Shown here piece after piece: positions 1 through 64,000 of a stretch of DNA of 64,000 nt (position 1 is the stretch's first letter; each line of letters starts with the position of its first letter). The translations under genes and the position numbers were made by a program. The notes beneath the pieces are model-generated. The model was not told the origin of the DNA and ran no database searches. It was given only the letters and a program-made list of their open reading frames with translations. The stretch is taken from assembly GCA_900112915.1 (NCBI GenBank), contig FONK01000003.1:108080-172079 (forward strand), read 5' to 3'. Source of the DNA: Peptostreptococcaceae bacterium pGA-8 (GTDB taxonomy: Bacteria > Bacillota > Clostridia > Peptostreptococcales > Anaerovoracaceae).

Positions 1-1482
1 TTCGGCTATGCAGTTAGAAAGGTTGCAAGAGAAGACGCTGAGGTAGTGTGCCTTCTGGACAAAAAAACCGACATGGTCTTGCGGGGAGAGTCCATAAGTC
101 AGCTCATAAAGCTGGTGTTTTCGGAGGTCCATTATGTGGACATTCTAAAGCCGATGGAATGCCTCAAGGGTTTGCGGGCGGATTCTTTGTTCGATGTCAG
201 TATTAACTGCGCTGACATACCCGGTGCGGAGACGATTAATATCTTGGCTACAAAGAGTGGTGGAACTGTTGTTTTTGCAAATTTAATTAACAACTACAAC
301 ATTGCCCTGTATATTACCGAGTCCATATCGAGGCAGCTGGATATCAGGTCTGCTGATGGATATCTTGAGGCTTACGATGATTTTGACATTGAGCTTGTTA
401 AGGATTTGATGCCCTATATTGAGGGGGCAAGTACCGCTAATTTAACTGTAGACGATGACCCGGCATATCCTATTAACAGGCAGACCAGGCTACAGGAGGC
501 CAGCGGACAAAGAAAAAGCTTGCTGGAAGATTTTATTTGTGAGAGCAGGGCTATGGCGGCGGTTTTGGACGAAATTCTCACTGTGAGCAAGTATGACTGC
601 AACGTGCTTATAACGGGAGAAACCGGCGTTGGGAAGGAAAAGGTCGCCAATCTTATCCATAAGAACAGCAATAGAAAGATGCATCCCTTTGTTAAGGTCA
701 ATTGTGCGTCTATAGCGCCTACGCTTATTGAGTCGGAGTTTTTCGGATATGATAAGGGAGCCTTCACCGGAGCCAATGAGAAGGGAAAGAAGGGTTTCTT
801 TGAACTGGCTGACAACGGAACTATATTCCTTGATGAAATCGGTGAGCTTTCTCCGGACATGCAGGCCAAGCTGCTAAGGGTAATTCAGGATGGTGAGTTC
901 TTCCGAGTCGGAGGGACGGTACCTATTAAAACTAATGTCAGAATTTTGTCGGCAACTAACAGGGAGCTGGAGGATTTTATTGAAGAGGGGCTCTTCAGGA
1001 GAGATTTGTATTACAGATTAAATGTAGTGAGGATCAGAGTGCCTAATCTTGAAGAAAGAACGGGGGATATACCTGCCCTGGTCAGATTTTTCCTTGATAA
1101 GTATAATCGCAAGTTTGAAATCAATAGGACTATGGATGACGATGCCATAGAATATTTGAAGCAATGCGATTGGCCGGGAAATATTCGAGAATTAGAAAAT
1201 GTAGTACAAAGACTTATGATTTCTGCAACCGGTGAAAATATAAATCTGCTGGACATTATGAAGGAGCTTCATTCCGATGTGTTTGAGGTATCTCCTGTTA
1301 ATAATCACGATGACAGCGGACCTACCGGGCAGGTGATGGATTTGGAGAAAATGGTATCAAATTTCGAGAAAAATATACTGAAGCATGCCTGCGATCAGTT
1401 TGGCTCTACAAGGAAGGTTGCCAAGGCTGTAGGTATTTCTCAGACCCAACTGGTTAGAAAGAAGAAGAAGTATGGGATTTAA
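1..1482 (+). CDS. Sigma54-dependent activator with Kdd-like sensor domain (5' end outside window)
   Basis: The reading frame is open to the first base, so the start codon lies upstream; 493 residues are visible. Seen: a sensor region (about 1-150), then a sigma54 AAA+ module with Walker A GETGVGKE (about 206-213), the sigma54-contacting loop GAFTGA (about 253-258) and Walker B FLDEIG (about 276-281), and a C-terminal Fis-type helix-turn-helix. There is no receiver or PAS domain. The sensor region aligns with the Rossmann half of the Kdd enzymes encoded immediately downstream; the stretch DVSINCADIPGAE matches DVVINVVNIPNTE of Kdd. Family knowledge: such proteins use ATP to open sigma54 promoters from upstream sites. 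Inference: it activates kdd in response to a lysine-degradation intermediate or NAD(H). Two palindromic sites follow its stop codon, and a sigma54 promoter precedes the next gene. Confidence 0.9.
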   Translation, partial: FGYAVRKVAREDAEVVCLLDKKTDMVLRGESISQLIKLVFSEVHYVDILKPMECLKGLRADSLFDVSINCADIPGAETINILATKSGGTVVFANLINNYNIALYITESISRQLDIRSADGYLEAYDDFDIELVKDLMPYIEGASTANLTVDDDPAYPINRQTRLQEASGQRKSLLEDFICESRAMAAVLDEILTVSKYDCNVLITGETGVGKEKVANLIHKNSNRKMHPFVKVNCASIAPTLIESEFFGYDKGAFTGANEKGKKGFFELADNGTIFLDEIGELSPDMQAKLLRVIQDGEFFRVGGTVPIKTNVRILSATNRELEDFIEEGLFRRDLYYRLNVVRIRVPNLEERTGDIPALVRFFLDKYNRKFEINRTMDDDAIEYLKQCDWPGNIRELENVVQRLMISATGENINLLDIMKELHSDVFEVSPVNNHDDSGPTGQVMDLEKMVSNFEKNILKHACDQFGSTRKVAKAVGISQTQLVRKKKKYGI

Positions 1483-1515
1483 CGGAGCTGATTGAAATGG
1501 CGTTGCCGCACGAGG

Positions 1516-1535
1516 GTGAAACTAAAACGGTTCAC
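1516..1535. promoter_or_regulatory. Candidate activator-binding palindrome, copy 1
   Basis: GTGAAACTAAAACGGTTCAC is a near-perfect inverted repeat (GTGAA.C arms). A second copy starts 31 bp further on, about three helical turns, and a third lies before the second kdd. It sits about 300 bp upstream of the -12 element of the kdd sigma54 promoter, a normal distance for an enhancer site. Binding by the adjacent sigma54 activator is inferred. Confidence 0.6.
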
Positions 1536-1546
1536 ATATAAAACGA

Positions 1547-1564
1547 GTGAAACTAAAACGGTTC
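1547..1564. promoter_or_regulatory. Candidate activator-binding palindrome, copy 2
   Basis: GTGAAACTAAAACGGTTC repeats the first 18 bases of copy 1 exactly, on the same helical face. Paired sites of this kind are typical enhancers for oligomeric sigma54 activators. Confidence 0.6.
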
Positions 1565-1645
1565 GACAAACTGTAAGATTTTCCGGCTGCGATAGTATAT
1601 TGACACGACATTCTGTGGCGAACAAAGAATGACGGTATAAAATTA

Positions 1646-1680
1646 AAAAGTCCTGAGAAGTGTTTTCTCGGGACTTTTAT
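1646..1680 (+). terminator. Rho-independent terminator after the activator
   Basis: AAAAGTCC and GAGAA arms pair with TTCTC and GGGACTTTT around a short loop, ending in a T-rich run. It separates the activator transcript from kdd, so kdd needs its own promoter. Confidence 0.6.
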
Positions 1681-1827
1681 TGTAGATGTTTTGGCACTGA
1701 ATGCACTGGAAAAGCTGGAATTTAGAATTTTAACGCCAGTGTTTATGATGATGAGCCATTAAATTTAGACTAAGAATTTGCTTGGGACTGCAAATTCTTT
1801 GTGTGGAACAGCCGCACTGACAAAAAG

Positions 1828-1845
1828 TTGGAATGATTCTTGCTA
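1828..1845 (+). promoter_or_regulatory. Sigma54 (-24/-12) promoter of the first kdd
   Basis: TTGGAATGATTCTTGCTA has GG and GC exactly 10 bp apart and the TTGCT of the -12 element. The -24 element is TTGGAA rather than the ideal TTGGCA. Transcription should start near 1855, giving an 85-base leader. The region from 1483 to 1939 holds this promoter, the two palindromes and the terminator, and no gene. Confidence 0.65.
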
Positions 1846-1873
1846 ATTATAAATTGTTGGTAAAAATACAACG

Positions 1874-1901
1874 GAGGCCACCACCTCGATGTGGCGGTCT
1901 C
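1874..1901 (+). other. Stem-loop in the kdd leader
   Basis: GAGGCC and CC.C arms pair with GTGG, GG and GTCTC, forming an imperfect hairpin about 20 bases after the predicted start site. It is not followed by a T run, so it is not an obvious terminator; it may stabilise the 5' end. Function unknown. Confidence 0.35.
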
Positions 1902-1939
1902 GGTAAAAATTATATTTTATATTACAGGAGGAATTATTT

Positions 1940-2980
1940 ATGACTAATTACAGAAAAGGAAATCCGTTAGGAACTCACAGAGTTGTAAGCCCGAAGGGAG
2001 TGCTTCCGCAGCCTGCTGACATTCTTGACAATGACGAACGCATTTATGATAACGAGGTTGCCATTGATGTGCAGACCTTAAATATAGACTCGGCTTCATT
2101 TACTGAAATTGAAAGAAGAGCCGGCGGTGATGTTGAAAAAATCAAAGAAATTATGATGGACATCGTCGAAAAAACAGGTAAGCACAAGAATCCTTGGACC
2201 GGCTCCGGCGGAATGCTTATCGGAACTGTTAAGGAAATCGGGCCTAACTATAAAGGAGAACTTAAGGTCGGTGACAAAATCGCCACCCTGGTTTCACTGT
2301 CACTTACACCGTTGGTAATTGACGAAATTCTTGAAATCAGACAGGAGATTGACCAGGTAGACATTAAGGGTACTGCTATTTTGTTTGAAAGCGGAATTTA
2401 TTCAATTCTTCCGGATGATATTCCTCAGAACCTTGCGCTGTCTGTACTTGACGTAGCAGGTGCCCCTGCTCAGACTGCAAAAATTGTAAAGCCGGGCGAC
2501 ACCGTAGTCGTTCTGGGCGGCGGCGGAAAGAGCGGAATGCTTTGCTGCGTACAGGCTAAGAAGGAAGCCGGAATCAACGGTAAGGTAATCTGCGTCGACG
2601 GCTTTGACGCTTCAATCGAGAGAGCTAAGAGTGTAGATGCCGCTGATGAGTACATCGTAGGAAATGCAACTGATGCGGTTGGTCTTTTCAATCAGATCAG
2701 CGAATTAACAGGTGGAGCTTTAGCTGATGTGGTTATCAATGTAGTTAATATTCCTAACACTGAGATGGCAAGCATTATGCTTTGTAAGGATAACGGAATG
2801 GTTTACTTCTTCTCTATGGCTTCAGATTTCACCAAGGCAGCTCTGGGTGCTGAAGGTGTGGGCAAGGATATTAACATGCTTGTTGGAAATGGATATACTA
2901 AGGGTCATGCAAATGTTGCGCTCCAGGTTCTCAGAGAAAATGAAAAAATTAGAGAGCTGTTTGCAAAGCTTTATGCGTAA
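1940..2980 (+). CDS. kdd: L-erythro-3,5-diaminohexanoate dehydrogenase, paralogue 1
   Basis: Cytosolic NAD(P)-dependent enzyme of lysine fermentation that oxidatively deaminates 3,5-diaminohexanoate to 5-amino-3-oxohexanoate. The 346 residues fit the family. A medium-chain-dehydrogenase-like N-terminal half contains KHKNPWTGSGGMLIGTV (81-97), and the Rossmann half has GGGGKSG at 193-199. AGGAGG lies 8 bases before the ATG. It is very similar along its whole length to the next gene, but codon choice is less biased (more GCC and GGC), suggesting lower expression or a conditional role. Preceded by a sigma54 promoter and activator sites, so it is probably induced by the upstream activator. Assignment rests on pathway context and recognition of the family; substrate preference between the two copies cannot be told. 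Confidence 0.88.
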   Translation: MTNYRKGNPLGTHRVVSPKGVLPQPADILDNDERIYDNEVAIDVQTLNIDSASFTEIERRAGGDVEKIKEIMMDIVEKTGKHKNPWTGSGGMLIGTVKEIGPNYKGELKVGDKIATLVSLSLTPLVIDEILEIRQEIDQVDIKGTAILFESGIYSILPDDIPQNLALSVLDVAGAPAQTAKIVKPGDTVVVLGGGGKSGMLCCVQAKKEAGINGKVICVDGFDASIERAKSVDAADEYIVGNATDAVGLFNQISELTGGALADVVINVVNIPNTEMASIMLCKDNGMVYFFSMASDFTKAALGAEGVGKDINMLVGNGYTKGHANVALQVLRENEKIRELFAKLYA

Positions 2981-3001
2981 AAACTGATTATAAAGTTTCT
3001 T

Positions 3002-3034
3002 TTAGTCGACTAAGGCAGCGGATAAGGCAGCGGA
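3002..3034. repeat. 12-bp palindrome plus 12-bp tandem repeat between the kdd genes
   Basis: TTAGTCGACTAA (3002-3013) is a perfect palindrome; it overlaps the first of two exact tandem copies of TAAGGCAGCGGA (3011-3022 and 3023-3034). It lies just before the third activator palindrome. Possible protein-binding sites; function unknown. Confidence 0.5.
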
Positions 3035-3048
3035 GGGACAACTCCAAT

Positions 3049-3066
3049 GTGAACCTAAAACGGTTC
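3049..3066. promoter_or_regulatory. Candidate activator-binding palindrome, copy 3
   Basis: GTGAACCTAAAACGGTTC is a better palindrome than copies 1 and 2 (GAACC and GGTTC arms around TAAAAC). Its position before the second kdd links both paralogues to one regulator. No GG-N10-GC promoter is visible between this site and the second kdd; a poor sigma70-like pair (TTGACT at 3121, TATACT at 3142, 15-bp spacer) is the only alternative seen. Confidence 0.55.
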
Positions 3067-3220
3067 GGTTGTTATTTTTTTAATAATACTAGAAATGTTA
3101 TATAAGTCATTACTGGACACTTGACTATAATAATCATATAATATACTTAGAAAAAGATGGGCTTGGCTCATCAACCAAAACAAATATTAAAGAATTAAGT
3201 AATTTGGGAGGAAAATAATT

Positions 3221-4252
3221 ATGAAAAAAGGATGCCCTTACGGAACACACAGAGTAATTTCACCAAAGGGAGTACTACCACAGCCGGCAGATGTTATTGA
3301 TAACACTATGGAAATCTATGATAACGAGGTTCTTATTGATGTTAAAACTTTAAACATCGACTCAGCTTCATTCACTGAAATCGAAAGAAGAGCAGGCGGA
3401 GAGGTTGAAGAAATCAAGAAGATCATGCTTGGTATCGTAGAAAAAGCTGGAAAGCACAAGAATCCTTGGACCGGTTCAGGCGGAATGCTTATCGGTACAG
3501 TTAAGGAAATCGGTGACAACTATGAAGGAGATCTTAAGGTTGGAGATAAAATCGCTACACTGGTTTCCCTATCACTTACACCGCTTGTAATTGAAGAAAT
3601 TCTTGAAGTAAGACCTGACATTGACCAGGTTGACATCAAGGGTCAGGCTATCCTGTTCCAGAGCGGAATCTATGCAAAGCTTCCTGAAGATATGCCGGAA
3701 GGACTTGCTCTTTCAGCTCTTGACGTAGCAGGTGCTCCTGCTCAGACTGCTAAGCTGGTTAAACCCGGACAGACTGTTCTGGTTATCGGCGGCGGCGGAA
3801 AGTCCGGACTTCTTTGTCTATACGAAGCAAAGAAGAGAGCCGGCGTAACAGGCAAGGTAATCTGTGCTGCAGGTTCACAGAAATCAGAAGACAGAGCAAG
3901 AAAGCTGAACTTGGCTGACGAATACTTCCATCTGGATGCTACTGATGCTGTTGGAATGTACAACAAGATCGTAGAGCTTACAAATGGTGAACTTTGCGAC
4001 CTTGTAATCAACAACGTTAACATTGAAAACACAGAAATGGCTTCAATCCTTGCTTGTAAGGATGACGGTCTTGTATACTTCTTCTCAATGGCAACAAGCT
4101 TCACAAAGGCAGCTCTTGGTGCAGAAGGCGTAGGTAAAGACGTTAATATGATTATCGGTAACGGATACACTAAGGGTCACGCTGAGATCACTCTACAGTG
4201 CTTAAGAGAGCATGAAGGCCTAAGAAACCTATTCCAGGAAATGTACGCATAA
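3221..4252 (+). CDS. kdd: L-erythro-3,5-diaminohexanoate dehydrogenase, paralogue 2
   Basis: Same reaction as the preceding gene. 343 residues; the N-terminal motif KHKNPWTGSGGML and the nucleotide-binding GGGGKSG (190-196) are conserved. GGGAGG lies 11 bases before the ATG. Codon use is strongly biased to the preferred set seen in kamA, kamD and PFOR, so this is likely the main catabolic copy. Spacing of 240 bp from the first copy, with a regulatory palindrome in between, argues for separate transcription starts. The two copies may differ in cofactor or in the six-carbon versus five-carbon diamine; this cannot be decided from sequence. Confidence 0.9.
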   Translation: MKKGCPYGTHRVISPKGVLPQPADVIDNTMEIYDNEVLIDVKTLNIDSASFTEIERRAGGEVEEIKKIMLGIVEKAGKHKNPWTGSGGMLIGTVKEIGDNYEGDLKVGDKIATLVSLSLTPLVIEEILEVRPDIDQVDIKGQAILFQSGIYAKLPEDMPEGLALSALDVAGAPAQTAKLVKPGQTVLVIGGGGKSGLLCLYEAKKRAGVTGKVICAAGSQKSEDRARKLNLADEYFHLDATDAVGMYNKIVELTNGELCDLVINNVNIENTEMASILACKDDGLVYFFSMATSFTKAALGAEGVGKDVNMIIGNGYTKGHAEITLQCLREHEGLRNLFQEMYA

Positions 4253-4297
4253 TTTAAATATTGAAATTTCCGGTAGGTAATATTTAATTGAAAAATT

Positions 4298-4329
4298 CCC
4301 ACAGGAGCTTCGATACAGGCTTCTGTGGG
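4298..4329. other. Hairpin between kdd and kamA
   Basis: CCCACAG pairs with CTGTGGG, with AGC/GCT inside. No T run follows on the plus strand, so it looks like a processing or stability element rather than a strong terminator. kamA may be partly co-transcribed with kdd. Confidence 0.4.
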
Positions 4330-4416
4330 ATAAAAATTGTAAAATACAGAAGTTTGTTAATAACTTGGATATTATTTAAACACTTCATTCATTTTTTATT
4401 TTAAGGAGATATAATA

Positions 4417-5676
4417 ATGGCTATTAGAAATTGGAAAGACATTCCTTTGTTTAAGGATGTAACTGATGAACAGTGGAATGACTGGCATTGGCAGGTTTCA
4501 CACAGATTATCGACTGTTGAAGATATCTGCAAGGTAGTTAACCTGACAGAAGAAGAAAAAGCTGACATCGAGAAGGTAATGGACGGATTCAGAGTAGGAA
4601 TCACTCCTTACTATGCTTCACTTATGGATCCGGACGATCCTACAGATCCTGTAAGAATGCAGGCTGTACCTACAATCTTAGAAATGCACAGATCAGAGGC
4701 TGACGATGCAGACCCTCTTCACGAGGATGCTGACTCTCCGGCTCCGGGACTGACTCACAGATATCCTGACAGAGTTCTGTTCTTAATCACTGACCAGTGC
4801 TCAATGTACTGCAGACACTGCACAAGAAGAAGACTTGCCGGTGAAACTGATGGAGCTAGATCAAGAGAAGATATCGATGCATGTATTGCATACATCAAGA
4901 GAACACCTGAGGTAAGAGACGTACTTCTTTCAGGTGGAGACGCTCTTCTGGTTGAAGACGATACTCTTGAATACATCATCAGCGAACTGAGAAAGATTCC
5001 TCATGTAGAAATCGTAAGAATCGGTTCAAGAGTTCCTGTTGTAATGCCGATGAGAATAACTGACAAATTGGTTAACATGCTTAAGAAGTATCACCCAATT
5101 TGGCTAAACACTCACTTCAACCACCCACAGGAAATGACTGACACAGCAAGAGAAGCTTTAAGAAAGCTTGCTGATGCAGGTATTCCTCTAGGAAACCAGT
5201 CAGTACTTCTGAGAGGTATTAACGATGACAAGACTATCATGATGGACCTTGTTCACGAATTGGCAATGAACAGAGTAAGACCTTACTACATCTACATCTG
5301 TGACCTGTCCGTTGGTATTGAGCACTTCAGAACTACAATGGCTAAGGGTCTGGAAATCATGGAAGGTCTAAGAGGGCACACTTCCGGATACTGCGTTCCT
5401 ACATTTGTAATCGACGCTCCTGGTGGTGGCGGAAAGACTCCGGTAATGCCTCAGTATGTAATTTCACAGACTCCTGATAAGATTATTCTTAGAAACTACG
5501 AGGGTGTTATTACTACTTACACTCAGCCACATCTTCCTGATGTTAAGTGCAACTTCAACTACAGAAACGGTAGAGAAGCTATCAAGGTTTCCGGTGTATC
5601 AGCTCTTGGCGAAGGCCTGCAGATAAAGTCAATGGAACCGGCTCATCTGGCTAGACACGAAAGAAATAAGCACTAG
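4417..5676 (+). CDS. kamA: Lysine 2,3-aminomutase
   Basis: Radical S-adenosylmethionine, PLP-dependent enzyme converting L-lysine to L-beta-lysine, the entry step of the pathway. 419 residues, against about 416 in the Clostridium enzyme. The CxxxCxxC cluster motif is CSMYCRHC with cysteines at 128, 132 and 135. The PLP lysine sits in PGGGGK at about 340. DIYIC-like substrate region and the C-terminal zinc/oligomer region are present. AAGGAG lies 8 bases before the ATG. Strong codon bias indicates high expression. It is followed by a long perfect hairpin that sets off the kamB-kamE genes. Confidence 0.97.
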   Translation: MAIRNWKDIPLFKDVTDEQWNDWHWQVSHRLSTVEDICKVVNLTEEEKADIEKVMDGFRVGITPYYASLMDPDDPTDPVRMQAVPTILEMHRSEADDADPLHEDADSPAPGLTHRYPDRVLFLITDQCSMYCRHCTRRRLAGETDGARSREDIDACIAYIKRTPEVRDVLLSGGDALLVEDDTLEYIISELRKIPHVEIVRIGSRVPVVMPMRITDKLVNMLKKYHPIWLNTHFNHPQEMTDTAREALRKLADAGIPLGNQSVLLRGINDDKTIMMDLVHELAMNRVRPYYIYICDLSVGIEHFRTTMAKGLEIMEGLRGHTSGYCVPTFVIDAPGGGGKTPVMPQYVISQTPDKIILRNYEGVITTYTQPHLPDVKCNFNYRNGREAIKVSGVSALGEGLQIKSMEPAHLARHERNKH

Positions 5677-5686
5677 TTGCATGATT

Positions 5687-5718
5687 TGTACCTATAGGGG
5701 TTTTCCCCTATAGGTACA
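5687..5718 (+). terminator. Perfect 14-bp hairpin after kamA
   Basis: TGTACCTATAGGGG and its exact reverse complement flank a TTTT loop. There is no clear T run after it (the next bases are CTTATC), so it may terminate partially or protect the abundant kamA message while letting some reading through into kamB. Confidence 0.5.
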
Positions 5719-5783
5719 CTTATCTAGAATGTGAGTTAACAGGATTAGAAAATATTGAACGAGCTGGTATTTAAGGATTTGCT

Positions 5784-6803
5784 ATGGGATTGCTTTACGA
5801 TTTATCAAAAAAATATAAGACATTATCCATTGTAGGAATGTCCAAAAATGCCGGAAAAACCACAGCCCTCAATTTTTTACTTGAGGAGGCAATGGACGAA
5901 GGCATAAGACTTGGGGTTACTTCTACAGGAAGAGATGGAGAAACTCAGGACCTGGTTACAGGAACTGAGAAGCCGAGAGTTTACCTTGATGTAGATACTC
6001 TTGTGGCTGTTCCGGCCTTTCTGTACGATTTATCTGATGCAGGTCTGGAGGTGGTCATGAGAACCAATTACTCTACGGCCATAGGAACCTTGCTCATATG
6101 TCGAGTAAAGGAAGCGGGTTATGTACAGGTTGCAGGACCTGTAATAAATGCAGAACAGAAAAAACTTTGCCAGGATATGTTAAATATCGGATGTGACCTG
6201 GTAATGATAGACGGAGCTATTGACAGAAAAACAATTGCTTCACCGGATACATCCGATGCCATAATTCTTGCTACGGGAGCTGTAATTTCCAGAAAAATGG
6301 ACAAAATGGTTGAGGAAACCGCCCATGTAGTGAGACTATACTCCACTGACGAGCTGGAAGATGGCTTGTACAGGACAGCTATAGAAGAAAATAACTTTGA
6401 TGATAAGATTATGCTCATAAATGAAAAGGGCGAAGTTACCAAGCTGGATTTAGTGACCGGTCTTGGAGCGGCAAGGCATATAGATGAAGCTATTAAAGAG
6501 GATACAAGGATTGTCTATATTCCGGGAGCCTTTACAAACAGCGTAATTGTAGATATTGGGACCAAGAAATTGAGACAAGTTAAATTTGTCCTTAAGGATC
6601 CTACAAAAATATTCATCAATCCTATGGATTGGGGCAAGCTAAGAAAAAGAGGATTTAGGCTTTCAGTGCTTAAGAAAATTAAGATAGCATTGATAACCGT
6701 TAATCCATGGTCACCATCAGGATATGTCTTTGATAATAGACTTTTGCTTGAAGAAATGCAGAAGGCTATTCCTGATATACCTGTAATAGACGTAAGGATG
6801 TAG
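5784..6803 (+). CDS. kamB: KamB-type P-loop protein of the lysine aminomutase operon
   Basis: 339 residues with a Walker A motif GMSKNAGKT at 18-26 near the N-terminus and a Rossmann-like nucleotide-binding fold. I recognise it as the P-loop ATPase or GTPase-like protein found between kamA and kamD in lysine-fermenting clostridia. Its biochemical role is not established. It overlaps functionally with the next gene: the two are 2 bases apart, and the MutS-like partner is encoded right before the B12-dependent mutase. Inference: an ATP-dependent chaperone or reactivase that exchanges damaged cobalamin in KamDE, as other B12 mutases have. Weak ribosome binding site, consistent with translation from a message shared with its neighbours. 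Confidence 0.75.
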   Translation: MGLLYDLSKKYKTLSIVGMSKNAGKTTALNFLLEEAMDEGIRLGVTSTGRDGETQDLVTGTEKPRVYLDVDTLVAVPAFLYDLSDAGLEVVMRTNYSTAIGTLLICRVKEAGYVQVAGPVINAEQKKLCQDMLNIGCDLVMIDGAIDRKTIASPDTSDAIILATGAVISRKMDKMVEETAHVVRLYSTDELEDGLYRTAIEENNFDDKIMLINEKGEVTKLDLVTGLGAARHIDEAIKEDTRIVYIPGAFTNSVIVDIGTKKLRQVKFVLKDPTKIFINPMDWGKLRKRGFRLSVLKKIKIALITVNPWSPSGYVFDNRLLLEEMQKAIPDIPVIDVRM

Positions 6804-6805
6804 TC

Positions 6806-8560
6806 ATGCGGATAACTGATAATAAACGGCTGGCGAATGTAAAAACCAGGAAAGAAACAGGACTGGATTATGTTGCGCTCCAAATGAATGTCATATCCCC
6901 ATTTGGAAGAAAAAAGCTCAAAGAGATGAAACCCTTCTTCCCCGGCGAAGAAGATGCTTTGAGACAAGAGCTTGACCGAGTTGAGCAGATGGTTAACTTC
7001 GTAACTCGATATCCACGCCTAAGGGATAAAATACAAGAAGTATTTATGGAGGTCAAGGACTCTTTAAATACAATTAGAAAAAGTGAAAACAGCACCCTTT
7101 CCGTTGTTGAAATATATGAAGTTAAATCATTGCTTTTGCAGATGAGACAGCTGATTATTTTAACAAAGGATAAGAAGGAAGGCGATTACAGAACAAGCTG
7201 TGGCTGTGTGGACGCCTTTAAAAGCTCTTCGGAGGATGGAGAGGCTACAAAAGAGGCAGAGGCTGTAGCCGGTCAAGCTGCGGAAGATGTAGATGTGCCG
7301 GAGGAGTATATTCTCGAAAATACGGAAGAGCTGCTTGATATTCTGGATCCTAGAAAGGATCGAATGAACACCTTCTATATCTATGATGAGTTCAGTGAAC
7401 TTTTGAGCAATTATAGAAAAAAGAAGAGAGAATTTGAACTTGATATCAGAAAAGCTCAAAAAAAAGCTCGAGAAGATTTACGAAGAGATAAGGGAGTTCA
7501 GCTGACACCTAAATTTGACATTGTGGTAGCCAGATCTCACCCTGATTTTGAAAAAATTAAGGCTATGACGGAGCTTGAAGAGGTCGATCAAGACTACATG
7601 AGCATAACCTTCAAGTTAAAAGCTAATGATGAAGTCTTCAGGTATATGCAGGAGATGGAAGAGCTTAACCTTAAAATAGAGGCTGAGGAAGAGAGAATTA
7701 CTGAAATTCTTTCAAGGAAAATCGCAGGCTTCAGAGATGTTTTACTGCGAAACTGCGATAGGATGGGAGACTTTGAGTTTGCCCTTGCCAGAGCCTTATA
7801 TGCCATAAAGAAAAAACTTGTTAAGCCTGCTATTGTAGATGAGCATATTATCGAGTTTGAAAATGGAAGGAACCTTCAGGTAGAGGAAATTCTAAAATCT
7901 AAAAATAAGGTTTATTGTCCAATTTCAATTTCATTGCGAGATGGAGTTACTTGCATTACAGGAGCTAATATGGGAGGAAAAACCATTTCTCTTAAATTAG
8001 CCGGTCAGATTGCAATATTAGCTCAGTACGGATTTTTTGTTCCGGCTGATAGCGCAAGTATAGGAATTTCCAATTATATGCAAATTCTCATAGGAGACAG
8101 CCAATCGGTTGAAAGAGGCCTTTCGTCCTTCGGCTCGGAAATGGAAGAGCTGAAGGAAATCTTAGACCACGGCACGGATCGTTCGATTATCTTGATTGAC
8201 GAAATTGCCAGTGGAACTAATCCGGTTGAAGGGTTGGCTCTGACAAAATCCATTGTGGATTATTTGATGTCAAAACCGTATATTTCCCTCATTACGACTC
8301 ACTTTGAGACAGTTACTGAACGAGAAGGTGTGATAAATATGCAAGTTCGGGGACTTTCCGGAGTTGATTACAACCTCCTCGATAGAGAAATCAGGTATGC
8401 TAATCGTCGTGATAGGATAAATATAATATCGAAATACATGGATTATAGACTATGTAAAGTAGAAAAAGTAGGAGAAGTGCCAAAGGATGCTCTCAATATT
8501 GCCAAGATGCTGGGAATCAGCAACGAGATAATTGAGGGAGCGAAAAAATATATTAAGTAA
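6806..8560 (+). CDS. kamC: KamC-type MutS-like ATPase of the lysine aminomutase operon
   Basis: 584 residues. The C-terminal third is a MutS-family ATPase: Walker A GANMGGKT near 386-393 and Walker B/signature DEIASGTNPVEG near 464-475. The middle is helical and lever-like with many charged residues, and an acidic, alanine-rich insert lies near 145-175. The mismatch-recognition domain of true MutS is absent, so a DNA-repair role is unlikely. The gene starts 2 bases after kamB, and kamD begins within 11 bases of its stop. Inference: partner of KamB in assembling or reactivating the KamDE mutase. The gene name follows the order in Acetoanaerobium sticklandii. Confidence 0.78.
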   Translation: MRITDNKRLANVKTRKETGLDYVALQMNVISPFGRKKLKEMKPFFPGEEDALRQELDRVEQMVNFVTRYPRLRDKIQEVFMEVKDSLNTIRKSENSTLSVVEIYEVKSLLLQMRQLIILTKDKKEGDYRTSCGCVDAFKSSSEDGEATKEAEAVAGQAAEDVDVPEEYILENTEELLDILDPRKDRMNTFYIYDEFSELLSNYRKKKREFELDIRKAQKKAREDLRRDKGVQLTPKFDIVVARSHPDFEKIKAMTELEEVDQDYMSITFKLKANDEVFRYMQEMEELNLKIEAEEERITEILSRKIAGFRDVLLRNCDRMGDFEFALARALYAIKKKLVKPAIVDEHIIEFENGRNLQVEEILKSKNKVYCPISISLRDGVTCITGANMGGKTISLKLAGQIAILAQYGFFVPADSASIGISNYMQILIGDSQSVERGLSSFGSEMEELKEILDHGTDRSIILIDEIASGTNPVEGLALTKSIVDYLMSKPYISLITTHFETVTEREGVINMQVRGLSGVDYNLLDREIRYANRRDRINIISKYMDYRLCKVEKVGEVPKDALNIAKMLGISNEIIEGAKKYIK

Positions 8561-8570
8561 GGAGAAAAAA

Positions 8571-10124
8571 ATGGAAAGCAAACTAAATCTTGATTTTGGG
8601 GTTGTTGAGAGCGCCAGAAATCATGCAAGGAATATCGCGAGAGATATGCAGGATTTCATCGCAAGACACACTACAGTGTCTACTGAGAGAACAATCTTAA
8701 GACTGTTGGGTGTCGACGGAGTTGACGATGTTGATAATCCACTTCCAAATGTACTTGTTGACCATATCAAGGATGCAGGAGCTCTATCTACAGGAGTTGC
8801 ATACTGGGTTGGAAACGCAATTGTGCAGACAGGAAAAGACCCTCAGACAATTGCAGAAGAGGTAGCTCAGGGCAAGCTTGAAATCACTAAGCTTCCAACA
8901 TGCACAATGGAAGAAGCTGAAGCAGCTCTACAGCCGTCAATCAAAAAAACCTTTGAAAGAATCGATATGCAGAAGGCAAAGCGTCAGGAATATCTTGACA
9001 CTATCGGTTCAGGTCCGGAACCTTATCTATATGTTATCGTAGCTACAGGTAACATTTTCGAAGACGTAGTGCAGGCTCAGGCTGCAGCAAGACAGGGTGC
9101 GGACATCATCGCTGTAATCAGAACAACTGCTCAGTCTCTGCTGGACTATGTACCTTACGGTGCTACAACTGAAGGCTTCGGTGGTACCTATGCAACTCAG
9201 GAGAACTTCAGAATCATGAGAAAGGCCCTTGACGAGGTTGGAGAAGAAGTTGGCAGATACATTAGATTATGTAACTATTCATCCGGAATGTGCATGCCTG
9301 AAATCGCTGCTATGGGTGCTTTGGAAAGACTTGATGTAATGCTTAATGACGCTATCTATGGTATCCTTTTCAGAGACATCAACATGCAGAGAACTCTTGT
9401 TGACCAGTTTATGTCCAGAGTCATCATTGGATATTGCGGAATTATTTTCAACTCAGGTGAGGATAACTATCTAACTACAGATGATGCTATAGAATCTGCA
9501 CATACAGTAACAGCTTCTCAGTTTATTAATGAGCAGTTCGCTGTTCTTGCAAATATTCCTGAAGAGCAGATGGGCTTGGGACATGCTTTCGAGATGGATC
9601 CTAAGACTGAGGACGGTTTCCTGCTTGAATTGTCACAGGCAATTATGGCGAGAGAAATCTTCCCTAAGGCAAGACTTAAGTACATGCCTCCTACAAAGTT
9701 TATGACCGGTAATATTTTCATGGGTCATATTCAGGATGCTCTATTTAACCTGGTTGCAATTTGGTCACATCAGTCCCTATTGCTACAGGGCATGCTTACT
9801 GAGGCTATTCATACTCCTCATATGCACGACAGATACCTTTCAATTGAAAATGCTCAGTACATCTTCAACAACTGCAAGCACATCGGTGAAGACGTTGAAT
9901 TCAAGAAGGATGGAATTATCCAGTCTCGTGCACAGGAAGTTTTGAAGAAGGCTGACATTCTTCTGGCAGAGGTAGAAGAAGAAGGCTTATTCGCAACAAT
10001 TGAAAAAGGTAAATTCGGCGGAGTTAAGAGACCGTTTGACGGTGGACATGGTCTTGAAGGTGTAACCGCAAGAGGTGAAAACTACTTCAACCCGTTCACT
10101 AAGCTATTCATGGATCATAAATAA
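8571..10124 (+). CDS. kamD: Beta-lysine 5,6-aminomutase alpha subunit
   Basis: Large subunit of the adenosylcobalamin- and PLP-dependent mutase that moves the terminal amino group of beta-lysine to give 3,5-diaminohexanoate. 517 residues from the ATG chosen because AAGGAG lies 7 bases ahead; an earlier in-frame TTG lies inside kamC. Family knowledge: this subunit forms the TIM barrel that holds substrate and PLP. Codon bias is strong. It is followed 13 bases later by kamE, preceded by GGAGGGG, so the two subunits should be made together. Confidence 0.95.
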   Translation: MESKLNLDFGVVESARNHARNIARDMQDFIARHTTVSTERTILRLLGVDGVDDVDNPLPNVLVDHIKDAGALSTGVAYWVGNAIVQTGKDPQTIAEEVAQGKLEITKLPTCTMEEAEAALQPSIKKTFERIDMQKAKRQEYLDTIGSGPEPYLYVIVATGNIFEDVVQAQAAARQGADIIAVIRTTAQSLLDYVPYGATTEGFGGTYATQENFRIMRKALDEVGEEVGRYIRLCNYSSGMCMPEIAAMGALERLDVMLNDAIYGILFRDINMQRTLVDQFMSRVIIGYCGIIFNSGEDNYLTTDDAIESAHTVTASQFINEQFAVLANIPEEQMGLGHAFEMDPKTEDGFLLELSQAIMAREIFPKARLKYMPPTKFMTGNIFMGHIQDALFNLVAIWSHQSLLLQGMLTEAIHTPHMHDRYLSIENAQYIFNNCKHIGEDVEFKKDGIIQSRAQEVLKKADILLAEVEEEGLFATIEKGKFGGVKRPFDGGHGLEGVTARGENYFNPFTKLFMDHK

Positions 10125-10137
10125 GGAGGGGTTTTAA

Positions 10138-10932
10138 ATGGCAGAGAATAAAACAGCAGTAACAACCGCTGACTTAACCAAGGTTAAACCTTACGGTGAC
10201 ACCTTAAATGACGGTAAGGTGGAGATGGCTTTCACACTTCCTGTTCCATATGGTGAAGAAGCAGAAGAATGTGCTAAGCAGTATGTAAAAAAATTAGGTT
10301 TTAATGAACCGAGTGTAACATATTATCATGAGTTGGCTCCCGGCTACACCTTCTTTGTAGTGTACGGTGCGGCTCAGCAGACCATTGACTACACAGCTAT
10401 TCACGTTCCAAAGGTTGAAGGTAACGTATTGGATAGAGTGGAGTGTGGTGAATGGATTGGCGAAAACATCGGCAGAGATATTGTCGTTGTCGGCGCTTCA
10501 ATTGAGTCCGACGCTCACACTGTAGGTATTGACGCTATCATTCAGATGAAGGGCTTCCACGGTCACTTCGGCCTTGAAAGATTTAAGAATGTTGTACCTT
10601 ATAACATGGGTTCACAGGTTCCTTGCGAAAAGCTAATTGCCAAGGCTAAGGAAGTTAACGCTGATGCTATTTTAGTATCACAGACTGTAACTCAGAAGGA
10701 TATCCACATTATGAACCTTACAAAGATGGTTGAGCTTGTAGAAGCTGAAGGTCTTCGTGACAAGGTTATCCTAACATGCGGCGGTCCTCGTATTTCTCAC
10801 GAGCTTGCACAGGAGCTCGGTTATGATGCAGGCTTTGGTCCGGGCAGATATGCTGAACACGTAATGTCATATGTTATGCAGGAAGTTCAGAAGAGAGGCT
10901 GGGAGAAGAAAGCTAACATTGAAGACCGTTAA
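10138..10932 (+). CDS. kamE: Beta-lysine 5,6-aminomutase beta (B12-binding) subunit
   Basis: 264 residues. The B12 signature DAHTVG (D125, H127, G130) supplies the lower-axial histidine, and the nearby Lys138 in IIQMKGFHG is positioned like the PLP lysine of the Clostridium enzyme. The remainder is a Rossmann-like cobalamin domain ending in CGGPRISHELAQELGYDAGFG. Forms the mutase with KamD. A bidirectional terminator follows, closing the kamA-to-kamE group. Confidence 0.95.
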   Translation: MAENKTAVTTADLTKVKPYGDTLNDGKVEMAFTLPVPYGEEAEECAKQYVKKLGFNEPSVTYYHELAPGYTFFVVYGAAQQTIDYTAIHVPKVEGNVLDRVECGEWIGENIGRDIVVVGASIESDAHTVGIDAIIQMKGFHGHFGLERFKNVVPYNMGSQVPCEKLIAKAKEVNADAILVSQTVTQKDIHIMNLTKMVELVEAEGLRDKVILTCGGPRISHELAQELGYDAGFGPGRYAEHVMSYVMQEVQKRGWEKKANIEDR

Positions 10933-10980
10933 GCTGTCAGGTTTTCAAAGATTTCATACTGAATTTGCAGTAAATCAGCA

Positions 10981-11011
10981 AAAAAGCCGGGTGCAATTTG
11001 TACCCGGTTTT
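10981..11011 (+). terminator. Terminator after kamE
   Basis: CCGGGT pairs with ACCCGG, flanked by an A run and a TTTT tract, so it can act in both directions. Confidence 0.7.
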
Positions 11012-11106
11012 ATGATGCATAAAATTGAGATAGCTCATTCTGCCCTTTCAAGTGTACAGCAAATTTCTATAAGGTAAGTTTCAAAGAAAAGAGCCAAAGG
11101 CATATG

Positions 11107-11135
11107 TTGACAATTATTTAACCGAGGTATATTAT
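11107..11135 (+). promoter_or_regulatory. Sigma70-type promoter of atoE
   Basis: TTGACA and TATTAT are separated by 17 bp. Start predicted near 11142, about 65 bases before the ATG. Confidence 0.7.
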
Positions 11136-11206
11136 TTAAATGCAGGTTGTTTTTATAACACTATTAACAGTTATTATTTACATTATTAAGGAAATGGAGG
11201 GTAACG

Positions 11207-12565
11207 ATGTTTAAAAAGTTATCTAACGGATGCGTACACTTAGTGAATAGATTTTTACCGGATCCATTCATATTTTGTATCATCCTGACCGTTATTGTTT
11301 TTGTGGCAGCTATGCCGGCTACAGGAATGGGTCCGATGAAGCTGGTTGAGGCATGGGGTAATGGAGTATGGGCATTGCTTATGTTCTCAATGCAGATGGC
11401 TCTCGTCCTTGTTTTAGGAAGCGCCTTGGCTCAGGCTAAGGTTGTAAAGGGCATTGTTTCAGCTATTGCAAGCCTTGCTAAAACACCTAGACAGGGAATC
11501 ATCGTAGTTACATTCTTCTCCCTGGTTGCCTGCTGGATTAACTGGGGATTCGGACTGGTTGTAGGTGCAATTTTGGCTAAGGAAATTGCAAGACAGGTTA
11601 AGAGCATTGACTACAGGTTGTTAATTGCATCAGCTTATTCCGGATTTGTAATTTGGCATGCAGGCTTTTCAGGATCAATTCCGCTAGCTTTGGCTACTCC
11701 AGGCAAGGATGCGCTTATTGCTGCAACAGGTGGAGCTGTAACTGATGTAATTCCAACGTCTATGACAATTTTTGCACCATATAATATAATCATTATCTTG
11801 ATCATATTGGTTTGCTTGCCATTTATAAACGCAAAGATGCATCCGTCACCGGACGAAGTAATCGCTGTGGATCCGGCTCTTTTGAGAGAAGAGGTATATG
11901 AATATAAGGATCCTGAAACTCCGGCTGAAAAAATTGAGAACAGCTTTATTACCTCTGCAATTATTTCTGTTGCAGGAATTATTTATCTGGTAACATATTT
12001 CATTAATAATGGTTTCAATGTTACATTGAACATTGTAAACTTTATATTCCTAATTCTTGGAATTATTTGTCATAAAACTCCGATTGCATATGTAAGAGCA
12101 ATAACGGACGCAGCTAAGGGGTCGGCAGGGATTATTTTGCAGTTCCCGTTCTATGCAGGAATTATGGCTATGATGACTACTGCAAATCCTGAGAATGGAA
12201 TCTCCCTTGCAGGCTTCATCAGCAATGGCTTCGTCGCAATTTCAAATCAGGTTACATTCCCGTTATTTACCTTCCTGTCTGCAGGAATTGTAAATCTGTT
12301 CGTGCCTTCAGGCGGAGGACAGTGGGCTGTACAGGGACCTATCATGATGCCTGCAGGAAAGAACTTAGGCGTTGATCCGGCTCTTACAGGAATGGCAATT
12401 TCTTGGGGTGATGCCTGGACAAACATGATTCAACCGTTCTGGGCGCTTCCGGCTTTGGGCATTGCAGGACTTTCAGCAAGAGACATTATGGGATATTGTT
12501 TAATAACATTATTCTTTACAGGAATTGTAGTTTGCGGAGGATTTCTGGTAGTGGGGCTGCTGTAG
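11207..12565 (+). CDS. atoE: Short-chain fatty acid transporter, AtoE family
   Basis: 452-residue integral membrane protein with about 10-12 hydrophobic segments. Family hallmarks recognised: the RFLPDPFIF start, CWINWGFGLVVGA, and FVPSGGGQWAVQGP with WGDAWTNM near the end. AtoE of E. coli imports short-chain fatty acids for the ato pathway. Here, beside a CoA-transferase in a fermenter, export of acetate or butyrate with sodium or protons is as likely as import (inference). GGAGG lies 8 bases before the ATG. It has its own strong promoter and no clear terminator, so partial read-through to atoD is possible. Confidence 0.9.
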   Translation: MFKKLSNGCVHLVNRFLPDPFIFCIILTVIVFVAAMPATGMGPMKLVEAWGNGVWALLMFSMQMALVLVLGSALAQAKVVKGIVSAIASLAKTPRQGIIVVTFFSLVACWINWGFGLVVGAILAKEIARQVKSIDYRLLIASAYSGFVIWHAGFSGSIPLALATPGKDALIAATGGAVTDVIPTSMTIFAPYNIIIILIILVCLPFINAKMHPSPDEVIAVDPALLREEVYEYKDPETPAEKIENSFITSAIISVAGIIYLVTYFINNGFNVTLNIVNFIFLILGIICHKTPIAYVRAITDAAKGSAGIILQFPFYAGIMAMMTTANPENGISLAGFISNGFVAISNQVTFPLFTFLSAGIVNLFVPSGGGQWAVQGPIMMPAGKNLGVDPALTGMAISWGDAWTNMIQPFWALPALGIAGLSARDIMGYCLITLFFTGIVVCGGFLVVGLL

Positions 12566-12647
12566 CAGCTCCTGCTTGTGAACCCGGTTCTTTATAATCA
12601 GATAGTGGATTTTCATTGGAATTTTGGCTGTTTTGTTTAGGGCTCAC

Positions 12648-12675
12648 TTGACTAAAACTTATATTGGTATATAAT
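12648..12675 (+). promoter_or_regulatory. Sigma70-type promoter of atoDA
   Basis: TTGACT and TATAAT with a 16-bp spacer. The predicted start is near 12682, directly ahead of a GC-rich leader hairpin. Confidence 0.7.
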
Positions 12676-12692
12676 ATAATTAGGCGTATGGG

Positions 12693-12717
12693 GGGAGATT
12701 TTTATCTCCCTTTATAT
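12693..12717 (+). terminator. Leader hairpin/attenuator ahead of atoD
   Basis: GGGAGAT and ATCTCCC form a perfect 7-bp stem with a TTTT loop, followed by TTTATAT. It starts only about 10 bases after the predicted start site and about 50 bases before atoD, so it could end short transcripts or cap the message. No alternative pairing was found. Confidence 0.4.
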
Positions 12718-12759
12718 ATAAACATCAGAGCTTTATAGAAAAGAAAGGTGATTTAGAAA

Positions 12760-13473
12760 ATGATTAACAAAATTATGACTGCTGATGAAGCAGTTGCGGG
12801 CGTTAAAGACGGGATGACCATCATGGTCGGTGGATTCCTTGCTACAGGTTCCCCTGAAATCTTGATGGATGCACTCGTAAGAAAAGGTGTAAAGCACTTG
12901 ACTGTAATTGCTAATGACGGTGGACTTGACATTGGTCAGTATGGAGCAAGAACAGCCAGAGGCGTTGGTAAATTGCTGGAGCACCATATGGTTGACCACA
13001 TTATCGCATCCCACATTGGAGTTAATCCTAAGCTAAATGAAGGCTTTGCTGACGGAAGCTTAAGATACACTCTTGTGCCGCAGGGAACTTTGGCTGAAAA
13101 AATCAGAGCAGCTAACTATGGATTAGGTGGAATTATCACTCCTACAGGTGTTGGTACTCCAATGGAAACTGAGAAGGATGAGCTTGGAAGAGATAAGATT
13201 ACCATTGAAATAGATGGCAAGAAATATCTTCTGGAAAGACCCCTTAGAGCAGATTATGCATTTATTAGAGCATCTGTTTGCGATAAGTTCGGTAACTTTA
13301 TGTGCTCAAAGGCAACTAAAACTTTCAACTATGTAATGGCCGGAGCAGCTGACAATGTAATCGTTGCAAGTGAAAAGGTTGTTGAAGTTGGAACAGAGGA
13401 TCCGGATTTATTTGCAATTTCAGGCGTAATGGTTGACGCTATCGTAGAAGGAGAAGAAAAATGGCAGATATAA
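12760..13473 (+). CDS. atoD: Acetoacetate/butyrate CoA-transferase subunit A
   Basis: 237 residues of the class I CoA-transferase alpha family, with GMTIMVGGFLATGSPE near the N-terminus, the glycine-rich GLGGIITPTGVGT and LERPLRADYAFIRA. With AtoA it transfers CoA between butyryl-CoA or acetyl-CoA and acetoacetate, returning CoA to the lysine pathway after Kce makes acetoacetate. GAAAGGTG precedes the ATG by 8 bases. The atoA start overlaps its 3' end by 13 bases, giving translational coupling and equal subunit numbers. Confidence 0.93.
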   Translation: MINKIMTADEAVAGVKDGMTIMVGGFLATGSPEILMDALVRKGVKHLTVIANDGGLDIGQYGARTARGVGKLLEHHMVDHIIASHIGVNPKLNEGFADGSLRYTLVPQGTLAEKIRAANYGLGGIITPTGVGTPMETEKDELGRDKITIEIDGKKYLLERPLRADYAFIRASVCDKFGNFMCSKATKTFNYVMAGAADNVIVASEKVVEVGTEDPDLFAISGVMVDAIVEGEEKWQI

Positions 13474-14117
13474 AAGAAAGAATTGCGAGAAGAACCGCAA
13501 AAGAATTTCATGACGGAGACGTTGTAAATCTCGGTATTGGTCTTCCAACTATGGTTGGACAGTTCCTTCCTGAAGGCGTTACTGTAACTCTACATTCAGA
13601 AAACGGATTTACAGGTCTTGAAGGCATTCCTGCTCCCGGCGAAGAGGATGTAGATATTATCAACTCAGGTGGAGCATATGTAACTGCAGTACCTTGGGCT
13701 AACTATTTTGATGCTGCAACAAGCTTCGGTATCGTAAGAGGCGGACATGTTGACGCAACAGTTCTTGGTGCAATGCAGGTTGCTGAGAATGGAGACCTTG
13801 CTAACTGGATCGTTCCCGGCAAAAAAGTTGCAGGAATGGGTGGAGCAATGGATTTGGTAGTAGGAGCTAAGGAAGTTATCATAGCTATGACTCACACTGC
13901 TAAGGGAAACCACAAGATCTTGGAAAGCTGCACACTTCCTCTAACTGCTGAGAAGTGCGTGAGCAAGATCATCACAGAAATGGGTGTTATGGAGGTTACT
14001 CCGGAAGGAATTGTTGTAACTGAACTTCATCCTGATTTTACAAAGGAGCAGATTCAGGAGGCTACAGGTGTTAAGCTGATCTTCAGCCCGGATCTGAAGC
14101 CAATGGAAGAAGAATAA
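13461..14117 (+). CDS. atoA: Acetoacetate/butyrate CoA-transferase subunit B
   Basis: 218 residues. The catalytic glutamate lies in the SENG motif (E47), where class I CoA-transferases form the glutamyl-CoA thioester. GLPTMV, GGHVDATVLGAMQV and KVAGMGGAMDLV are further family blocks. AAGGAGAAG within the end of atoD is its ribosome binding site. Ends the operon at a strong terminator. Confidence 0.94.
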   Translation: MADIKERIARRTAKEFHDGDVVNLGIGLPTMVGQFLPEGVTVTLHSENGFTGLEGIPAPGEEDVDIINSGGAYVTAVPWANYFDAATSFGIVRGGHVDATVLGAMQVAENGDLANWIVPGKKVAGMGGAMDLVVGAKEVIIAMTHTAKGNHKILESCTLPLTAEKCVSKIITEMGVMEVTPEGIVVTELHPDFTKEQIQEATGVKLIFSPDLKPMEEE

Positions 14118-14137
14118 GAACCAAAAAATATAACTTT

Positions 14138-14186
14138 AAACGGCTCTTTGGTTTCATCGAGGTGAAAACCAAAGGCCGTTTTTATT
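14138..14186 (+). terminator. Terminator after atoA
   Basis: AACGGC and CTTTGGTTT pair with AAACCAAAG and GCCGTT, followed by TTTATTTT. The long stem makes it a strong terminator. Confidence 0.85.
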
Positions 14187-14213
14187 TTGGCTCCATGTCA
14201 AAGGAAAAGGCCC

Positions 14214-15488
14214 CTATTGGTCATATGCATTTTTAAAGGCGTTCATTTGATCCAGATTGCTGAAGGTTATACGGGCAAAATTTTTGCCGCCGCCCCCCTT
14301 GCCGCCTAATGGAAGCCCTTGTTCCTTTACGATTTTTCCACAATCAATAGATTTACCGTCTGAAAACATAATGCAGGTTAGTAGTTCAGGCTGTATCAAA
14401 ACAAAGGCGGCTGAACATGTTTTGCTAATCAGCTTGCCCAGGCTTTGCAGGAAATCCGCATCATAATCGGAATATGTAAAGGAAGTAAAGCCTCCGGAAG
14501 GAGAGGCGGTTAAGCTCCTTATAATTGATTGACTTTCCAGATTGAGGAGCTTTTTTTCCATATTATACAGCTTATCCTTGCTCTGTTGAATCTTATCCTC
14601 CTTCGCAGCGTATTTATCTAATAGATCATTTGTCCCGGAGGACAGCTTATCGGAAATAGACGATAAAACATCGAATTCCTCCTGATAGCGTTTAAATGCC
14701 CTTTGTCCGGCTTCTAAATATATTCTGGTCATACCTTTATTAGGCTCTACCTTATATATTTTTACCATACCCACCTGGCCTGATGTGGCAGGATGTGTGC
14801 CGCAGCATGCTACAGCATCTGACGGATTTTCAGCGCTTCCAATGCGAACAATGGTTATATCCTTATCTATGGCTAAGGCCTTTCGAAGAGGCTCTTTTTC
14901 GGCTTCAGAACGAGTGCCATAGTGGGTGGTAACTACGGGCAGGTTTTCCCATATGGCGACATTGGTGCAAAACTCCACATGCTTCGCCATATCCCAAGTA
15001 ACCCTGTCATACCCCGTGCCGCTAAGGTCAATATCAATGGTCATATAATCGTCGCCCATGTGAAAACCTCTGTTTACGCCGCCGTATTCCCTGAAAAACA
15101 TGCCACTCATTATATGCTCGCCACAGTGGCGCTGCATATTGTCGAAACGGCGGCTCCAGTCGATGGCAAGGGTCACTTCAATCCCCGGCTCAAGATTGGC
15201 GCCACCACCATCAGCATGCTCGCCATCAATACCCTTGCCATCAACCGGTATATGTGGTTCCACCAAATGGCATATTTCATCATTATATTCGTACACATCA
15301 ACGACATCCCAATATTGATTATCAATGGAAATGGTTCCCAAATCGCAGCTTTGACCACCACCGGTCGGAAAGAAAATTGTTTTATCAAGAACGACAATTT
15401 TCTTTCCCCCATATTCAGAGATAGATACAATATTTGCAGTGCAGGACTTTAGGTATACATCTTTCTGATATAGTCTAATTGTTTTCAT
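14214..15488 (-). CDS. Alanyl-tRNA editing protein, AlaX long form
   Basis: 424 residues resembling the editing half of alanyl-tRNA synthetase without the synthetase. The N-terminal barrel contains FFPTGGGQ; the editing site has the zinc ligands RHCGEHIMSG and CCGTHPATSG. A coiled-coil (about 265-305) leads to a C-terminal DHHA1-type domain ending in LGGKGGGGKN. It hydrolyses Ser- or Gly-tRNA(Ala) in trans. Convergent with atoDA and transcribed alone. Family assignment is firm; the exact mischarged substrate is not visible. Confidence 0.9.
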   Translation of the reverse strand: MKTIRLYQKDVYLKSCTANIVSISEYGGKKIVVLDKTIFFPTGGGQSCDLGTISIDNQYWDVVDVYEYNDEICHLVEPHIPVDGKGIDGEHADGGGANLEPGIEVTLAIDWSRRFDNMQRHCGEHIMSGMFFREYGGVNRGFHMGDDYMTIDIDLSGTGYDRVTWDMAKHVEFCTNVAIWENLPVVTTHYGTRSEAEKEPLRKALAIDKDITIVRIGSAENPSDAVACCGTHPATSGQVGMVKIYKVEPNKGMTRIYLEAGQRAFKRYQEEFDVLSSISDKLSSGTNDLLDKYAAKEDKIQQSKDKLYNMEKKLLNLESQSIIRSLTASPSGGFTSFTYSDYDADFLQSLGKLISKTCSAAFVLIQPELLTCIMFSDGKSIDCGKIVKEQGLPLGGKGGGGKNFARITFSNLDQMNAFKNAYDQ

Positions 15489-15591
15489 AATCTATTCCCT
15501 CCGGAGCTACATATGTCTATATAAATTCATGTCTCATGTAAATTGCTGAAAATATTATACCATATCATACTTATAATTTCTAACAGGAAGA

Positions 15592-15638
15592 CTGTCACCG
15601 ATTGTAACAGCGGTCTTGTCACCGGTTGCAAAAGCGGT
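15592..15638. repeat. Two imperfect tandem 23-24 bp repeats
   Basis: Both copies read CT(T)GTCACCG.TTG.AA.AGCGGT. They sit in the divergent space between alaX and the next gene, just before its -35 element, and could bind a regulator. Confidence 0.45.
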
Positions 15639-15653
15639 AAAGATTAAAAAAGC

Positions 15654-15683
15654 TTGCATAATAATGTATTTTCGTTATATAAT
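15654..15683 (+). promoter_or_regulatory. Sigma70-type promoter
   Basis: TTGCAT and TATAAT with an 18-bp spacer, 24 bp before the start codon of the following gene. Confidence 0.6.
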
Positions 15684-15707
15684 AAAAAAATAAATGGAGG
15701 TACGCCA

Positions 15708-16184
15708 ATGGGTTTGTTTGGATTTGGAAAGAAGAAAGAGATCGATACTGCAAAATCAGATGCCAACAAGAAAAGAATAAGGGAATTGTTTAACGGTGTC
15801 ATAGAAGACGGAGATTCTTGGAAGGTTGTATATGGATATGGCTTAAATATCAAAAACAGCTCTTATATCATAGCCAGAAAAACAACCTATACCTATACAA
15901 GCTTGATTATCGGATATAGAGAATCAGATATGAGCATTGCTCTGCTTCAGACTACACCTGAACTGGAAGGCTGCAGTGATGCCGAGTATTTCAATAAGGA
16001 CTCAATCAAAAAAGCGAAAATTTCAACCGGAATGTACACTATATATCACCAAGGCGGAATGATGGCAGGCTACACGCAATTTGCCACCTTAGAAGAAAAC
16101 GATGAAAAATTCCTTGCATATGTTTACCAACCGGATGAGTATAAAGATTTTGACGAATTCTTCAAGAAGTTTGCAGCTAAATAG
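15708..16184 (+). CDS. Conserved hypothetical soluble protein
   Basis: 158 residues; I do not recognise the family. The N-terminus MGLFGFGKKKE is a short glycine/lysine-rich lead, followed by an alpha/beta domain with many beta-prone stretches (SYIIARKTTYTYTSLIIGY). There is no signal peptide or membrane segment. The start is fixed by GGAGG 8 bases upstream; more upstream in-frame codons would lie within the promoter. A small membrane protein follows 8 bases later, probably in the same operon, so the pair may act together at the membrane. Confidence 0.8.
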   Translation: MGLFGFGKKKEIDTAKSDANKKRIRELFNGVIEDGDSWKVVYGYGLNIKNSSYIIARKTTYTYTSLIIGYRESDMSIALLQTTPELEGCSDAEYFNKDSIKKAKISTGMYTIYHQGGMMAGYTQFATLEENDEKFLAYVYQPDEYKDFDEFFKKFAAK

Positions 16185-16192
16185 GATCAAGT

Positions 16193-16378
16193 ATGAGTTG
16201 GGTTGTATTTGCAATTGGATTGCTGGCAATCTGCGCAGTCGTATTTATAATATCCAGACTTTGGATAGGCTTGGTGGATGCAATAATAGAAGGTGTTAAA
16301 AGAGCCTTCGGCCTTGGCAAAAAAGACAGCACGGAGAACGGGCATACAATAGATGAGATAAGAGATAAAGAAAAATAA
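16193..16378 (+). CDS. Small single-span membrane protein
   Basis: 61 residues: one hydrophobic segment (about 3-28), an amphipathic stretch and a highly charged tail ending DEIRDKEK. It starts 8 bases after the preceding stop with only a weak AGGA site, suggesting coupling. Function unknown. Confidence 0.65.
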   Translation: MSWVVFAIGLLAICAVVFIISRLWIGLVDAIIEGVKRAFGLGKKDSTENGHTIDEIRDKEK

Positions 16379-16453
16379 CTTTTATATTGATTATATAAAA
16401 TTCAAAGTCCATATTTATATTCTTAAAAATATAAATATGGACAATTTTTTTGT

Positions 16454-16482
16454 TGCCTTTATTTGTTAACATGTGGTAAAAT
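16454..16482 (+). promoter_or_regulatory. Sigma70-type promoter of the iron alcohol dehydrogenase
   Basis: TTGCCT and TAAAAT with a 17-bp spacer; start predicted near 16489. Confidence 0.5.
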
Positions 16483-16490
16483 AACACTGC

Positions 16491-16508
16491 TTGTTAAATA
16501 TCTAACGA
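16491..16508. promoter_or_regulatory. Candidate Rex operator
   Basis: TTGTTAAATATCTAACGA matches the Rex consensus TTGTTAA-N4-TTAACAA at 12 of 14 fixed positions. It overlaps the predicted transcription start, so a bound Rex would block transcription until NADH is high. Known Rex targets include alcohol dehydrogenases. Confidence 0.55.
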
Positions 16509-16521
16509 AAGAGGAGGAAAT

Positions 16522-17739
16522 ATGACACGTTTTACATTACCAAGAGATATATATCATGGAAAGGGCTCATTAGAAGCACTTAAGACCTTTGAGGGAAAAA
16601 GAGCGATAATCTGCGTAGGCGGCGGCTCAATGAAGAAATTCGGCTTTTTAGATAGGGCTGAGGCATATCTGAAGGAAGCGGGAATGGAGGTTGAAATCTT
16701 TGAAGGTATCGAACCGGATCCATCAGTTGAAACCGTTATGCGTGGAGCAGAAGCTATGGCTAAGTTCAAACCTGATTGGATTGTTGCAATCGGCGGCGGA
16801 TCACCGATAGATGCAGCAAAGGCAATGTGGATTAAATACGAATATCCTGAATGCACATTCGAAGACATGTGTAAGGTTTTCGGGCTTCCTAAGCTTCGCA
16901 CAAAGGCTCATTTCTGCGCAGTTTCTTCAACGTCCGGAACAGCAACTGAAGTTACAGCGTTTTCAATCATCACAAACTATGCCGACGGCGTTAAATACCC
17001 TATTGCCGACTTTGAAATCACACCGGATGTGGCTATTGTAGACCCTGAACTTGCGGAAACTATGCCTAAGAAATTAGTGGCTCACACAGGTATGGATGCC
17101 TTCACTCACGCTGTCGAAGCCTATGTTTCTACTGCAAATTGCCAATATACAGACCCGCTGGCAATCCATGCAATTGAAATGATTCAGAAGGATTTAGCAG
17201 GCTCATATGAGGGCGATATGGACAAAAGAGCTGCAATGCATGATGCACAGTGCTTAGCGGGAATGGCTTTCTCAAATGCCCTGCTGGGAATAGTTCACTC
17301 AATGGCACACAAAACAGGAGCGGCTTTTGCTGATTTAGGTGCTCACATAGTTCACGGTGCCGCAAATGCAATGTATCTGCCGAAGGTGATTGCATTCAAT
17401 GCAAAGGACGAGACGGCAAAGAAAAGATATGGAGTTATTGCTGACTATATGCATCTGGGCGGGGAAACGGATGACGAGAAGGTTGCTCTTCTTATTCAGT
17501 TCTGCCGTGATATGAATGATAAGCTGAATATACCACATGGCATTAAATTCTACGGTGCAGACAGCTATCCGACAGAACAGGGATTTGTTCCTGAAGACGT
17601 CTTCCTTGAAAGGCTTCCTGAGATTGCAAGACTTGCGATTGGTGATGCATGTACAGGATCAAACCCAAGAATTCCAAGCCAGGAAGAAATGGAAAAATTA
17701 CTAAAGGCCGCTTATTACGACACGGAAGTTGACTTCTAA
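16522..17739 (+). CDS. Iron-dependent alcohol dehydrogenase
   Basis: 405 residues of the group III (iron) alcohol dehydrogenases. The nucleotide-binding GGGS (IVAIGGGSPIDAAKA) and SSTSGTATEVT are present, and the metal site has the family aspartate and histidines in GMDAFTHAVEAY and GIVHSMAHKTGAAF. It reduces an aldehyde such as butyraldehyde or acetaldehyde, or a hydroxy/semialdehyde substrate, using NAD(P)H. GAGGAGG lies 6 bases before the ATG. The Rex-like operator fits a role in disposing of excess NADH. Substrate cannot be named from sequence. Confidence 0.88.
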   Translation: MTRFTLPRDIYHGKGSLEALKTFEGKRAIICVGGGSMKKFGFLDRAEAYLKEAGMEVEIFEGIEPDPSVETVMRGAEAMAKFKPDWIVAIGGGSPIDAAKAMWIKYEYPECTFEDMCKVFGLPKLRTKAHFCAVSSTSGTATEVTAFSIITNYADGVKYPIADFEITPDVAIVDPELAETMPKKLVAHTGMDAFTHAVEAYVSTANCQYTDPLAIHAIEMIQKDLAGSYEGDMDKRAAMHDAQCLAGMAFSNALLGIVHSMAHKTGAAFADLGAHIVHGAANAMYLPKVIAFNAKDETAKKRYGVIADYMHLGGETDDEKVALLIQFCRDMNDKLNIPHGIKFYGADSYPTEQGFVPEDVFLERLPEIARLAIGDACTGSNPRIPSQEEMEKLLKAAYYDTEVDF

Positions 17740-17750
17740 GCATTAGACTA

Positions 17751-17780
17751 ATCAAAAGCCACCTGCGGGTGGCTTTTGAT
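17751..17780 (+). terminator. Terminator after the alcohol dehydrogenase
   Basis: ATCAAAAGCCACC pairs perfectly with GGTGGCTTTTGAT around TGCG. The A and T runs inside the stem make it work in both directions, facing the convergent ybaK as well. Confidence 0.85.
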
Positions 17781-17820
17781 GTATAAGAAAAGAAACTGTA
17801 AGCGTAGCGTATAGTGATTG

Positions 17821-18288
17821 CTACTGGATATTGCAGACATCTACCCACTCTACATAATCGCATGAGGACTCAAGCTCAGCGATGGTCAAGGCTACTGCGC
17901 TTTTGCTGTTCCCACAAGCGGGATAAACTATTTCAAACCGTTTGAGTGATTCGTCAAGGAAGATTTTTACGCCATCCTTTACCCCGAAAGGACAAACACC
18001 GCCAACTTGATGTCCGATTAAATTTTCCACCTGCTCCGCTGTAAGCATTTTTGCTTTTGTATTAAATTGAGCTTTAAACTTGCTATTGTTTACCTTTGCA
18101 TCACCGGCACAAACTACCATAATAGGACCACTGTCTACAGTAAATGTAATGGACTTGGCAATGTGGGCGGGGGCTGTAGACAAAGCCTTGGCTGCCAGCT
18201 CAACTGTGGCGCTGGAAATGGTAAATTCTTTAATTTTGTCTCCAAGACCTCTATTTTCCAAATGTTTTTTTGCTGCTTCAAATGACAT
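17821..18288 (-). CDS. ybaK: YbaK/ProX-type aminoacyl-tRNA deacylase
   Basis: 155 residues of the YbaK/EbsC editing family. These hydrolyse mischarged tRNA, mainly Cys-tRNA(Pro). Seen: the KSITFTV strand, a conserved lysine-rich VNNSKFKAQFNTKAKML, and GHQVGGVCPFG, the glycine-rich active-site loop. The second tRNA-editing gene in this window after alaX. The start is preceded by GAGG 8 bases away on the minus strand. The DnaA-box region lies upstream. Confidence 0.88.
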   Translation of the reverse strand: MSFEAAKKHLENRGLGDKIKEFTISSATVELAAKALSTAPAHIAKSITFTVDSGPIMVVCAGDAKVNNSKFKAQFNTKAKMLTAEQVENLIGHQVGGVCPFGVKDGVKIFLDESLKRFEIVYPACGNSKSAVALTIAELESSCDYVEWVDVCNIQ

Positions 18289-18362
18289 TTTTTATACCTC
18301 TTTTCATAAGTGATGGTTTTTTGAAGAGTTATCCTAGTTGAAAATAAATTATTGCTAAAATA

Positions 18363-18371
18363 TGTGGATAA
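18363..18371 (-). other. DnaA box 1
   Basis: TGTGGATAA on the plus strand, the complement of the perfect 9-mer TTATCCACA. One of three perfect boxes within 133 bp in a non-coding stretch (18289-18625) that holds no gene. Confidence 0.7.
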
Positions 18372-18437
18372 CTTCCTATTGACAAAAAAATAAATCCGCT
18401 AATACTCTTGCAAATACTGGAGCTTAATAAAAACAAG

Positions 18438-18446
18438 TTATCCACA
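18438..18446 (+). other. DnaA box 2
   Basis: Perfect TTATCCACA, facing opposite to boxes 1 and 3. A partial box (TTATCC) lies at 18329. Confidence 0.7.
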
Positions 18447-18460
18447 ATTATAGAAGGATA

Positions 18461-18476
18461 AAATCGTATACGATTT
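18461..18476. promoter_or_regulatory. Perfect 16-bp palindrome
   Basis: AAATCGTATACGATTT is a complete palindrome between DnaA boxes 2 and 3, upstream of ybaK. It has the form of an operator for a dimeric repressor; the binding protein is unknown. Confidence 0.5.
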
Positions 18477-18486
18477 GCATTATGCC

Positions 18487-18495
18487 TGTGGATAA
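18487..18495 (-). other. DnaA box 3
   Basis: TGTGGATAA again, same orientation as box 1. Downstream lies a shorter inverted repeat, TGTTCG-N6-CGAACA at 18542-18559, and A/T runs near 18595-18625. Confidence 0.7.
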
Positions 18496-18625
18496 CTCAA
18501 CAAATATAGTTTTTACATAGGGTTTAGGGATATGGAAATTCTGTTCGCAGTCACGAACACAAGTTGACATAAAATCCAAAAAAACCTTAGTTTTGTGAAA
18601 ATAAAATTATTGGGAAAATTTTTTT

Positions 18626-19822
18626 TTATTCCTCATCATTATGGCGAATTACATCTACATATGAGACGAAATCTGAAAGTCCGCTCTGGATGAAATCATA
18701 TATAATCGGCTCATTGAAGAGAAATTGATCCACAAGGGTAATATGTTCGCCGAGAGGGGAGTGAATTAAATCCTGATTTAACAACTTAATCTCAGCTATG
18801 GAATTCGCCATGGTGATCAGCTGACCGGAGGATGTAAAGAAATATATTCCGTAATAATCGTCATTTAATCGATAATCAGCGGTATTGACATGCTCGTTAT
18901 CAGGCTTGTATAGCACAAAAAGTCTTCCGGCAACCTCTGTATGTGCGGTGCTTTTATTGAGAAGGAAGGTTGAACGGGCAGTAACATTAACCTGAGTAAG
19001 GTCAATATCATAAACCTCCACATACTCATCTCGCCTCAAAGCCAAGGCAGCCTCCTCAAAGGTTACATCAAAAGAAGAGATTTTTTCGCAGCCGGAAATA
19101 TTAAGCCTATCCATTTGAATTTCAGTCACGGCGATATAATAGTGATCCTTTGCCTCTACAAGAGATTCGCACAAAAACTTATTTGTATCAGGAATTTCTT
19201 CAATAGTGTTTTTGCACAGTGTTCCTGCGGGCATATCAGGGAATATATCTACAACCTTAGGTGAAGTGCTGAGAACCGCCGCTGCATCGAAATCCTTTGC
19301 AAAGCCCCTCATAACAAAGTAATTGATGGCCTCGTAAGGGGTTGAAACGGATTTGCACTGTTTGTTGTCAAGAATGTACATTTCAGGGTCAGAAAGTATG
19401 ATTTTAGGGGACAAGAGAAACTCATAGTCACTTTGCCCGTCAGGAAGCTTGTATCCGCGAGTTAAAGCGATGCGAGCATATTTCTGCAAGAGCCACATAG
19501 CTTCTCTAAGGGAAATTTCAACAGTTCTGGCGCCAAGTCCACCAATCATTTCACGCTGAACATCTTCGTAGTGATCCATATCCGTTCCCAAAACATACTT
19601 GTAGTTTTCTAAACCATATTCCTCAACATCCATATAGAAGAACTGGTGGAACTCTCTGTCACTTCCGCTGCCGTCAAGAGTCCAGGTTATTCCAACCGAC
19701 AAAACACCCATCAAACGGGTATCTGTAACATATGCAGACTTAAATTCTTTGTTGCCTATTGAAGGGGATTCTGCTAAGCCGCCTTTCAGCACTCTAAAGT
19801 TTGATTTCATATTCATTTCCAT
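18626..19822 (-). CDS. Conserved hypothetical protein
   Basis: 398 residues from the first ATG; ATG codons at residues 3 and 5 are better spaced from the AAAGG site and either may be the real start. I do not recognise the family. It is a soluble, acidic alpha/beta protein with no signal peptide or membrane span; EYYIAV-like strands and many tyrosines suggest a beta-rich fold, and the segment near 30-80 reads like a sensor or binding domain. Transcribed alone. The DnaA-box cluster follows its stop codon. Confidence 0.75.
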   Translation of the reverse strand: MEMNMKSNFRVLKGGLAESPSIGNKEFKSAYVTDTRLMGVLSVGITWTLDGSGSDREFHQFFYMDVEEYGLENYKYVLGTDMDHYEDVQREMIGGLGARTVEISLREAMWLLQKYARIALTRGYKLPDGQSDYEFLLSPKIILSDPEMYILDNKQCKSVSTPYEAINYFVMRGFAKDFDAAAVLSTSPKVVDIFPDMPAGTLCKNTIEEIPDTNKFLCESLVEAKDHYYIAVTEIQMDRLNISGCEKISSFDVTFEEAALALRRDEYVEVYDIDLTQVNVTARSTFLLNKSTAHTEVAGRLFVLYKPDNEHVNTADYRLNDDYYGIYFFTSSGQLITMANSIAEIKLLNQDLIHSPLGEHITLVDQFLFNEPIIYDFIQSGLSDFVSYVDVIRHNDEE

Positions 19823-19923
19823 CCTTTACTGTATTATTGCACAGCACCACAAAAAATGCAATATTTCTAAGGTTACATGATAGTATTTTGCGAATTTAAG
19901 GTATAATGAAAAGGGAGGTATGA

Positions 19924-20814
19924 ATGAATAAAGCATTAGATAAAGAAATTAAAAGTTTGGATAAAGAAACAAAAAGGGCTGTCATCGCCATGATTATTGC
20001 ATCTTCATCCTTTGCGATGATGGCGGTAATGGTCAAGCTGTCCGGAGGAAGAATTCCTCTATTTCAGCAGGTTTTTTTTAGAAATTTAATAATGATTGTA
20101 TTTTCAGGATACAGCCTGATTAAGAACAAAGCCTCTATCTATGTGGAAAAAAATCAGCGTTTAAACCTGACTCTCCGCAGCATTTTAGGCTTTGCCGGCG
20201 TAGTGTGCGTATTCTATGCCAGCAATAATTTGCCCTTAGCCGTGGCTCAAATTCTTCAGAAATTAAATCCTATTTTTGTTGTAATTTTTGCTGTTATAAT
20301 TCTTGGAGAGAGGCTGACAAAAAAGGGGCTGGCGACGACAATTGCAGCCTTTGCCGGGGCTGTTTTGGTAATAAATCCCGGTGGTGCGGGGATAGGCTTT
20401 TCTGCATTGTGGCCGGGGCTGGTCGGCATTCTTTCCGCCCTGTTTGGCGGTTTGGCATATGTAATGGTTGGGAGGATGAAGGGTAAAGTCGGTGGAATGG
20501 TAATAATTTTCTATTTTTCACTGTTTTCAACCATAGCGGCAGCTTTTCCGATGGCAATGAATTATGTTGCACCTACAGGAAAGGAATGGCTTTACTTAAT
20601 TATGATCGGCATTTTTGCTGCCGGCGGACAGTATTTTATTACAAAAGCATACACCGGAGCGGCTGCTTCCATGGTTACAATCTTTGATTATACCGGAGTT
20701 GTATTGTCACCTGTCTTAGGCATTATAATATTTTCTGAAGGTCTTACCTTGAGGACCTTTATCGGCATGGTAATGATAATTGCCAGCGGTTATATAGCAA
20801 CGAAAAAACCTTGA
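19924..20814 (+). CDS. EamA/DMT-family transporter
   Basis: 296 residues, about ten membrane spans in two repeated halves, as in drug/metabolite transporters of the EamA type. The first half ends with LGERLTKKGLATTIAAFAGAVLVI and the second with a matching FSEGLTLRTFIGMVMIIASGYIA. The N-terminal 20 residues are charged and cytosolic. Likely exports an amino acid or other metabolite. GGGAGG lies 3-4 bases from the ATG, closer than usual. Confidence 0.88.
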   Translation: MNKALDKEIKSLDKETKRAVIAMIIASSSFAMMAVMVKLSGGRIPLFQQVFFRNLIMIVFSGYSLIKNKASIYVEKNQRLNLTLRSILGFAGVVCVFYASNNLPLAVAQILQKLNPIFVVIFAVIILGERLTKKGLATTIAAFAGAVLVINPGGAGIGFSALWPGLVGILSALFGGLAYVMVGRMKGKVGGMVIIFYFSLFSTIAAAFPMAMNYVAPTGKEWLYLIMIGIFAAGGQYFITKAYTGAAASMVTIFDYTGVVLSPVLGIIIFSEGLTLRTFIGMVMIIASGYIATKKP

Positions 20815-20836
20815 CTCACAGAGCCAAGGCTTTTTC
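20805..20836 (+). terminator. Terminator after the EamA transporter
   Basis: AAAACCTTG pairs with CAAGGCTTTTT, with CT/AG inside, overlapping the last codons of the gene and also usable by the convergent small gene. Confidence 0.65.
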
Positions 20837-20873
20837 GGTATATCTGTTTATTTTTAAGTTGGTTGTATGAAAA

Positions 20874-21050
20874 CTATTTCTTTAGTTCCATCGGCTGTCC
20901 GCAGCAAGCAAATTCGCAGCAAACATCTTCCTTTACAGGATGGCAATGATCGTCATCGGGACATCCACATCCCTTTTTTACTTCAAGCTCCAGTCCGCAA
21001 GCGTTACAAACATAAACTTCTCCGACTTTCATTTCTCCACATGATACCAT
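20874..21050 (-). CDS. Desulforedoxin-like small metalloprotein
   Basis: 58 residues from the ATG that follows GGAGG by 8 bases; a further upstream ATG would add five residues. The pattern GEVYVCNACG ... EFACCGQPM matches the desulforedoxin/desulfoferrodoxin N-terminal rubredoxin-like domain, which binds one iron or zinc through CxxC and CC. Between these lies an insertion of about 15 residues rich in Cys and His (CGCPDDDHCHP...CC), absent from classical desulforedoxin, that could hold a second metal. Probably an electron carrier or oxygen-stress protein. The promoter region is shared with PFOR. Confidence 0.75.
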   Translation of the reverse strand: MVSCGEMKVGEVYVCNACGLELEVKKGCGCPDDDHCHPVKEDVCCEFACCGQPMELKK

Positions 21051-21238
21051 AATAATTACCTCCAAAATTCTTCTTTCTTTTTTCTTTGAATGATCTATGC
21101 ATTGATGAGAGGTCCATGGGCATAATCCTCAACCCGATGTTATCATCAAGCAGTTTCTTTATGCCCTTATTATAGCACTTAAAAACAATTAAGCAAGTGT
21201 TTAATTAGAAGTTTTTTCAACGGATACAGCCATTTTCA

Positions 21239-21256
21239 TATACCTATGGGGGTATA
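21239..21256. promoter_or_regulatory. G-tract palindrome 1 upstream of PFOR
   Basis: TATACCTATGGGGGTATA, with TATACC/GGTATA arms, reminiscent of operators bound by CsoR/CstR-family copper or persulfide sensors (family knowledge). The 374-bp region 21051-21424 holds this, the next palindrome, the PFOR promoter and no gene. Confidence 0.5.
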
Positions 21257-21274
21257 CGGCTATTTTTCAACGGT

Positions 21275-21292
21275 TATACCCTATGGGGTATA
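21275..21292. promoter_or_regulatory. G-tract palindrome 2 upstream of PFOR
   Basis: TATACCCTATGGGGTATA has perfect 7-bp arms and lies 36 bp centre to centre from the first. Each palindrome is preceded by the direct repeat TTTTTCAACGG (ending at 21223 and 21273). Confidence 0.55.
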
Positions 21293-21355
21293 AAAAAGTT
21301 TTTTAAAAAAACATTTTCAAAGGGCCTATTTTCTGTAAAATTTTTCCATTTTTCC

Positions 21356-21384
21356 TTGAAAAAGAATATGGAATGTTATATAAT
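21356..21384 (+). promoter_or_regulatory. Sigma70-type promoter of PFOR
   Basis: TTGAAA and TATAAT with a 17-bp spacer. The start would be near 21391. This rules out translation from the codon at 21356, which is the -35 element itself. Confidence 0.65.
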
Positions 21385-21424
21385 TACAATTAGCAAAGAA
21401 TGCAAAAAAAGGAAGGTGGACTTA

Positions 21425-24400
21425 GTGAGAAAATTAAAAACTATGGACGGAAATACTGCAGCTGCTCATGTAGCATATGCTTTTTCAGAAGTTGCAGCTA
21501 TTTATCCAATCACCCCATCCTCTCCAATGGCTGAGAGCATGGATGAATGGGTTTCCCAAGACAGGAGAAACATCTTCGGCGAAAAAGTGAGCATCGTCGA
21601 AATGCAGTCAGAAGGCGGAGCAGCAGGTGCAGTGCACGGTGCTACATCAGCAGGCTCATATACCTCAACATTTACTGCATCCCAAGGCTTACTGCTTATG
21701 ATACCTAATATGTACAAGCTGGCAGGAGAAATGGCGCCGACAGTATTCCACGTTGCTGCCAGAGCTGTTGCCACTCATGCGCTTTCAATATTCGGTGATC
21801 ACTCTGACGTTATGGGAACAAGACAGACCGGCTTTGCAATGTTGGCATCCAACAGCGTACAGCAGGTTATGGACCTTGCAGCAGTCGCTCATTTGGCTAC
21901 AATTGCAGGCAAGCTTCCTACGCTTCATTTCTTCGATGGATTTAGAACATCCCATGAGCAACAGAAGATTGAAATTTGGGACTACGATGTTTTGAAGGAA
22001 ATGGTGGACTGGAAAGCTGTTAAGGCATTTAGAGAAAGAGCTTTAAACCCGGCACATGCAAAGCTGATGGGTTCAGCTGAACAGCCTGAAACATTCTTCC
22101 AGCACAGAGAAGCATGTAATATGGCCTACAACGAAACTGCTGACATTTTCGCTGATTATATGGCCAAAATTAATGAAAAACTTGGAACAGATTATAAACC
22201 ATTTAACTACTATGGTGCTCCTGATGCTACAGAGGTCTTAATTGCTATGGGTTCTGTATGTGATGCGGCAGAGGAAGTAGTTGACTACCTGAATGGAAAG
22301 GGCAAGAAGGTTGGACTTATCGAGGTTCATCTATACAGACCATTCTCAGTTAAATATCTATTACCGGAAATCCCTGAAACTGCAAAGAAGTTTGCCGTTT
22401 TAGACAGAACCAAGGAACCGGGTTCCATCGGTGAGCCTCTATACCTTGATATTCTCAAGGCATTCAGAGGAAGCAAGTTCGAAAACTGTTTTGTTGCAGG
22501 TGGAAGATACGGTCTTGGCTCAAAAGACATTCAGCCAGGAGATATTTTGGCTGCTTTCGAAAATCTATGGGAAGAACAGCCTAAGGAAGAGTTTACTATC
22601 TCAATTGTTGACGATGTAACTAATCTGTCAGTTGTACCGTCAGAATTCCCTGACACAACTCCTGATGGAACCGTTTCATGTAAGTTCTGGGGTCTAGGAT
22701 CTGACGGAACTGTCGGAGCTAATAAGAACAGCGTTAAGATTATCGGTGACCATACCGATAAGAAGGTTCAGGCTTACTTCCAGTATGACTCAAAGAAATC
22801 CGGCGGTATTACGATATCTCATCTCCGCTTCGGAGACAAGGCAATTAAGTCTACATACTATGTAAAGCAGGCTGACTTTGTTGCATGTCATCAGCAGTCA
22901 TATATGCATAGATATGATATCGTTCAGGATGTAAAGCCGGGCGGATACTTCCTACTTAACACCACTTGGGATGAGGCGGAGCTTGAAAAGATGATTCCGG
23001 GAAATGTTAAGAGATATATCGCTAATAATAATATTCAATTCTACACTTGCAATGCAGTAGAATTAGCTAAGGAAATCGGTCTTGGACCTACAAGAACGAA
23101 CACTGTTCTTCAAGCAGGATTTTTCAAGCTGGCGGACATTATTCCGATTGATAAGGCTACAGAGTACATGAAGGAAGCAATCAGAAACACTTACGGCAAG
23201 AAGGGTGAGAAGATTGTAAACATGAATATTGCAGCAGTTGATGAAGGTATTGCCAATGTTAAGAAGGTAGATGTTCCGGAAAGCTGGAAAACCGCTGAAG
23301 GCGAAATGTGCTTCTATGAGCCGACAGGCAGAGACAGCGGCATGACCGAATACCTAAATAACATTATGATTCCATCAAATGCTATGAAGGGTGATGAGCT
23401 TCCGGTTTCCACCTTTGTAGACTATGCAGCAGGTCAAATTCCATCAGGTACCGCAGCTTATGAAAAGAGAGAAATTGCTACGGACATTCCTTGCTGGATT
23501 AAGGAAAATTGTATTCAGTGTAACAGATGTGCTTATGTTTGCCCACACGCTGTAATCAGACCGTTTGCTTTGGATGAAGAGGATGCTAAGCCTATTGAGG
23601 GTGAGGTTCTTAAGATGATGGGTGCAGATGGAAAGTATTTCACAATTGCAATTTCATCTAAGGATTGTACAGGTTGCGGATCCTGTGCGGCAGTTTGTCC
23701 TGCTAAGAACAAGGCTCTTGAAATGACACCGGTCAATAATAAGCTAATGAATGAAACTCAGAAGAAGTTCAACTACGTGTTCCATGAAACTAAGAGAGTA
23801 GAGGTTCCGTTTAAGGAAAGCACTCTTAAGGGCTCACAGTTCTTACAGCCGCTTCTTGAGTTCTCAGGCGCTTGTCCGGGCTGTGGAGAGACTCCATATG
23901 CCAGACTTATAACTCAGCTATTTGGTGACAGAATGTTCATCGCAAATGCAACAGGATGCTCATCAATTTGGGGATGCAGTGCACCAAGCACACCTTATAC
24001 AGTAAATTCGGAAGGCAAGGGACCTGCATGGGCAAACTCATTATTTGAGGATAATGCAGAATTTGGTTTGGGTATGCACCTTGCAATGAAGGCTAGAAGA
24101 CAGGAAGTTAAATCTGCTGTTGAAGCCTTTGCTGAAGTTGCTGAAGCTAAGGAAGCTTGCACTAACTGGATTGATTCCATGGATGATGGAGATGCTTCTA
24201 AGACGGCTTCTGCCGAGCTTCTAAACATCGCTAAGGCATATGCGGATAAAAATGAAAAGGCTAGGTTCATTGTTGATAATGATGAGCTTCTTGTTAAACC
24301 GTCTGTTTGGATCTTTGGTGGTGACGGTTGGGCATACGACATCGGTTACGGTGGACTTGATCATGTAATCGCATCAGGTGAAGATGTAAACGTTATGGTA

Positions 24401-24964
24401 TTCGATACTGAAGTATATTCGAATACAGGCGGACAGAGCTCAAAGGCTACGCCAATGGGTGCGGTTGCTAAATTTGCCGCTTCAGGTAAGAATGTTAAGA
24501 AGAAGGATTTAGCTCAGATTGCTATGGCTTATGGCTATGTATATGTAGCACAGATTGCTATGGGTGCCGATCCTAACCAGACATTGAAAGCAATTCGTGA
24601 GGCTGAAGCCTACAAGGGACCTTCAATCATAATCGCATATGCACCTTGTATCAATCACGGTATCAGTATGAGAGATTCTCAGGCTATAACCAAGGATGCT
24701 GTAACAGTCGGATACTGGAACATGCTAAGATTCAACCCTGAATTAGCAGCAGAAGGAAAGAATCCGCTATCAGTAGACAGCAAGGAGCCTGTAGAAGGAT
24801 TTAGAGACTTCTTGTTGAGCGAAGTAAGATACAGCTCATTAACAAGAAAATTCCCGGACAGAGCTGAGCAACTATTTGCTAAGACTGAAGAGGATGCTAA
24901 GAAGCGTTATGAATACCTAAAGGAACAACAGAAGACATTTGATAATGCTCTTGAGTCCAAATAA
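21425..24964 (+). CDS. nifJ: Pyruvate:ferredoxin oxidoreductase
   Basis: Single-chain PFOR of 1179 residues, decarboxylating pyruvate to acetyl-CoA while reducing ferredoxin. Start chosen at GTG after GGAAGGTGG because the protein then begins MRKLKTMDGNTAAAHVAYAF, the family's usual start, and the promoter lies upstream. Domains in order: pyruvate-binding domain I with YPITPSSPMAE, the transketolase-like C-terminal domain, two ferredoxin-type clusters CIQCNRCAYVCP and CTGCGSCAAVCP, then the proximal cluster CPGCGE and the thiamine diphosphate motif GDGWAYDIGYGG...NTGGQ. Very strong codon bias. Acetyl-CoA from here could feed Kce. Confidence 0.97.
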   Translation: MRKLKTMDGNTAAAHVAYAFSEVAAIYPITPSSPMAESMDEWVSQDRRNIFGEKVSIVEMQSEGGAAGAVHGATSAGSYTSTFTASQGLLLMIPNMYKLAGEMAPTVFHVAARAVATHALSIFGDHSDVMGTRQTGFAMLASNSVQQVMDLAAVAHLATIAGKLPTLHFFDGFRTSHEQQKIEIWDYDVLKEMVDWKAVKAFRERALNPAHAKLMGSAEQPETFFQHREACNMAYNETADIFADYMAKINEKLGTDYKPFNYYGAPDATEVLIAMGSVCDAAEEVVDYLNGKGKKVGLIEVHLYRPFSVKYLLPEIPETAKKFAVLDRTKEPGSIGEPLYLDILKAFRGSKFENCFVAGGRYGLGSKDIQPGDILAAFENLWEEQPKEEFTISIVDDVTNLSVVPSEFPDTTPDGTVSCKFWGLGSDGTVGANKNSVKIIGDHTDKKVQAYFQYDSKKSGGITISHLRFGDKAIKSTYYVKQADFVACHQQSYMHRYDIVQDVKPGGYFLLNTTWDEAELEKMIPGNVKRYIANNNIQFYTCNAVELAKEIGLGPTRTNTVLQAGFFKLADIIPIDKATEYMKEAIRNTYGKKGEKIVNMNIAAVDEGIANVKKVDVPESWKTAEGEMCFYEPTGRDSGMTEYLNNIMIPSNAMKGDELPVSTFVDYAAGQIPSGTAAYEKREIATDIPCWIKENCIQCNRCAYVCPHAVIRPFALDEEDAKPIEGEVLKMMGADGKYFTIAISSKDCTGCGSCAAVCPAKNKALEMTPVNNKLMNETQKKFNYVFHETKRVEVPFKESTLKGSQFLQPLLEFSGACPGCGETPYARLITQLFGDRMFIANATGCSSIWGCSAPSTPYTVNSEGKGPAWANSLFEDNAEFGLGMHLAMKARRQEVKSAVEAFAEVAEAKEACTNWIDSMDDGDASKTASAELLNIAKAYADKNEKARFIVDNDELLVKPSVWIFGGDGWAYDIGYGGLDHVIASGEDVNVMVFDTEVYSNTGGQSSKATPMGAVAKFAASGKNVKKKDLAQIAMAYGYVYVAQIAMGADPNQTLKAIREAEAYKGPSIIIAYAPCINHGISMRDSQAITKDAVTVGYWNMLRFNPELAAEGKNPLSVDSKEPVEGFRDFLLSEVRYSSLTRKFPDRAEQLFAKTEEDAKKRYEYLKEQQKTFDNALESK

Positions 24965-24982
24965 GTATTAAGCAGTATTATA

Positions 24983-25014
24983 GCCGGGCGGCCGTTCTGA
25001 CCGTCCGGTTTTTA
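24983..25014 (+). terminator. Terminator after PFOR
   Basis: CCGG/CGG arms pair with CCG/CCGG and are followed by TTTTTAT. Confidence 0.75.
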
Positions 25015-25037
25015 TCTAATTTTGATAGGAGAATATT

Positions 25038-25733
25038 TTGAAGGCGAAATTAAACCTTTTTGGAAATGATAAGTTTGAACAGCTACAACGAAAAAACAGG
25101 CAGCAGTTTAAGAATATCAGAAAAGAAGATGGCGTAGTAATAGAAAGAATTGAGCGCGAGTTAAAATATAACCAGGTAAGCAAGGCTTACATAGAGGTTA
25201 TTAAAGAGGATATGATTCGTATGGCGGTAAGTGCCAAAAGGCGTAATTCGAGCTTCGTAGGAGCGCTTGAGGGCGGAGAGAAGGGCTTCGTGGAGGAAGT
25301 TCTTAAGGAAGCCCCTAAGGTTACAAAAATAGCAAAGGTATGGGGAATCCTGGAAGATGCTTTATATATTTTTATGGTATATGCCGCAGTTGTGGTATTC
25401 CTGTTTAATAAACCGCCAAATTACGATTTTGGATATGTAAATATTGCAGTAATGGCGGCTGCCTTGCTGGCGCTCATCTTAACCAATATATTCTTAGGAA
25501 AAAACAGTTTTTTTCCGCAATTTAAAGATGTTAATGATGGAATAATAAGGCTTGTGGTCATGGGCGTGTTTCTTGTTATAAGTTACTTCGTAGAAACAGA
25601 GATGAAACCTGTATTCCATGTTACCTCACTAATTCCACTTGCGATAGTAATTCTTGCATGGCTGTTGGCATTATCAGCAGGAAACATATGCAGCAATAGG
25701 GATCTGAAGTTTATAGAAAAGAATTATGAATAG
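25038..25733 (+). CDS. Polytopic membrane protein of unknown function
   Basis: 231 residues. A charged cytosolic N-terminal region (about 1-95) with helical repeats is followed by about five to six membrane segments. The layout recalls DUF1129-like membrane proteins, but I cannot confirm homology. The likely start is TTG with AGGAG 8 bases upstream. It lies alone between two terminators. Confidence 0.7.
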   Translation: MKAKLNLFGNDKFEQLQRKNRQQFKNIRKEDGVVIERIERELKYNQVSKAYIEVIKEDMIRMAVSAKRRNSSFVGALEGGEKGFVEEVLKEAPKVTKIAKVWGILEDALYIFMVYAAVVVFLFNKPPNYDFGYVNIAVMAAALLALILTNIFLGKNSFFPQFKDVNDGIIRLVVMGVFLVISYFVETEMKPVFHVTSLIPLAIVILAWLLALSAGNICSNRDLKFIEKNYE

Positions 25734-25773
25734 CGGCTCTATATATATCCGGGTTCGAATATGGTTCTATAAT

Positions 25774-25815
25774 ATCCGCTTAGGTGAATGAAAAAATCAC
25801 TCTAGCGGATTTTTT
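25774..25815 (+). terminator. Terminator of the membrane-protein gene
   Basis: ATCCGCT pairs with AGCGGAT and is followed by TTTTT; GTGA/TCAC adds an inner stem. Confidence 0.7.
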
Positions 25816-25851
25816 AATCTTGAATGCCCCGACATTTATCCGGTGCCGTTA

Positions 25852-25882
25852 AAAAGAGTGCTTCGAAATGAAGCACTCTTTT
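25852..25882 (-). terminator. Terminator of the NhaC-family gene
   Basis: AAAAGAGTGCTTC and its exact complement around GAAAT give a 13-bp stem with T runs on the minus strand. Confidence 0.85.
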
Positions 25883-25916
25883 CTATTACCCGTATAATCT
25901 ATTTGGTTGCTCTTGA

Positions 25917-27380
25917 TTAAGCTTCCATGTTCTTCTTTAGCTGAACTTGCGGTTCTCTTGGAAGAGAGAATAGAGGTACGAATCTGTCTAATCCTGTGAA
26001 TGTTAGAAGTAGTAATGATGCTACCGCAATCATTGCCATGAAGTTGTACTGGATGAAGTTCATAGCTGTGAACTTGTATAGAGGATATACGTTTACTGCG
26101 ATTCCTACATAGAATGCAAGGTATACGTGCCAAGGAATCAACTGTGATCCGAATACGCCCATTGCGTCTCCGAAAGTAGCATTTCTTAGCTTGATCTTGT
26201 ACATATCTTCTTCACTACCAACGATGTTTTCTTCAGCGATATCCTTGATGATAGGTCCGATTGTTACAATCTGAGCCATTTCGTCTGAAAGGATAGCGTT
26301 ACCTAGGATGCAAAGAACTCCATTGAAGCCCATAAGTATTCTTACGCGACCTGACATTGCAACGATAAGCTTTGCAATCGGATCGAAAGCCTTCATAGCT
26401 CCCATTACGCCACCAAATGCTGCAACCCACATCATCATTACAACTACCCATGAACCTGCATCAGCAAATCCCTTCATGCAAAGGTCTAGGTATTCCTGAA
26501 GGTTTCCGGTAGTTCCGGCTGCAAGACCAAGCAGGTAAGCGGATACGATACCTGAACCGATACAAGCGAAAGTGTTAACGCCTGCAATAGCAAGACCGAT
26601 TACCAGAAGTAGAGGAATAATCATGTAAACAGCTACACCGTCTCTAACCTGATTTAGAAGGTCAATAGCAACCGGCTTTTCTTCTGCCAGATAGTCAAGG
26701 GCAGACTGAGGAATGTTATCCATAACGCCGGATGTGTCAGCAGTTGCAGTTGATAGACCCATAGCAGTACCAACGATGAAGAATACGATAGCAGCAAGGA
26801 TTAGGCAGCTTACAGACCAAACACCCTGTGTTCTAACTCTGTCTACTACTTCAACTCCCTGGATACCGGAAGATACGATTGTTGTATCTGAGATAAGTCC
26901 GATGTTGTCTCCGAAGCAAGCACCACCTGCGATTGCACAAGTTGTAAGAACGATGTCGCCTCCAACAATGTGGTTCAACCATAGGAAGATAGGTGCGCAC
27001 GCTGCGAATGTTCCCCATGAAGTACCTGTTGCAACTGAAAGTATAGCAGTTACCGCGATACCGACAACAGCGATAGTTCTAGCTGTTACACCTAGTGAAA
27101 GAGCCAGGTTTACAACAGAAGCTCCTACACCTGTTGTCATGAATGCTGATGCCATAGCATAAGCGAACATTAGGATGAAAAGTGCTACAAGGATGTTGCT
27201 AACGCTCTTCATAGCTACATCGATACACTCTTTGAATTTGATGCCTGCAACTAATCTAGCAACAGCGATTGCAACGATACAAGCGATTGGTGCTGCGATT
27301 AGAGCATCCTGACCGGACATCATTAGACCTGCTAATACGCAAACCGGTAAAAATTTAATAATTGCTTTTAAAAAATTCAT
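25917..27380 (-). CDS. NhaC-family antiporter, candidate lysine permease
   Basis: 487 residues with about 12 membrane spans and NhaC-family features: TGTSWGTFAACAPIF, GGACFGDNIGLISDTTIVSS and SDEMAQIVTIGPI. NhaC proteins are formally Na+/H+ antiporters, but members under lysine riboswitches have been proposed as lysine carriers (family knowledge). Here it has a near-perfect sigma54 promoter and lies head to head with an activator whose sensor resembles a lysine-pathway enzyme, so I infer lysine uptake, perhaps with sodium or in exchange for a product. GAAAGG precedes the ATG. The codon bias is strong, as in the pathway genes. Confidence 0.85.
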   Translation of the reverse strand: MNFLKAIIKFLPVCVLAGLMMSGQDALIAAPIACIVAIAVARLVAGIKFKECIDVAMKSVSNILVALFILMFAYAMASAFMTTGVGASVVNLALSLGVTARTIAVVGIAVTAILSVATGTSWGTFAACAPIFLWLNHIVGGDIVLTTCAIAGGACFGDNIGLISDTTIVSSGIQGVEVVDRVRTQGVWSVSCLILAAIVFFIVGTAMGLSTATADTSGVMDNIPQSALDYLAEEKPVAIDLLNQVRDGVAVYMIIPLLLVIGLAIAGVNTFACIGSGIVSAYLLGLAAGTTGNLQEYLDLCMKGFADAGSWVVVMMMWVAAFGGVMGAMKAFDPIAKLIVAMSGRVRILMGFNGVLCILGNAILSDEMAQIVTIGPIIKDIAEENIVGSEEDMYKIKLRNATFGDAMGVFGSQLIPWHVYLAFYVGIAVNVYPLYKFTAMNFIQYNFMAMIAVASLLLLTFTGLDRFVPLFSLPREPQVQLKKNMEA

Positions 27381-27454
27381 TTAGTTTTTCCTTTCTTTAT
27401 AATTTTTTAATGAATAAATAAAAACCTAGTGAAATACATCACTATTTCTTAGTA

Positions 27455-27471
27455 AGCAAGTTGTGTGCCAA
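27455..27471 (-). promoter_or_regulatory. Sigma54 (-24/-12) promoter of the NhaC-family gene
   Basis: On the minus strand TTGGCACACAACTTGCT, almost the ideal TTGGCAC-N5-TTGCT with GG and GC 10 bp apart. Predicted start near 27444, leader about 64 bases. This is the best sigma54 promoter in the window. Confidence 0.88.
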
Positions 27472-27570
27472 CTTCGATAAATTCTTGACAAAATAATTGT
27501 ATTCTTAAGAATGTTGAAATAATTGACCTGGAGGGTACCCCGGGTGTACAAGAACAGCATTGTGACCATA

Positions 27571-27650
27571 TGACTATTTGATGGTGACCCACTTTTGTGA
27601 ATGCGTGCAAAAATAAGCACCAAAAATGGGTCAAAACTATTGACTATTTG
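27571..27650. promoter_or_regulatory. Enhancer/operator region between the activator and the NhaC gene
   Basis: Inverted repeat TGACCCACTTTTGTG (27585-27599) and CACCAAAAATGGGTCA (27618-27633), bracketed by exact direct repeats TGACTATTTG (27571-27580 and 27641-27650). The centre is about 150 bp from the -12 element of the NhaC promoter, ideal for an enhancer, and it adjoins the -35 of the activator gene, suggesting autoregulation. The 351-bp interval 27381-27731 holds only these elements and the two promoters. Confidence 0.65.
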
Positions 27651-27668
27651 TGCTAAAAGGCTTAAGAT
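27640..27668 (+). promoter_or_regulatory. Sigma70-type promoter of the second activator
   Basis: TTGACT and TAAGAT with a 17-bp spacer. The -35 element overlaps the second TGACTATTTG repeat. The start near 27675 makes the ATG at 27675 unusable in a normal leader and supports the ATG at 27732. Confidence 0.6.
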
Positions 27669-27731
27669 ACAGCTATGAACAATAGCGGTGATAATAGCAA
27701 TATAAAAAATGGATATACAAAGGAAAGAATT

Positions 27732-29840
27732 ATGGCTGATGATAGAGATTTCGGTATGGGAAGAGTCCTTTATCCGAAGAATGTAGCCCCTGTTGCTGCC
27801 TGGAAAATTGACAACAGTATTGAGATAAGCCCAAGGGAGGCCAGAATTAAAATTGAAGTAATTCATATTGAGTGTGACAGCTTTCAACAGATTTGCAGTG
27901 CTTGCGGCTATGACGAGGCTAAGATTAAGGCAAAGATATTTGATATAATTGAGAAAAGAGGCAAGCTGCATAACCCCTTCACCAAAAGCGGAGGCGTTTT
28001 GTTAGGAACAGTTGATGCTATAGGCAGTGAGTTTAACTCCCAAACACCGATTGCCCCGGGGGATAGTGTTTATTGTATAACATCAATTTCGGGGATGCCG
28101 ATAAAGCTGGAATCCATAGAAGCGATAGATTATGATTACGGACAGATTACCTGTACCGGGTACGGAATTATTTTTGAGTCATTTCCGGTGCGGAAAAGAA
28201 TGTTTTTAGATATTGATCCAAGCTATGCTCTTGCAGCAGTAGACGAGGCGAGTTCTTTCTTCGGTTCATATAACTTGGCAAAGGATATAGATACTGTAGC
28301 CATAATCGGTAAATCCATTCATACGACACTTCTCTACGGGGCAGCTATAAAAGAAGCCAAGGGTGACAATGCAAAAATTGTAGCCATAATGGACAACCAT
28401 GTTAATGATCAGCTTACTCACGAAGAGATTGCTTCTGCTATGTCGAAAACCATTGACAGCACATTTTTTGTCGATTTGACAAGACCTATGGAAGCCTTTG
28501 ACTATATAAAGGAAGAGCACTCCACAACATATCTTCCGATTAAGAGTCTTCATGAGGGAAGCGTGGATTTGATAATTGTAGCTGAGGATATATTCGGGGC
28601 TGAAACCGTTGCCGTTGCATTAATTAAGCCAAAGGGGAACTTGTATTTTTCATCTGTCGAAAACCATTATGCTACGGCATCTCTAATCGCTGAAACCTTG
28701 GGAAAAGAAATGACTATGCACTCTTTTGAGCAGTATTCCCATGATTACCCTGAGTTTACATTGAAACTGCTTTTAAAGGTTAGAGATGAGCTTGAGGCAC
28801 TGAATAGACTTTATCGGGAGAAGCGACAGAAGAAGGCTTTGACAGAAAGTCAGAGCAGAAATATGAGAGTTACCAAAATAGGAGCATCTGACGACTTTGT
28901 GTTCCAGAGCCTGGTGACAAAAAATATGGTCGATGAGGTTTTGAATATTGCCAAGTACGATTGCAATGTAATCATCCAAGGGGAAACCGGTGTCGGCAAG
29001 GAGAAGGTTTTGTCCATTATACATCAAAACAGTCAACGCCGCAGTGAACCGTGCATTAAGATTAACTGTGCAACAATCGCAGAGAATTTAGCAGAGTCAG
29101 AATTCTTTGGCTATGAGCCGGGAGCTTTTACAGGTGCAAGGGATGCAGGGAAAAAGGGCTATTTTGAAATGGCAAATAACGGGATTTTATTTCTGGATGA
29201 AATAGGAGCCCTTTCCATTAATATGCAGTCGAAGCTGCTCAGAGTTTTACAAGAAAGCCAGTTTTATAGAGTAGGTGGAACCCAACAGGTTTCCGTAAAT
29301 GTAAGGGTAATCGTTGCCAATAATATTAATTTAAAGAAATTGGTGAAGGATGGAGAATTTAGAGAGGACCTTTATTATAGATTGAACATTTGCACTATTG
29401 AAGTTCCGCCGCTTCGAGAGAGGCGAGAGGATGTGATTTGTCTATCTGAAGCCTTTGTTGATAATTGGAGGAAGAAGTATTCTCTGGAAAAAGAACTTTC
29501 TCCGGGAGCTTTGACAGCCCTCTATCACTACGATTGGCCGGGCAATGTAAGAGAATTGGAGAATGTTATTCATCGTCTTGTTATAAGCAGTAGGAATATT
29601 GTTCTTAGTGAAGAGGATGTAACTGATTTGCTTCAGGAAAGCACCTATGGAGAGCTGGTTCTCAATGTGAAGAAGGGGCTTATGTCGGATAACACTGATT
29701 TTCATGTGCTTATGGAGCAGCAGGAGAAGCAAATCATAGAATATGCACTTAATAAATGCAAAACTACAAGAAAGGCCGCTGATTTTCTTGGCTTGCCACA
29801 GACCACCTTTGCCAGGAAGAAGATTAAGCATGGATTGTAG
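27732..29840 (+). CDS. Sigma54-dependent activator with complete Kdd-like sensor domain
   Basis: 702 residues from the ATG preceded by AAAGGA. Residues about 10-360 align with the whole Kdd enzyme: LHNPFTKSGGVLLGTVDAIG corresponds to KHKNPWTGSGGMLIGTVKEIG less its end, and GSVDLIIVAEDIFGAE to its Rossmann half. The nucleotide-binding GGGGKSG of the enzyme is replaced by IIGKSIHTTLL (190-201), so catalysis is unlikely. A linker leads to the AAA+ module: Walker A GETGVGKE (417-424), GAFTGA (464-469), Walker B FLDEIG; the C-terminal Fis-type helix-turn-helix ends with KTTRKAADFLGLPQTTFARK. Inference: binds 3,5-diaminohexanoate or a related intermediate and switches on the divergent transporter gene. 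No receiver domain, so control is by ligand. Confidence 0.93.
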   Translation: MADDRDFGMGRVLYPKNVAPVAAWKIDNSIEISPREARIKIEVIHIECDSFQQICSACGYDEAKIKAKIFDIIEKRGKLHNPFTKSGGVLLGTVDAIGSEFNSQTPIAPGDSVYCITSISGMPIKLESIEAIDYDYGQITCTGYGIIFESFPVRKRMFLDIDPSYALAAVDEASSFFGSYNLAKDIDTVAIIGKSIHTTLLYGAAIKEAKGDNAKIVAIMDNHVNDQLTHEEIASAMSKTIDSTFFVDLTRPMEAFDYIKEEHSTTYLPIKSLHEGSVDLIIVAEDIFGAETVAVALIKPKGNLYFSSVENHYATASLIAETLGKEMTMHSFEQYSHDYPEFTLKLLLKVRDELEALNRLYREKRQKKALTESQSRNMRVTKIGASDDFVFQSLVTKNMVDEVLNIAKYDCNVIIQGETGVGKEKVLSIIHQNSQRRSEPCIKINCATIAENLAESEFFGYEPGAFTGARDAGKKGYFEMANNGILFLDEIGALSINMQSKLLRVLQESQFYRVGGTQQVSVNVRVIVANNINLKKLVKDGEFREDLYYRLNICTIEVPPLRERREDVICLSEAFVDNWRKKYSLEKELSPGALTALYHYDWPGNVRELENVIHRLVISSRNIVLSEEDVTDLLQESTYGELVLNVKKGLMSDNTDFHVLMEQQEKQIIEYALNKCKTTRKAADFLGLPQTTFARKKIKHGL

Positions 29841-29944
29841 TAGAGAATGCAAAATGGTTTGCCTTTTGAAGTTAAAATACCTAGTACAAAGTCACTTTCC
29901 TTTTTGGATACAGGAAGTTTTAGAAAAGATATAGGAGAGCAATT

Positions 29945-31258
29945 ATGAGTAAAATGGAAATCGGCAAAAAAAGTTGTGATAATGAAAAAATGATAGACCT
30001 GATGAAGGACTACCGAGAAATTTTTTGGCTAAATCCCGGAGTAAATGCAGAGGAATGTAACGAGACACCACCGGCAGTTACTGTGAATGACATTGATGAG
30101 GCGGAAGCGAGATTAATAAGGTTTGCACCTTACATTGCAAAGGTGTTTCCTGAAACAGGGAAAACCGCCGGAATAATTGAATCGCCATTGACAGAGGTGC
30201 CTGAGCTTAAGAAGGCGTTAAATGCCGATGAAAAACAGGAGCTTGCCGGAAGCCTATATTTAAAATGCGACAGTCATCTGCCGATTTCAGGTTCCATAAA
30301 GGCAAGAGGCGGTATTTACGAAGTGCTGAAGCTGGCAGAGAAACTCGCCGTGGAGGCAGGTCTTTTGTCCTATGATGACGACTATGCAGTTTTGGCTGAG
30401 GACAGATTTAAGGAATTCTTTTCCAAATATAGTGTGGCTGTCGGTTCCACCGGGAATTTAGGGCTGTCTATTGGGATTATAAGTGCTAAGCTGGGATTTA
30501 AGGTTACGGTTCATATGTCCGCCGATGCAAGGGAATGGAAGAAAGCCTTGCTGAGGGAGAAGGGTGCCATAGTTACAGAATATGAGTATGACTATGGTAA
30601 AGCCGTTGAAGAGGGCAGAGCCTTGGCGGCAAAAGACCCTAAGTGCCATTTTGTCGATGATGAGGCTTCGGTTGATTTGTTTTTAGGCTATGCCGTGGCA
30701 GGACGCAGGCTGGCAAAGCAGCTTAAGGAAAAGAATATTTCTGTTGACAATGAGCATCCGTTATATGTGTATATCCCTTGTGGAGTTGGTGGTGCTCCGG
30801 GTGGAGTCGTGTTCGGATTGAAAGAAATATTTGGTGAAGATGTTCAATGCTTTTTTGCCGAGCCTACTCATGCACCTTGTATGACTTTGGGACTTTTGAC
30901 GGGGCTTCATAGTAAGATTTCAGTAAAGGATATCGGGTTAGATGGGGTGACCGCTGCTGATGGATTGGCTGTTTCGAGACCTTCGGCACTAGTCGGCAGG
31001 CTGATGGAAACCAGACTTCAAGGATGTTTTACAGCTGATGATGAAAGACTCTACCCGTATTTGAATAAGCTTTATGAAGGGGACGGAATTTTTGTTGAGC
31101 CCTCTGCCTGTGCCACCTTTAGGGGACCTTATTTGGTGGAGAAGGTTTATGGTGATATGGGGAAAAAAGAATTTAAAAAGGCGACCCACATTCTTTGGGC
31201 CACCGGTGGAAGCATGGTTCCTGAAGATGAAAAAAGAAGCTATCTGAATTTAAGGTGA
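29945..31258 (+). CDS. dsdA: D-serine dehydratase
   Basis: PLP-dependent D-serine ammonia-lyase giving pyruvate and ammonia. 437 residues, against 442 in E. coli. The PLP lysine is in [12 protein letters not shown]; the tetraglycine-like phosphate loop appears as [10 protein letters not shown] and SVGSTGNLG is the substrate loop. The product feeds the PFOR encoded nearby. AGGAGAG lies 6 bases before the ATG. It follows the activator by 104 bases in the same direction with no clear terminator between, so co-transcription is possible. A candidate terminator (AAGATT/AATCTT and AAGCCG/CGGCTT, 31334-31382) overlaps the end of the convergent gene. Confidence 0.93.
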
Positions 31259-31288
31259 TTTGGATTGAAGGGGATTATGCTATACCAT

Positions 31289-31318
31289 ATACGACACTAA
31301 AATATACGACATTAAAAT
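31289..31318. repeat. 15-bp tandem repeat
   Basis: ATACGACACTAAAAT followed at once by ATACGACATTAAAAT, one mismatch, in the 3' space after dsdA. Function unknown. Confidence 0.5.
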
Positions 31319-31863
31319 CTATCAGAATAATTAAGAAGATTTCTAAGCCGGCTGTCGGCTTTCGCTTGGGAATCTTTTTTGTTTGGGAATACCGTGTCGT
31401 AATAAACTACGGCACCATAGAAATCATCTTCAGTTGATGTTATTACCGCATAGGAGCCATTGCTGCCATCCCTCGGCAGGGAAAGGCTGCCGGGGTTAAT
31501 CATATATATATCGCCCGTAAGTGTATATTCCGGTATGTGGGTATGCCCAAAACAGACGGCGATGCAATTAAGCTCAGAGGCTCTGTATGACATTTTTGCC
31601 AAGTCGGTGTCAAGACCGAATAGATGACCGTGTACTGCCAGGATATCGCCATATGGAGTGGATACGATTTTTTCCAATTCCCTTTGCTCATCGCAGTTTC
31701 CGCTTACGGAAACGACAGGAGTATCCAGAAGCTGCTCTAACAGCTCCCCATCCTTTTGATAGTCCCCACAGTGAATTATCAGGTCTACATTTTTTATTTT
31801 CTCATGGACATCAATAGCCTTTTTCAGCTTGCCATGAGTGTCACTCAGTACTAATATTTTCAT
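31312..31863 (-). CDS. yfcE: YfcE/MJ0936-type metallophosphoesterase
   Basis: About 183 residues from the ATG; an in-frame GTG lies two codons earlier. Metal-ligand motifs of calcineurin-like phosphoesterases are complete: SDTHG (near the start), HCGD, GNCD, HGH and GHTH. Hydrolyses phosphodiesters; the natural substrate is unknown. No ribosome binding site is visible, and a -10 element ends 6 bases before the ATG, so the message may be leaderless. Confidence 0.88.
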   Translation of the reverse strand: MKILVLSDTHGKLKKAIDVHEKIKNVDLIIHCGDYQKDGELLEQLLDTPVVSVSGNCDEQRELEKIVSTPYGDILAVHGHLFGLDTDLAKMSYRASELNCIAVCFGHTHIPEYTLTGDIYMINPGSLSLPRDGSNGSYAVITSTEDDFYGAVVYYDTVFPNKKDSQAKADSRLRNLLNYSDRF

Positions 31864-31869
31864 AAGCAC

Positions 31870-31897
31870 ATTATATCATATATAAAAGGGATAGCAA
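31870..31897 (-). promoter_or_regulatory. Promoter of yfcE placing +1 at the start codon
   Basis: On the minus strand TTGCTA and TATAAT with a 16-bp spacer; the seventh base after the -10 is the A of the ATG. Confidence 0.5.
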
Positions 31898-31909
31898 GAG
31901 ACGGGGTTC

Positions 31910-31938
31910 TTGACATGACTTTATTAATATTTTATATT
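31910..31938 (+). promoter_or_regulatory. Sigma70-type promoter of the sensor operon
   Basis: TTGACA and TATATT with a 17-bp spacer. Transcription starts near 31945, leaving a 120-base leader before the GTG start of the first gene. Confidence 0.65.
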
Positions 31939-32065
31939 AAGCTTGTCAAATAGTATGTTTTATAGCCGATGCCGGAACAGACCGGCAACTATGGTATCAG
32001 CGCACATGCGGCGTTTTATAGAATACCTGATGGAAATCGTCTATGATCTAAAGGAGGGATGCGGC

Positions 32066-32908
32066 GTGACCGAGAAGGGTGAGCGAACAAAAAGTATAGC
32101 GATTTTCTCTTTTCTCATCTTCCTTGCGTGGATGTGCCGCTTTCCCATGTTTCATGTTTCTGTGATTCCGTACATCGGCGCATTTTGCGGGCTTTTGCGT
32201 CCGCTGATTTACATGGGGATTTGTGCGGCGTGGGGCGTTTCCGTATCTCAAAAAATCATCAATCGACCGCTTCGAAGATATCTTGAGCTAATGGCTGCAT
32301 GCTGCATCCTATGGCTTTTTTTCCGCACCGTGAAATACGAGCTTACCTACACAGGGAGCATCCAAAGTCTCATACTGCCCTACTGCTATTATCTGCCCTT
32401 TATTCTGATGCCGACCTTTGCGTTTCTTGCTTCGCTGCATTCCAGAAAAGGCGAGTACTATAAAATTCCGGAGATAGTCAGCATTCCCATTGTCATGGTC
32501 TCCTCAGCGCTCATTTTATTTGTCTTTACCGGTCCGCTGCACAGGCCGTTTTGGACAAGCATCGGCGAGCCGTATTCCCACGGTCCCAGATATTTTGTCG
32601 TGATGGGGTGGATTGCGCTTCTTATGCTTATGACAATGGTTACCGTCTTCGTCCGTGCCAAGGTTCCGAAAAAGCCACAGGCCTCGCTTCTGCCGCTTCT
32701 TGTGCTGCTTGTCATAGGCATATATGTGATTTTAGTGTTTTTCTTTCCGAAAACGTGGGAATTTGTCTCAAACGACTACACAAGCTTTTTCTGCATGGCT
32801 TTTGTCGGGCTGATGCAGGCGTGTATCGCATCGGGGATGATTCCCTCCAACAGGGGCTACGCAAAAATCTTTGCAAGCTACGGACAGGGAAGTGTACATT
32901 ATGGATGA
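32066..32908 (+). CDS. Membrane sensor part of a split sensor protein (histidine-kinase 7TM-type)
   Basis: 280 residues from GTG, chosen because AAGGAGGG lies 7 bases upstream; earlier in-frame codons have no site. About seven membrane spans, like the N-terminal 7TM region of Firmicute sensor kinases. It ends SGMIPSNRGYAKIFA and then an unrelated tail of ten residues. In related proteins this motif runs on into a cytosolic domain, which here continues in the next frame. So the gene is probably one half of a frameshifted gene. The base composition is richer in G and C than the surrounding genome. Confidence 0.7.
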   Translation: MTEKGERTKSIAIFSFLIFLAWMCRFPMFHVSVIPYIGAFCGLLRPLIYMGICAAWGVSVSQKIINRPLRRYLELMAACCILWLFFRTVKYELTYTGSIQSLILPYCYYLPFILMPTFAFLASLHSRKGEYYKIPEIVSIPIVMVSSALILFVFTGPLHRPFWTSIGEPYSHGPRYFVVMGWIALLMLMTMVTVFVRAKVPKKPQASLLPLLVLLVIGIYVILVFFFPKTWEFVSNDYTSFFCMAFVGLMQACIASGMIPSNRGYAKIFASYGQGSVHYG

Positions 32909-33719
32909 CGGCTGGAACATTCGCTACTCTTCGGGCGGCGAGATGCCGCGAGATACTCAGCTTCTCAAAAAAACGGGAGCCAGCGATCTTCAAACAGACG
33001 AGCATACACTCTTAAAGGGCTGTCGTATCCATCCAGGTCATGTGGTCTGGGCGGAGGATATTTCCGCCCTTGCATCGGTTCTTGCCGAGCTGGAACAAAA
33101 CAGGGATGAGCTTTCTCGCAAAAACGAGCTGGAGACGGAAATGCGCAAAACGGAGCTTGCCCTGTCAAGAGCGCAGGAGAAAAACCGTCTTTACGATGTG
33201 TCTTGGCGGGCTACGGCAAAGCAGAACAAACTGCTGCATAAAACCCTTGGCGCATATTTTGGCGAGCCGGACGAGAGCCGAAGGAAGGAGCTTCTTGCCA
33301 CAGCCGCTGTGCTGGGCGCATATATCAAGAGAAAGGGAAATCTCATCTTCGCAGGAGACAGCGGAAGTGTGACGGCGCAGGAGCTTAAGCTTTGTTTTAA
33401 CGAATCTCTCGGAAATGCGGAGCTTTTAAAAGCTGACTGCTACATGGATTATGAGCTTTCGGAGGGAACGGTGCTGCCAACAAAGAGCGCCATGTGCCTT
33501 TACGACAGCTACGAAGCCGCTATAGAAGCTGCTCTGCCGGATATCAGCTTTGTATTTTTGCGCATCAGAGATGAGGGCGAAAACATCACCGCAATTTACA
33601 GCATCGTTTCAACGCAAGACTTGTCCGCCGCCCCTTTCCCTAAAGAGGTAAATGTTTCAAAGGACGAGGACACGTGGATCGTTTCCCTGTCCGGCCCGAA
33701 GGGAGGCGGAAGGCTATGA
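32871..33719 (+). CDS. Cytosolic part of the split sensor protein
   Basis: 282 codons from an in-frame TTG (ATG at 32901 is the alternative, with a poor ribosome site). It begins LQATDREVYIMDDGWNIRYSS, the continuation expected after the membrane part in related sensors, and then has a long coiled coil (about 65-125) with RAQEKNRLYD, and an alpha/beta domain near 140-280. No histidine-kinase ATPase domain is present; that lies in the next gene. Overlaps the membrane part by 38 bases in another frame. Either coupled translation or, more likely, a deletion near 32870 broke one gene. Confidence 0.65.
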   Translation: MQATDREVYIMDDGWNIRYSSGGEMPRDTQLLKKTGASDLQTDEHTLLKGCRIHPGHVVWAEDISALASVLAELEQNRDELSRKNELETEMRKTELALSRAQEKNRLYDVSWRATAKQNKLLHKTLGAYFGEPDESRRKELLATAAVLGAYIKRKGNLIFAGDSGSVTAQELKLCFNESLGNAELLKADCYMDYELSEGTVLPTKSAMCLYDSYEAAIEAALPDISFVFLRIRDEGENITAIYSIVSTQDLSAAPFPKEVNVSKDEDTWIVSLSGPKGGGRL

Positions 33720-34996
33720 CACTGTTTTATGAATGCAGCTACCCGATGCGCTTTTCTTATATGCTGTTTCTTATGGTTACCATACTGATGTTGGTAGTTC
33801 TGCTGTGGAAGCTTATTCTTGGCAGGCACAGCAAAGGCGGCATCATCGCCGGCGCTGCTGTATTGATTCTTACCATCGGCTTATATTCGGTGCTTTTGGA
33901 CGACCACATCGTGCCGCAGGATGCCGTAAACTGGCAGGGGCACAAGGCGCCGCTGCCGATGGCTGTGCTCTGGCTCATCACCGCCGGAATCTTTCTTATA
34001 AGCGTATACGCCATCCTGCTTTGTCGTGAGAGAGAGAAAAGGATGGTGACGGAAAGCAGCATCAAGGAAGCGATGGATGAAATTCCCATGAGGCTTTGCT
34101 ACTTTAGGCAAAATGGCGTATCCATGCTGCTCAATCGGCGTATGGCGGAAATCTCGGAGATAATATGCGGCAAAGTGCTGATGACATATGACGAGCTTTC
34201 GGATATGCTTAATGGAAGATCGGATTGGAAGGAAGCTGAGGATATTTATCGCTTGCCGGACGGCTCTTTCTGCCGCTATGCAGAGGAGAAAATAGCCACA
34301 GCGGACGGTGAGCGGTTTCGAGCTGCCTACTTCTACGATGTAACGGAGCTTGTTCGCCGCAAGAAGGAGCTGGAGACTCAAAACGAAGAGCTGAGGCGGA
34401 TGTCTGCTCAAAACAGGCGTCTTCGGGAGAATGTAGGTCAGCTTGCCAAAGAGGAAGAAATCCTCTTCTTTAAAACAAAATGGCATGACACGATGGGTGA
34501 GGGCTTAACGGCAATACGCAGAAGATTACTGTCCTCTCTGACGGAGAAGGAAACGGACGATGCACTCAGAAGCTGGAGCAATGCCGTTTCCGTAATACAG
34601 AGAGACAACGACAGCTCGAATCAGCGGCGCGATGCGGCGGGAGATCTCTTCCGTGACGCAGGTGCGTTAAATATCACGCTCCATATAAGCGGTGTATTAC
34701 CTGCGAAAAAGGAAACCGAGCAGGTGTTCATTCTTGCCATACGAAACTGCCTGTTAAACGCCGCAATGCACGCAGACGCAACGGAGCTGTATGCGGATAT
34801 TACCGAGGCGGAGGAGGGGGATGTGCTATCCGTGACGAACAACGGCAAACCGCCTGCGGGTGAGATTATACCGCGGGGCGGGCTTATCAATGTTATGGTT
34901 TATGCCGAGCGCATGGGCGGCAGAACGGAGATTAAATCTATTCCCTGCTTTGAACTGACTGTGACCCTACCGAGAAAGGAGGCTGACAAGAGATGA
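33716..34996 (+). CDS. Sensor histidine kinase
   Basis: 426 residues from the ATG that overlaps the preceding stop (ATGA). Two to three N-terminal membrane spans, a small sensory region, a coiled coil (KKELETQNEELRRMSAQNR), a HisKA-like segment KWHDTMGEGLTAIRRRLL with the likely phosphorylated histidine, and an HATPase domain with N-box NCLLNAAMHADA and G-box GGLINV. No obvious frame damage. Partner of the next gene, a LuxR/NarL-type regulator. The signal is unknown. Confidence 0.85.
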   Translation: MTLFYECSYPMRFSYMLFLMVTILMLVVLLWKLILGRHSKGGIIAGAAVLILTIGLYSVLLDDHIVPQDAVNWQGHKAPLPMAVLWLITAGIFLISVYAILLCREREKRMVTESSIKEAMDEIPMRLCYFRQNGVSMLLNRRMAEISEIICGKVLMTYDELSDMLNGRSDWKEAEDIYRLPDGSFCRYAEEKIATADGERFRAAYFYDVTELVRRKKELETQNEELRRMSAQNRRLRENVGQLAKEEEILFFKTKWHDTMGEGLTAIRRRLLSSLTEKETDDALRSWSNAVSVIQRDNDSSNQRRDAAGDLFRDAGALNITLHISGVLPAKKETEQVFILAIRNCLLNAAMHADATELYADITEAEEGDVLSVTNNGKPPAGEIIPRGGLINVMVYAERMGGRTEIKSIPCFELTVTLPRKEADKR

Positions 34997-35637
34997 TTAA
35001 GGTGATTGTAGTGGAGAATCAGCGTATCCACCGTGAATATATAGAAAATTTGCTCCTGCACAGCGGACGTTATGAGTTACTTCAATCCGTTACGGCGGCA
35101 GACATAGCTGTTCAGCTTCTGCGCAGGGCATCTGCCGAGCTTGTTTTGATGGACATTGTCGTAAACGGCTCTTTGGACGGCGTAGAGGCTGCGGCACAAA
35201 TCAGGCAGCTCAGACCTGATATCAAGATTATTATCGTCACATCCATGCTGGATGCGGACTGCCTTGCCAGAGCAAAGGAAGCGGGAGTGGACAGCATGTG
35301 GTACAAGGATGCATCCGAAGAGTCTCTGATGGATGTGATAGACCGCACCATGGCGAGAGAACACATCTTTCCGGCTAATTCTCCTACTGTACACGTGGGC
35401 TACATCCAAAGCGACGAGTTTACCGTAGCGGAGAAGGATATATTACGCGAGCTTTTGAACGGACTAAGCAGCAGGCAGATTTACGATAAGCTTAAGCTCA
35501 GCGCCAGGACGGTTGACTGGCATGTGAAAAACCTGCTGGAAAAGACAGGTCTTCCAAACCGTACGGCACTGGCGATACAGGCTGCGCGGGGCAATCTCTT
35601 TTTAATCAAGGAAGAAACAGATAGGGAAATAAAATAA
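34993..35637 (+). CDS. LuxR/NarL-type response regulator
   Basis: 214 residues. Receiver domain with phosphoacceptor aspartate in LVLMDIVVNG and conserved VTSM and K (YKDAS) positions; C-terminal LuxR-type helix-turn-helix with LLNGLSSRQIYDKLKLSARTVDWHVKNLLEK. Overlaps the kinase by 4 bases. Likely controls the surface-protein gene downstream (inference). Confidence 0.9.
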   Translation: MIKVIVVENQRIHREYIENLLLHSGRYELLQSVTAADIAVQLLRRASAELVLMDIVVNGSLDGVEAAAQIRQLRPDIKIIIVTSMLDADCLARAKEAGVDSMWYKDASEESLMDVIDRTMAREHIFPANSPTVHVGYIQSDEFTVAEKDILRELLNGLSSRQIYDKLKLSARTVDWHVKNLLEKTGLPNRTALAIQAARGNLFLIKEETDREIK

Positions 35638-35656
35638 ATAGAAAAAAGAGTTCAAA

Positions 35657-35687
35657 AACTTGATATCGAAAAAATCGACATCAAGTT
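35657..35687 (+). terminator. Hairpin after the response regulator
   Basis: AACTTGAT and TCGA arms pair with TCGA and ATCAAGTT around AAAAA. No T run follows; a processing or weak termination site. Confidence 0.4.
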
Positions 35688-35761
35688 GAGGCGGTCGTAT
35701 TTCATAGCCCCGGAAACACAATAATTTATACAAGGCGGTAGAAGTAAAATCTATCGTCTGT

Positions 35762-35890
35762 TTTTATTTGGAGAAAGGTAGAGGAAGTAATATAACGTGT
35801 AATCCCTATGCCTTTACAGAACAGGGAATATACATGCTTATTCAATTATGCTTCTATAAGCATATCACCGCTCCTTTTTACGAATAATTT
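35762..35890 (+). pseudogene. Remnant of an ORF6N-type phage antirepressor
   Basis: An in-frame fragment reads EKGRGSN.TCNPYAFTEQGIYML, which I recognise as the conserved core of ORF6N-domain proteins (usually PYAFTEQG). It has no start codon or the rest of the domain. The 514-bp gap 35638-36151 otherwise holds hairpins (for example CCCGT/ACGGG at 36017-36036) and no gene. Confidence 0.5.
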
Positions 35891-36151
35891 ATATAGGTCA
35901 CCACACTTTTTATTCCGCATTTCAATTATCATCTTGATTGAAATGTGACTTAGAAATAAGAATACAATATTTTTTGCCTGAAGGAAAAAATACAAAATAC
36001 GGAAATTTTTTAAAAAAACCCGTATTTTTACGGGGTACAAAGAATATTTACTTTGATATGATTAGCATGAAAATATAAAAATATTCCCATGTAAGATTTG
36101 AAATTTCAACTTTTACATCAATTTCAGAGGATGGGAGGTGAGATATGTGCA

Positions 36152-36535
36152 ATGCGCAGAGTTGTAATAGATATGCAAAGCTTTCTGTTTGCGGATGCGG
36201 CGGCGAAAGCCCTAAGGCGGTTTGATCCCGATTACGAGGTTTACCCTTCGGAAAAACCTGCGCAGACCCTTGATTTGTGCTTCGGTGCGAACGCAAACGT
36301 GCTTGTGATGGAGGTTACGGAGTATACACCGTGGACTCTTGCAGAGAGACTGAAAATTTTAGAGAAGCTGAAATCGAAGCTTCCAGAATGCAGGATTGTA
36401 TTCGTTGTGGACGAAAACACAAGCAAAAGCCTGGCAGACAAGGTGAGGCAGGCGAAAAAGGATGGGCTGATCGACCAGTTCCTTTACGGCTCTGTCTCAA
36501 GCGACTATCTCGCCGCATCCATTGATGCGGTGTAG
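36152..36535 (+). CDS. Receiver-like protein lacking the phosphoacceptor
   Basis: 127 residues from the ATG 10 bases after GGAGGTGAG. Beta-alpha pattern of a CheY-like receiver: VVIDMQSF, VLVMEVTEYTP, RIVFVVDENTS and DQFLYGSVSSDYL. At the position of the phosphorylated aspartate there is glutamate (VLVMEV). No output domain. Inference: a pseudo-receiver that binds a partner, perhaps the kinase/regulator pair upstream. A fixed glutamate could mimic the active state. Confidence 0.6.
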   Translation: MRRVVIDMQSFLFADAAAKALRRFDPDYEVYPSEKPAQTLDLCFGANANVLVMEVTEYTPWTLAERLKILEKLKSKLPECRIVFVVDENTSKSLADKVRQAKKDGLIDQFLYGSVSSDYLAASIDAV

Positions 36536-36578
36536 AAAAGGAAAATGAATTTTTATTAAGGAAGGAGGTTTTCTTGTT

Positions 36579-38981
36579 ATGAAAACAAAAAAATGGGGGC
36601 GCGTGATGGCAGCCTTATTGTCGCTTATCATGTGCCTGTCGATGGTGCCGATGACGGCGTTCGCCTATATGGAAGGCGATATTCCCGGGACGACAGGAAC
36701 GGGAGCGTCCACAGATATCCCTGTCGTCTGCGATACCTTTGCGGAGTTCAAGGCCGCTATGGAGAATACAGAGATTAGCTTTGTGAAATTGACCGGGACA
36801 GGGGGAGAGGAAATGCTCGATATGCATGACTCTCTTACTGCGGCTATATCCCAAACTACAGCTAAAACGCTAATTGTGAATGGAACAAATACCTTTACTT
36901 CACCATTGAATAGTTTTAACGATTGTCTTATATGGTCGAGAGCTGATCTTAAAATACAGGGAACGGGAACATTGAAATATAAACATGGAAATTCCAGTGG
37001 CTCTGGTGCAGTTGTACATAAAACTGGCGGAAGTTTGATCATTAACCAAGGAATAAGACTTGTGGGATATGGTAACGGAGTTAGTTTTGGGCGGGCATTA
37101 TGCTTAGAGGGTGGCAATACTACTATTCGCGGCGGTTCGTTCTTTGGATACAGTGCGATGAATGTAACAGGTAATGATATAGATGCCGTATTGGTTGACG
37201 ATGGTGCTACATTAACAGTGGAAGATGGTGATTTTTCATCTTCATTACACAGCAGTGTTACCGATCCATTAGTGGAAGCGTATGGTCTTTATGTTGCGAA
37301 TGGGAGCACTGTAATTCTAAAAGGCGGCACATACAAGGGAATTAGATCAAAATCGTATCTTTCCACACTTCTGGATACAGATTGTTCATATAGAAAGAAT
37401 GATGGCAGTATCTTTGATGGTGCAGCGGTATATAAGACATCAGAGCAATTAACGGTTTTCGGAATACCAATCATCAATGCAATACCTGATCAAACAGCAG
37501 CGGTCGGAGAAGATATATATATTCCGTGGCCGGACGGTGCAGAACGCTATGAATTGTATCAATCGGGTATAGCAACTCCGATTTACCAGAACACCAAAAC
37601 AGGCTCTCCGGAAGGGATGAAGATTCCTGCAGAGAATGATGCCTCTACAACAAGCTATTATTTCCGTGTTTACTTCCCGGGAGCAGACCAATGGCTCAAC
37701 AGCAATTACTTTTCCGTGACACGGAAATACACAGAAATCAGCGCCGTGAACCTGACCAATTCTGCACCGGAGGTGGGCAAGACGCCAAATGATATGACCT
37801 ACAGTGCGGACAGTGGTCTTGCGGCAGGCGGATATTGGTTCTTCCCGCAGGCTAACGCCCAAGGCGGCTCCATGGCAGCAACCGATACCTTTGAAGACGG
37901 CAAGACATATTCGGCGGCATATCGCTTCACGATTCCGAGTACAGCGGGCAAGGTCTTTGCACCTACAGTGACAGCGACAGCCTAAAACGGAACCGTATAT
38001 CAGGTGAATCGCGTAGATGACACTACCATTGAAGTCAGGGTGAATTTTGATCCAATCGGATCGGGTGTAACCACTTACTCTGTCAGCATTGTTACACCTA
38101 TTGCTAACGGAACGGTTACAGCAAGTCCGAACAGCGGTATTTCTGCCGGAGATCTGGTTACACTGATCGTTACACCGGATCCGGGCTATGTTCTGGAATC
38201 CATAATCGTCAAAGATGATGAGACAAACCTTGTCACCATGGAAACGGTGAACACCTTCAGGATGCCTGCATCGAATGTAAGTGTTGATGCAACCTTCAAG
38301 GAAGCTCCGATTTCCTCTCATACTGTAACCTTTAACACAAACGGCGGCTCCGTTGTTCCTGAGCAGACCGTTGCAGACGGTGCGACGGTCACCAAACTGG
38401 ATGATCCTACTAAAGACGGATATACCTTTGATGGCTGGTATCAGGATGCGACCTTTGCAGCAGCTTTTGACTTTGACACACCAATCACGACGGATGTGAC
38501 GCTGTATGCGAAATGGAAAGATAACGGCGGCGGAATCGTAATACCTGTAACCTATGTGACAGTTACAGGCGGAAACGGTACATGGACAAAGAACAGCGGT
38601 CTGAACTACGAACTGACAGTCAAGCGCAGCGTGGACGACAGCACCTGTTTCAGTCATTTTGTAGGTATTTTGATGGACGGCGCAGTCCTTACACCGGGAA
38701 CTGACTATGACGCCAAGGCGGGAAGTACCGTTATCAGGCTGAAAGCCTCTGCCCTGCAAAAGCTCAGTGCCGGCAGCCATACCCTAACCGTAAACTTCGA
38801 TGACGGCAGAGCGGATACCACACTGACCGTCAAGGCTGCTACGGCAGCGGCAGACAAAGACACCACGCCGAAGACCGGAGACAATAACCTAATCGGTATG
38901 TGGTTTGCTCTGATGCTGCTCTCACTTGCAGGTACATGCGGTACCGTTGTGCTTGGCAGAAAGAGAAGAAACGAAAAATAA
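36579..38981 (+). pseudogene. Cell-wall-anchored surface protein interrupted by an in-frame TAA
   Basis: One reading frame of 801 codons with a single TAA at 37983-37985. Signal peptide (LSLIMCLSMVPMTAFA, cleavage near 29), a right-handed beta-helix-like region (about 55-270, repeats with GGS and GGT turns), immunoglobulin-like beta domains, an InlB/Flg_new-type repeat (FNTNGGSV...YTFDGWY...LYAKW), an X2-like domain, and a sortase signal TPKTG followed by a membrane span and the basic tail RKRRNEK. Reading on through the stop gives family-like sequence (NGTVYQV) without frame change. Without read-through, the first 468 residues would be secreted but not anchored. GGAGG precedes the ATG by 11 bases. 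Confidence 0.75.
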
Positions 38982-39027
38982 AAAGTGAATCACACAGCAT
39001 AACGAAAATAATAACCAGATGGTACTG

Positions 39028-39067
39028 AAATCCCTCTATGACGATGATGAGTCGTCGGGGGGATTTT
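39028..39067 (+). terminator. Terminator after the surface protein
   Basis: AAATCCC and GACGA pair with TCGTC and GGGATTT, ending in T residues. Confidence 0.7.
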
Positions 39068-39215
39068 GCTATCTTCTAAACTTTCTCTCCGGCACTTATC
39101 CGAGAGTTCATTGTCAGCAGCTTACCCCAAAAACTTGATGCTGTCAAAAAATCGTATTTGATGGAAAAATCAATTGAATTGTGATAAAATTTAATAAATA
39201 AAAACTCAGAAAGGT

Positions 39216-40460
39216 ATGGTTAAGGTGAGAGAGAAATTTCAGAGCAGATATTTTAAGTTGGGGCTGACAATATTCCTGTCCGGAGTCGGGCTTATACTTT
39301 TTTATGGATTTGTAACTAATTATGAAAAATTTATTGGAGTTTTTCAGTTCTTAGGAAATGTTTTATTCCCGTTTATTCTGGGCTTTGTTATTGCGTATTT
39401 GCTATGCCCTATATATAACTTCACTGTGCGAAAGACTTACCACTGGACAGCCGGAGGCTTTAAATCCGGAAGCGGTGCTTTGAAATTCTCCAGATTTGTA
39501 GCGACCATAGTGTCAATTGGATTTTTTGTGATAATCATCGGCGGCTTGCTGTGGATGGTATTGCCGGAGCTTATAAAAAGCGTATTCGGCATCGTGGAAA
39601 CAACGCCGGGGCGAATATCGGAGCTTATTGCGGCTACTCAGGATGCAATTGAGAACAGCAAGTATGAATTCCTTTCCAACAGCTTGAGAAAGACCCTCGG
39701 AAATGTTCAGGGCTATCTGGTTGAGTGGAGCAAGGGAGGTCTGATGGAATCCCTGGGAATGTACATACAGAGAATAACAGAGGGAGTTTGGTTCACCTTC
39801 AAGACTGTAATTAATCTTTTGGTTGCAATTATAGTTGCCGTATACCTTTTAAACGGAAAAGAGCTGTTTAGAGCGCAGATTAAGAAGCTGATTATGGCAA
39901 CTCTCAAGAAAGAGGATTCTGACGCCCTTATGGAATTTGCCACTTTTACCGATAAGACCTTCGGCGGCTTTATTAACGGAAAAATAATCGACTCATTTAT
40001 AATAGGAGTATTGTGCTTCATTCTGATGACCTTGATAGGTCTTCCTTATGCAATTTTGATTAGTGCAATTGTGGGTATAACCAATATAATACCTTTCTTC
40101 GGACCGTTTATAGGAGCTATACCGTCTATTATAATTTTGCTGACGGTTAACCCGATGGATGCACTGTATTTTGCCATTATGATTTTGGGACTTCAGCAGC
40201 TGGACGGAAATGTAATAGGACCTAAGATTTTAGGCGGGACCATCGGGCTTCCAAGCTTTTGGGTGATGTTTGCCATTGTTGTGGGCGGCGGACTCTTCGG
40301 CTTCCTTGGAATGGTTCTTGGAGTTCCGGTTTTCGCTGTAATCTATTACTACTTCAGAAAATTCGTGGACAAAAAACTTATGAAGAAAAATATGCCCCTA
40401 CCTACATCTGAATATGTAGATTTTAATAAGTATGACATTAACAGAAAGGATGTACAATGA
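39216..40460 (+). CDS. AI-2E/PerM-family membrane protein
   Basis: 414 residues with about eight membrane spans, large amphipathic linker around 80-160, and the family blocks GVLCFILMTLIGLPYA and NIIPFFGPFIGAIPS. PerM/AI-2E family members include sodium/proton antiporters and quorum signal exporters; the substrate cannot be told. An in-frame GTG nine bases later is an alternative start with a slightly better ribosome site. The last codons overlap the start of murB by 4 bases, so it heads the murB operon. Confidence 0.85.
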   Translation: MVKVREKFQSRYFKLGLTIFLSGVGLILFYGFVTNYEKFIGVFQFLGNVLFPFILGFVIAYLLCPIYNFTVRKTYHWTAGGFKSGSGALKFSRFVATIVSIGFFVIIIGGLLWMVLPELIKSVFGIVETTPGRISELIAATQDAIENSKYEFLSNSLRKTLGNVQGYLVEWSKGGLMESLGMYIQRITEGVWFTFKTVINLLVAIIVAVYLLNGKELFRAQIKKLIMATLKKEDSDALMEFATFTDKTFGGFINGKIIDSFIIGVLCFILMTLIGLPYAILISAIVGITNIIPFFGPFIGAIPSIIILLTVNPMDALYFAIMILGLQQLDGNVIGPKILGGTIGLPSFWVMFAIVVGGGLFGFLGMVLGVPVFAVIYYYFRKFVDKKLMKKNMPLPTSEYVDFNKYDINRKDVQ

Positions 40461-41323
40461 AGATTATAGAGCCTGCAGAAATGAAAGATTTCACCTCATT
40501 TAAGGTAGGTGGAAAGGCGGAAAAGCTGGTCATTTGTGATTGTGAAGAGGATTTAGCCACTGTCCTTAACATTCTTGCTGTGGAAAAGAGAGATTTCATT
40601 TTAATCGGCAACGGAAGCAACACCCTGTTTACTGACGAAGGCTATAAGGGTACGGTAGTGAAGCTGGGCGACTTTTTTGCACAGATGAAATGTGAAGGGA
40701 GCAAAATAATTGCAGGAGCTTCCGCTCTGATGTCTAAGGTTTCCGGATTTGCCATAGAAAATCGGCTGACCGGATTTGAGTTTGCAAGCGGAATTCCCGG
40801 CAGCTTAGGCGGGGCGATTTTTATGAATGCCGGTGCCTATGGCGGGCAGATGGAGGATATAGTAGAATCTGTCAGAGTAATTTCCAAGGATGGTGAAAGC
40901 TTTAGGACAATATATAAGGATGAACTGGATTTTGGATATAGGCACAGCGTAATTCAGGACACCGGAGAGGTTGCCGTTGAAATTACCCTGGGGCTTGAAA
41001 AGGGAAAAAGAGAGGAAATAGAAGAAAGGGTAGCGGAGCTTACAGAGAAGAGAAACTCCAAACAGCCGTTGGCATATCCCAGCTGTGGGAGCTTCTTTAA
41101 ACGCCCTGAGGGATATTTTGCCGGAAAGCTCATTGAGGATGCGGGTCTTAGAGGTGTATCCGTAGGGGGTGCTCAGGTTTCAGAGAAGCACTGCGGATTC
41201 TTGATTAATAAGGGAGATGCTACGGCGAAAGATGTACTGGCATTGAAGAAATTAGTTCAGGATACCGTATACGAAAAATTCGGCGTTAGGCTGGAGCCTG
41301 AAGTTAGGATTATCGGTGAATAG
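40457..41323 (+). CDS. murB: UDP-N-acetylenolpyruvoylglucosamine reductase
   Basis: 288 residues. FAD/NADPH enzyme making UDP-N-acetylmuramate for peptidoglycan. FAD-binding GNGSNTL, GIPGSLGGAIFMNAGAYGG and the catalytic PSCGSFFKRP are present, with the last glutamate in PEVRIIGE. ATGA overlap with the preceding gene; the PHP gene begins directly at its stop. Confidence 0.95.
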   Translation: MKIIEPAEMKDFTSFKVGGKAEKLVICDCEEDLATVLNILAVEKRDFILIGNGSNTLFTDEGYKGTVVKLGDFFAQMKCEGSKIIAGASALMSKVSGFAIENRLTGFEFASGIPGSLGGAIFMNAGAYGGQMEDIVESVRVISKDGESFRTIYKDELDFGYRHSVIQDTGEVAVEITLGLEKGKREEIEERVAELTEKRNSKQPLAYPSCGSFFKRPEGYFAGKLIEDAGLRGVSVGGAQVSEKHCGFLINKGDATAKDVLALKKLVQDTVYEKFGVRLEPEVRIIGE

Positions 41324-42073
41324 ATGAGAAACAAATACTTATTGGAAAATTACAGGCTTAAGTGGGATTATCATACCCATACTGTCTATTCCCATGGAAA
41401 GGGAACCATAGAGGATAATGTAAAGGCGGCTGTTGATAAAGGTCTTTCCGCCATTGCCATATCGGATCATGGTCCGGGGCATTTGACCTACGGAATAAAA
41501 CGCTCAGCAGTAGCTCAAATGAGAGCGGATATCGAGGCCTTAAAACCTAAATATCCTGAAATTGATATATTTCTAAGCGTTGAGGCCAATATTGTCAACC
41601 ACGGAAACTATCTGGATGTGACGAAAGAAGAGTTTGGGCAGTATGATTTCGTCAATGCCGGATATCATTTTGGCATCCCCGGAGGTTATATGGTTCGCAA
41701 TTGGCTTTATAGTCATGGTATAAAAACTCAAGGCTCTGCAAAGAGGCTGATGGTTAAGAATACGGATATGACCGTAAAGGCGTTGTATGAAAATAAGATT
41801 AAAATTTTAACTCATCCGGGAGACAAGGGTCCCTTTGACCTGGGTGAAATAGCTAAGGCTTGTGAAGATACGGGAACTCTTATGGAAATAAATTTTTGGC
41901 ACCATCATCTCAATGTAGAGGAGATTGCTTTTTGTGCCGAGTATGATGTGCGCTTTGTAATCAGCAGCGATGCCCATCATCCAAGCAGAGTCGGGAATTA
42001 TGAGGAGAGTCTCTTGGCAGCCATAGAGGCGGGATTGCCTATTTCCAGAATTGTCAATATAGAAGGAGCTTAA
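41324..42073 (+). CDS. PHP-domain phosphoesterase
   Basis: 249 residues. Metal ligands HTHTVYSHGKG near the start, DHG at about 49, an H in THPGDKG, and SSDAHHPSRVG. The family hydrolyses phosphate esters, for example histidinol phosphate or nucleotides; the substrate is unknown. Usual neighbour of murB and rapZ in Clostridia. Confidence 0.9.
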   Translation: MRNKYLLENYRLKWDYHTHTVYSHGKGTIEDNVKAAVDKGLSAIAISDHGPGHLTYGIKRSAVAQMRADIEALKPKYPEIDIFLSVEANIVNHGNYLDVTKEEFGQYDFVNAGYHFGIPGGYMVRNWLYSHGIKTQGSAKRLMVKNTDMTVKALYENKIKILTHPGDKGPFDLGEIAKACEDTGTLMEINFWHHHLNVEEIAFCAEYDVRFVISSDAHHPSRVGNYEESLLAAIEAGLPISRIVNIEGA

Positions 42074-42074
42074 A

Positions 42075-42935
42075 ATGGATAAACTGAAGGTTGTAGTGGT
42101 CACCGGCTTATCAGGTGCAGGAAAAACCAATGCAGCTGACTGGCTGGAGGATCAAGGATATTTTTGTGTTGATAATATGCCTCCGTCTTTAATACGAGCA
42201 TTTGTAGACCTGACAGTTCAAACTGCGACAATCAAAAAAGCCGCTATTATTGCCGATATCAGAGGGGGCAACTTTTTTGCCGACTTAATATCTACATTGG
42301 AGCAATTGGAGAAGGATGATAGAATTCAGCTGAAGATTTTGTTTATTGAAGCATCGGATAAGGCTTTAATCAAGCGCTACAATGAGACCAGAAGGAATCA
42401 TCCTTTGGGAGAAGGTCCCGTCACCATGGATGTTATTGAAAAGGAGAGGGAGACCCTTCAGGAGGTTAGAGCAAGGGCGGACTATGTCATTGACACTACG
42501 GATATGAAGGTGGCTGAATTTAGAACTTTTTTGCAAAACACCCTTTCCGGCGTGGCACAGCAGAAGCCTTTTAGAATAAACATTAAGTCCTTCGGGTATA
42601 AGAAGGGGCTGCCCCTTGAGGCTGACCTGATTATGGATATGAGATTTATCCCTAACCCGTACTATATAAAAGGGCTGAAGAAATTAACCGGAAATAATAA
42701 AAAGGTGCAGGCATATGTTATGAAGCATCAAGTCTCAAAGACCTTTGTCAAGAATTTTTATGATATGATTATGGCAATGGCTCCTGCTTACAGGAAGGAA
42801 GGAAAAAATCATCTTAACCTGGCATTTGGATGCACAGGTGGTCAGCACAGGTCGGTTACCATGGCAAACCACATGGCAGAGGTTTTTAGAAGAGAAGGGT
42901 TTACAGTAACACTTGAACATCGAGACATAAAATGA
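42075..42935 (+). CDS. rapZ: RNase adapter/nucleotide-binding protein RapZ
   Basis: 286 residues. Walker A GLSGAGKT at 10-17, N-terminal P-loop kinase fold, and C-terminal domain with GCTGGQHRSV. RapZ (YvcJ) binds nucleotides and controls amino-sugar metabolism in enterics; in Firmicutes it lies with yvcK and whiA. Here the next gene is kce, not yvcK. Start 1 base after the PHP gene. Confidence 0.95.
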   Translation: MDKLKVVVVTGLSGAGKTNAADWLEDQGYFCVDNMPPSLIRAFVDLTVQTATIKKAAIIADIRGGNFFADLISTLEQLEKDDRIQLKILFIEASDKALIKRYNETRRNHPLGEGPVTMDVIEKERETLQEVRARADYVIDTTDMKVAEFRTFLQNTLSGVAQQKPFRINIKSFGYKKGLPLEADLIMDMRFIPNPYYIKGLKKLTGNNKKVQAYVMKHQVSKTFVKNFYDMIMAMAPAYRKEGKNHLNLAFGCTGGQHRSVTMANHMAEVFRREGFTVTLEHRDIK

Positions 42936-43005
42936 TACAATATATGAAGCATGCGTTAAGCGCACGAGTTTATAATTTGAAATTAGATTTATTAAGGAGA
43001 GAGAG

Positions 43006-43836
43006 ATGGAAAAACTAATTATCAGTTCTTGTATTTGTGGTGCTGAGGTAACTAAAGAGCAGAATCCTAATGTGCCTTACACTGTGGAAGAAATAGTTCG
43101 TGAAGCTAAATCAGCTTATGATGCGGGTGCGGCAGTTATTCATCTACATGTAAGATGGGATGACGGTACTCCTACTCAGAGCACTGAAAGATTTCAGGAA
43201 TGTGTTGATGCTATCAGAGAGGTCTGCCCTGATGTAATAATCCAGCCTTCAACAGGCGGAGCTGTTGGTATGACTGACCTTGAGAGACTGGCTTCAACTG
43301 ATATCGTTCCTACACCTGAGTTTGCAACTCTTGACTGTGGAACCTGCAACTTCGGTGGAGATGAAATCTTCGTAAACACTGATACAACAATTGAAAACTT
43401 TGCTAAAATCATGAAGGAAAGAGGCATCAAGCCTGAGCTTGAGGTTTTTGACAAAGGTATGATCGATACAGCTCTTAAGGTAGACAAGAAGGGTCTTCTT
43501 GTTCACCCCCTACACTTTGATTTCGTACTTGGTGTACAGATGACAGCTACAATCAGAGACCTTGTTTTCATGGTAGGATCACTTCCGCCGGGTGCAACCT
43601 GGACTGCTACAGGTCTTGGAAAGAATGCTTGGGCAATCGCTGCGGCTACTATTGCTATGGGCGGACATGTAAGAGTCGGATTTGAAGATCACCTGTACAT
43701 CGAAAAGGGTGTTCTGGCAGAAAGCAACGGACAGTTGGTTGAAAAGGCTGTTAAGCTTGCAAAGCTTCTAGGCAGACCTATTGCTAACCCGACAGAAGCA
43801 AGAGAAATCTTAGGAATGCCACCTCTAAAGAAATAG
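43006..43836 (+). CDS. kce: 3-Keto-5-aminohexanoate cleavage enzyme
   Basis: 276 residues of the BKACE family. Zn-dependent; condenses 5-amino-3-oxohexanoate with acetyl-CoA and splits it to 3-aminobutyryl-CoA and acetoacetate, the step after Kdd. Seen: GAAVIHLHVRWDDG with zinc histidines, a conserved LLVHPLHFDF block and GKNAW. Highly biased codon use, like kamA and unlike its neighbours rapZ and whiA. GGAG lies 9 bases before the ATG. Placed between rapZ and whiA, about 29 kb from the rest of the pathway in this window. Confidence 0.93.
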   Translation: MEKLIISSCICGAEVTKEQNPNVPYTVEEIVREAKSAYDAGAAVIHLHVRWDDGTPTQSTERFQECVDAIREVCPDVIIQPSTGGAVGMTDLERLASTDIVPTPEFATLDCGTCNFGGDEIFVNTDTTIENFAKIMKERGIKPELEVFDKGMIDTALKVDKKGLLVHPLHFDFVLGVQMTATIRDLVFMVGSLPPGATWTATGLGKNAWAIAAATIAMGGHVRVGFEDHLYIEKGVLAESNGQLVEKAVKLAKLLGRPIANPTEAREILGMPPLKK

Positions 43837-43853
43837 TTTAGATTTTGGAATTT

Positions 43854-43885
43854 GCCCTCGAGCCTAGACTTGAGGGCCTTTTTAT
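43854..43885 (+). terminator. Terminator after kce
   Basis: GCCCTC and AG pair with CT and GAGGGC, followed by CTTTTTATT. Confidence 0.75.
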
Positions 43886-43912
43886 TATCATACCGAAAGG
43901 CGGACATAAAAT

Positions 43913-44860
43913 ATGTCATTTTCATCGGAGACAAAAAATGAGCTGTCAAGAACCTATCCGACAAAGAATTGCTGCAAGCTTGCAGAGATAGCCGGCTTCC
44001 TAAGGACAGCCGGGAGCATAGGTCTGGCAGGCGGCGGAAAATTTAATATTGCCTTGAAAACTGAAAATCCAGCAGTTGCCAGACATTATAAGAAGCTGCT
44101 TAAGGATTATTTTGATGTGGATTCCCGTCTTGATGTTGAAGAAGGAGCCGCTATAAATAAGGGATATTTTTACAAGCTGGTTATCGGACCGGAAATGAGG
44201 AGCGACCAGATTCTGAGAGAAACAGGTATCCTGATGGTCAGACAAGGCAATAATTTCATAAGTGATGGGATTTATCAGGGAATAATCAGAAGCAAATGCT
44301 GTAAAAAAGCATATCTGAAAGGGATGTTTTTGGGAGCCGGTACCATGGCAAACCCTGATAAAAGCTATCAGATGGAATGGCCCCTGTCCAGCAGGACTCT
44401 GGCAGAGGACTTACTGAAGCTGATCAACTCTTTTGTGGATATGGACGCTAAGATGGTTAAGAGGAAATCCCAATATGTGGTTTATGTCAAGTCCTACGGC
44501 TACATCAGAGATTTAATGACCATGATGGGAGCTCATACCATGGTTTTGGAGCTTGAGAATATAAAAATCAAAAAAGAGCTGAGGGGCGAAGCCATCCGTC
44601 TTACAAACTGCGATACTGCCAACATGGATAGGGTCATCGGAGCATCGGGAAAACAAATTGAAGCCATTAAATTTCTTGACGGAGCTGTCGGATTAAACAA
44701 GCTTCCTGAGAAGCTTAGGGAAATTGCCATCCTCAGACTTGAGCATCCTGAAGCGAGTCTCCTTCAGCTTGGAGAAATGCTGACTCCGCCTTTAAAGAAG
44801 TCAGGGGTTAATAATAGGATGAAAAAGCTGATGAATATGTATGAGAAGGGGCAAAAGTAA
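43913..44860 (+). CDS. whiA: Sporulation/cell-division regulator WhiA
   Basis: 315 residues. An N-terminal homing-endonuclease-like domain (SFSSETKNELSR, and CCKKAYLKGMFLGAGTM) and a C-terminal helix-turn-helix, LREIAILRLEHPEASLLQLGEML...SGVNNRMKKL. Binds DNA and affects division in Gram-positive bacteria whether or not they sporulate. Supports a Firmicute host. A terminator overlaps its stop codon. Confidence 0.94.
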   Translation: MSFSSETKNELSRTYPTKNCCKLAEIAGFLRTAGSIGLAGGGKFNIALKTENPAVARHYKKLLKDYFDVDSRLDVEEGAAINKGYFYKLVIGPEMRSDQILRETGILMVRQGNNFISDGIYQGIIRSKCCKKAYLKGMFLGAGTMANPDKSYQMEWPLSSRTLAEDLLKLINSFVDMDAKMVKRKSQYVVYVKSYGYIRDLMTMMGAHTMVLELENIKIKKELRGEAIRLTNCDTANMDRVIGASGKQIEAIKFLDGAVGLNKLPEKLREIAILRLEHPEASLLQLGEMLTPPLKKSGVNNRMKKLMNMYEKGQK

Positions 44861-44877
44861 TTAAGTTGCCCTTTTTT
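44848..44877 (+). terminator. Terminator overlapping the end of whiA
   Basis: GGGCAA pairs with TTGCCC followed by TTTTTT. The ATPase operon begins 92 bases later. Confidence 0.75.
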
Positions 44878-44968
44878 GATATGCTATAATACTGTATACT
44901 TGTTAATATCCATTGAAATGGGTATAAAAAAGGATATAATGGAATGGATGAATAGGGAGGTGAGGCTA

Positions 44969-45281
44969 ATGTTTTCTGACGAACTATCGAAAATAGTTGA
45001 CAGTGAAAATCAGGCAGAAGAGATTTTGCGCAGGGCAAAGGCCCAGTGCAAGGGAATAGTCGATGAGGCAGAAGCTAAAGCGGATGATATTTTAGATGAA
45101 GCAAATCAGAAGAGCAAATCTACGTATGACCGGCTTATAAATGAAGGCAAGGAGCGTTCAGATGCCATGTATGAGGAATATCTGGAAGGCGTTGCCAAAG
45201 AATGCCAGGTCATGACCGCAGGAGCGGAAATGCATCTGAATGAAACTGCGCAATTCATAGTAGAAAGGATAGTGAAGGCTA

Positions 45282-45295
<14 letters not shown>
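44969..45295 (+). CDS. ntpF: V-type ATPase subunit G/H (peripheral stalk)
   Basis: 108 residues from the ATG 8 bases after GGGAGG. Almost entirely helical, alanine- and glutamate-rich (ILRRAKAQCKGIVDEAEAKADD), as in the stalk subunit that pairs with E. First gene of the ntp operon; overlaps the next by 14 bases. Confidence 0.85.
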
Positions 45296-47758
<2,463 letters not shown>

Positions 47759-47803
47759 GCTACGGTATTAGCCATTGAAAATTTTAACTCAGGGGGCATA
47801 AGC

Positions 47804-48385
47804 ATGAGTATTGAAAAAATAACATCTAAAATTTTAGATGATGCAAAGGACCAGGCGGAAGCCTCCCTAAATGAAGCGAGGCTGAGGGCTGAAAGTATAG
47901 TAAATGATGCCCGGGAAAAAGCAAAGGAGCTTGAAATGAGCCTGACAAGTTCAGGTGAAGTTGAGAGAGATAAGCTCATGGGGAGAAGGAAGTCGGTTGC
48001 AGAAATAGATGGGAGAAAAATAGTACTGGCAGAGAAAAGAAAGCTGATTGACAAGGCTTTTGAAGAGGCGGCGGATATTATAGCTTCCATGGACAAAGAA
48101 GAGTACACCGGGCTTCTATTTGAGAAGATTATTCAAGGAGAAGCTAAGGGCTGTGAGCTGGTGTTAAATCAAGAGGATAGAGACAGCATCGGCGAGATTT
48201 TGGTTTCAAGGGTTAACAAAGAACTGGGAGAAGGCAGTCTGAAGCTTTCTGAAGAGGTGAGAAATATAAAGGGCGGCTTCCTTTTAAAGAGAGGCAGGAT
48301 TTATATTAACAGCTCAATAGAAAATATGATTAGCGATGTGAAGGAAGAGCTTATTACTGAAGTGGCAGAAAAGCTATTCAGATAG
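47804..48385 (+). CDS. ntpE: V-type ATPase subunit E (peripheral stalk)
   Basis: 193 residues: a long N-terminal helix (about 1-95, ending in EKRKLIDKAFEEA) and a compact alpha/beta C-terminal domain. Forms the stator with subunit G/H. GGGGG precedes the ATG; a 45-base gap separates it from ntpK. Confidence 0.9.
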   Translation: MSIEKITSKILDDAKDQAEASLNEARLRAESIVNDAREKAKELEMSLTSSGEVERDKLMGRRKSVAEIDGRKIVLAEKRKLIDKAFEEAADIIASMDKEEYTGLLFEKIIQGEAKGCELVLNQEDRDSIGEILVSRVNKELGEGSLKLSEEVRNIKGGFLLKRGRIYINSSIENMISDVKEELITEVAEKLFR

Positions 48386-48394
48386 GAGATAGAA

Positions 48395-49399
48395 ATGACA
48401 AACAGGCCGGAAGAATACACATTTGCAGATGCATATATTGGCAGTTTTGTTAAAAATCTGATGACGAAGCAGGATCTTTTGAGAGCTGCTCAAGCAAAGG
48501 ACCTATTGACCATTGAAGCCATGCTTAGAGAGTTCGGCTATGGCGAAGCAAAGGAAATCCATGAAGGGGACATTGAAACCTTCATAAGGCGTGAACAAAA
48601 TAAACTGTTCGACCTTATATACGATACACTTCCTGAAAGAAAGGAGTTATCCCTGCTGCTTCTGCCATTTGACTATCATAACCTTAAGGTATGCTTAAAG
48701 GCTGAATTTCTGGGGCTTACGCCTGATGACAATTATTTAGTTTCAACAGGTGATATAGACAGACACAAGATAGTGGCTATGGTCAAGGAAAGAAATTACA
48801 TACATATGTCAACTCATATGAAGGCGGCTATGGAGTCGGCAATCGACCTGTTCGGGCGAGGAAATGATCCACAGGAAATAGATCTTGTAATGGATAAGGC
48901 CTGCTACAAGGAGATGTCGGAAAAAGCCCGGGAAAGCGGCGTAGATTTTCTTGTAGGCTTGGTAGAGCTGGAGATTGACCTTTTGAACATCAAATCCTTT
49001 GTCAGATTAAAACAGATGAAAATGCCATGGACCTTCTTCCAGAAGATTTTTCTTGAGGGCGGTCGAATTGCAGAGAGCCTTTTCATAGGAGCCTATGAGG
49101 AGCCATATGGACAATTTGCTGAAAAATTAGCACCTTATGGACTCAAGGATGCCGTATTGGAAGGCACAAATAAGCTACAGGAGTCAGGGGAATTCTGGCT
49201 TTTGGAAAAGCTGACTGCAGATGCATTGATGGAATATAATAAGAAAGCCAAGTATTTGTCCTTCGGCATTGAACCTATTGCCGGCTATTGGACAGCTAAG
49301 GAGGTCGAGATAGACAACCTTAGAATAATACTTCTAGGCAAGAAGATTGGGCTTTCACCTGAAAAAATAGGAGAAAGATTGAGGGAATCATATGTATAA
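48395..49399 (+). CDS. ntpC: V-type ATPase subunit C/d
   Basis: 334 residues, helical, funnel-shaped subunit that links the central shaft to the K ring. Recognised by its position and the family blocks YADAYI-like start and FLxxxxDxxNLK-type (FDYHNLKVCLKAEF). Overlaps the next gene by 8 bases. Confidence 0.9.
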   Translation: MTNRPEEYTFADAYIGSFVKNLMTKQDLLRAAQAKDLLTIEAMLREFGYGEAKEIHEGDIETFIRREQNKLFDLIYDTLPERKELSLLLLPFDYHNLKVCLKAEFLGLTPDDNYLVSTGDIDRHKIVAMVKERNYIHMSTHMKAAMESAIDLFGRGNDPQEIDLVMDKACYKEMSEKARESGVDFLVGLVELEIDLLNIKSFVRLKQMKMPWTFFQKIFLEGGRIAESLFIGAYEEPYGQFAEKLAPYGLKDAVLEGTNKLQESGEFWLLEKLTADALMEYNKKAKYLSFGIEPIAGYWTAKEVEIDNLRIILLGKKIGLSPEKIGERLRESYV

Positions 49400-49715
49400 A
49401 ATAGGCGTGATTGGCGATAGAGAATCGGTAATGGGCTTTAAAGCCTTGGGTCTTGATGTATTCCCTTGCGATGACAGCGAATCGGGACGAAAGACCTTGC
49501 ACAATATTGCAAAGTCGGATTATGCCATAATATATATTACCGAGGGCTTAGCTTATGCCATAAGAAGTGACATTGATGAGTATAATGACTCAAAGCTTCC
49601 GGCAATAATTCCTATTCCCGGCAGGGACGGGGCTACAGGACGAGGCATGGATAGCGTGCGAAAGTCTGTAGAAAGAGCTGTAGGAGCAGACATACTATTT
49701 GGAGGTAACAAGTAA
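49392..49715 (+). CDS. ntpG: V-type ATPase subunit F
   Basis: 107 residues with a Rossmann-like alpha/beta fold: MYKIGVIGDRESVMGFKALG and YAIIYITEGLA. Central-stalk subunit contacting D. Ends directly before ntpA (TAA then ATG). Confidence 0.93.
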   Translation: MYKIGVIGDRESVMGFKALGLDVFPCDDSESGRKTLHNIAKSDYAIIYITEGLAYAIRSDIDEYNDSKLPAIIPIPGRDGATGRGMDSVRKSVERAVGADILFGGNK

Positions 49716-51494
49716 ATGAGTCAAGGAAAAATTGTAAAGGTATCAGGACCTCTCGTTGTAGCGTCAGGCATGGAAGATGCCGATATGTATGACGTTGTCA
49801 GAGTAGGCGATGATGGATTAATTGGAGAAATTATTGAGATGCGTGGCGACATGGCATCTATACAGGTATATGAGGATACTGCGGGAATCGGACCTGGAGC
49901 GCCGGTTATTACAACGGGAGCACCTCTTTCTGTTGAGCTGGGACCGGGACTTATTGAAACCATGTACGATGGAATACAGAGACCTCTGGTGGGAATGTAT
50001 GAAGCCGTTGGATCAAATATTACAAGAGGCATCAATGTGCCGTCCTTGGACAGAGAGAAGAAATGGAGATTTGTTCCGGCAGTTCAGGTTGGTGAAGAGG
50101 TTGAAGCAGGCGACATCATAGGTACTGTTAGAGAAACTGTAGTCGTTGAACAAAAAATAATGGTGCCTTACGGAGTTAAGGGAACCGTTACCGAAATCAG
50201 CGGTGGCAATTTCACGGTGGATGAAACTGTTTGCAGACTTCAGCTGGAGGATGGCAGTGAAAAGGAATTGTCCCTTATGCAAAAATGGCCGGTAAGAAGA
50301 GGCAGACCGTACAAAGAAAAATTGGTTCCGGAAATGCCTCTAATCACAGGACAGCGTGTAATTGACACCTTATTCCCAATTGCAAAGGGCGGTGTAGCTG
50401 CGGTTCCCGGACCTTTCGGTTCCGGCAAAACAGTCGTACAGCATCAGCTGGCAAAATGGGCGGATGCGGACATCGTGGTATACATAGGCTGTGGTGAGCG
50501 TGGCAATGAGATGACAGATGTTCTGATGGAGTTCCCTGAGCTTACAGACCCTCGAAGCGGAGAGTCGCTGATGAAGAGAACCGTTTTGATTGCCAACACC
50601 TCCGACATGCCGGTAGCAGCCCGTGAGGCATCAATTTACACAGGAATTACCATTGCAGAATACTTTAGAGATATGGGATATTCTGTAGCTATAATGGCAG
50701 ACTCAACTTCAAGATGGGCGGAGGCTCTTCGTGAAATGTCAGGAAGACTTGAAGAAATGCCCGGTGAAGAAGGCTATCCCGCTTACTTAAGTTCAAGACT
50801 TGCTCAGTTCTATGAGAGAGCCGGCAGAGTGATTTCCTTAGGTAAAGAAGGAAGACCGGGTGCACTTTCAGCTATTGGCGCTGTATCCCCTCCGGGAGGC
50901 GATACCTCTGAACCGGTTTCTCAGGCAACCCTGAGAATTGTTAAGGTATTCTGGGCTCTTGATGCATCCTTGGCATATAAGAGGCACTTCCCGGCAATTA
51001 ACTGGTTAAACAGCCACTCTCTTTATGTGGACAGATTGACTAAATGGTATGAGGAAAATGTAAGCAGAGATTTCCCTGCTCTTAGACTTGAAACTGTTAG
51101 GCTTCTACAGGAAGAAGCCGAGCTTCAGGAGATTGTGCAGCTTGTAGGTGTGGATGCTTTGTCTGCGGAGGACAGAGTTAAGCTGGAGGCTTGTAAATCA
51201 ATCAGAGAGGACTATTTACATCAAAATGCCTTCCATGAAGTTGATACATATACCTCAATGAACAAGCAATTTAAGCTGCTTAAGCTGATTTTAGGCTACT
51301 ACCATTTGGCAAAGGATGCCATCGGTAAGGGTGCCGACTTCAACAGTCTGATAAGCCTTCCGATTCGTGAGAAGATAGGTAGATTTAAGTACATTGAGGA
51401 AAAAGATATTGACAGATCCTATGATGAAATTTTAGGACAGCTGCGCAAGGATGTGGCAACTTTAGTAAGTGAGGGGGCGGAAGACGATGATTAA
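49716..51494 (+). CDS. ntpA: V-type ATPase catalytic subunit A
   Basis: 592 residues. Walker A GPFGSGKT near 231-238, the A-type insertion between about 110 and 190, and Walker [18 protein letters not shown]. Hydrolyses ATP in the A3B3 head. Very strong similarity in length and motifs to other ntpA proteins. Confidence 0.97.
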
Positions 51495-52854
51495 GGAGTA
51501 TAAGACTATATCAGAAGTAGTTGGCCCTTTGATGCTGGTTAAAAATGTTGAAGGTGTAAGCTACGATGAGTTGGGAGAGATTGTTCTTCCTAACGGAGAA
51601 AAAAGACTTTGCAAGGTTCTTGAGGTGAACGGAAGCGATGCCCTGGTTCAGCTTTTTGAAAGCTCCGCCGGTATCAACCTTAAGGAAAGTACAGTTAAGT
51701 TTTTAGGCCATGGAACCCAGCTTGGCGTTTCTCCTGAAATGATGGGAAGAGTTTTTGACGGTATGGGCAGGCCGAAGGACGGCGGTCCTGAAATCATTGC
51801 CGAAAAGAAGATGGATACTAACGGATTACCTATGAATCCTGCTGCAAGAGACTATCCGGCGGAATTTATTCAGACCGGCGTTTCTGCCATTGACGGGCTT
51901 AACACTCTGGTAAGGGGACAAAAGCTTCCGATTTTCTCAGGTTCAGGTCTTCCTCATGCCGAGCTTGCCGCTCAGATTGCAAGACAGGCAAAGGTAATTG
52001 GCGGAGAGAGCAATTTCGCAGTAGTTTTTGCCGCTATAGGTATCACTTATGAAGAGGCTGACTTTTTTGCCGGAGATTTTAGAAGAACCGGAGCTATTGA
52101 CAGAACTGTAATGTTTATGAACCTTGCCAATGATCCGGCTGTTGAGCGTATTGCAACACCTCGTATGGCTCTTACTGCGGCTGAATACCTGGCCTTCGAT
52201 TTAGGTATGCATGTCCTTGTCATCATGACGGACATTACAAACTATGCTGAAGCTCTTCGTGAGGTTTCTGCTGCCAGAAAGGAAGTTCCGGGCAGAAGAG
52301 GCTATCCGGGATATTTATATACCGACTTGGCGACTATGTATGAGAGAGCGGGAAGAAAGAGGGGCCATGAAGGCTCAATTACAATGATTCCGATTTTGAC
52401 AATGCCGGAAGATGACAAGACCCATCCTATTCCCGACCTTACAGGCTACATTACCGAGGGACAGATTATTCTTTCAAGAGAGCTTTACAGAAAGAATGTC
52501 AAGCCGCCTATTGATGTGCTTCCTTCACTTTCAAGACTTAAGGATAAGGGAATCGGTGAGGGTAAGACAAGAGAGGACCATGCCGATACTATGAATCAGC
52601 TGTTTGCAGCCTATGCTAAGGGTAAGGAAAGCTTGGAGCTTATGACCATCCTCGGCGAATCGGCTTTAAGCGATGTTGATCTTATGTATGCCAAGTTTTC
52701 TCAGGAATTTGAGAACAGATATGTTTCTCAAGGCTATGAAACGGACAGAACCATTGAGGAAACTCTTAATATTGGCTGGGAGCTGCTTAAGCTGATACCT
52801 AAGAGCGAGCTGAAGAGAATTAAAGACGAGTATATTGAGAAATACCTGGGATAG
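51487..52854 (+). CDS. ntpB: V-type ATPase regulatory subunit B
   Basis: 455 residues from the ATG that overlaps the end of ntpA by 8 bases; a GTG six codons upstream is less likely. Contains [19 protein letters not shown] in place of the P-loop and [17 protein letters not shown]. Alternates with A in the head. Confidence 0.96.
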
Positions 52855-52875
52855 GGTAGGAAAGGAGCATTATTC

Positions 52876-53556
52876 ATGGAAAGAATGAATGTAAATCCAA
52901 CCAGAATGATGTTAACATCTCTAAAAAAGCGTCTTAAAACTGCTTCAAGAGGTCATAAGCTAATGAAGGATAAGAGAGATGAGCTGATGAAATCTTTCTT
53001 GGAACTGGCAAGAGAAAATGGAAGACTTCGTGAACAGGTTGAGTCCGGACTGGAAGAGGTGTATAAAGCCTTTACTGTAGCCAGCTCAATAATATCCAAC
53101 GAGGTAATAGAGGAATCTCTCATGTTCCCTAAACAGGGTGTTTCCTTATCTGTGGATACAAAAAATATTATGAGTGTCGAGGTTCCCGTTTTTTCCTTTA
53201 CCACAACAACCTCCGAGTCTGGCAATATATTTCCTTACGGCTTTGCGAGAACCTCAGGAGAATTGGATATGGCTGTTGAGGGTCTATCGGATTTGTTCCC
53301 GATGTTGTTGGAATTAGCTGCTAAGGAAAAGGAGACCGCTTTGCTGGCAGCCGAATTGGAAAAGACAAGACGTAGAGTAAATGCTCTGGAATATGTTATG
53401 ATTCCAAGACTTGAGATGACCATAAAGTACATTACAATGAAGCTTGATGAGAATGAAAGAGGAAATCAAACCAGGCTGATGAAGGTCAAGGATATGATGC
53501 TTGAACAGGCTATTAAGGATAGACGAAAAAAGAACGAAGAGATGTTCGGCGCATAG
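52876..53556 (+). CDS. ntpD: V-type ATPase subunit D (central shaft)
   Basis: 226 residues; long N- and C-terminal helices form the coiled-coil rotor shaft, with the start NPTRMMLTSLKKRLKTASRGHKLMKDKRDEL typical of the family when read across its first 40 residues. Last gene of the operon, giving the order F-I-K-E-C-G-A-B-D. Confidence 0.94.
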   Translation: MERMNVNPTRMMLTSLKKRLKTASRGHKLMKDKRDELMKSFLELARENGRLREQVESGLEEVYKAFTVASSIISNEVIEESLMFPKQGVSLSVDTKNIMSVEVPVFSFTTTTSESGNIFPYGFARTSGELDMAVEGLSDLFPMLLELAAKEKETALLAAELEKTRRRVNALEYVMIPRLEMTIKYITMKLDENERGNQTRLMKVKDMMLEQAIKDRRKKNEEMFGA

Positions 53557-53602
53557 AGATAGCATGTGTAAATCTATAGGGGGATTATATAGATTAGGTA
53601 TT

Positions 53603-53642
53603 AATTCTCTGCTTACCGTTAAAGGTAGGCAGAGAATTTTTT
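53603..53642 (+). terminator. Terminator of the ATPase operon
   Basis: AATTCTCTGC and TACC pair with GGTA and GCAGAGAATT, followed by TTTT. Confidence 0.85.
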
Positions 53643-53708
53643 GGGTTTTAGTATTCCTGTTAACATGGCCGCGGCTTGTGGTACTGTTTAAGGAGGCACG
53701 GATTAAAC

Positions 53709-53729
53709 CGCTGAATTTCCAGCGTTTTT
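53709..53729 (+). terminator. Second, smaller terminator
   Basis: CGCTG and CAGCG around AATTTC, followed by TTTTT. It lies between the ATPase operon and dltA; the rest of this gap holds no gene. Confidence 0.6.
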
Positions 53730-53835
53730 CTCAATTATTACAAAAGTTTTAAGGTTGATTAAAAAGCCTTAATAATCATAGACAGTAGTATTTGCAAAGG
53801 GTAATATATCCTATAGATTAGAGGTGAAAAAAGCT

Positions 53836-55440
53836 ATGAATATTTTGGAAAAAATTGAAAATCATGGTAAAATGCAAGGCGACAATATTGTGATGGAATA
53901 TGGAGCTGAAAAGCTTACATATTCAGAGCTTTGGGAAAAATCAGATAGGCTTGCAGGATGGATATCAGAGAGACTTGGGGACTCCAAAAAGCCCGTATTA
54001 GTCTACGGGCATAAGCATCCGATGATGCTGGTCTGTTTTTTAGCCTGTGTTAAATCAGGCAGAGCATATTGTCCGGTGGACATTTCAATGCCGGAGCAGA
54101 GAATCGGCGATATAGCTGAGGCGGTGGATAATGATATTATACTTGGGACTGAGGAAAATACACATAACCTTAAGGGCTATGTTAGCCTTGATGAGATAGA
54201 CAGGATATCTAAAGAGCATACTCCGGTTGATTATTCAAAAAGAGTTTCTTCAGAGGATACATACTACATTATCTTTACATCGGGCAGCACAGGTAAGCCT
54301 AAAGGTGTTGAAATAAGCCTGGAAAACTTAAATAATTTCACTGATTGGTCGGTTTCTCTGGTTGAGGACAGTCAAGAAGGCTGCCATGACGAAATGAGGG
54401 ATATTAATTCAAGGAAATCACAGCTTACCTTTATGAATCAGGCACCCTTTTCCTTTGACCTTTCAGTTATGGACTTATATACCTGCCTGGCTATGGGCGG
54501 CAGATTATACAGCATAGACAAGAAAACTCAGCAGGATCCGAAGCTCCTCATGGATGAGCTGAGAAAAGGAGAGATAAATGTTTGGGTATCCACTCCATCC
54601 TTTGCTGAAATGACTATGGCAAATAAGGAATTTAACGGTGAAGAATTTGATTCCATCAATACGTTTTTATTCTGTGGAGAAAAGCTGGGAGCAGATACAG
54701 GAAAGAGACTTCAGGAGCTATTTCCTAATTCCGGCATATACAACACCTACGGTCCTACAGAATCAACTGTTGCAGTAACAGGCATCAAGCTCGATGACAG
54801 CTTGTTCGGCAAGGGGGACTTACCAATCGGCAGACCTAAGCCAGGCACGGAAATATATATATTTACAGAGGATGGAAGTATTGCCAAAGAAGGTGAGAAG
54901 GGTGAAATTGCCATTGCCGGAAATACTGTGAGCAAGGGCTATTTTAAAAACCGGGAAAAGACTTCAGAGGTATTTATTGAAGATAATATCAGCAGCTTCC
55001 ATGACTCAAAAGACAGTGATGAAACAAAGAAGGCTATGATGTATAAAACCGGTGATGAGGGCTATATTTCAAATGGGCTTGTTTATTGTACAGGAAGAAT
55101 TGACTTGCAAATTAAGCTCCACGGATATAGAATTGAGCTTGGTGATATCGAGTCCAATCTCAAATTTATTGAAGGCATATCTCAGGCATGTGTAGTTCCA
55201 AGACGAGTAGACGGCAAAATCAGGAATTTGGTTGCCTTTGTAGTAGAGACATCAGATGCAAATGCTCCGAGAAAGACCTATGATTCGTCAACAGCATTTC
55301 AAAAACGTAAGGAAATACGGGACAAGCTCAAATGCCAGCTACCGGATTATATGGTCCCTAAAAAGATTGTGTTTGTAGATTCACTACCTATGACAATTAA
55401 CGGGAAGGTTGACAGAAAGAAATTGGAGGCAATGGTTTAA
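53836..55440 (+). CDS. dltA: D-alanine--D-alanyl carrier protein ligase
   Basis: 534 residues from the ATG 8 bases after GAGGTG; an earlier GTG lies within that site. AMP-forming ligase with P-loop TSGSTGKPKG, YGPTE, and the hinge/catalytic ending NGKVDRKKLE. It activates D-alanine and loads DltC for D-alanylation of teichoic acids. Its stop shares an A with the dltB start. Confidence 0.95.
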   Translation: MNILEKIENHGKMQGDNIVMEYGAEKLTYSELWEKSDRLAGWISERLGDSKKPVLVYGHKHPMMLVCFLACVKSGRAYCPVDISMPEQRIGDIAEAVDNDIILGTEENTHNLKGYVSLDEIDRISKEHTPVDYSKRVSSEDTYYIIFTSGSTGKPKGVEISLENLNNFTDWSVSLVEDSQEGCHDEMRDINSRKSQLTFMNQAPFSFDLSVMDLYTCLAMGGRLYSIDKKTQQDPKLLMDELRKGEINVWVSTPSFAEMTMANKEFNGEEFDSINTFLFCGEKLGADTGKRLQELFPNSGIYNTYGPTESTVAVTGIKLDDSLFGKGDLPIGRPKPGTEIYIFTEDGSIAKEGEKGEIAIAGNTVSKGYFKNREKTSEVFIEDNISSFHDSKDSDETKKAMMYKTGDEGYISNGLVYCTGRIDLQIKLHGYRIELGDIESNLKFIEGISQACVVPRRVDGKIRNLVAFVVETSDANAPRKTYDSSTAFQKRKEIRDKLKCQLPDYMVPKKIVFVDSLPMTINGKVDRKKLEAMV

Positions 55441-56603
55441 TGTCAATTTTAGGAGATTTTTACTTTTTTGGATGGTTGGCTCTGCTGGCCATTCCGGCTG
55501 TGTTATTAGGTATTCTGGAGAAGCCTATAAAGTATTATCTACCGATAGTAAGCATTTTCTTTATTTGGCACGCCATTGAGGATAACAAAACGGCGCTGAT
55601 GTATTTAGTAGGCTATTGTCTGTGGCAAATGCTCCTGATTAAGGCTTACCTGATACTTAATAAAAAATTTGAAAGAAATGCATATATTTATTATGCGGCA
55701 CTGATGCTTTCCCTTGCACCCTTAGTTATATATAAGCTGGCGCATTTCTACTTAGGAGAGAGTTGGCTCGGTTTCCTTGGAATTTCGTACATGACATTTA
55801 AGTCGGTACAAATTATAATTGAAATATATGATAGAATAATTAAGGAATTGAATGTATTTGAATTTTTCAACTTCCTGATTTTCTTCCCGGCAATAGTCTC
55901 CGGACCGATTGATAGAAGCAGAAGATTTTCAGAGGATTTTAATAATATTCTGCCTAGAGAGCAATATCTGGAAATGGTAGGAGAAGGACTGTTCAAAATA
56001 CTTCTTGGTATGTTTTACAAGATGGTTATGGCAGCCAGTATATATCAGTCGGTAGTGTGGTTAGGTGAAGAGGACGGAGTAAAGGCTGCATTGATTTACA
56101 TGTACAGCTATGGAATATATCTTTTCTTCGACTTCGCCGGGTACAGCTTAATGGCTGTGGGAGCAGCTTATTTGTTCGGCATAAAGGCTCCGGATAATTT
56201 TAATAAGCCGTTTATAAGTCTCGATGTTAAGGAATTTTGGGACAGATGGCACATAACCCTTTCTCACTGGTTGAGAGATTTTCTCTTTTCAAGGCTTATG
56301 ATGAAGGCTATAAAAGGAAAGTGGTTTAAGAGCAAGTTAACCATGTCAACTGTAGGCTTTATGGTGAATATGACCGTAATGGGACTTTGGCATGGACTTG
56401 ATATATACTATATCATTTACGGTGTTTACCATGGGATTTTACTTTCGCTGACCGAAATATATCAGAAGAAATCCAAGTTCCATAAAAAACACAAGAAGGA
56501 AACCTGGTACAAGACTGTATCATGGTTCATAACATTTAACTTAGTGATGTTCGGCTTCTTTATTTTCTCAGGCAGACTTACTAAGATATTGGGAATTGTA
56601 TAA
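55440..56603 (+). CDS. dltB: Teichoic acid D-alanyltransferase DltB (MBOAT)
   Basis: 387 residues, about ten membrane spans. MBOAT catalytic histidine in GLWHGLDIYY, with DRWHITLSHWLRDF ahead of it. Transfers D-alanine across the membrane from DltC. Translationally coupled to dltA. Confidence 0.95.
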   Translation: MSILGDFYFFGWLALLAIPAVLLGILEKPIKYYLPIVSIFFIWHAIEDNKTALMYLVGYCLWQMLLIKAYLILNKKFERNAYIYYAALMLSLAPLVIYKLAHFYLGESWLGFLGISYMTFKSVQIIIEIYDRIIKELNVFEFFNFLIFFPAIVSGPIDRSRRFSEDFNNILPREQYLEMVGEGLFKILLGMFYKMVMAASIYQSVVWLGEEDGVKAALIYMYSYGIYLFFDFAGYSLMAVGAAYLFGIKAPDNFNKPFISLDVKEFWDRWHITLSHWLRDFLFSRLMMKAIKGKWFKSKLTMSTVGFMVNMTVMGLWHGLDIYYIIYGVYHGILLSLTEIYQKKSKFHKKHKKETWYKTVSWFITFNLVMFGFFIFSGRLTKILGIV

Positions 56604-56619
56604 ATTGGAGGAAAAAATA

Positions 56620-56853
56620 ATGGAAAAGAAAATTTTAGAAATGATTGCAGAGCTTTGTGGAGACGAAATCGTCCTTGAAGATGGAGACATCAACCTGCTT
56701 GAAAATGATTTAATTGATTCACTTGATTACACAGATTTATTAGTTCAATTTGAGGAAGAATTTGGTATCGTAATGTCACCTTCTGAGCTTACAAGAGAGC
56801 AGATGGATACTCCAAACAAAATAGTAGAGCAGGTAATGGCGAGAGTTGCCTAG
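56620..56853 (+). CDS. dltC: D-alanyl carrier protein
   Basis: 77 residues from the ATG 8 bases after GGAGG. Phosphopantetheine serine in DSLD (S34). Acidic helical carrier for activated D-alanine. Confidence 0.94.
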   Translation: MEKKILEMIAELCGDEIVLEDGDINLLENDLIDSLDYTDLLVQFEEEFGIVMSPSELTREQMDTPNKIVEQVMARVA

Positions 56854-56869
56854 AAAGCCAAGGTTTTTC

Positions 56870-58036
56870 ATGAAGAAGATAATTGCCTTTTTCCTTGGGC
56901 TGATACTATTTTTCTTAAGTGCAGTTGGAATACATTTTTTCAACTCCAATGGACTTAAGGTTGAAAGCAAAGAATTCGGCACATGGATAAATGCATATAA
57001 AGATATGTCCTACGAGGCAATCAGATTAAATTTAAATAAAGATACCATGCCTGTAATGGGATCGTCTGAATTTCAGCACGGAAGAAAGACAGATTTTCAT
57101 CCAAGGAAGGTATTTAAGCATAAGGATATAGATTTGATGCTGTTGGGGTCTGCATACACGCAATCCCTCTACCACGCTACCCTTTTGGCAAGCGTTGAGA
57201 AGGATTTGAAAAATAGAAAGGCGGTCCTCATTATATCCCCTTCATGGTTTAAGAAAGCAGGAATTAAAAGCAACGCCTTTGCAGCCAAGTTTTCAGAAAC
57301 ACAGTATGTTGCGATGCTGGAAAATCCAAGAATTTCAACGGATATCAAGAAGCATATTGCAGAGGAGACAATAAAAGGCTTAAGAAAATTTCCTGAGATG
57401 AAAAGCCGTGTAAAAAGGTATAACAGACTTTTTCTGACAAAGGATGCAGCCATCGGAGATAGAATGTTTTATCTCGGAAGAAAGCTTTTTATAAATGAAA
57501 AGGATACGGTGACTGTTTTAACAGCACTGAAAACAACTAAAATCAGGAAGGGCTTGAAGGCGAATTTAAGCAAAAAATCTCCGGACTGGACTAAGCTGAT
57601 AAATAAGGCTGCATCGATTTCCAACCGAAAGTCGGGAAACAACAAATTTTTTATGGATCATAAATTCTATGAAAATAAAATAGTTCCGAGAATGGGGAAA
57701 AAGAAGGATTCAAGCCTAAATGACAGCTATGCCGTATCACCGGAATATGCTGACCTGGAAACCTTTTTCAAGGTATGCAAGGAGACTGACATTGAGGCAA
57801 ATGTTATAATTTTGCCTATAAATGGTTATTGGTATGACTATACAGGCTTCCCAAGAGAGGAAAGGGAAATTGTAGTGACTAAGATTGGAGATTTGGCAAA
57901 AAAGTATAATGCCAATGTTACCAATTTATTCGATTATTCCTATGAGGAATATTTCTTTGAGGATACAGTTCACCCTTCAGAGAAGGGATGGGTAATATTA
58001 AATGAAGCAATTGAACAAATATATAAAAAAGATTAG
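56870..58036 (+). CDS. dltD: Teichoic acid D-alanyltransferase DltD
   Basis: 388 residues from the ATG preceded by AAGG; one N-terminal membrane anchor (about 5-25), then an extracellular SGNH-like domain with MGSSEFQHG containing the candidate serine and DTVHPSEKGW with the Asp/His of the site. Completes D-alanine transfer on the outer face. Its 3' end overlaps dltX. Confidence 0.92.
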   Translation: MKKIIAFFLGLILFFLSAVGIHFFNSNGLKVESKEFGTWINAYKDMSYEAIRLNLNKDTMPVMGSSEFQHGRKTDFHPRKVFKHKDIDLMLLGSAYTQSLYHATLLASVEKDLKNRKAVLIISPSWFKKAGIKSNAFAAKFSETQYVAMLENPRISTDIKKHIAEETIKGLRKFPEMKSRVKRYNRLFLTKDAAIGDRMFYLGRKLFINEKDTVTVLTALKTTKIRKGLKANLSKKSPDWTKLINKAASISNRKSGNNKFFMDHKFYENKIVPRMGKKKDSSLNDSYAVSPEYADLETFFKVCKETDIEANVIILPINGYWYDYTGFPREEREIVVTKIGDLAKKYNANVTNLFDYSYEEYFFEDTVHPSEKGWVILNEAIEQIYKKD

Positions 58037-58163
58037 AGGTCTTTTCACCGGCGAATTGCTAAAATATACTATATTGTTTTGGGCTTTGATGTTGGCAATA
58101 TATCTATATTTATTATATGTCAGCATGGCTCAGGCACCGGCATTTACATATGCTGAGTTTTAG
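58002..58163 (+). CDS. dltX: DltX-like small membrane protein
   Basis: 53 residues in a frame overlapping the end of dltD by 35 bases. Basic N-terminus (MKQLNKYIKK), one membrane span (about 22-42) and the C-terminal ending APAFTYAEF, close to the conserved FIYNEF tail of DltX, which family studies show is needed for D-alanylation. DltX genes usually precede dltA; this one is at the 3' end. GAAGGGATGGG lies about 11 bases before the ATG. The gene ends 15 bases before rlmD. Confidence 0.75.
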   Translation: MKQLNKYIKKIRGLFTGELLKYTILFWALMLAIYLYLLYVSMAQAPAFTYAEF

Positions 58164-58178
58164 CATGGAGAACAGAAG

Positions 58179-59525
58179 ATGAGCACAATAAAAAAAGGCG
58201 CTATAATAACTACGGAAATAGTGGATATGGATCATAAAGGCGATGGAATTGGACGGGTTGGTTCAACTGTTGTCTTTATAAAGGGGGCGGTAATCGGTGA
58301 CAAGGTTAAGGCTGTAGCCAAGACCACCGCTGCCAAGAAAAACTATTTTACAGCTGAGCTTGTTGAGATTGAAGAGCTGTCGCCGTTGAGGAAGACTCAG
58401 TGGGAGGTCTGTCCGCACAAAGCGGAGGGCTGCGGCGGATGCAAGCTTTCTGAGTTGGAATATACCGCTCAGGCAGATCTGAAGGTTAAGCAGCTTACAG
58501 AAACCTTAAAGCGTATAGGTAGAATTGAAGAGCCTGAGGTTAAGTCAATTATAGAGGCTGATCGCATTTATAATTACAGAAATAAGGCGGTTTTATCTCA
58601 GGACAACGGCAAGGTTGGCTTTTTAGCAGGCAGGTCAAATAGGGTTATTGACTGTGAAACTTGCCAAATCAACGCTGATGAAACAATGGCTGTAGCGAGG
58701 GCTGTCAGAAGGTATATTGCTGCAAATCCGGATGCCGGTAAAAGAATTAAGCAGATACTTGTTCGCTTGGGAGAGGTAGATGAAACTGGTGAAAGAGAAG
58801 TTCAGATAGGCATTTTAGATAAGGCCAAAACCTTTGATCCTATTATAGAATTAGCAGAAGAAATCGCTGAGGATGTTAATTTAGTATCATTTTATTGGGC
58901 AAAGGACGCAGATAAATGGAGACATGTTGCCGGCAAGACAACTATTAATTGCAGAATTGGCGACAAAAGATATGAGGTGTCACCGGGAGCGTTTTTCCAA
59001 ATAAATGATGAGCAGGTTTTAAAGCTTTATGACAAGGTTAAGGAATACGCCGGGCTAACCGGTGAAGAAGTGATCCTGGACGCATACTGCGGTGTCGGGA
59101 CCATTGGTCTTCATCTTGCTGATAAAGCAAAGTACATTGTCGGTATAGAAAAAGTAAGAGCTGCAATATTGGATGCCAATAGAAATGCGACTATAAATGG
59201 CGTTGTAAATGCAAGGTATTTCGTTGGAACCTCTGAAAGCACGTTGTCACAGCTTTATGCGGGACACAGAAATGACTTTGAACTGGAGAAAATTGATGTT
59301 GCCATTGTAGACCCGCCGAGAGCCGGATGTGCCTGGCCTTTAATAGACACCCTGGTACAGCGCAGAGTGAAAAAAATAATTTATGTGTCATGTGACCCTG
59401 CAACCTTGGCGAGGGATGTGGCGATATTACAGGAAAATGGATATACCTTCAAGGAATGTACCCCCGTGGATATGTTTCCGCAATGTAATAATGTGGAGAC
59501 TATAGCTCTTCTGTCAAGGAAGTAA
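58179..59525 (+). CDS. rlmD: 23S rRNA (uracil-5-)-methyltransferase, RlmD/RlmCD type
   Basis: 448 residues. N-terminal TRAM domain (about 1-62), iron-sulphur cysteines in CPHKAEGCGGCKL and CETC, the SAM site DAYCGVGTIGLHLA, and the catalytic cysteine in SCDPATLARD with DPPRAGC. Methylates uridine in 23S rRNA. It follows the dlt operon by 15 bases, so may share its message. Confidence 0.92.
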   Translation: MSTIKKGAIITTEIVDMDHKGDGIGRVGSTVVFIKGAVIGDKVKAVAKTTAAKKNYFTAELVEIEELSPLRKTQWEVCPHKAEGCGGCKLSELEYTAQADLKVKQLTETLKRIGRIEEPEVKSIIEADRIYNYRNKAVLSQDNGKVGFLAGRSNRVIDCETCQINADETMAVARAVRRYIAANPDAGKRIKQILVRLGEVDETGEREVQIGILDKAKTFDPIIELAEEIAEDVNLVSFYWAKDADKWRHVAGKTTINCRIGDKRYEVSPGAFFQINDEQVLKLYDKVKEYAGLTGEEVILDAYCGVGTIGLHLADKAKYIVGIEKVRAAILDANRNATINGVVNARYFVGTSESTLSQLYAGHRNDFELEKIDVAIVDPPRAGCAWPLIDTLVQRRVKKIIYVSCDPATLARDVAILQENGYTFKECTPVDMFPQCNNVETIALLSRK

Positions 59526-59611
59526 TAAGAAAAAGCGTAGAAAAACCTTGAAATCAAAAGGTTTAGAGAAAAATGCAGAGGTTTGGACAGTTGGTTTACA
59601 TTGTATTTTTA

Positions 59612-59747
59612 GGGTGTTTGACAATAGTCCTGACCACTGGAAAATAGAGGGGTGTGGCAACAGAACTGCTTTTTCTGCTTGGCGTAACAACAGGACTATT
59701 GTCAAAAGCAGTTTTTAAGGGTGTGTGACTATAGAACTATTGTCAAA
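59612..59747. repeat. Iterated and inverted repeats before the recombinase
   Basis: TTGACAATAGTCCTG (59618-59632) and its exact complement (59691-59705) form a 15-bp inverted repeat. Variants of GGGTGT.TGAC.ATAGAAC occur at 59612, 59650 and 59719, and GAACTATTGTCAAAA repeats one arm at 59735. This fills most of the 312-bp gap 59526-59837, which has no gene. Could be a recombination or replication site. Confidence 0.5.
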
Positions 59748-59837
59748 ATTTTTTGATTAAGAATTACGAAAATAGACTAATAATCATTATGCCAAATAAA
59801 CGACCTAATTATGCTAAAATTGAAAGGGGACTCGAGT

Positions 59838-60774
59838 GTGGATGAACTAAATAGAATTCATGAAAACATAACAGTGATACAACCTCGGAGAGTGATTAAG
59901 GATTATGCTGTTGGTATCTATGCTCGTGTAAGTACCAAATCGTAGGGAACAAATGGAAAGCTTGGCTACACAAGTATCAGGGCTTACTAGGTTGGCAGCG
60001 GCTCATAGAACTTGGTTTGTGGCAGATATTTTTCTAGATGTTGCTTCTGCTAAAACAGGAACATTAAGAACAGAATTCAATAGAATGATAAGTGAATGTG
60101 AAAAAGGAAATATCGATATTATACTTACAAAAAGTATTAGTCGTTTTGGACGTGACACACAGGAATGTCTGGAATCCATACGAAAGATTCGTGCAGCGGG
60201 CAAAAGAATTATTTTTGAACGAGATAAGATTGACACAGAAGCAATAGGCGATGAATTGCTTATCAGTGTGATTGAAGCTTGTGAACAGTCTGAGAATGAA
60301 TGGAGAAGTGAAAATATACGTTGGGGGCTGAAGAGGAAAGCAGAGACAGGATTATATAATCGTCCTTGTTATGGATACAAAAAAGATAAATATGGAATGC
60401 TAGTTATTGATGACGAACAAGCTAAAGTCGTCAGAGATATTTTTAATTGGTATCTGGAGGGGTGTAGCATAGGTGGAATTATAAAGAGATTGGAAACAAA
60501 CGGTATTAAATCGCCAAAAGGAAAAGAACGCTGGAGCAAAAAAGGAATTGAATCCACATTAACAAGGCAGAAGTATACAGGAGATGTGGCAATTGCTGAT
60601 TCTGGCGGCTCCGAGAATCAGTATTTGAATAAGGAACACCATGAGGGAATAATATCAAAAGAGCAATTTGAAGCAGTTCAACTTGAGATGGAGTCCCGCA
60701 GCAATGTGGAAGTTTTAGAAGATGGAACAGTGCGTAGAAAGAATAAAAAATATAGCTCGAAGAGAGGAAAATAA
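59838..60774 (+). pseudogene. Serine recombinase with a frameshift
   Basis: The first 35 codons from GTG read VDELNRIHENITV...VGIYARVSTKS with the catalytic serine in ARVS, then stop at TAG (59943-59945). One base later, the reading frame resumes as REQMESLATQVSGLTRLA and runs to 60774: resolvase domain (ITKSISRFGRDT) and recombinase domain (RPCYGYKKD, KGERWS.KGIESTL). One inserted base near 59943 (probably the T) explains it. About 312 residues if repaired, near the length of site-specific serine recombinases of mobile elements. A short further start, MKSQP, follows and is cut off. Confidence 0.8.
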
Positions 60775-60911
60775 TAGGAGACCAACTATGAAAAGTCAAC
60801 CCTGAATTAGCAAAAAATTCTTTTTTCTATCGATGGTAAAAAAGGGTAACCTTAACAAGGCTCCCAGGTGGGCGCTTTTAAACAAATCTATCGATATGGT
60901 ATACAGACCTC

Positions 60912-62084
60912 TTATTCGAGGTTAAATTCCAAGTCGTTTGTCATCATTTTCCAGATGACTCTGACGAGCTTGCCGGCACAATGTCCCAGGGCATTATAGT
61001 GAGTCCGGCCTTCCGCTTTCTTGGCGTCATAGTAAGCCTTGAAAGTAGTGTTGTTCTTCACAACATTGTGAGCTGCATTTATCAGAGCATAACGCAGTAC
61101 TTTGGATCCACGCCTTGACATCTTGGTCCTGCGGGCCTGAAAGTTACCCGACTGACATACAGAAGGGTCTAGACCTGCAAAGGCAAGCAGCTTACCGGGA
61201 CTGGAGAAACGGTGAATATCACCTATTTCACCGAGTATCATTCCGCCGTTGATGTAACCGATACCCGGAATGGTCATGATAACTGAGTCATTGAATTTCA
61301 TGATTTCAGTCATCTCTTCTTCCATCTTATTTAACTGGCTATCCAGTAACTCAATCTGTGCAATGGTGTGAGTTATCTGAATAGATAGAGCGCTGTCGGA
61401 TGCACCGACAGACTTCCGTGCGAGAACTCTTAATTCTTTAGCCTGTTCTTTTGTGAAGTGTCCGTGAGAGGTTTTCACAAGCAGACTGGCGAGATGAGTC
61501 ATATGCATGGAAGCAATGGTCTGCGGTGTAGGAGCCTCCTTCAGGAGGGCATAGACAGACTTCTGATGCAAACCGGATTTAAAGAAGTATTGGAGCTCTG
61601 GGAAGACCTCATCAACATAGGCTGTAAGCTGAATTTTTAGCCGAGTCCGTTGCTTGATGGTTTTTTGGTAGAACCGCCCCATGGCCTTGAGATCCATAAG
61701 GTCAAGGTCATAGAAAGTATAGAACCGGTAGGAATCCTGCATCATAAGTGTTTTAGCAATGATGTATGTGTCGGCCTTATCTGTCTTCGTTTTGCGAATG
61801 TTATTCTTTCGCATAGAAGAAGTCTGTATGGGGTTCAACACACACACCTGGAAATTTTCAGCGACAAGGTATCGAACAAGGTTGTCGCCATAGTGTGCCG
61901 TTGATTCAAGACCGATGATGATGCTGTCGGGCTCTGCGTCAAGCGAATTGAGCTTGGAGAGCAGGATTTGGAAGCCATCACCGTCATTTGTAAATTTGAA
62001 CGGCTCAATGAGCACTTCACCGTCAGACGAGATTGCTGAGGCGAAATGGTTGAGTTTGGCAATATCGATGCCAACATAAATCAT
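60912..62084 (-). CDS. IS110-family transposase
   Basis: 390 residues. N-terminal DEDD RuvC-like domain beginning [13 protein letters not shown] with a further acidic residue in [10 protein letters not shown] and [11 protein letters not shown]; helical linker; C-terminal Transposase_20 domain [20 protein letters not shown] and [13 protein letters not shown] with the serine expected in this family. It recombines DNA guided by a bridge RNA. The frame is intact, so the element may be active. GGGAGG precedes the ATG. Confidence 0.93.
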
Positions 62085-62285
62085 GAGGTTGTACCTCCCT
62101 TCCTAAAGTCTGATACCGTGATATCCACCCATCTATATCATTGTAGACTTGCGTGAGATAAGTACTCGAGGGCAAAACCCTATGGCACATCCAACTAATA
62201 AACAATTCAGATACAGTTAGCGGCAATACACTCCTTAGAGTAGTCAAGGCTACAGAAACAAATCAAAAGTACACAGTATCTGAAT
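62085..62285 (-). ncRNA. Candidate bridge RNA region of the IS110 element
   Basis: Non-coding interval at the 5' side of the transposase, the location of bridge RNAs in IS110-group elements (family knowledge). On the minus strand it includes the stem-loop GGGTTTTGCCC (near 62167-62182) and other short pairings. No promoter could be picked with confidence; exact ends unknown. Confidence 0.35.
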
Positions 62286-62358
62286 GTATTAAACCACGAT
62301 ATTAAAAAGAAAGGAAAGTAGGTGTTTTTGCTTCTGAAAACATCATACAAGGATACAT

Positions 62359-62508
62359 ATGGGAGATAAATATTCTAAGTCAAATATTAATAATTTTTCA
62401 GGAAATGTTTTTAATGGATCTACTAATATCGTGACAGGAAATAACAAATTTAGTGAACATGAAGAAGATAGGATTGCGAAATATACACCAGAATCCTGGA
62501 GACTGTGA
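62359..62508 (+). pseudogene. Gene truncated by the IS256-type insertion
   Basis: 49 codons beginning MGDKYSKSNINNFSGNVFNG and ending at a TGA inside the IS256 terminal repeat. AGGA lies 6 bases before the ATG. The asparagine/glycine-rich N-terminus is like that of some conflict-system effectors, but nothing firm can be said. The rest of the gene may lie beyond 63987. Confidence 0.5.
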
Positions 62509-63986
62509 AATTTTTTCTGTAAATTCAGATCTTCTATGATAATTGATGTGGCTTAACTGCAGTTTTCTGCTGTTAAGCCATGTTTATTTAATAACAAAAA
62601 TAAGCTGGTATGTCAAGAGCGCCCAGTAGTCTGGGCGTATATTTACTCTTGATATTTCGCCTTTTGTTGCTATACCAGAATCCGATTAGGGTACATGATT
62701 TCCAGTTCACCACGAACTTTCCCCCGGTTTCGGATTGGCATTGTCCATTTTTTGGCAATCTCGAAGGTTCCCAGATATAGAGCTTTTATTAGTGCCTGGG
62801 AGCTTGGAAATACGCTGCGCTGCTTGTTCAATCTACGATAACAAGAATTCAGTGATTCTATGGCGTTTGTAGTGTAAAATGCGGTGCGAACCTCCTTAGA
62901 AAACTTGAAGATTGGGGATATTGCATCCCAGCTTTCATCCCAGCGATTCATCGCACTTGGATACTGCACAGACCATTTTTCTGTTACAGACTCTAACTGC
63001 TTTCTGGCAGCTTCTTCATCTGCAGCAGTATAGATTGTCTTTAAATCTTTTGCAAATGCTTTCATATCCTTGTTTGCAACGTATTTAAGCGTGTTTCTAA
63101 CCATATGTACAATACAGCGTTGCTGCTCCGTTTTGGGAAATGCCGTAGAGATTGCATCCTTGATACCGGTCAAACCATCGGAGCAGAGAATGAGAATGTC
63201 CTGAACTCCACGGTTTTTTAGGCTGTTCAATACAGACAGCCAGTACTTACTACTTTCGTTCTCACCAACAACAATGCTTAGGACTTCTTTCATACCATCT
63301 TCATTGATACCAAGCACCACATATGCTGCAAGTTTCCTGATTACACCATCATCACGTACTGAAAAGTGTACAGCATCAATAAAAACGATTGGGTACACAG
63401 CTGACAAAGGACGATTCTGCCATTCCTCAATTCTTGGAAGGAGCTTATCTGTGATATCCGATACCATTCTCAAATCCATAAATGTCCTCTATGGTTTCTG
63501 AAATCTGTCGTGTAGTCATTCCCTTTGCATACATTGAAATAATCTTCTCATCAATCGAAGAAATATCTTTTTGACGTTTTGGAAGTACTTGCGGTTCAAA
63601 GGAACTTTGGCGATCCTGAGGCACATCTACCTCAAATTCACCGTATTTACTACGCACAGTTTTAGCTTTCGTGCCATTACGATAGTTTGCCTCGCCGGAT
63701 CTTTCATAACGATTATAACCAAGATGGTCATCCATTTCCGTTTCAAGCATATCTTGAATTGTTCCGGAAAGTAGAGCTTTTAAGGCATCTTGAATATCAT
63801 CAGCAGACTGGATATCATACTCCTGAAGCAAGCCTTGGATAATATTTCTTTTTCCCTCAGTCATTGGTTTTGGTTTGTAAACTTCTTTTTTTCTGTTTGC
63901 CATAATAAAAGGCCTCCTATGATTTTAATATTTTATCATACAAGACCTTTGTATTGTTTAATTTACAGAGATTTTTTCACAGGCTC
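62499..63986. mobile_element. IS256-type insertion sequence
   Basis: 27-bp terminal inverted repeats (62499-62525 and 63960-63986) match at 22 of 27 positions, sharing CTGTGAAA and CTGTAAATT. The outside flanks AGAATCCTG and AGATCCTG look like an 8-9 bp target duplication with one base lost. About 1.49 kb, normal for the family. It holds a single, frameshifted transposase. Confidence 0.8.
62670..63903 (-). pseudogene. IS256-family transposase, frameshifted
   Basis: The first part (63903-63445) reads MANRKKEVYKPKPMTEG to IEDIYGFEN and then runs out of frame; the second (from 63479) resumes MVSDITDKLLPRIEEW and continues to the end. In intact relatives a short stretch lies between, so a deletion that is not a multiple of three near 63480 broke it. 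DDE residues remain: FIDAVHFSVRDD, LILCSDGLTG and NAIESLNS. About 400 residues if repaired. Confidence 0.85.
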
Positions 63987-64000
63987 AGATCCTGTTTGGA

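What the first reader, a model, noticed from the sequence alone, without database searches (positions are those of the whole stretch)
27732..29840. Activator with a whole Kdd-like enzyme domain as its sensor
Seen: residues 10-360 follow Kdd along its full length, and the nucleotide-binding glycines are lost (GGGGKSG to GKSIHTT). The rest is a complete sigma54 activator. Known: sigma54 activators usually sense through receiver, PAS, GAF or ACT domains. Inference: a duplicated kdd was fused to the activator and became a sensor of 3,5-diaminohexanoate or another pathway intermediate. I do not know a described example, but cannot search.
Basis: partly seen in the sequence, partly recalled or inferred. 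Interest (0 to 1): 0.85.

Follow-up and report, generated by a model that had tools for sequence, protein, structure and literature searches.

The report
Retired lysine enzyme turned gene sensor
In a group of bacteria related to Emergencia and Anaerovorax, a copy of a lysine-degrading enzyme that has lost its cofactor motif is fused to a sigma54 gene activator, where it likely serves as the sensor for a small amino acid; in this gene that is probably one handled by the neighbouring transporter and D-serine-degrading enzyme, not a lysine product.

Summary

The lysine reading fits a paralogue, not this protein. The paralogue's clade lies directly upstream of kdd, with perfect sigma54 promoters towards kdd in 32 of 43 intergenic regions and its own palindromic site. 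This protein's clade has another site, a perfect sigma54 promoter towards an NhaC-family transporter in 10 of 13 regions, and usually dsdA (D-serine ammonia-lyase) downstream.

Best reading: an enzyme became a sensor once and its copies spread to other amino acids. For this copy I propose D-serine or the NhaC substrate; ligand binding is untested. Ten literature searches found no description.

The parts
27732..29840 (+). Kdd-domain sigma54 activator (P0001, 702 aa)
27732..28841 (+). N-terminal Kdd-like sensor domain (residues 1-370)
28308..28328 (+). Former nucleotide-binding motif, GKSIHTT where Kdd has GGGGKSG (residues 193-199)
28905..29402 (+). AAA+ sigma54-interaction domain (residues 392-557) with GAFTGA
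   Evidence: GAFTGA read
29712..29834 (+). Fis-type helix-turn-helix (residues 661-701)
   Evidence: PF18024 23.3 bits, under its cut-off of 27; PF02954 19.8, cut-off 22
27455..27470 (-). -24/-12 sigma54 promoter TGGCACACAACTTGCT pointing to the NhaC-family gene
   Evidence: only perfect match in the window
27620..27633 (+). Predicted activator site CCAAAAATGGGTCA
27585..27598 (-). Second predicted activator site ACAAAAGTGGGTCA (2 mismatches), 35 bp away, inverted
25917..27380 (-). NhaC-family transporter, predicted target (62.9 bits against the NhaC equivalog cut-off of 370: family member, not NhaC itself)
29945..31258 (+). D-serine ammonia-lyase (dsdA), 104 bp downstream
   Evidence: TIGR02035 639 bits, cut-off 368
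1..1482 (+). 3' part of the lysine-type paralogue P0080 (starts before the window; whole gene is L010 9478-11562)
1940..2980 (+). True Kdd, first copy
   Evidence: NF052381 260.6 bits, cut-off 200
3221..4252 (+). True Kdd, second copy
   Evidence: 260.9 bits
1518..1564 (+). Pair of lysine-type activator sites GAAACTAAAACGGTTC, 31 bp apart (comparison with the site of the paralogue)
1829..1844 (+). -24/-12-like sequence before kdd, one mismatch

Best explanation
The protein is a sigma54 activator whose sensor is a former Kdd enzyme that has lost its nucleotide motif; it likely binds a small amino acid, predicted to be D-serine or whatever the neighbouring NhaC-family carrier moves, and would then switch on the divergent transporter gene. 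Shown: the two-part architecture, the Kdd fold by prediction, the lost glycine motif, the intact AAA+ part, a perfect -24/-12 promoter in front of the transporter gene that is conserved in the clade, and a clade-specific paired DNA site between the two genes. Inferred: the fusion happened once, in an ancestor that stood beside kdd and probably sensed the Kdd substrate or a close relative; copies then took on new ligands (lysine pathway, a 4-aminobutyrate-like pathway, this one). Proposed mechanism: ligand sits in the old substrate cleft, no hydride transfer follows, closing of the two lobes frees the AAA+ ring to form a hexamer at the paired sites and remodel sigma54-RNA polymerase at the NhaC promoter; dsdA is probably read with the activator gene. 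Each step after ligand binding is the standard sigma54-activator scheme (recalled) and untested here.
For: Architecture and fold. Motif loss: of 99 core activators 0 keep G193, 0 K194, 0 G196, 8 keep G192, 33 keep S195, while 89 keep G190 (P0083 numbering). Sites invariant in Kdd are kept in at least 90% of core activators at 22 of 61 positions in the catalytic lobe (1-155) but 5 of 48 in the Rossmann lobe, as expected if the substrate side is kept and the cofactor side is not. V169 of all 97 Kdds is E in 89 of 99 core and all 3 deep activators. One branch separates 49 activators from 25 Kdds, SH-aLRT 99; the AAA+ tree repeats it, support 83. Transporter promoter: 10 of 13 divergent regions have a perfect site towards NhaC, 0 of 13 towards the activator, reversed-pattern control 0. 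Own genome: one RpoN, 7 perfect promoters against 0 for the reversed pattern, one of them this one. The 15-mer CCAAAAATGGGTCAA occurs once perfectly in the genome, here. DsdA lies downstream in window, L038-L042, L044 and three same-genus genomes, with a gap of 23 bp in L042 and an overlap in L044.
Against: No ligand was tested. dsdA also sits in the same murB-rapZ-kce block in G002 and G015 without any activator beside it, so its neighbourhood may be inherited rather than functional; 16 of 41 relatives have a DsdA but only 4 have this activator next to it. L045 and L047 have activator and NhaC without dsdA, and lack the perfect promoter. The NhaC relative stands without a Kdd-activator in G002, G012, G013, G034 and G036. 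One perfect promoter match per window is not rare by itself (0.24 expected; 23 of 100 shuffles had one). The activator site was found in the same sequences in which it was then counted (circular), and L042 and L044 have it only with 4 and 3 mismatches. E302 (E310 in the solved Kdd, which bonds the NADPH amide; PMC9902596 passage) is kept as E in 96 of 99 core activators, so some nucleotide binding is not excluded.
Confidence: 0.6

Rival explanations
1. The sensor still measures a lysine-pathway intermediate (3,5-diaminohexanoate), and ties transporter expression to lysine fermentation.
For: It descends from Kdd, the lysine cluster is 27 kb away in the same genome, kce is at 43006-43836, and 28 positions are identical at 95% or more in Kdds, lysine-clade and this clade's activators.
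Against: A separate lysine-clade activator exists in the genome, with another DNA site: the half-site CGGTTC/GAACCG is in 41 of 43 kdd regions and 3 of 13 NhaC regions, and the CCAAAAATGGGTCA site at 2 mismatches or fewer is in 0 of 43 kdd regions. Several positions that are fixed in both groups differ between them (49, 170, 264, 266, 275, 301, 305, 313, 315).
Confidence: 0.15
2. The domain is a redox or NADP(H) sensor: the Rossmann lobe still binds a nucleotide in a changed way.
For: The Rossmann lobe is predicted intact, G190 is kept in 89 of 99 and E302 in 96 of 99 core activators; the deepest member keeps GAGGKIG.
Against: Three of the motif positions are kept in 0 of 99 and Rossmann-lobe invariants are kept far less than catalytic-lobe ones. 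The targets are transport and catabolic genes of single amino acids, not redox genes.
Confidence: 0.12
3. The Kdd-like part is only an assembly scaffold (oligomerisation or partner binding) and the signal comes from elsewhere.
For: No ligand pocket was tested; Kdd relatives are oligomeric enzymes (recalled).
Against: 28 of 120 Kdd-invariant sites, 22 of them in the catalytic lobe, stay fixed in at least 90% of 99 activators, and each clade has its own fixed pattern, which a scaffold would not need.
Confidence: 0.1

Closest known systems
L-erythro-3,5-diaminohexanoate dehydrogenase (Kdd; PDB 7dl0, 7dl1, 7dl3, 7dl7)
   Same: Whole fold and length; 31% identity to the nearest Kdd in blastp; catalytic-lobe motif GK..NP.T..GG
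   Different: GGGGKSG lost, V169 to E, fused to AAA+ and HTH; scores under the NCBIfam Kdd cut-off
Sigma54 enhancer-binding proteins of Clostridiales with a one-component sensor (39 groups in Nie 2019, PMC6615313; sections 5 and 7 read)
   Same: AAA+ with GAFTGA, HTH, local target with -24/-12 promoter and upstream sites; OrdR's predicted operon also includes an nhaC
   Different: The sensor domains listed there are PAS, GAF, PTS-HPr, PrpR_N, ACT, CBS, Fer4, Fe_hyd_lg_C, FeS, V4R and response regulator; no Kdd-like domain, no lysine or D-serine group in its Table 1
Fe_hyd_lg_C activators (Nie 2019)
   Same: Precedent for an enzyme-derived domain as the regulatory part of a sigma54 activator
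   Different: Iron hydrogenase domain, not a dehydrogenase
MocR/GabR regulators (recalled, no call)
   Same: A whole aminotransferase-fold domain serves as the sensor of a transcription factor
   Different: GntR-type DNA binding, sigma70 promoters, aminotransferase not dehydrogenase
NmrA and Gal80 (recalled, no call)
   Same: Dehydrogenase-fold proteins turned into transcription regulators
   Different: Fungal, bind dinucleotide, not fused to an AAA+ activator

Membership tests
Sigma54 enhancer-binding protein | AAA+ sigma54-interaction domain over the curated cut-off | tested here: met
   PF00158 214.2 bits, cut-off 20.2
Sigma54 enhancer-binding protein | GAFTGA loop and Walker motifs | tested here: met
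   read in the sequence: GETGVGKE, GAFTGA, LFLDEIG
Sigma54 enhancer-binding protein | C-terminal HTH | tested here: met
   PF18024 661-701, E 5.2e-05 but 23.3 bits, under its cut-off of 27
Sigma54 enhancer-binding protein | RpoN in the genome and a -24/-12 promoter at the target | tested here: met
Sigma54 enhancer-binding protein | ATP-dependent activation of sigma54 transcription | not testable with these tools
   needs a biochemical assay
Kdd enzyme | Full-length Kdd fold | tested here: met
Kdd enzyme | Score over the NCBIfam Kdd cut-off | tested here: not met
   130.5 of 200 bits; the two genomic Kdds score 260.6 and 260.9
Kdd enzyme | Glycine-rich nucleotide motif | tested here: not met
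   GKSIHTT for GGGGKSG
Kdd enzyme | Oxidation of 3,5-diaminohexanoate | not testable with these tools
   needs an enzyme assay
Lysine-cluster Kdd-activator clade (P0080 type) | Adjacent kdd or kal | tested here: not met
   neighbours are an NhaC-family gene and dsdA; 47 of 79 activators in the loci are next to kdd and/or kal
Lysine-cluster Kdd-activator clade (P0080 type) | CGGTTC/GAACCG half-sites next to the gene | tested here: not met
   absent from the window's NhaC region, present in 41 of 43 kdd regions
Lysine-cluster Kdd-activator clade (P0080 type) | Grouping in the sensor and AAA+ trees | tested here: not met
   P0001 falls in the other main clade in both trees

The most novel reading that the evidence does not exclude
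A dead copy of the lysine-fermentation enzyme Kdd was captured once by a sigma54 activator and became a new sensor class. The founding version measured the enzyme's own substrate, 3,5-diaminohexanoate, and switched on kdd and its operon; a graded series from glycine motif kept to motif lost is still alive, and copies were retuned to other amino acids, here D-serine, to run separate transport and fermentation modules.
Probability: 0.4. Interest if true: 0.85.

Novelty: new variant of a known kind. Interest (0 to 1): 0.72.

Why it matters
It gives a whole family of metabolic activators with an enzyme-derived sensor, with predicted DNA sites and predicted targets, and living intermediates between enzyme and sensor. 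If right, it makes the question of how an enzyme turns into a regulator directly testable (same ligand, cofactor site kept or lost), names the missing regulator of the lysine-to-butyrate pathway in these bacteria (the paralogue), and offers amino-acid biosensors.

Tried and rejected
Rejected: a lysine-pathway ligand for this protein (see rivals). Rejected: a recent duplication of the local kdd; the two local Kdds are only distant matches. Rejected: a unique fusion; the family is large (78 hits; 1,024 hits of which 120 were listed; every row listed in both calls carries PF26370 and PF00158). Candidate lengths in those searches shut out most plain Kdds, but the 904 unlisted hits were not seen.

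Led nowhere: sigma70 promoter and terminator scan (15 promoter-like sites, 9.8 expected). First dyad count was spoiled by masked letters and was repeated without them. The kal-activator gap of the own genome has no -24/-12 match at one mismatch, unlike most relatives; it does hold GAACCG sites. Third homologue search listed only close Kdds (120 of 7,999). The AAA+ tree's support for one origin is only 83, and both trees were quick searches on dereplicated rows (74 of 199; 57 of 113) with midpoint rooting. No match in Foldseek or VIA lists other than dehydrogenase-like folds was examined further; absence there shows nothing. Literature: 10 searches; subscription papers are mostly not held, and the domain-architecture review of 2003 (PMC150144) was not held. 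Papers seen: PMC6615313 sections 5 and 7 plus passages; passages only of PMC9902596, PMC6033044, PMC3162934, PMC12316311; all others as search listings.

Full report

How common it is. The window's genome has 7 sigma54 activators, of which 3 carry the Kdd domain: this one (P0001), P0081 on contig C23 (43% identical) and P0080 on the same contig (38%), whose 3' part lies in window 1-1482. In 41 related genomes 15 have at least one full-length, single-frame copy (counted from the matches). In a draw of 299 genomes over the phylum 63 have a match to the Kdd-like domain, but a frame longer than 600 codons is seen only in G000 and G151; the others are Kdd-sized. A scan of the GTDB contigs gave 235 relatives, of which 80 loci were kept. 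From these I took 79 activators over 600 aa; all 79, and the 3 of the window's genome, match a Kdd in blastp with E at most 7e-34. Precomputed Pfam labels put PF26370 on both Kdds and these activators, so databases see the shared domain, but names given are generic.

Origin. In a tree of 74 dereplicated rows (25 Kdd, 49 activator domains) all activators are on one side of one branch, SH-aLRT 99. The order from the Kdd side is L121, then L033 and L035, then the rest. An independent tree of the AAA+ domain (40 Kdd-activators, 17 others) repeats this order and groups the Kdd-activators with support 83. L121, from a genome outside the window's class, is 49% identical to a Kdd, keeps GAGGKIG and lies before a kdd gene. 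L033 has GANGKIG, L035 GAWTKLG; the core has lost the motif. With the root among the Kdds, which I assume because Kdd is far wider spread, this is one capture followed by stepwise loss of the cofactor site. In the core, 22 of 61 Kdd-invariant positions of the catalytic lobe but only 5 of 48 of the Rossmann lobe stay fixed. V169 of all Kdds is glutamate in 89 of 99 core and all 3 deep activators, a candidate ligand contact.

What the clades control. Of 79 activators 47 are next to kdd and/or kal: 44 have kdd downstream, 41 have kal divergent upstream. Between activator and kdd a perfect TGGCAYNNNNNTTGCW towards kdd is in 32 of 43 regions; none points back and the reversed pattern gives 0. The 11 regions without a perfect site include the window's own, which has one mismatch at 1829-1844. 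The same regions hold CGAACCG-N4-CGGTTCG palindromes, often in pairs about 30 bp apart; the half-site is in 41 of 43. P0081 and its relative in Clostridium aminobutyricum (L049) lie before CoA-transferase, thiolase and aminotransferase genes; my label AbfD for the last gene of that set is recalled, NCBIfam gives only HpaB under cut-off. Other members stand beside amino acid permease, AzlC, EamA and NhaC-type genes.

What this one controls. P0001 is divergent to an NhaC-family transporter gene. In 13 divergent NhaC regions (window, 9 loci, 3 same-genus genomes) 10 have a perfect sigma54 promoter towards NhaC; L045, L047 and L064 do not. The window's is at 27455-27470, the only perfect match in 64 kb (0.24 expected) and one of 7 in the genome. 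Between promoter and activator gene lies CCAAAAATGGGTCA, perfect in 6 and with at most 2 mismatches in 9 of 13 regions, often in pairs 30-35 bp apart; shuffled copies typically reach 5 mismatches. The site was derived from these sequences, so the count is not independent. In the whole genome the 15-mer occurs perfectly once, here (with 2 mismatches allowed there is one more, and 2 for the backward control). Downstream is dsdA, over the curated cut-off for D-serine ammonia-lyase. dsdA follows in the window, in L038-L042 and L044 and in G001, G003 and G004, directly or after three other genes.

How it most likely works. A small amino acid is likely bound in the old substrate cleft, the dead cofactor side prevents turnover, and the activator would then form its ring at the paired sites and fire the NhaC promoter. 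D-serine is my first choice because of dsdA, but dsdA stands in the same murB-rapZ-kce block without the activator in G002 and G015, so its closeness may be inherited; the NhaC substrate is the safer statement.

Against known kinds. It is a sigma54 activator by each feature I could test, and not a Kdd enzyme by two tested features. The survey of Clostridiales activators (PMC6615313, sections 5 and 7) lists 39 groups and eleven kinds of sensor domain, none Kdd-like; one, Fe_hyd_lg_C, is also enzyme-derived, so the principle has precedent. Ten searches of open papers found no description. I rate it a new variant of a known kind.

Noticed in passing
window 1940-2980 and 3221-4252: Two different true kdd genes in tandem, both over the Kdd cut-off; the same tandem is seen in a number of relatives, so one may have another substrate.
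   Followed up: partly
L150 9149-11253 (G004): In one same-genus genome the counterpart of this activator is split into two frames by a stop, with NhaC and dsdA still in place.
   Followed up: partly
L038 12083-18904; also L039-L041: Between activator and dsdA lie genes for a ~1590-aa protein with a nucleotidyltransferase-like domain, an LDH/MDH-like protein and an FMN-reductase-like protein, immediately behind the activator; function unclear.
   Followed up: partly
L153 7980-19899 (G032): A deep-branch Kdd-activator followed by a Kdd-like gene, TRAP-transporter-like genes, kce-like, CoA-transferase, kal-like and another kdd: looks like uptake and breakdown of an outside beta-amino acid (labels for TRAP by eye).
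   Followed up: no
L151 5721-15681 (G151): The least changed Kdd-activator (GAGGKIG kept) lies before a kdd and a transporter-like gene and behind what looks like a glycyl-radical enzyme and its activase.
   Followed up: no
L063 2258-6423, L066: Two Kdd-activators in tandem upstream of a kamA-like, CoA-transferase, thiolase and aminotransferase operon with a perfect sigma54 promoter.
   Followed up: no
L050 8007-9752, L051, L055: Kdd-activators divergent to an EamA transporter and a B3/4-domain protein with a perfect sigma54 promoter between.
   Followed up: partly
window 43006-43836: kce, the next enzyme of lysine fermentation, lies apart from the lysine cluster between rapZ and whiA-like genes; the same place is seen in G001-G004 and G015.
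   Followed up: no
L178 7466-9229, L180 3499-4902: NhaC relatives in G034 and G036 lie beside sigma54 activators of another type.
   Followed up: no
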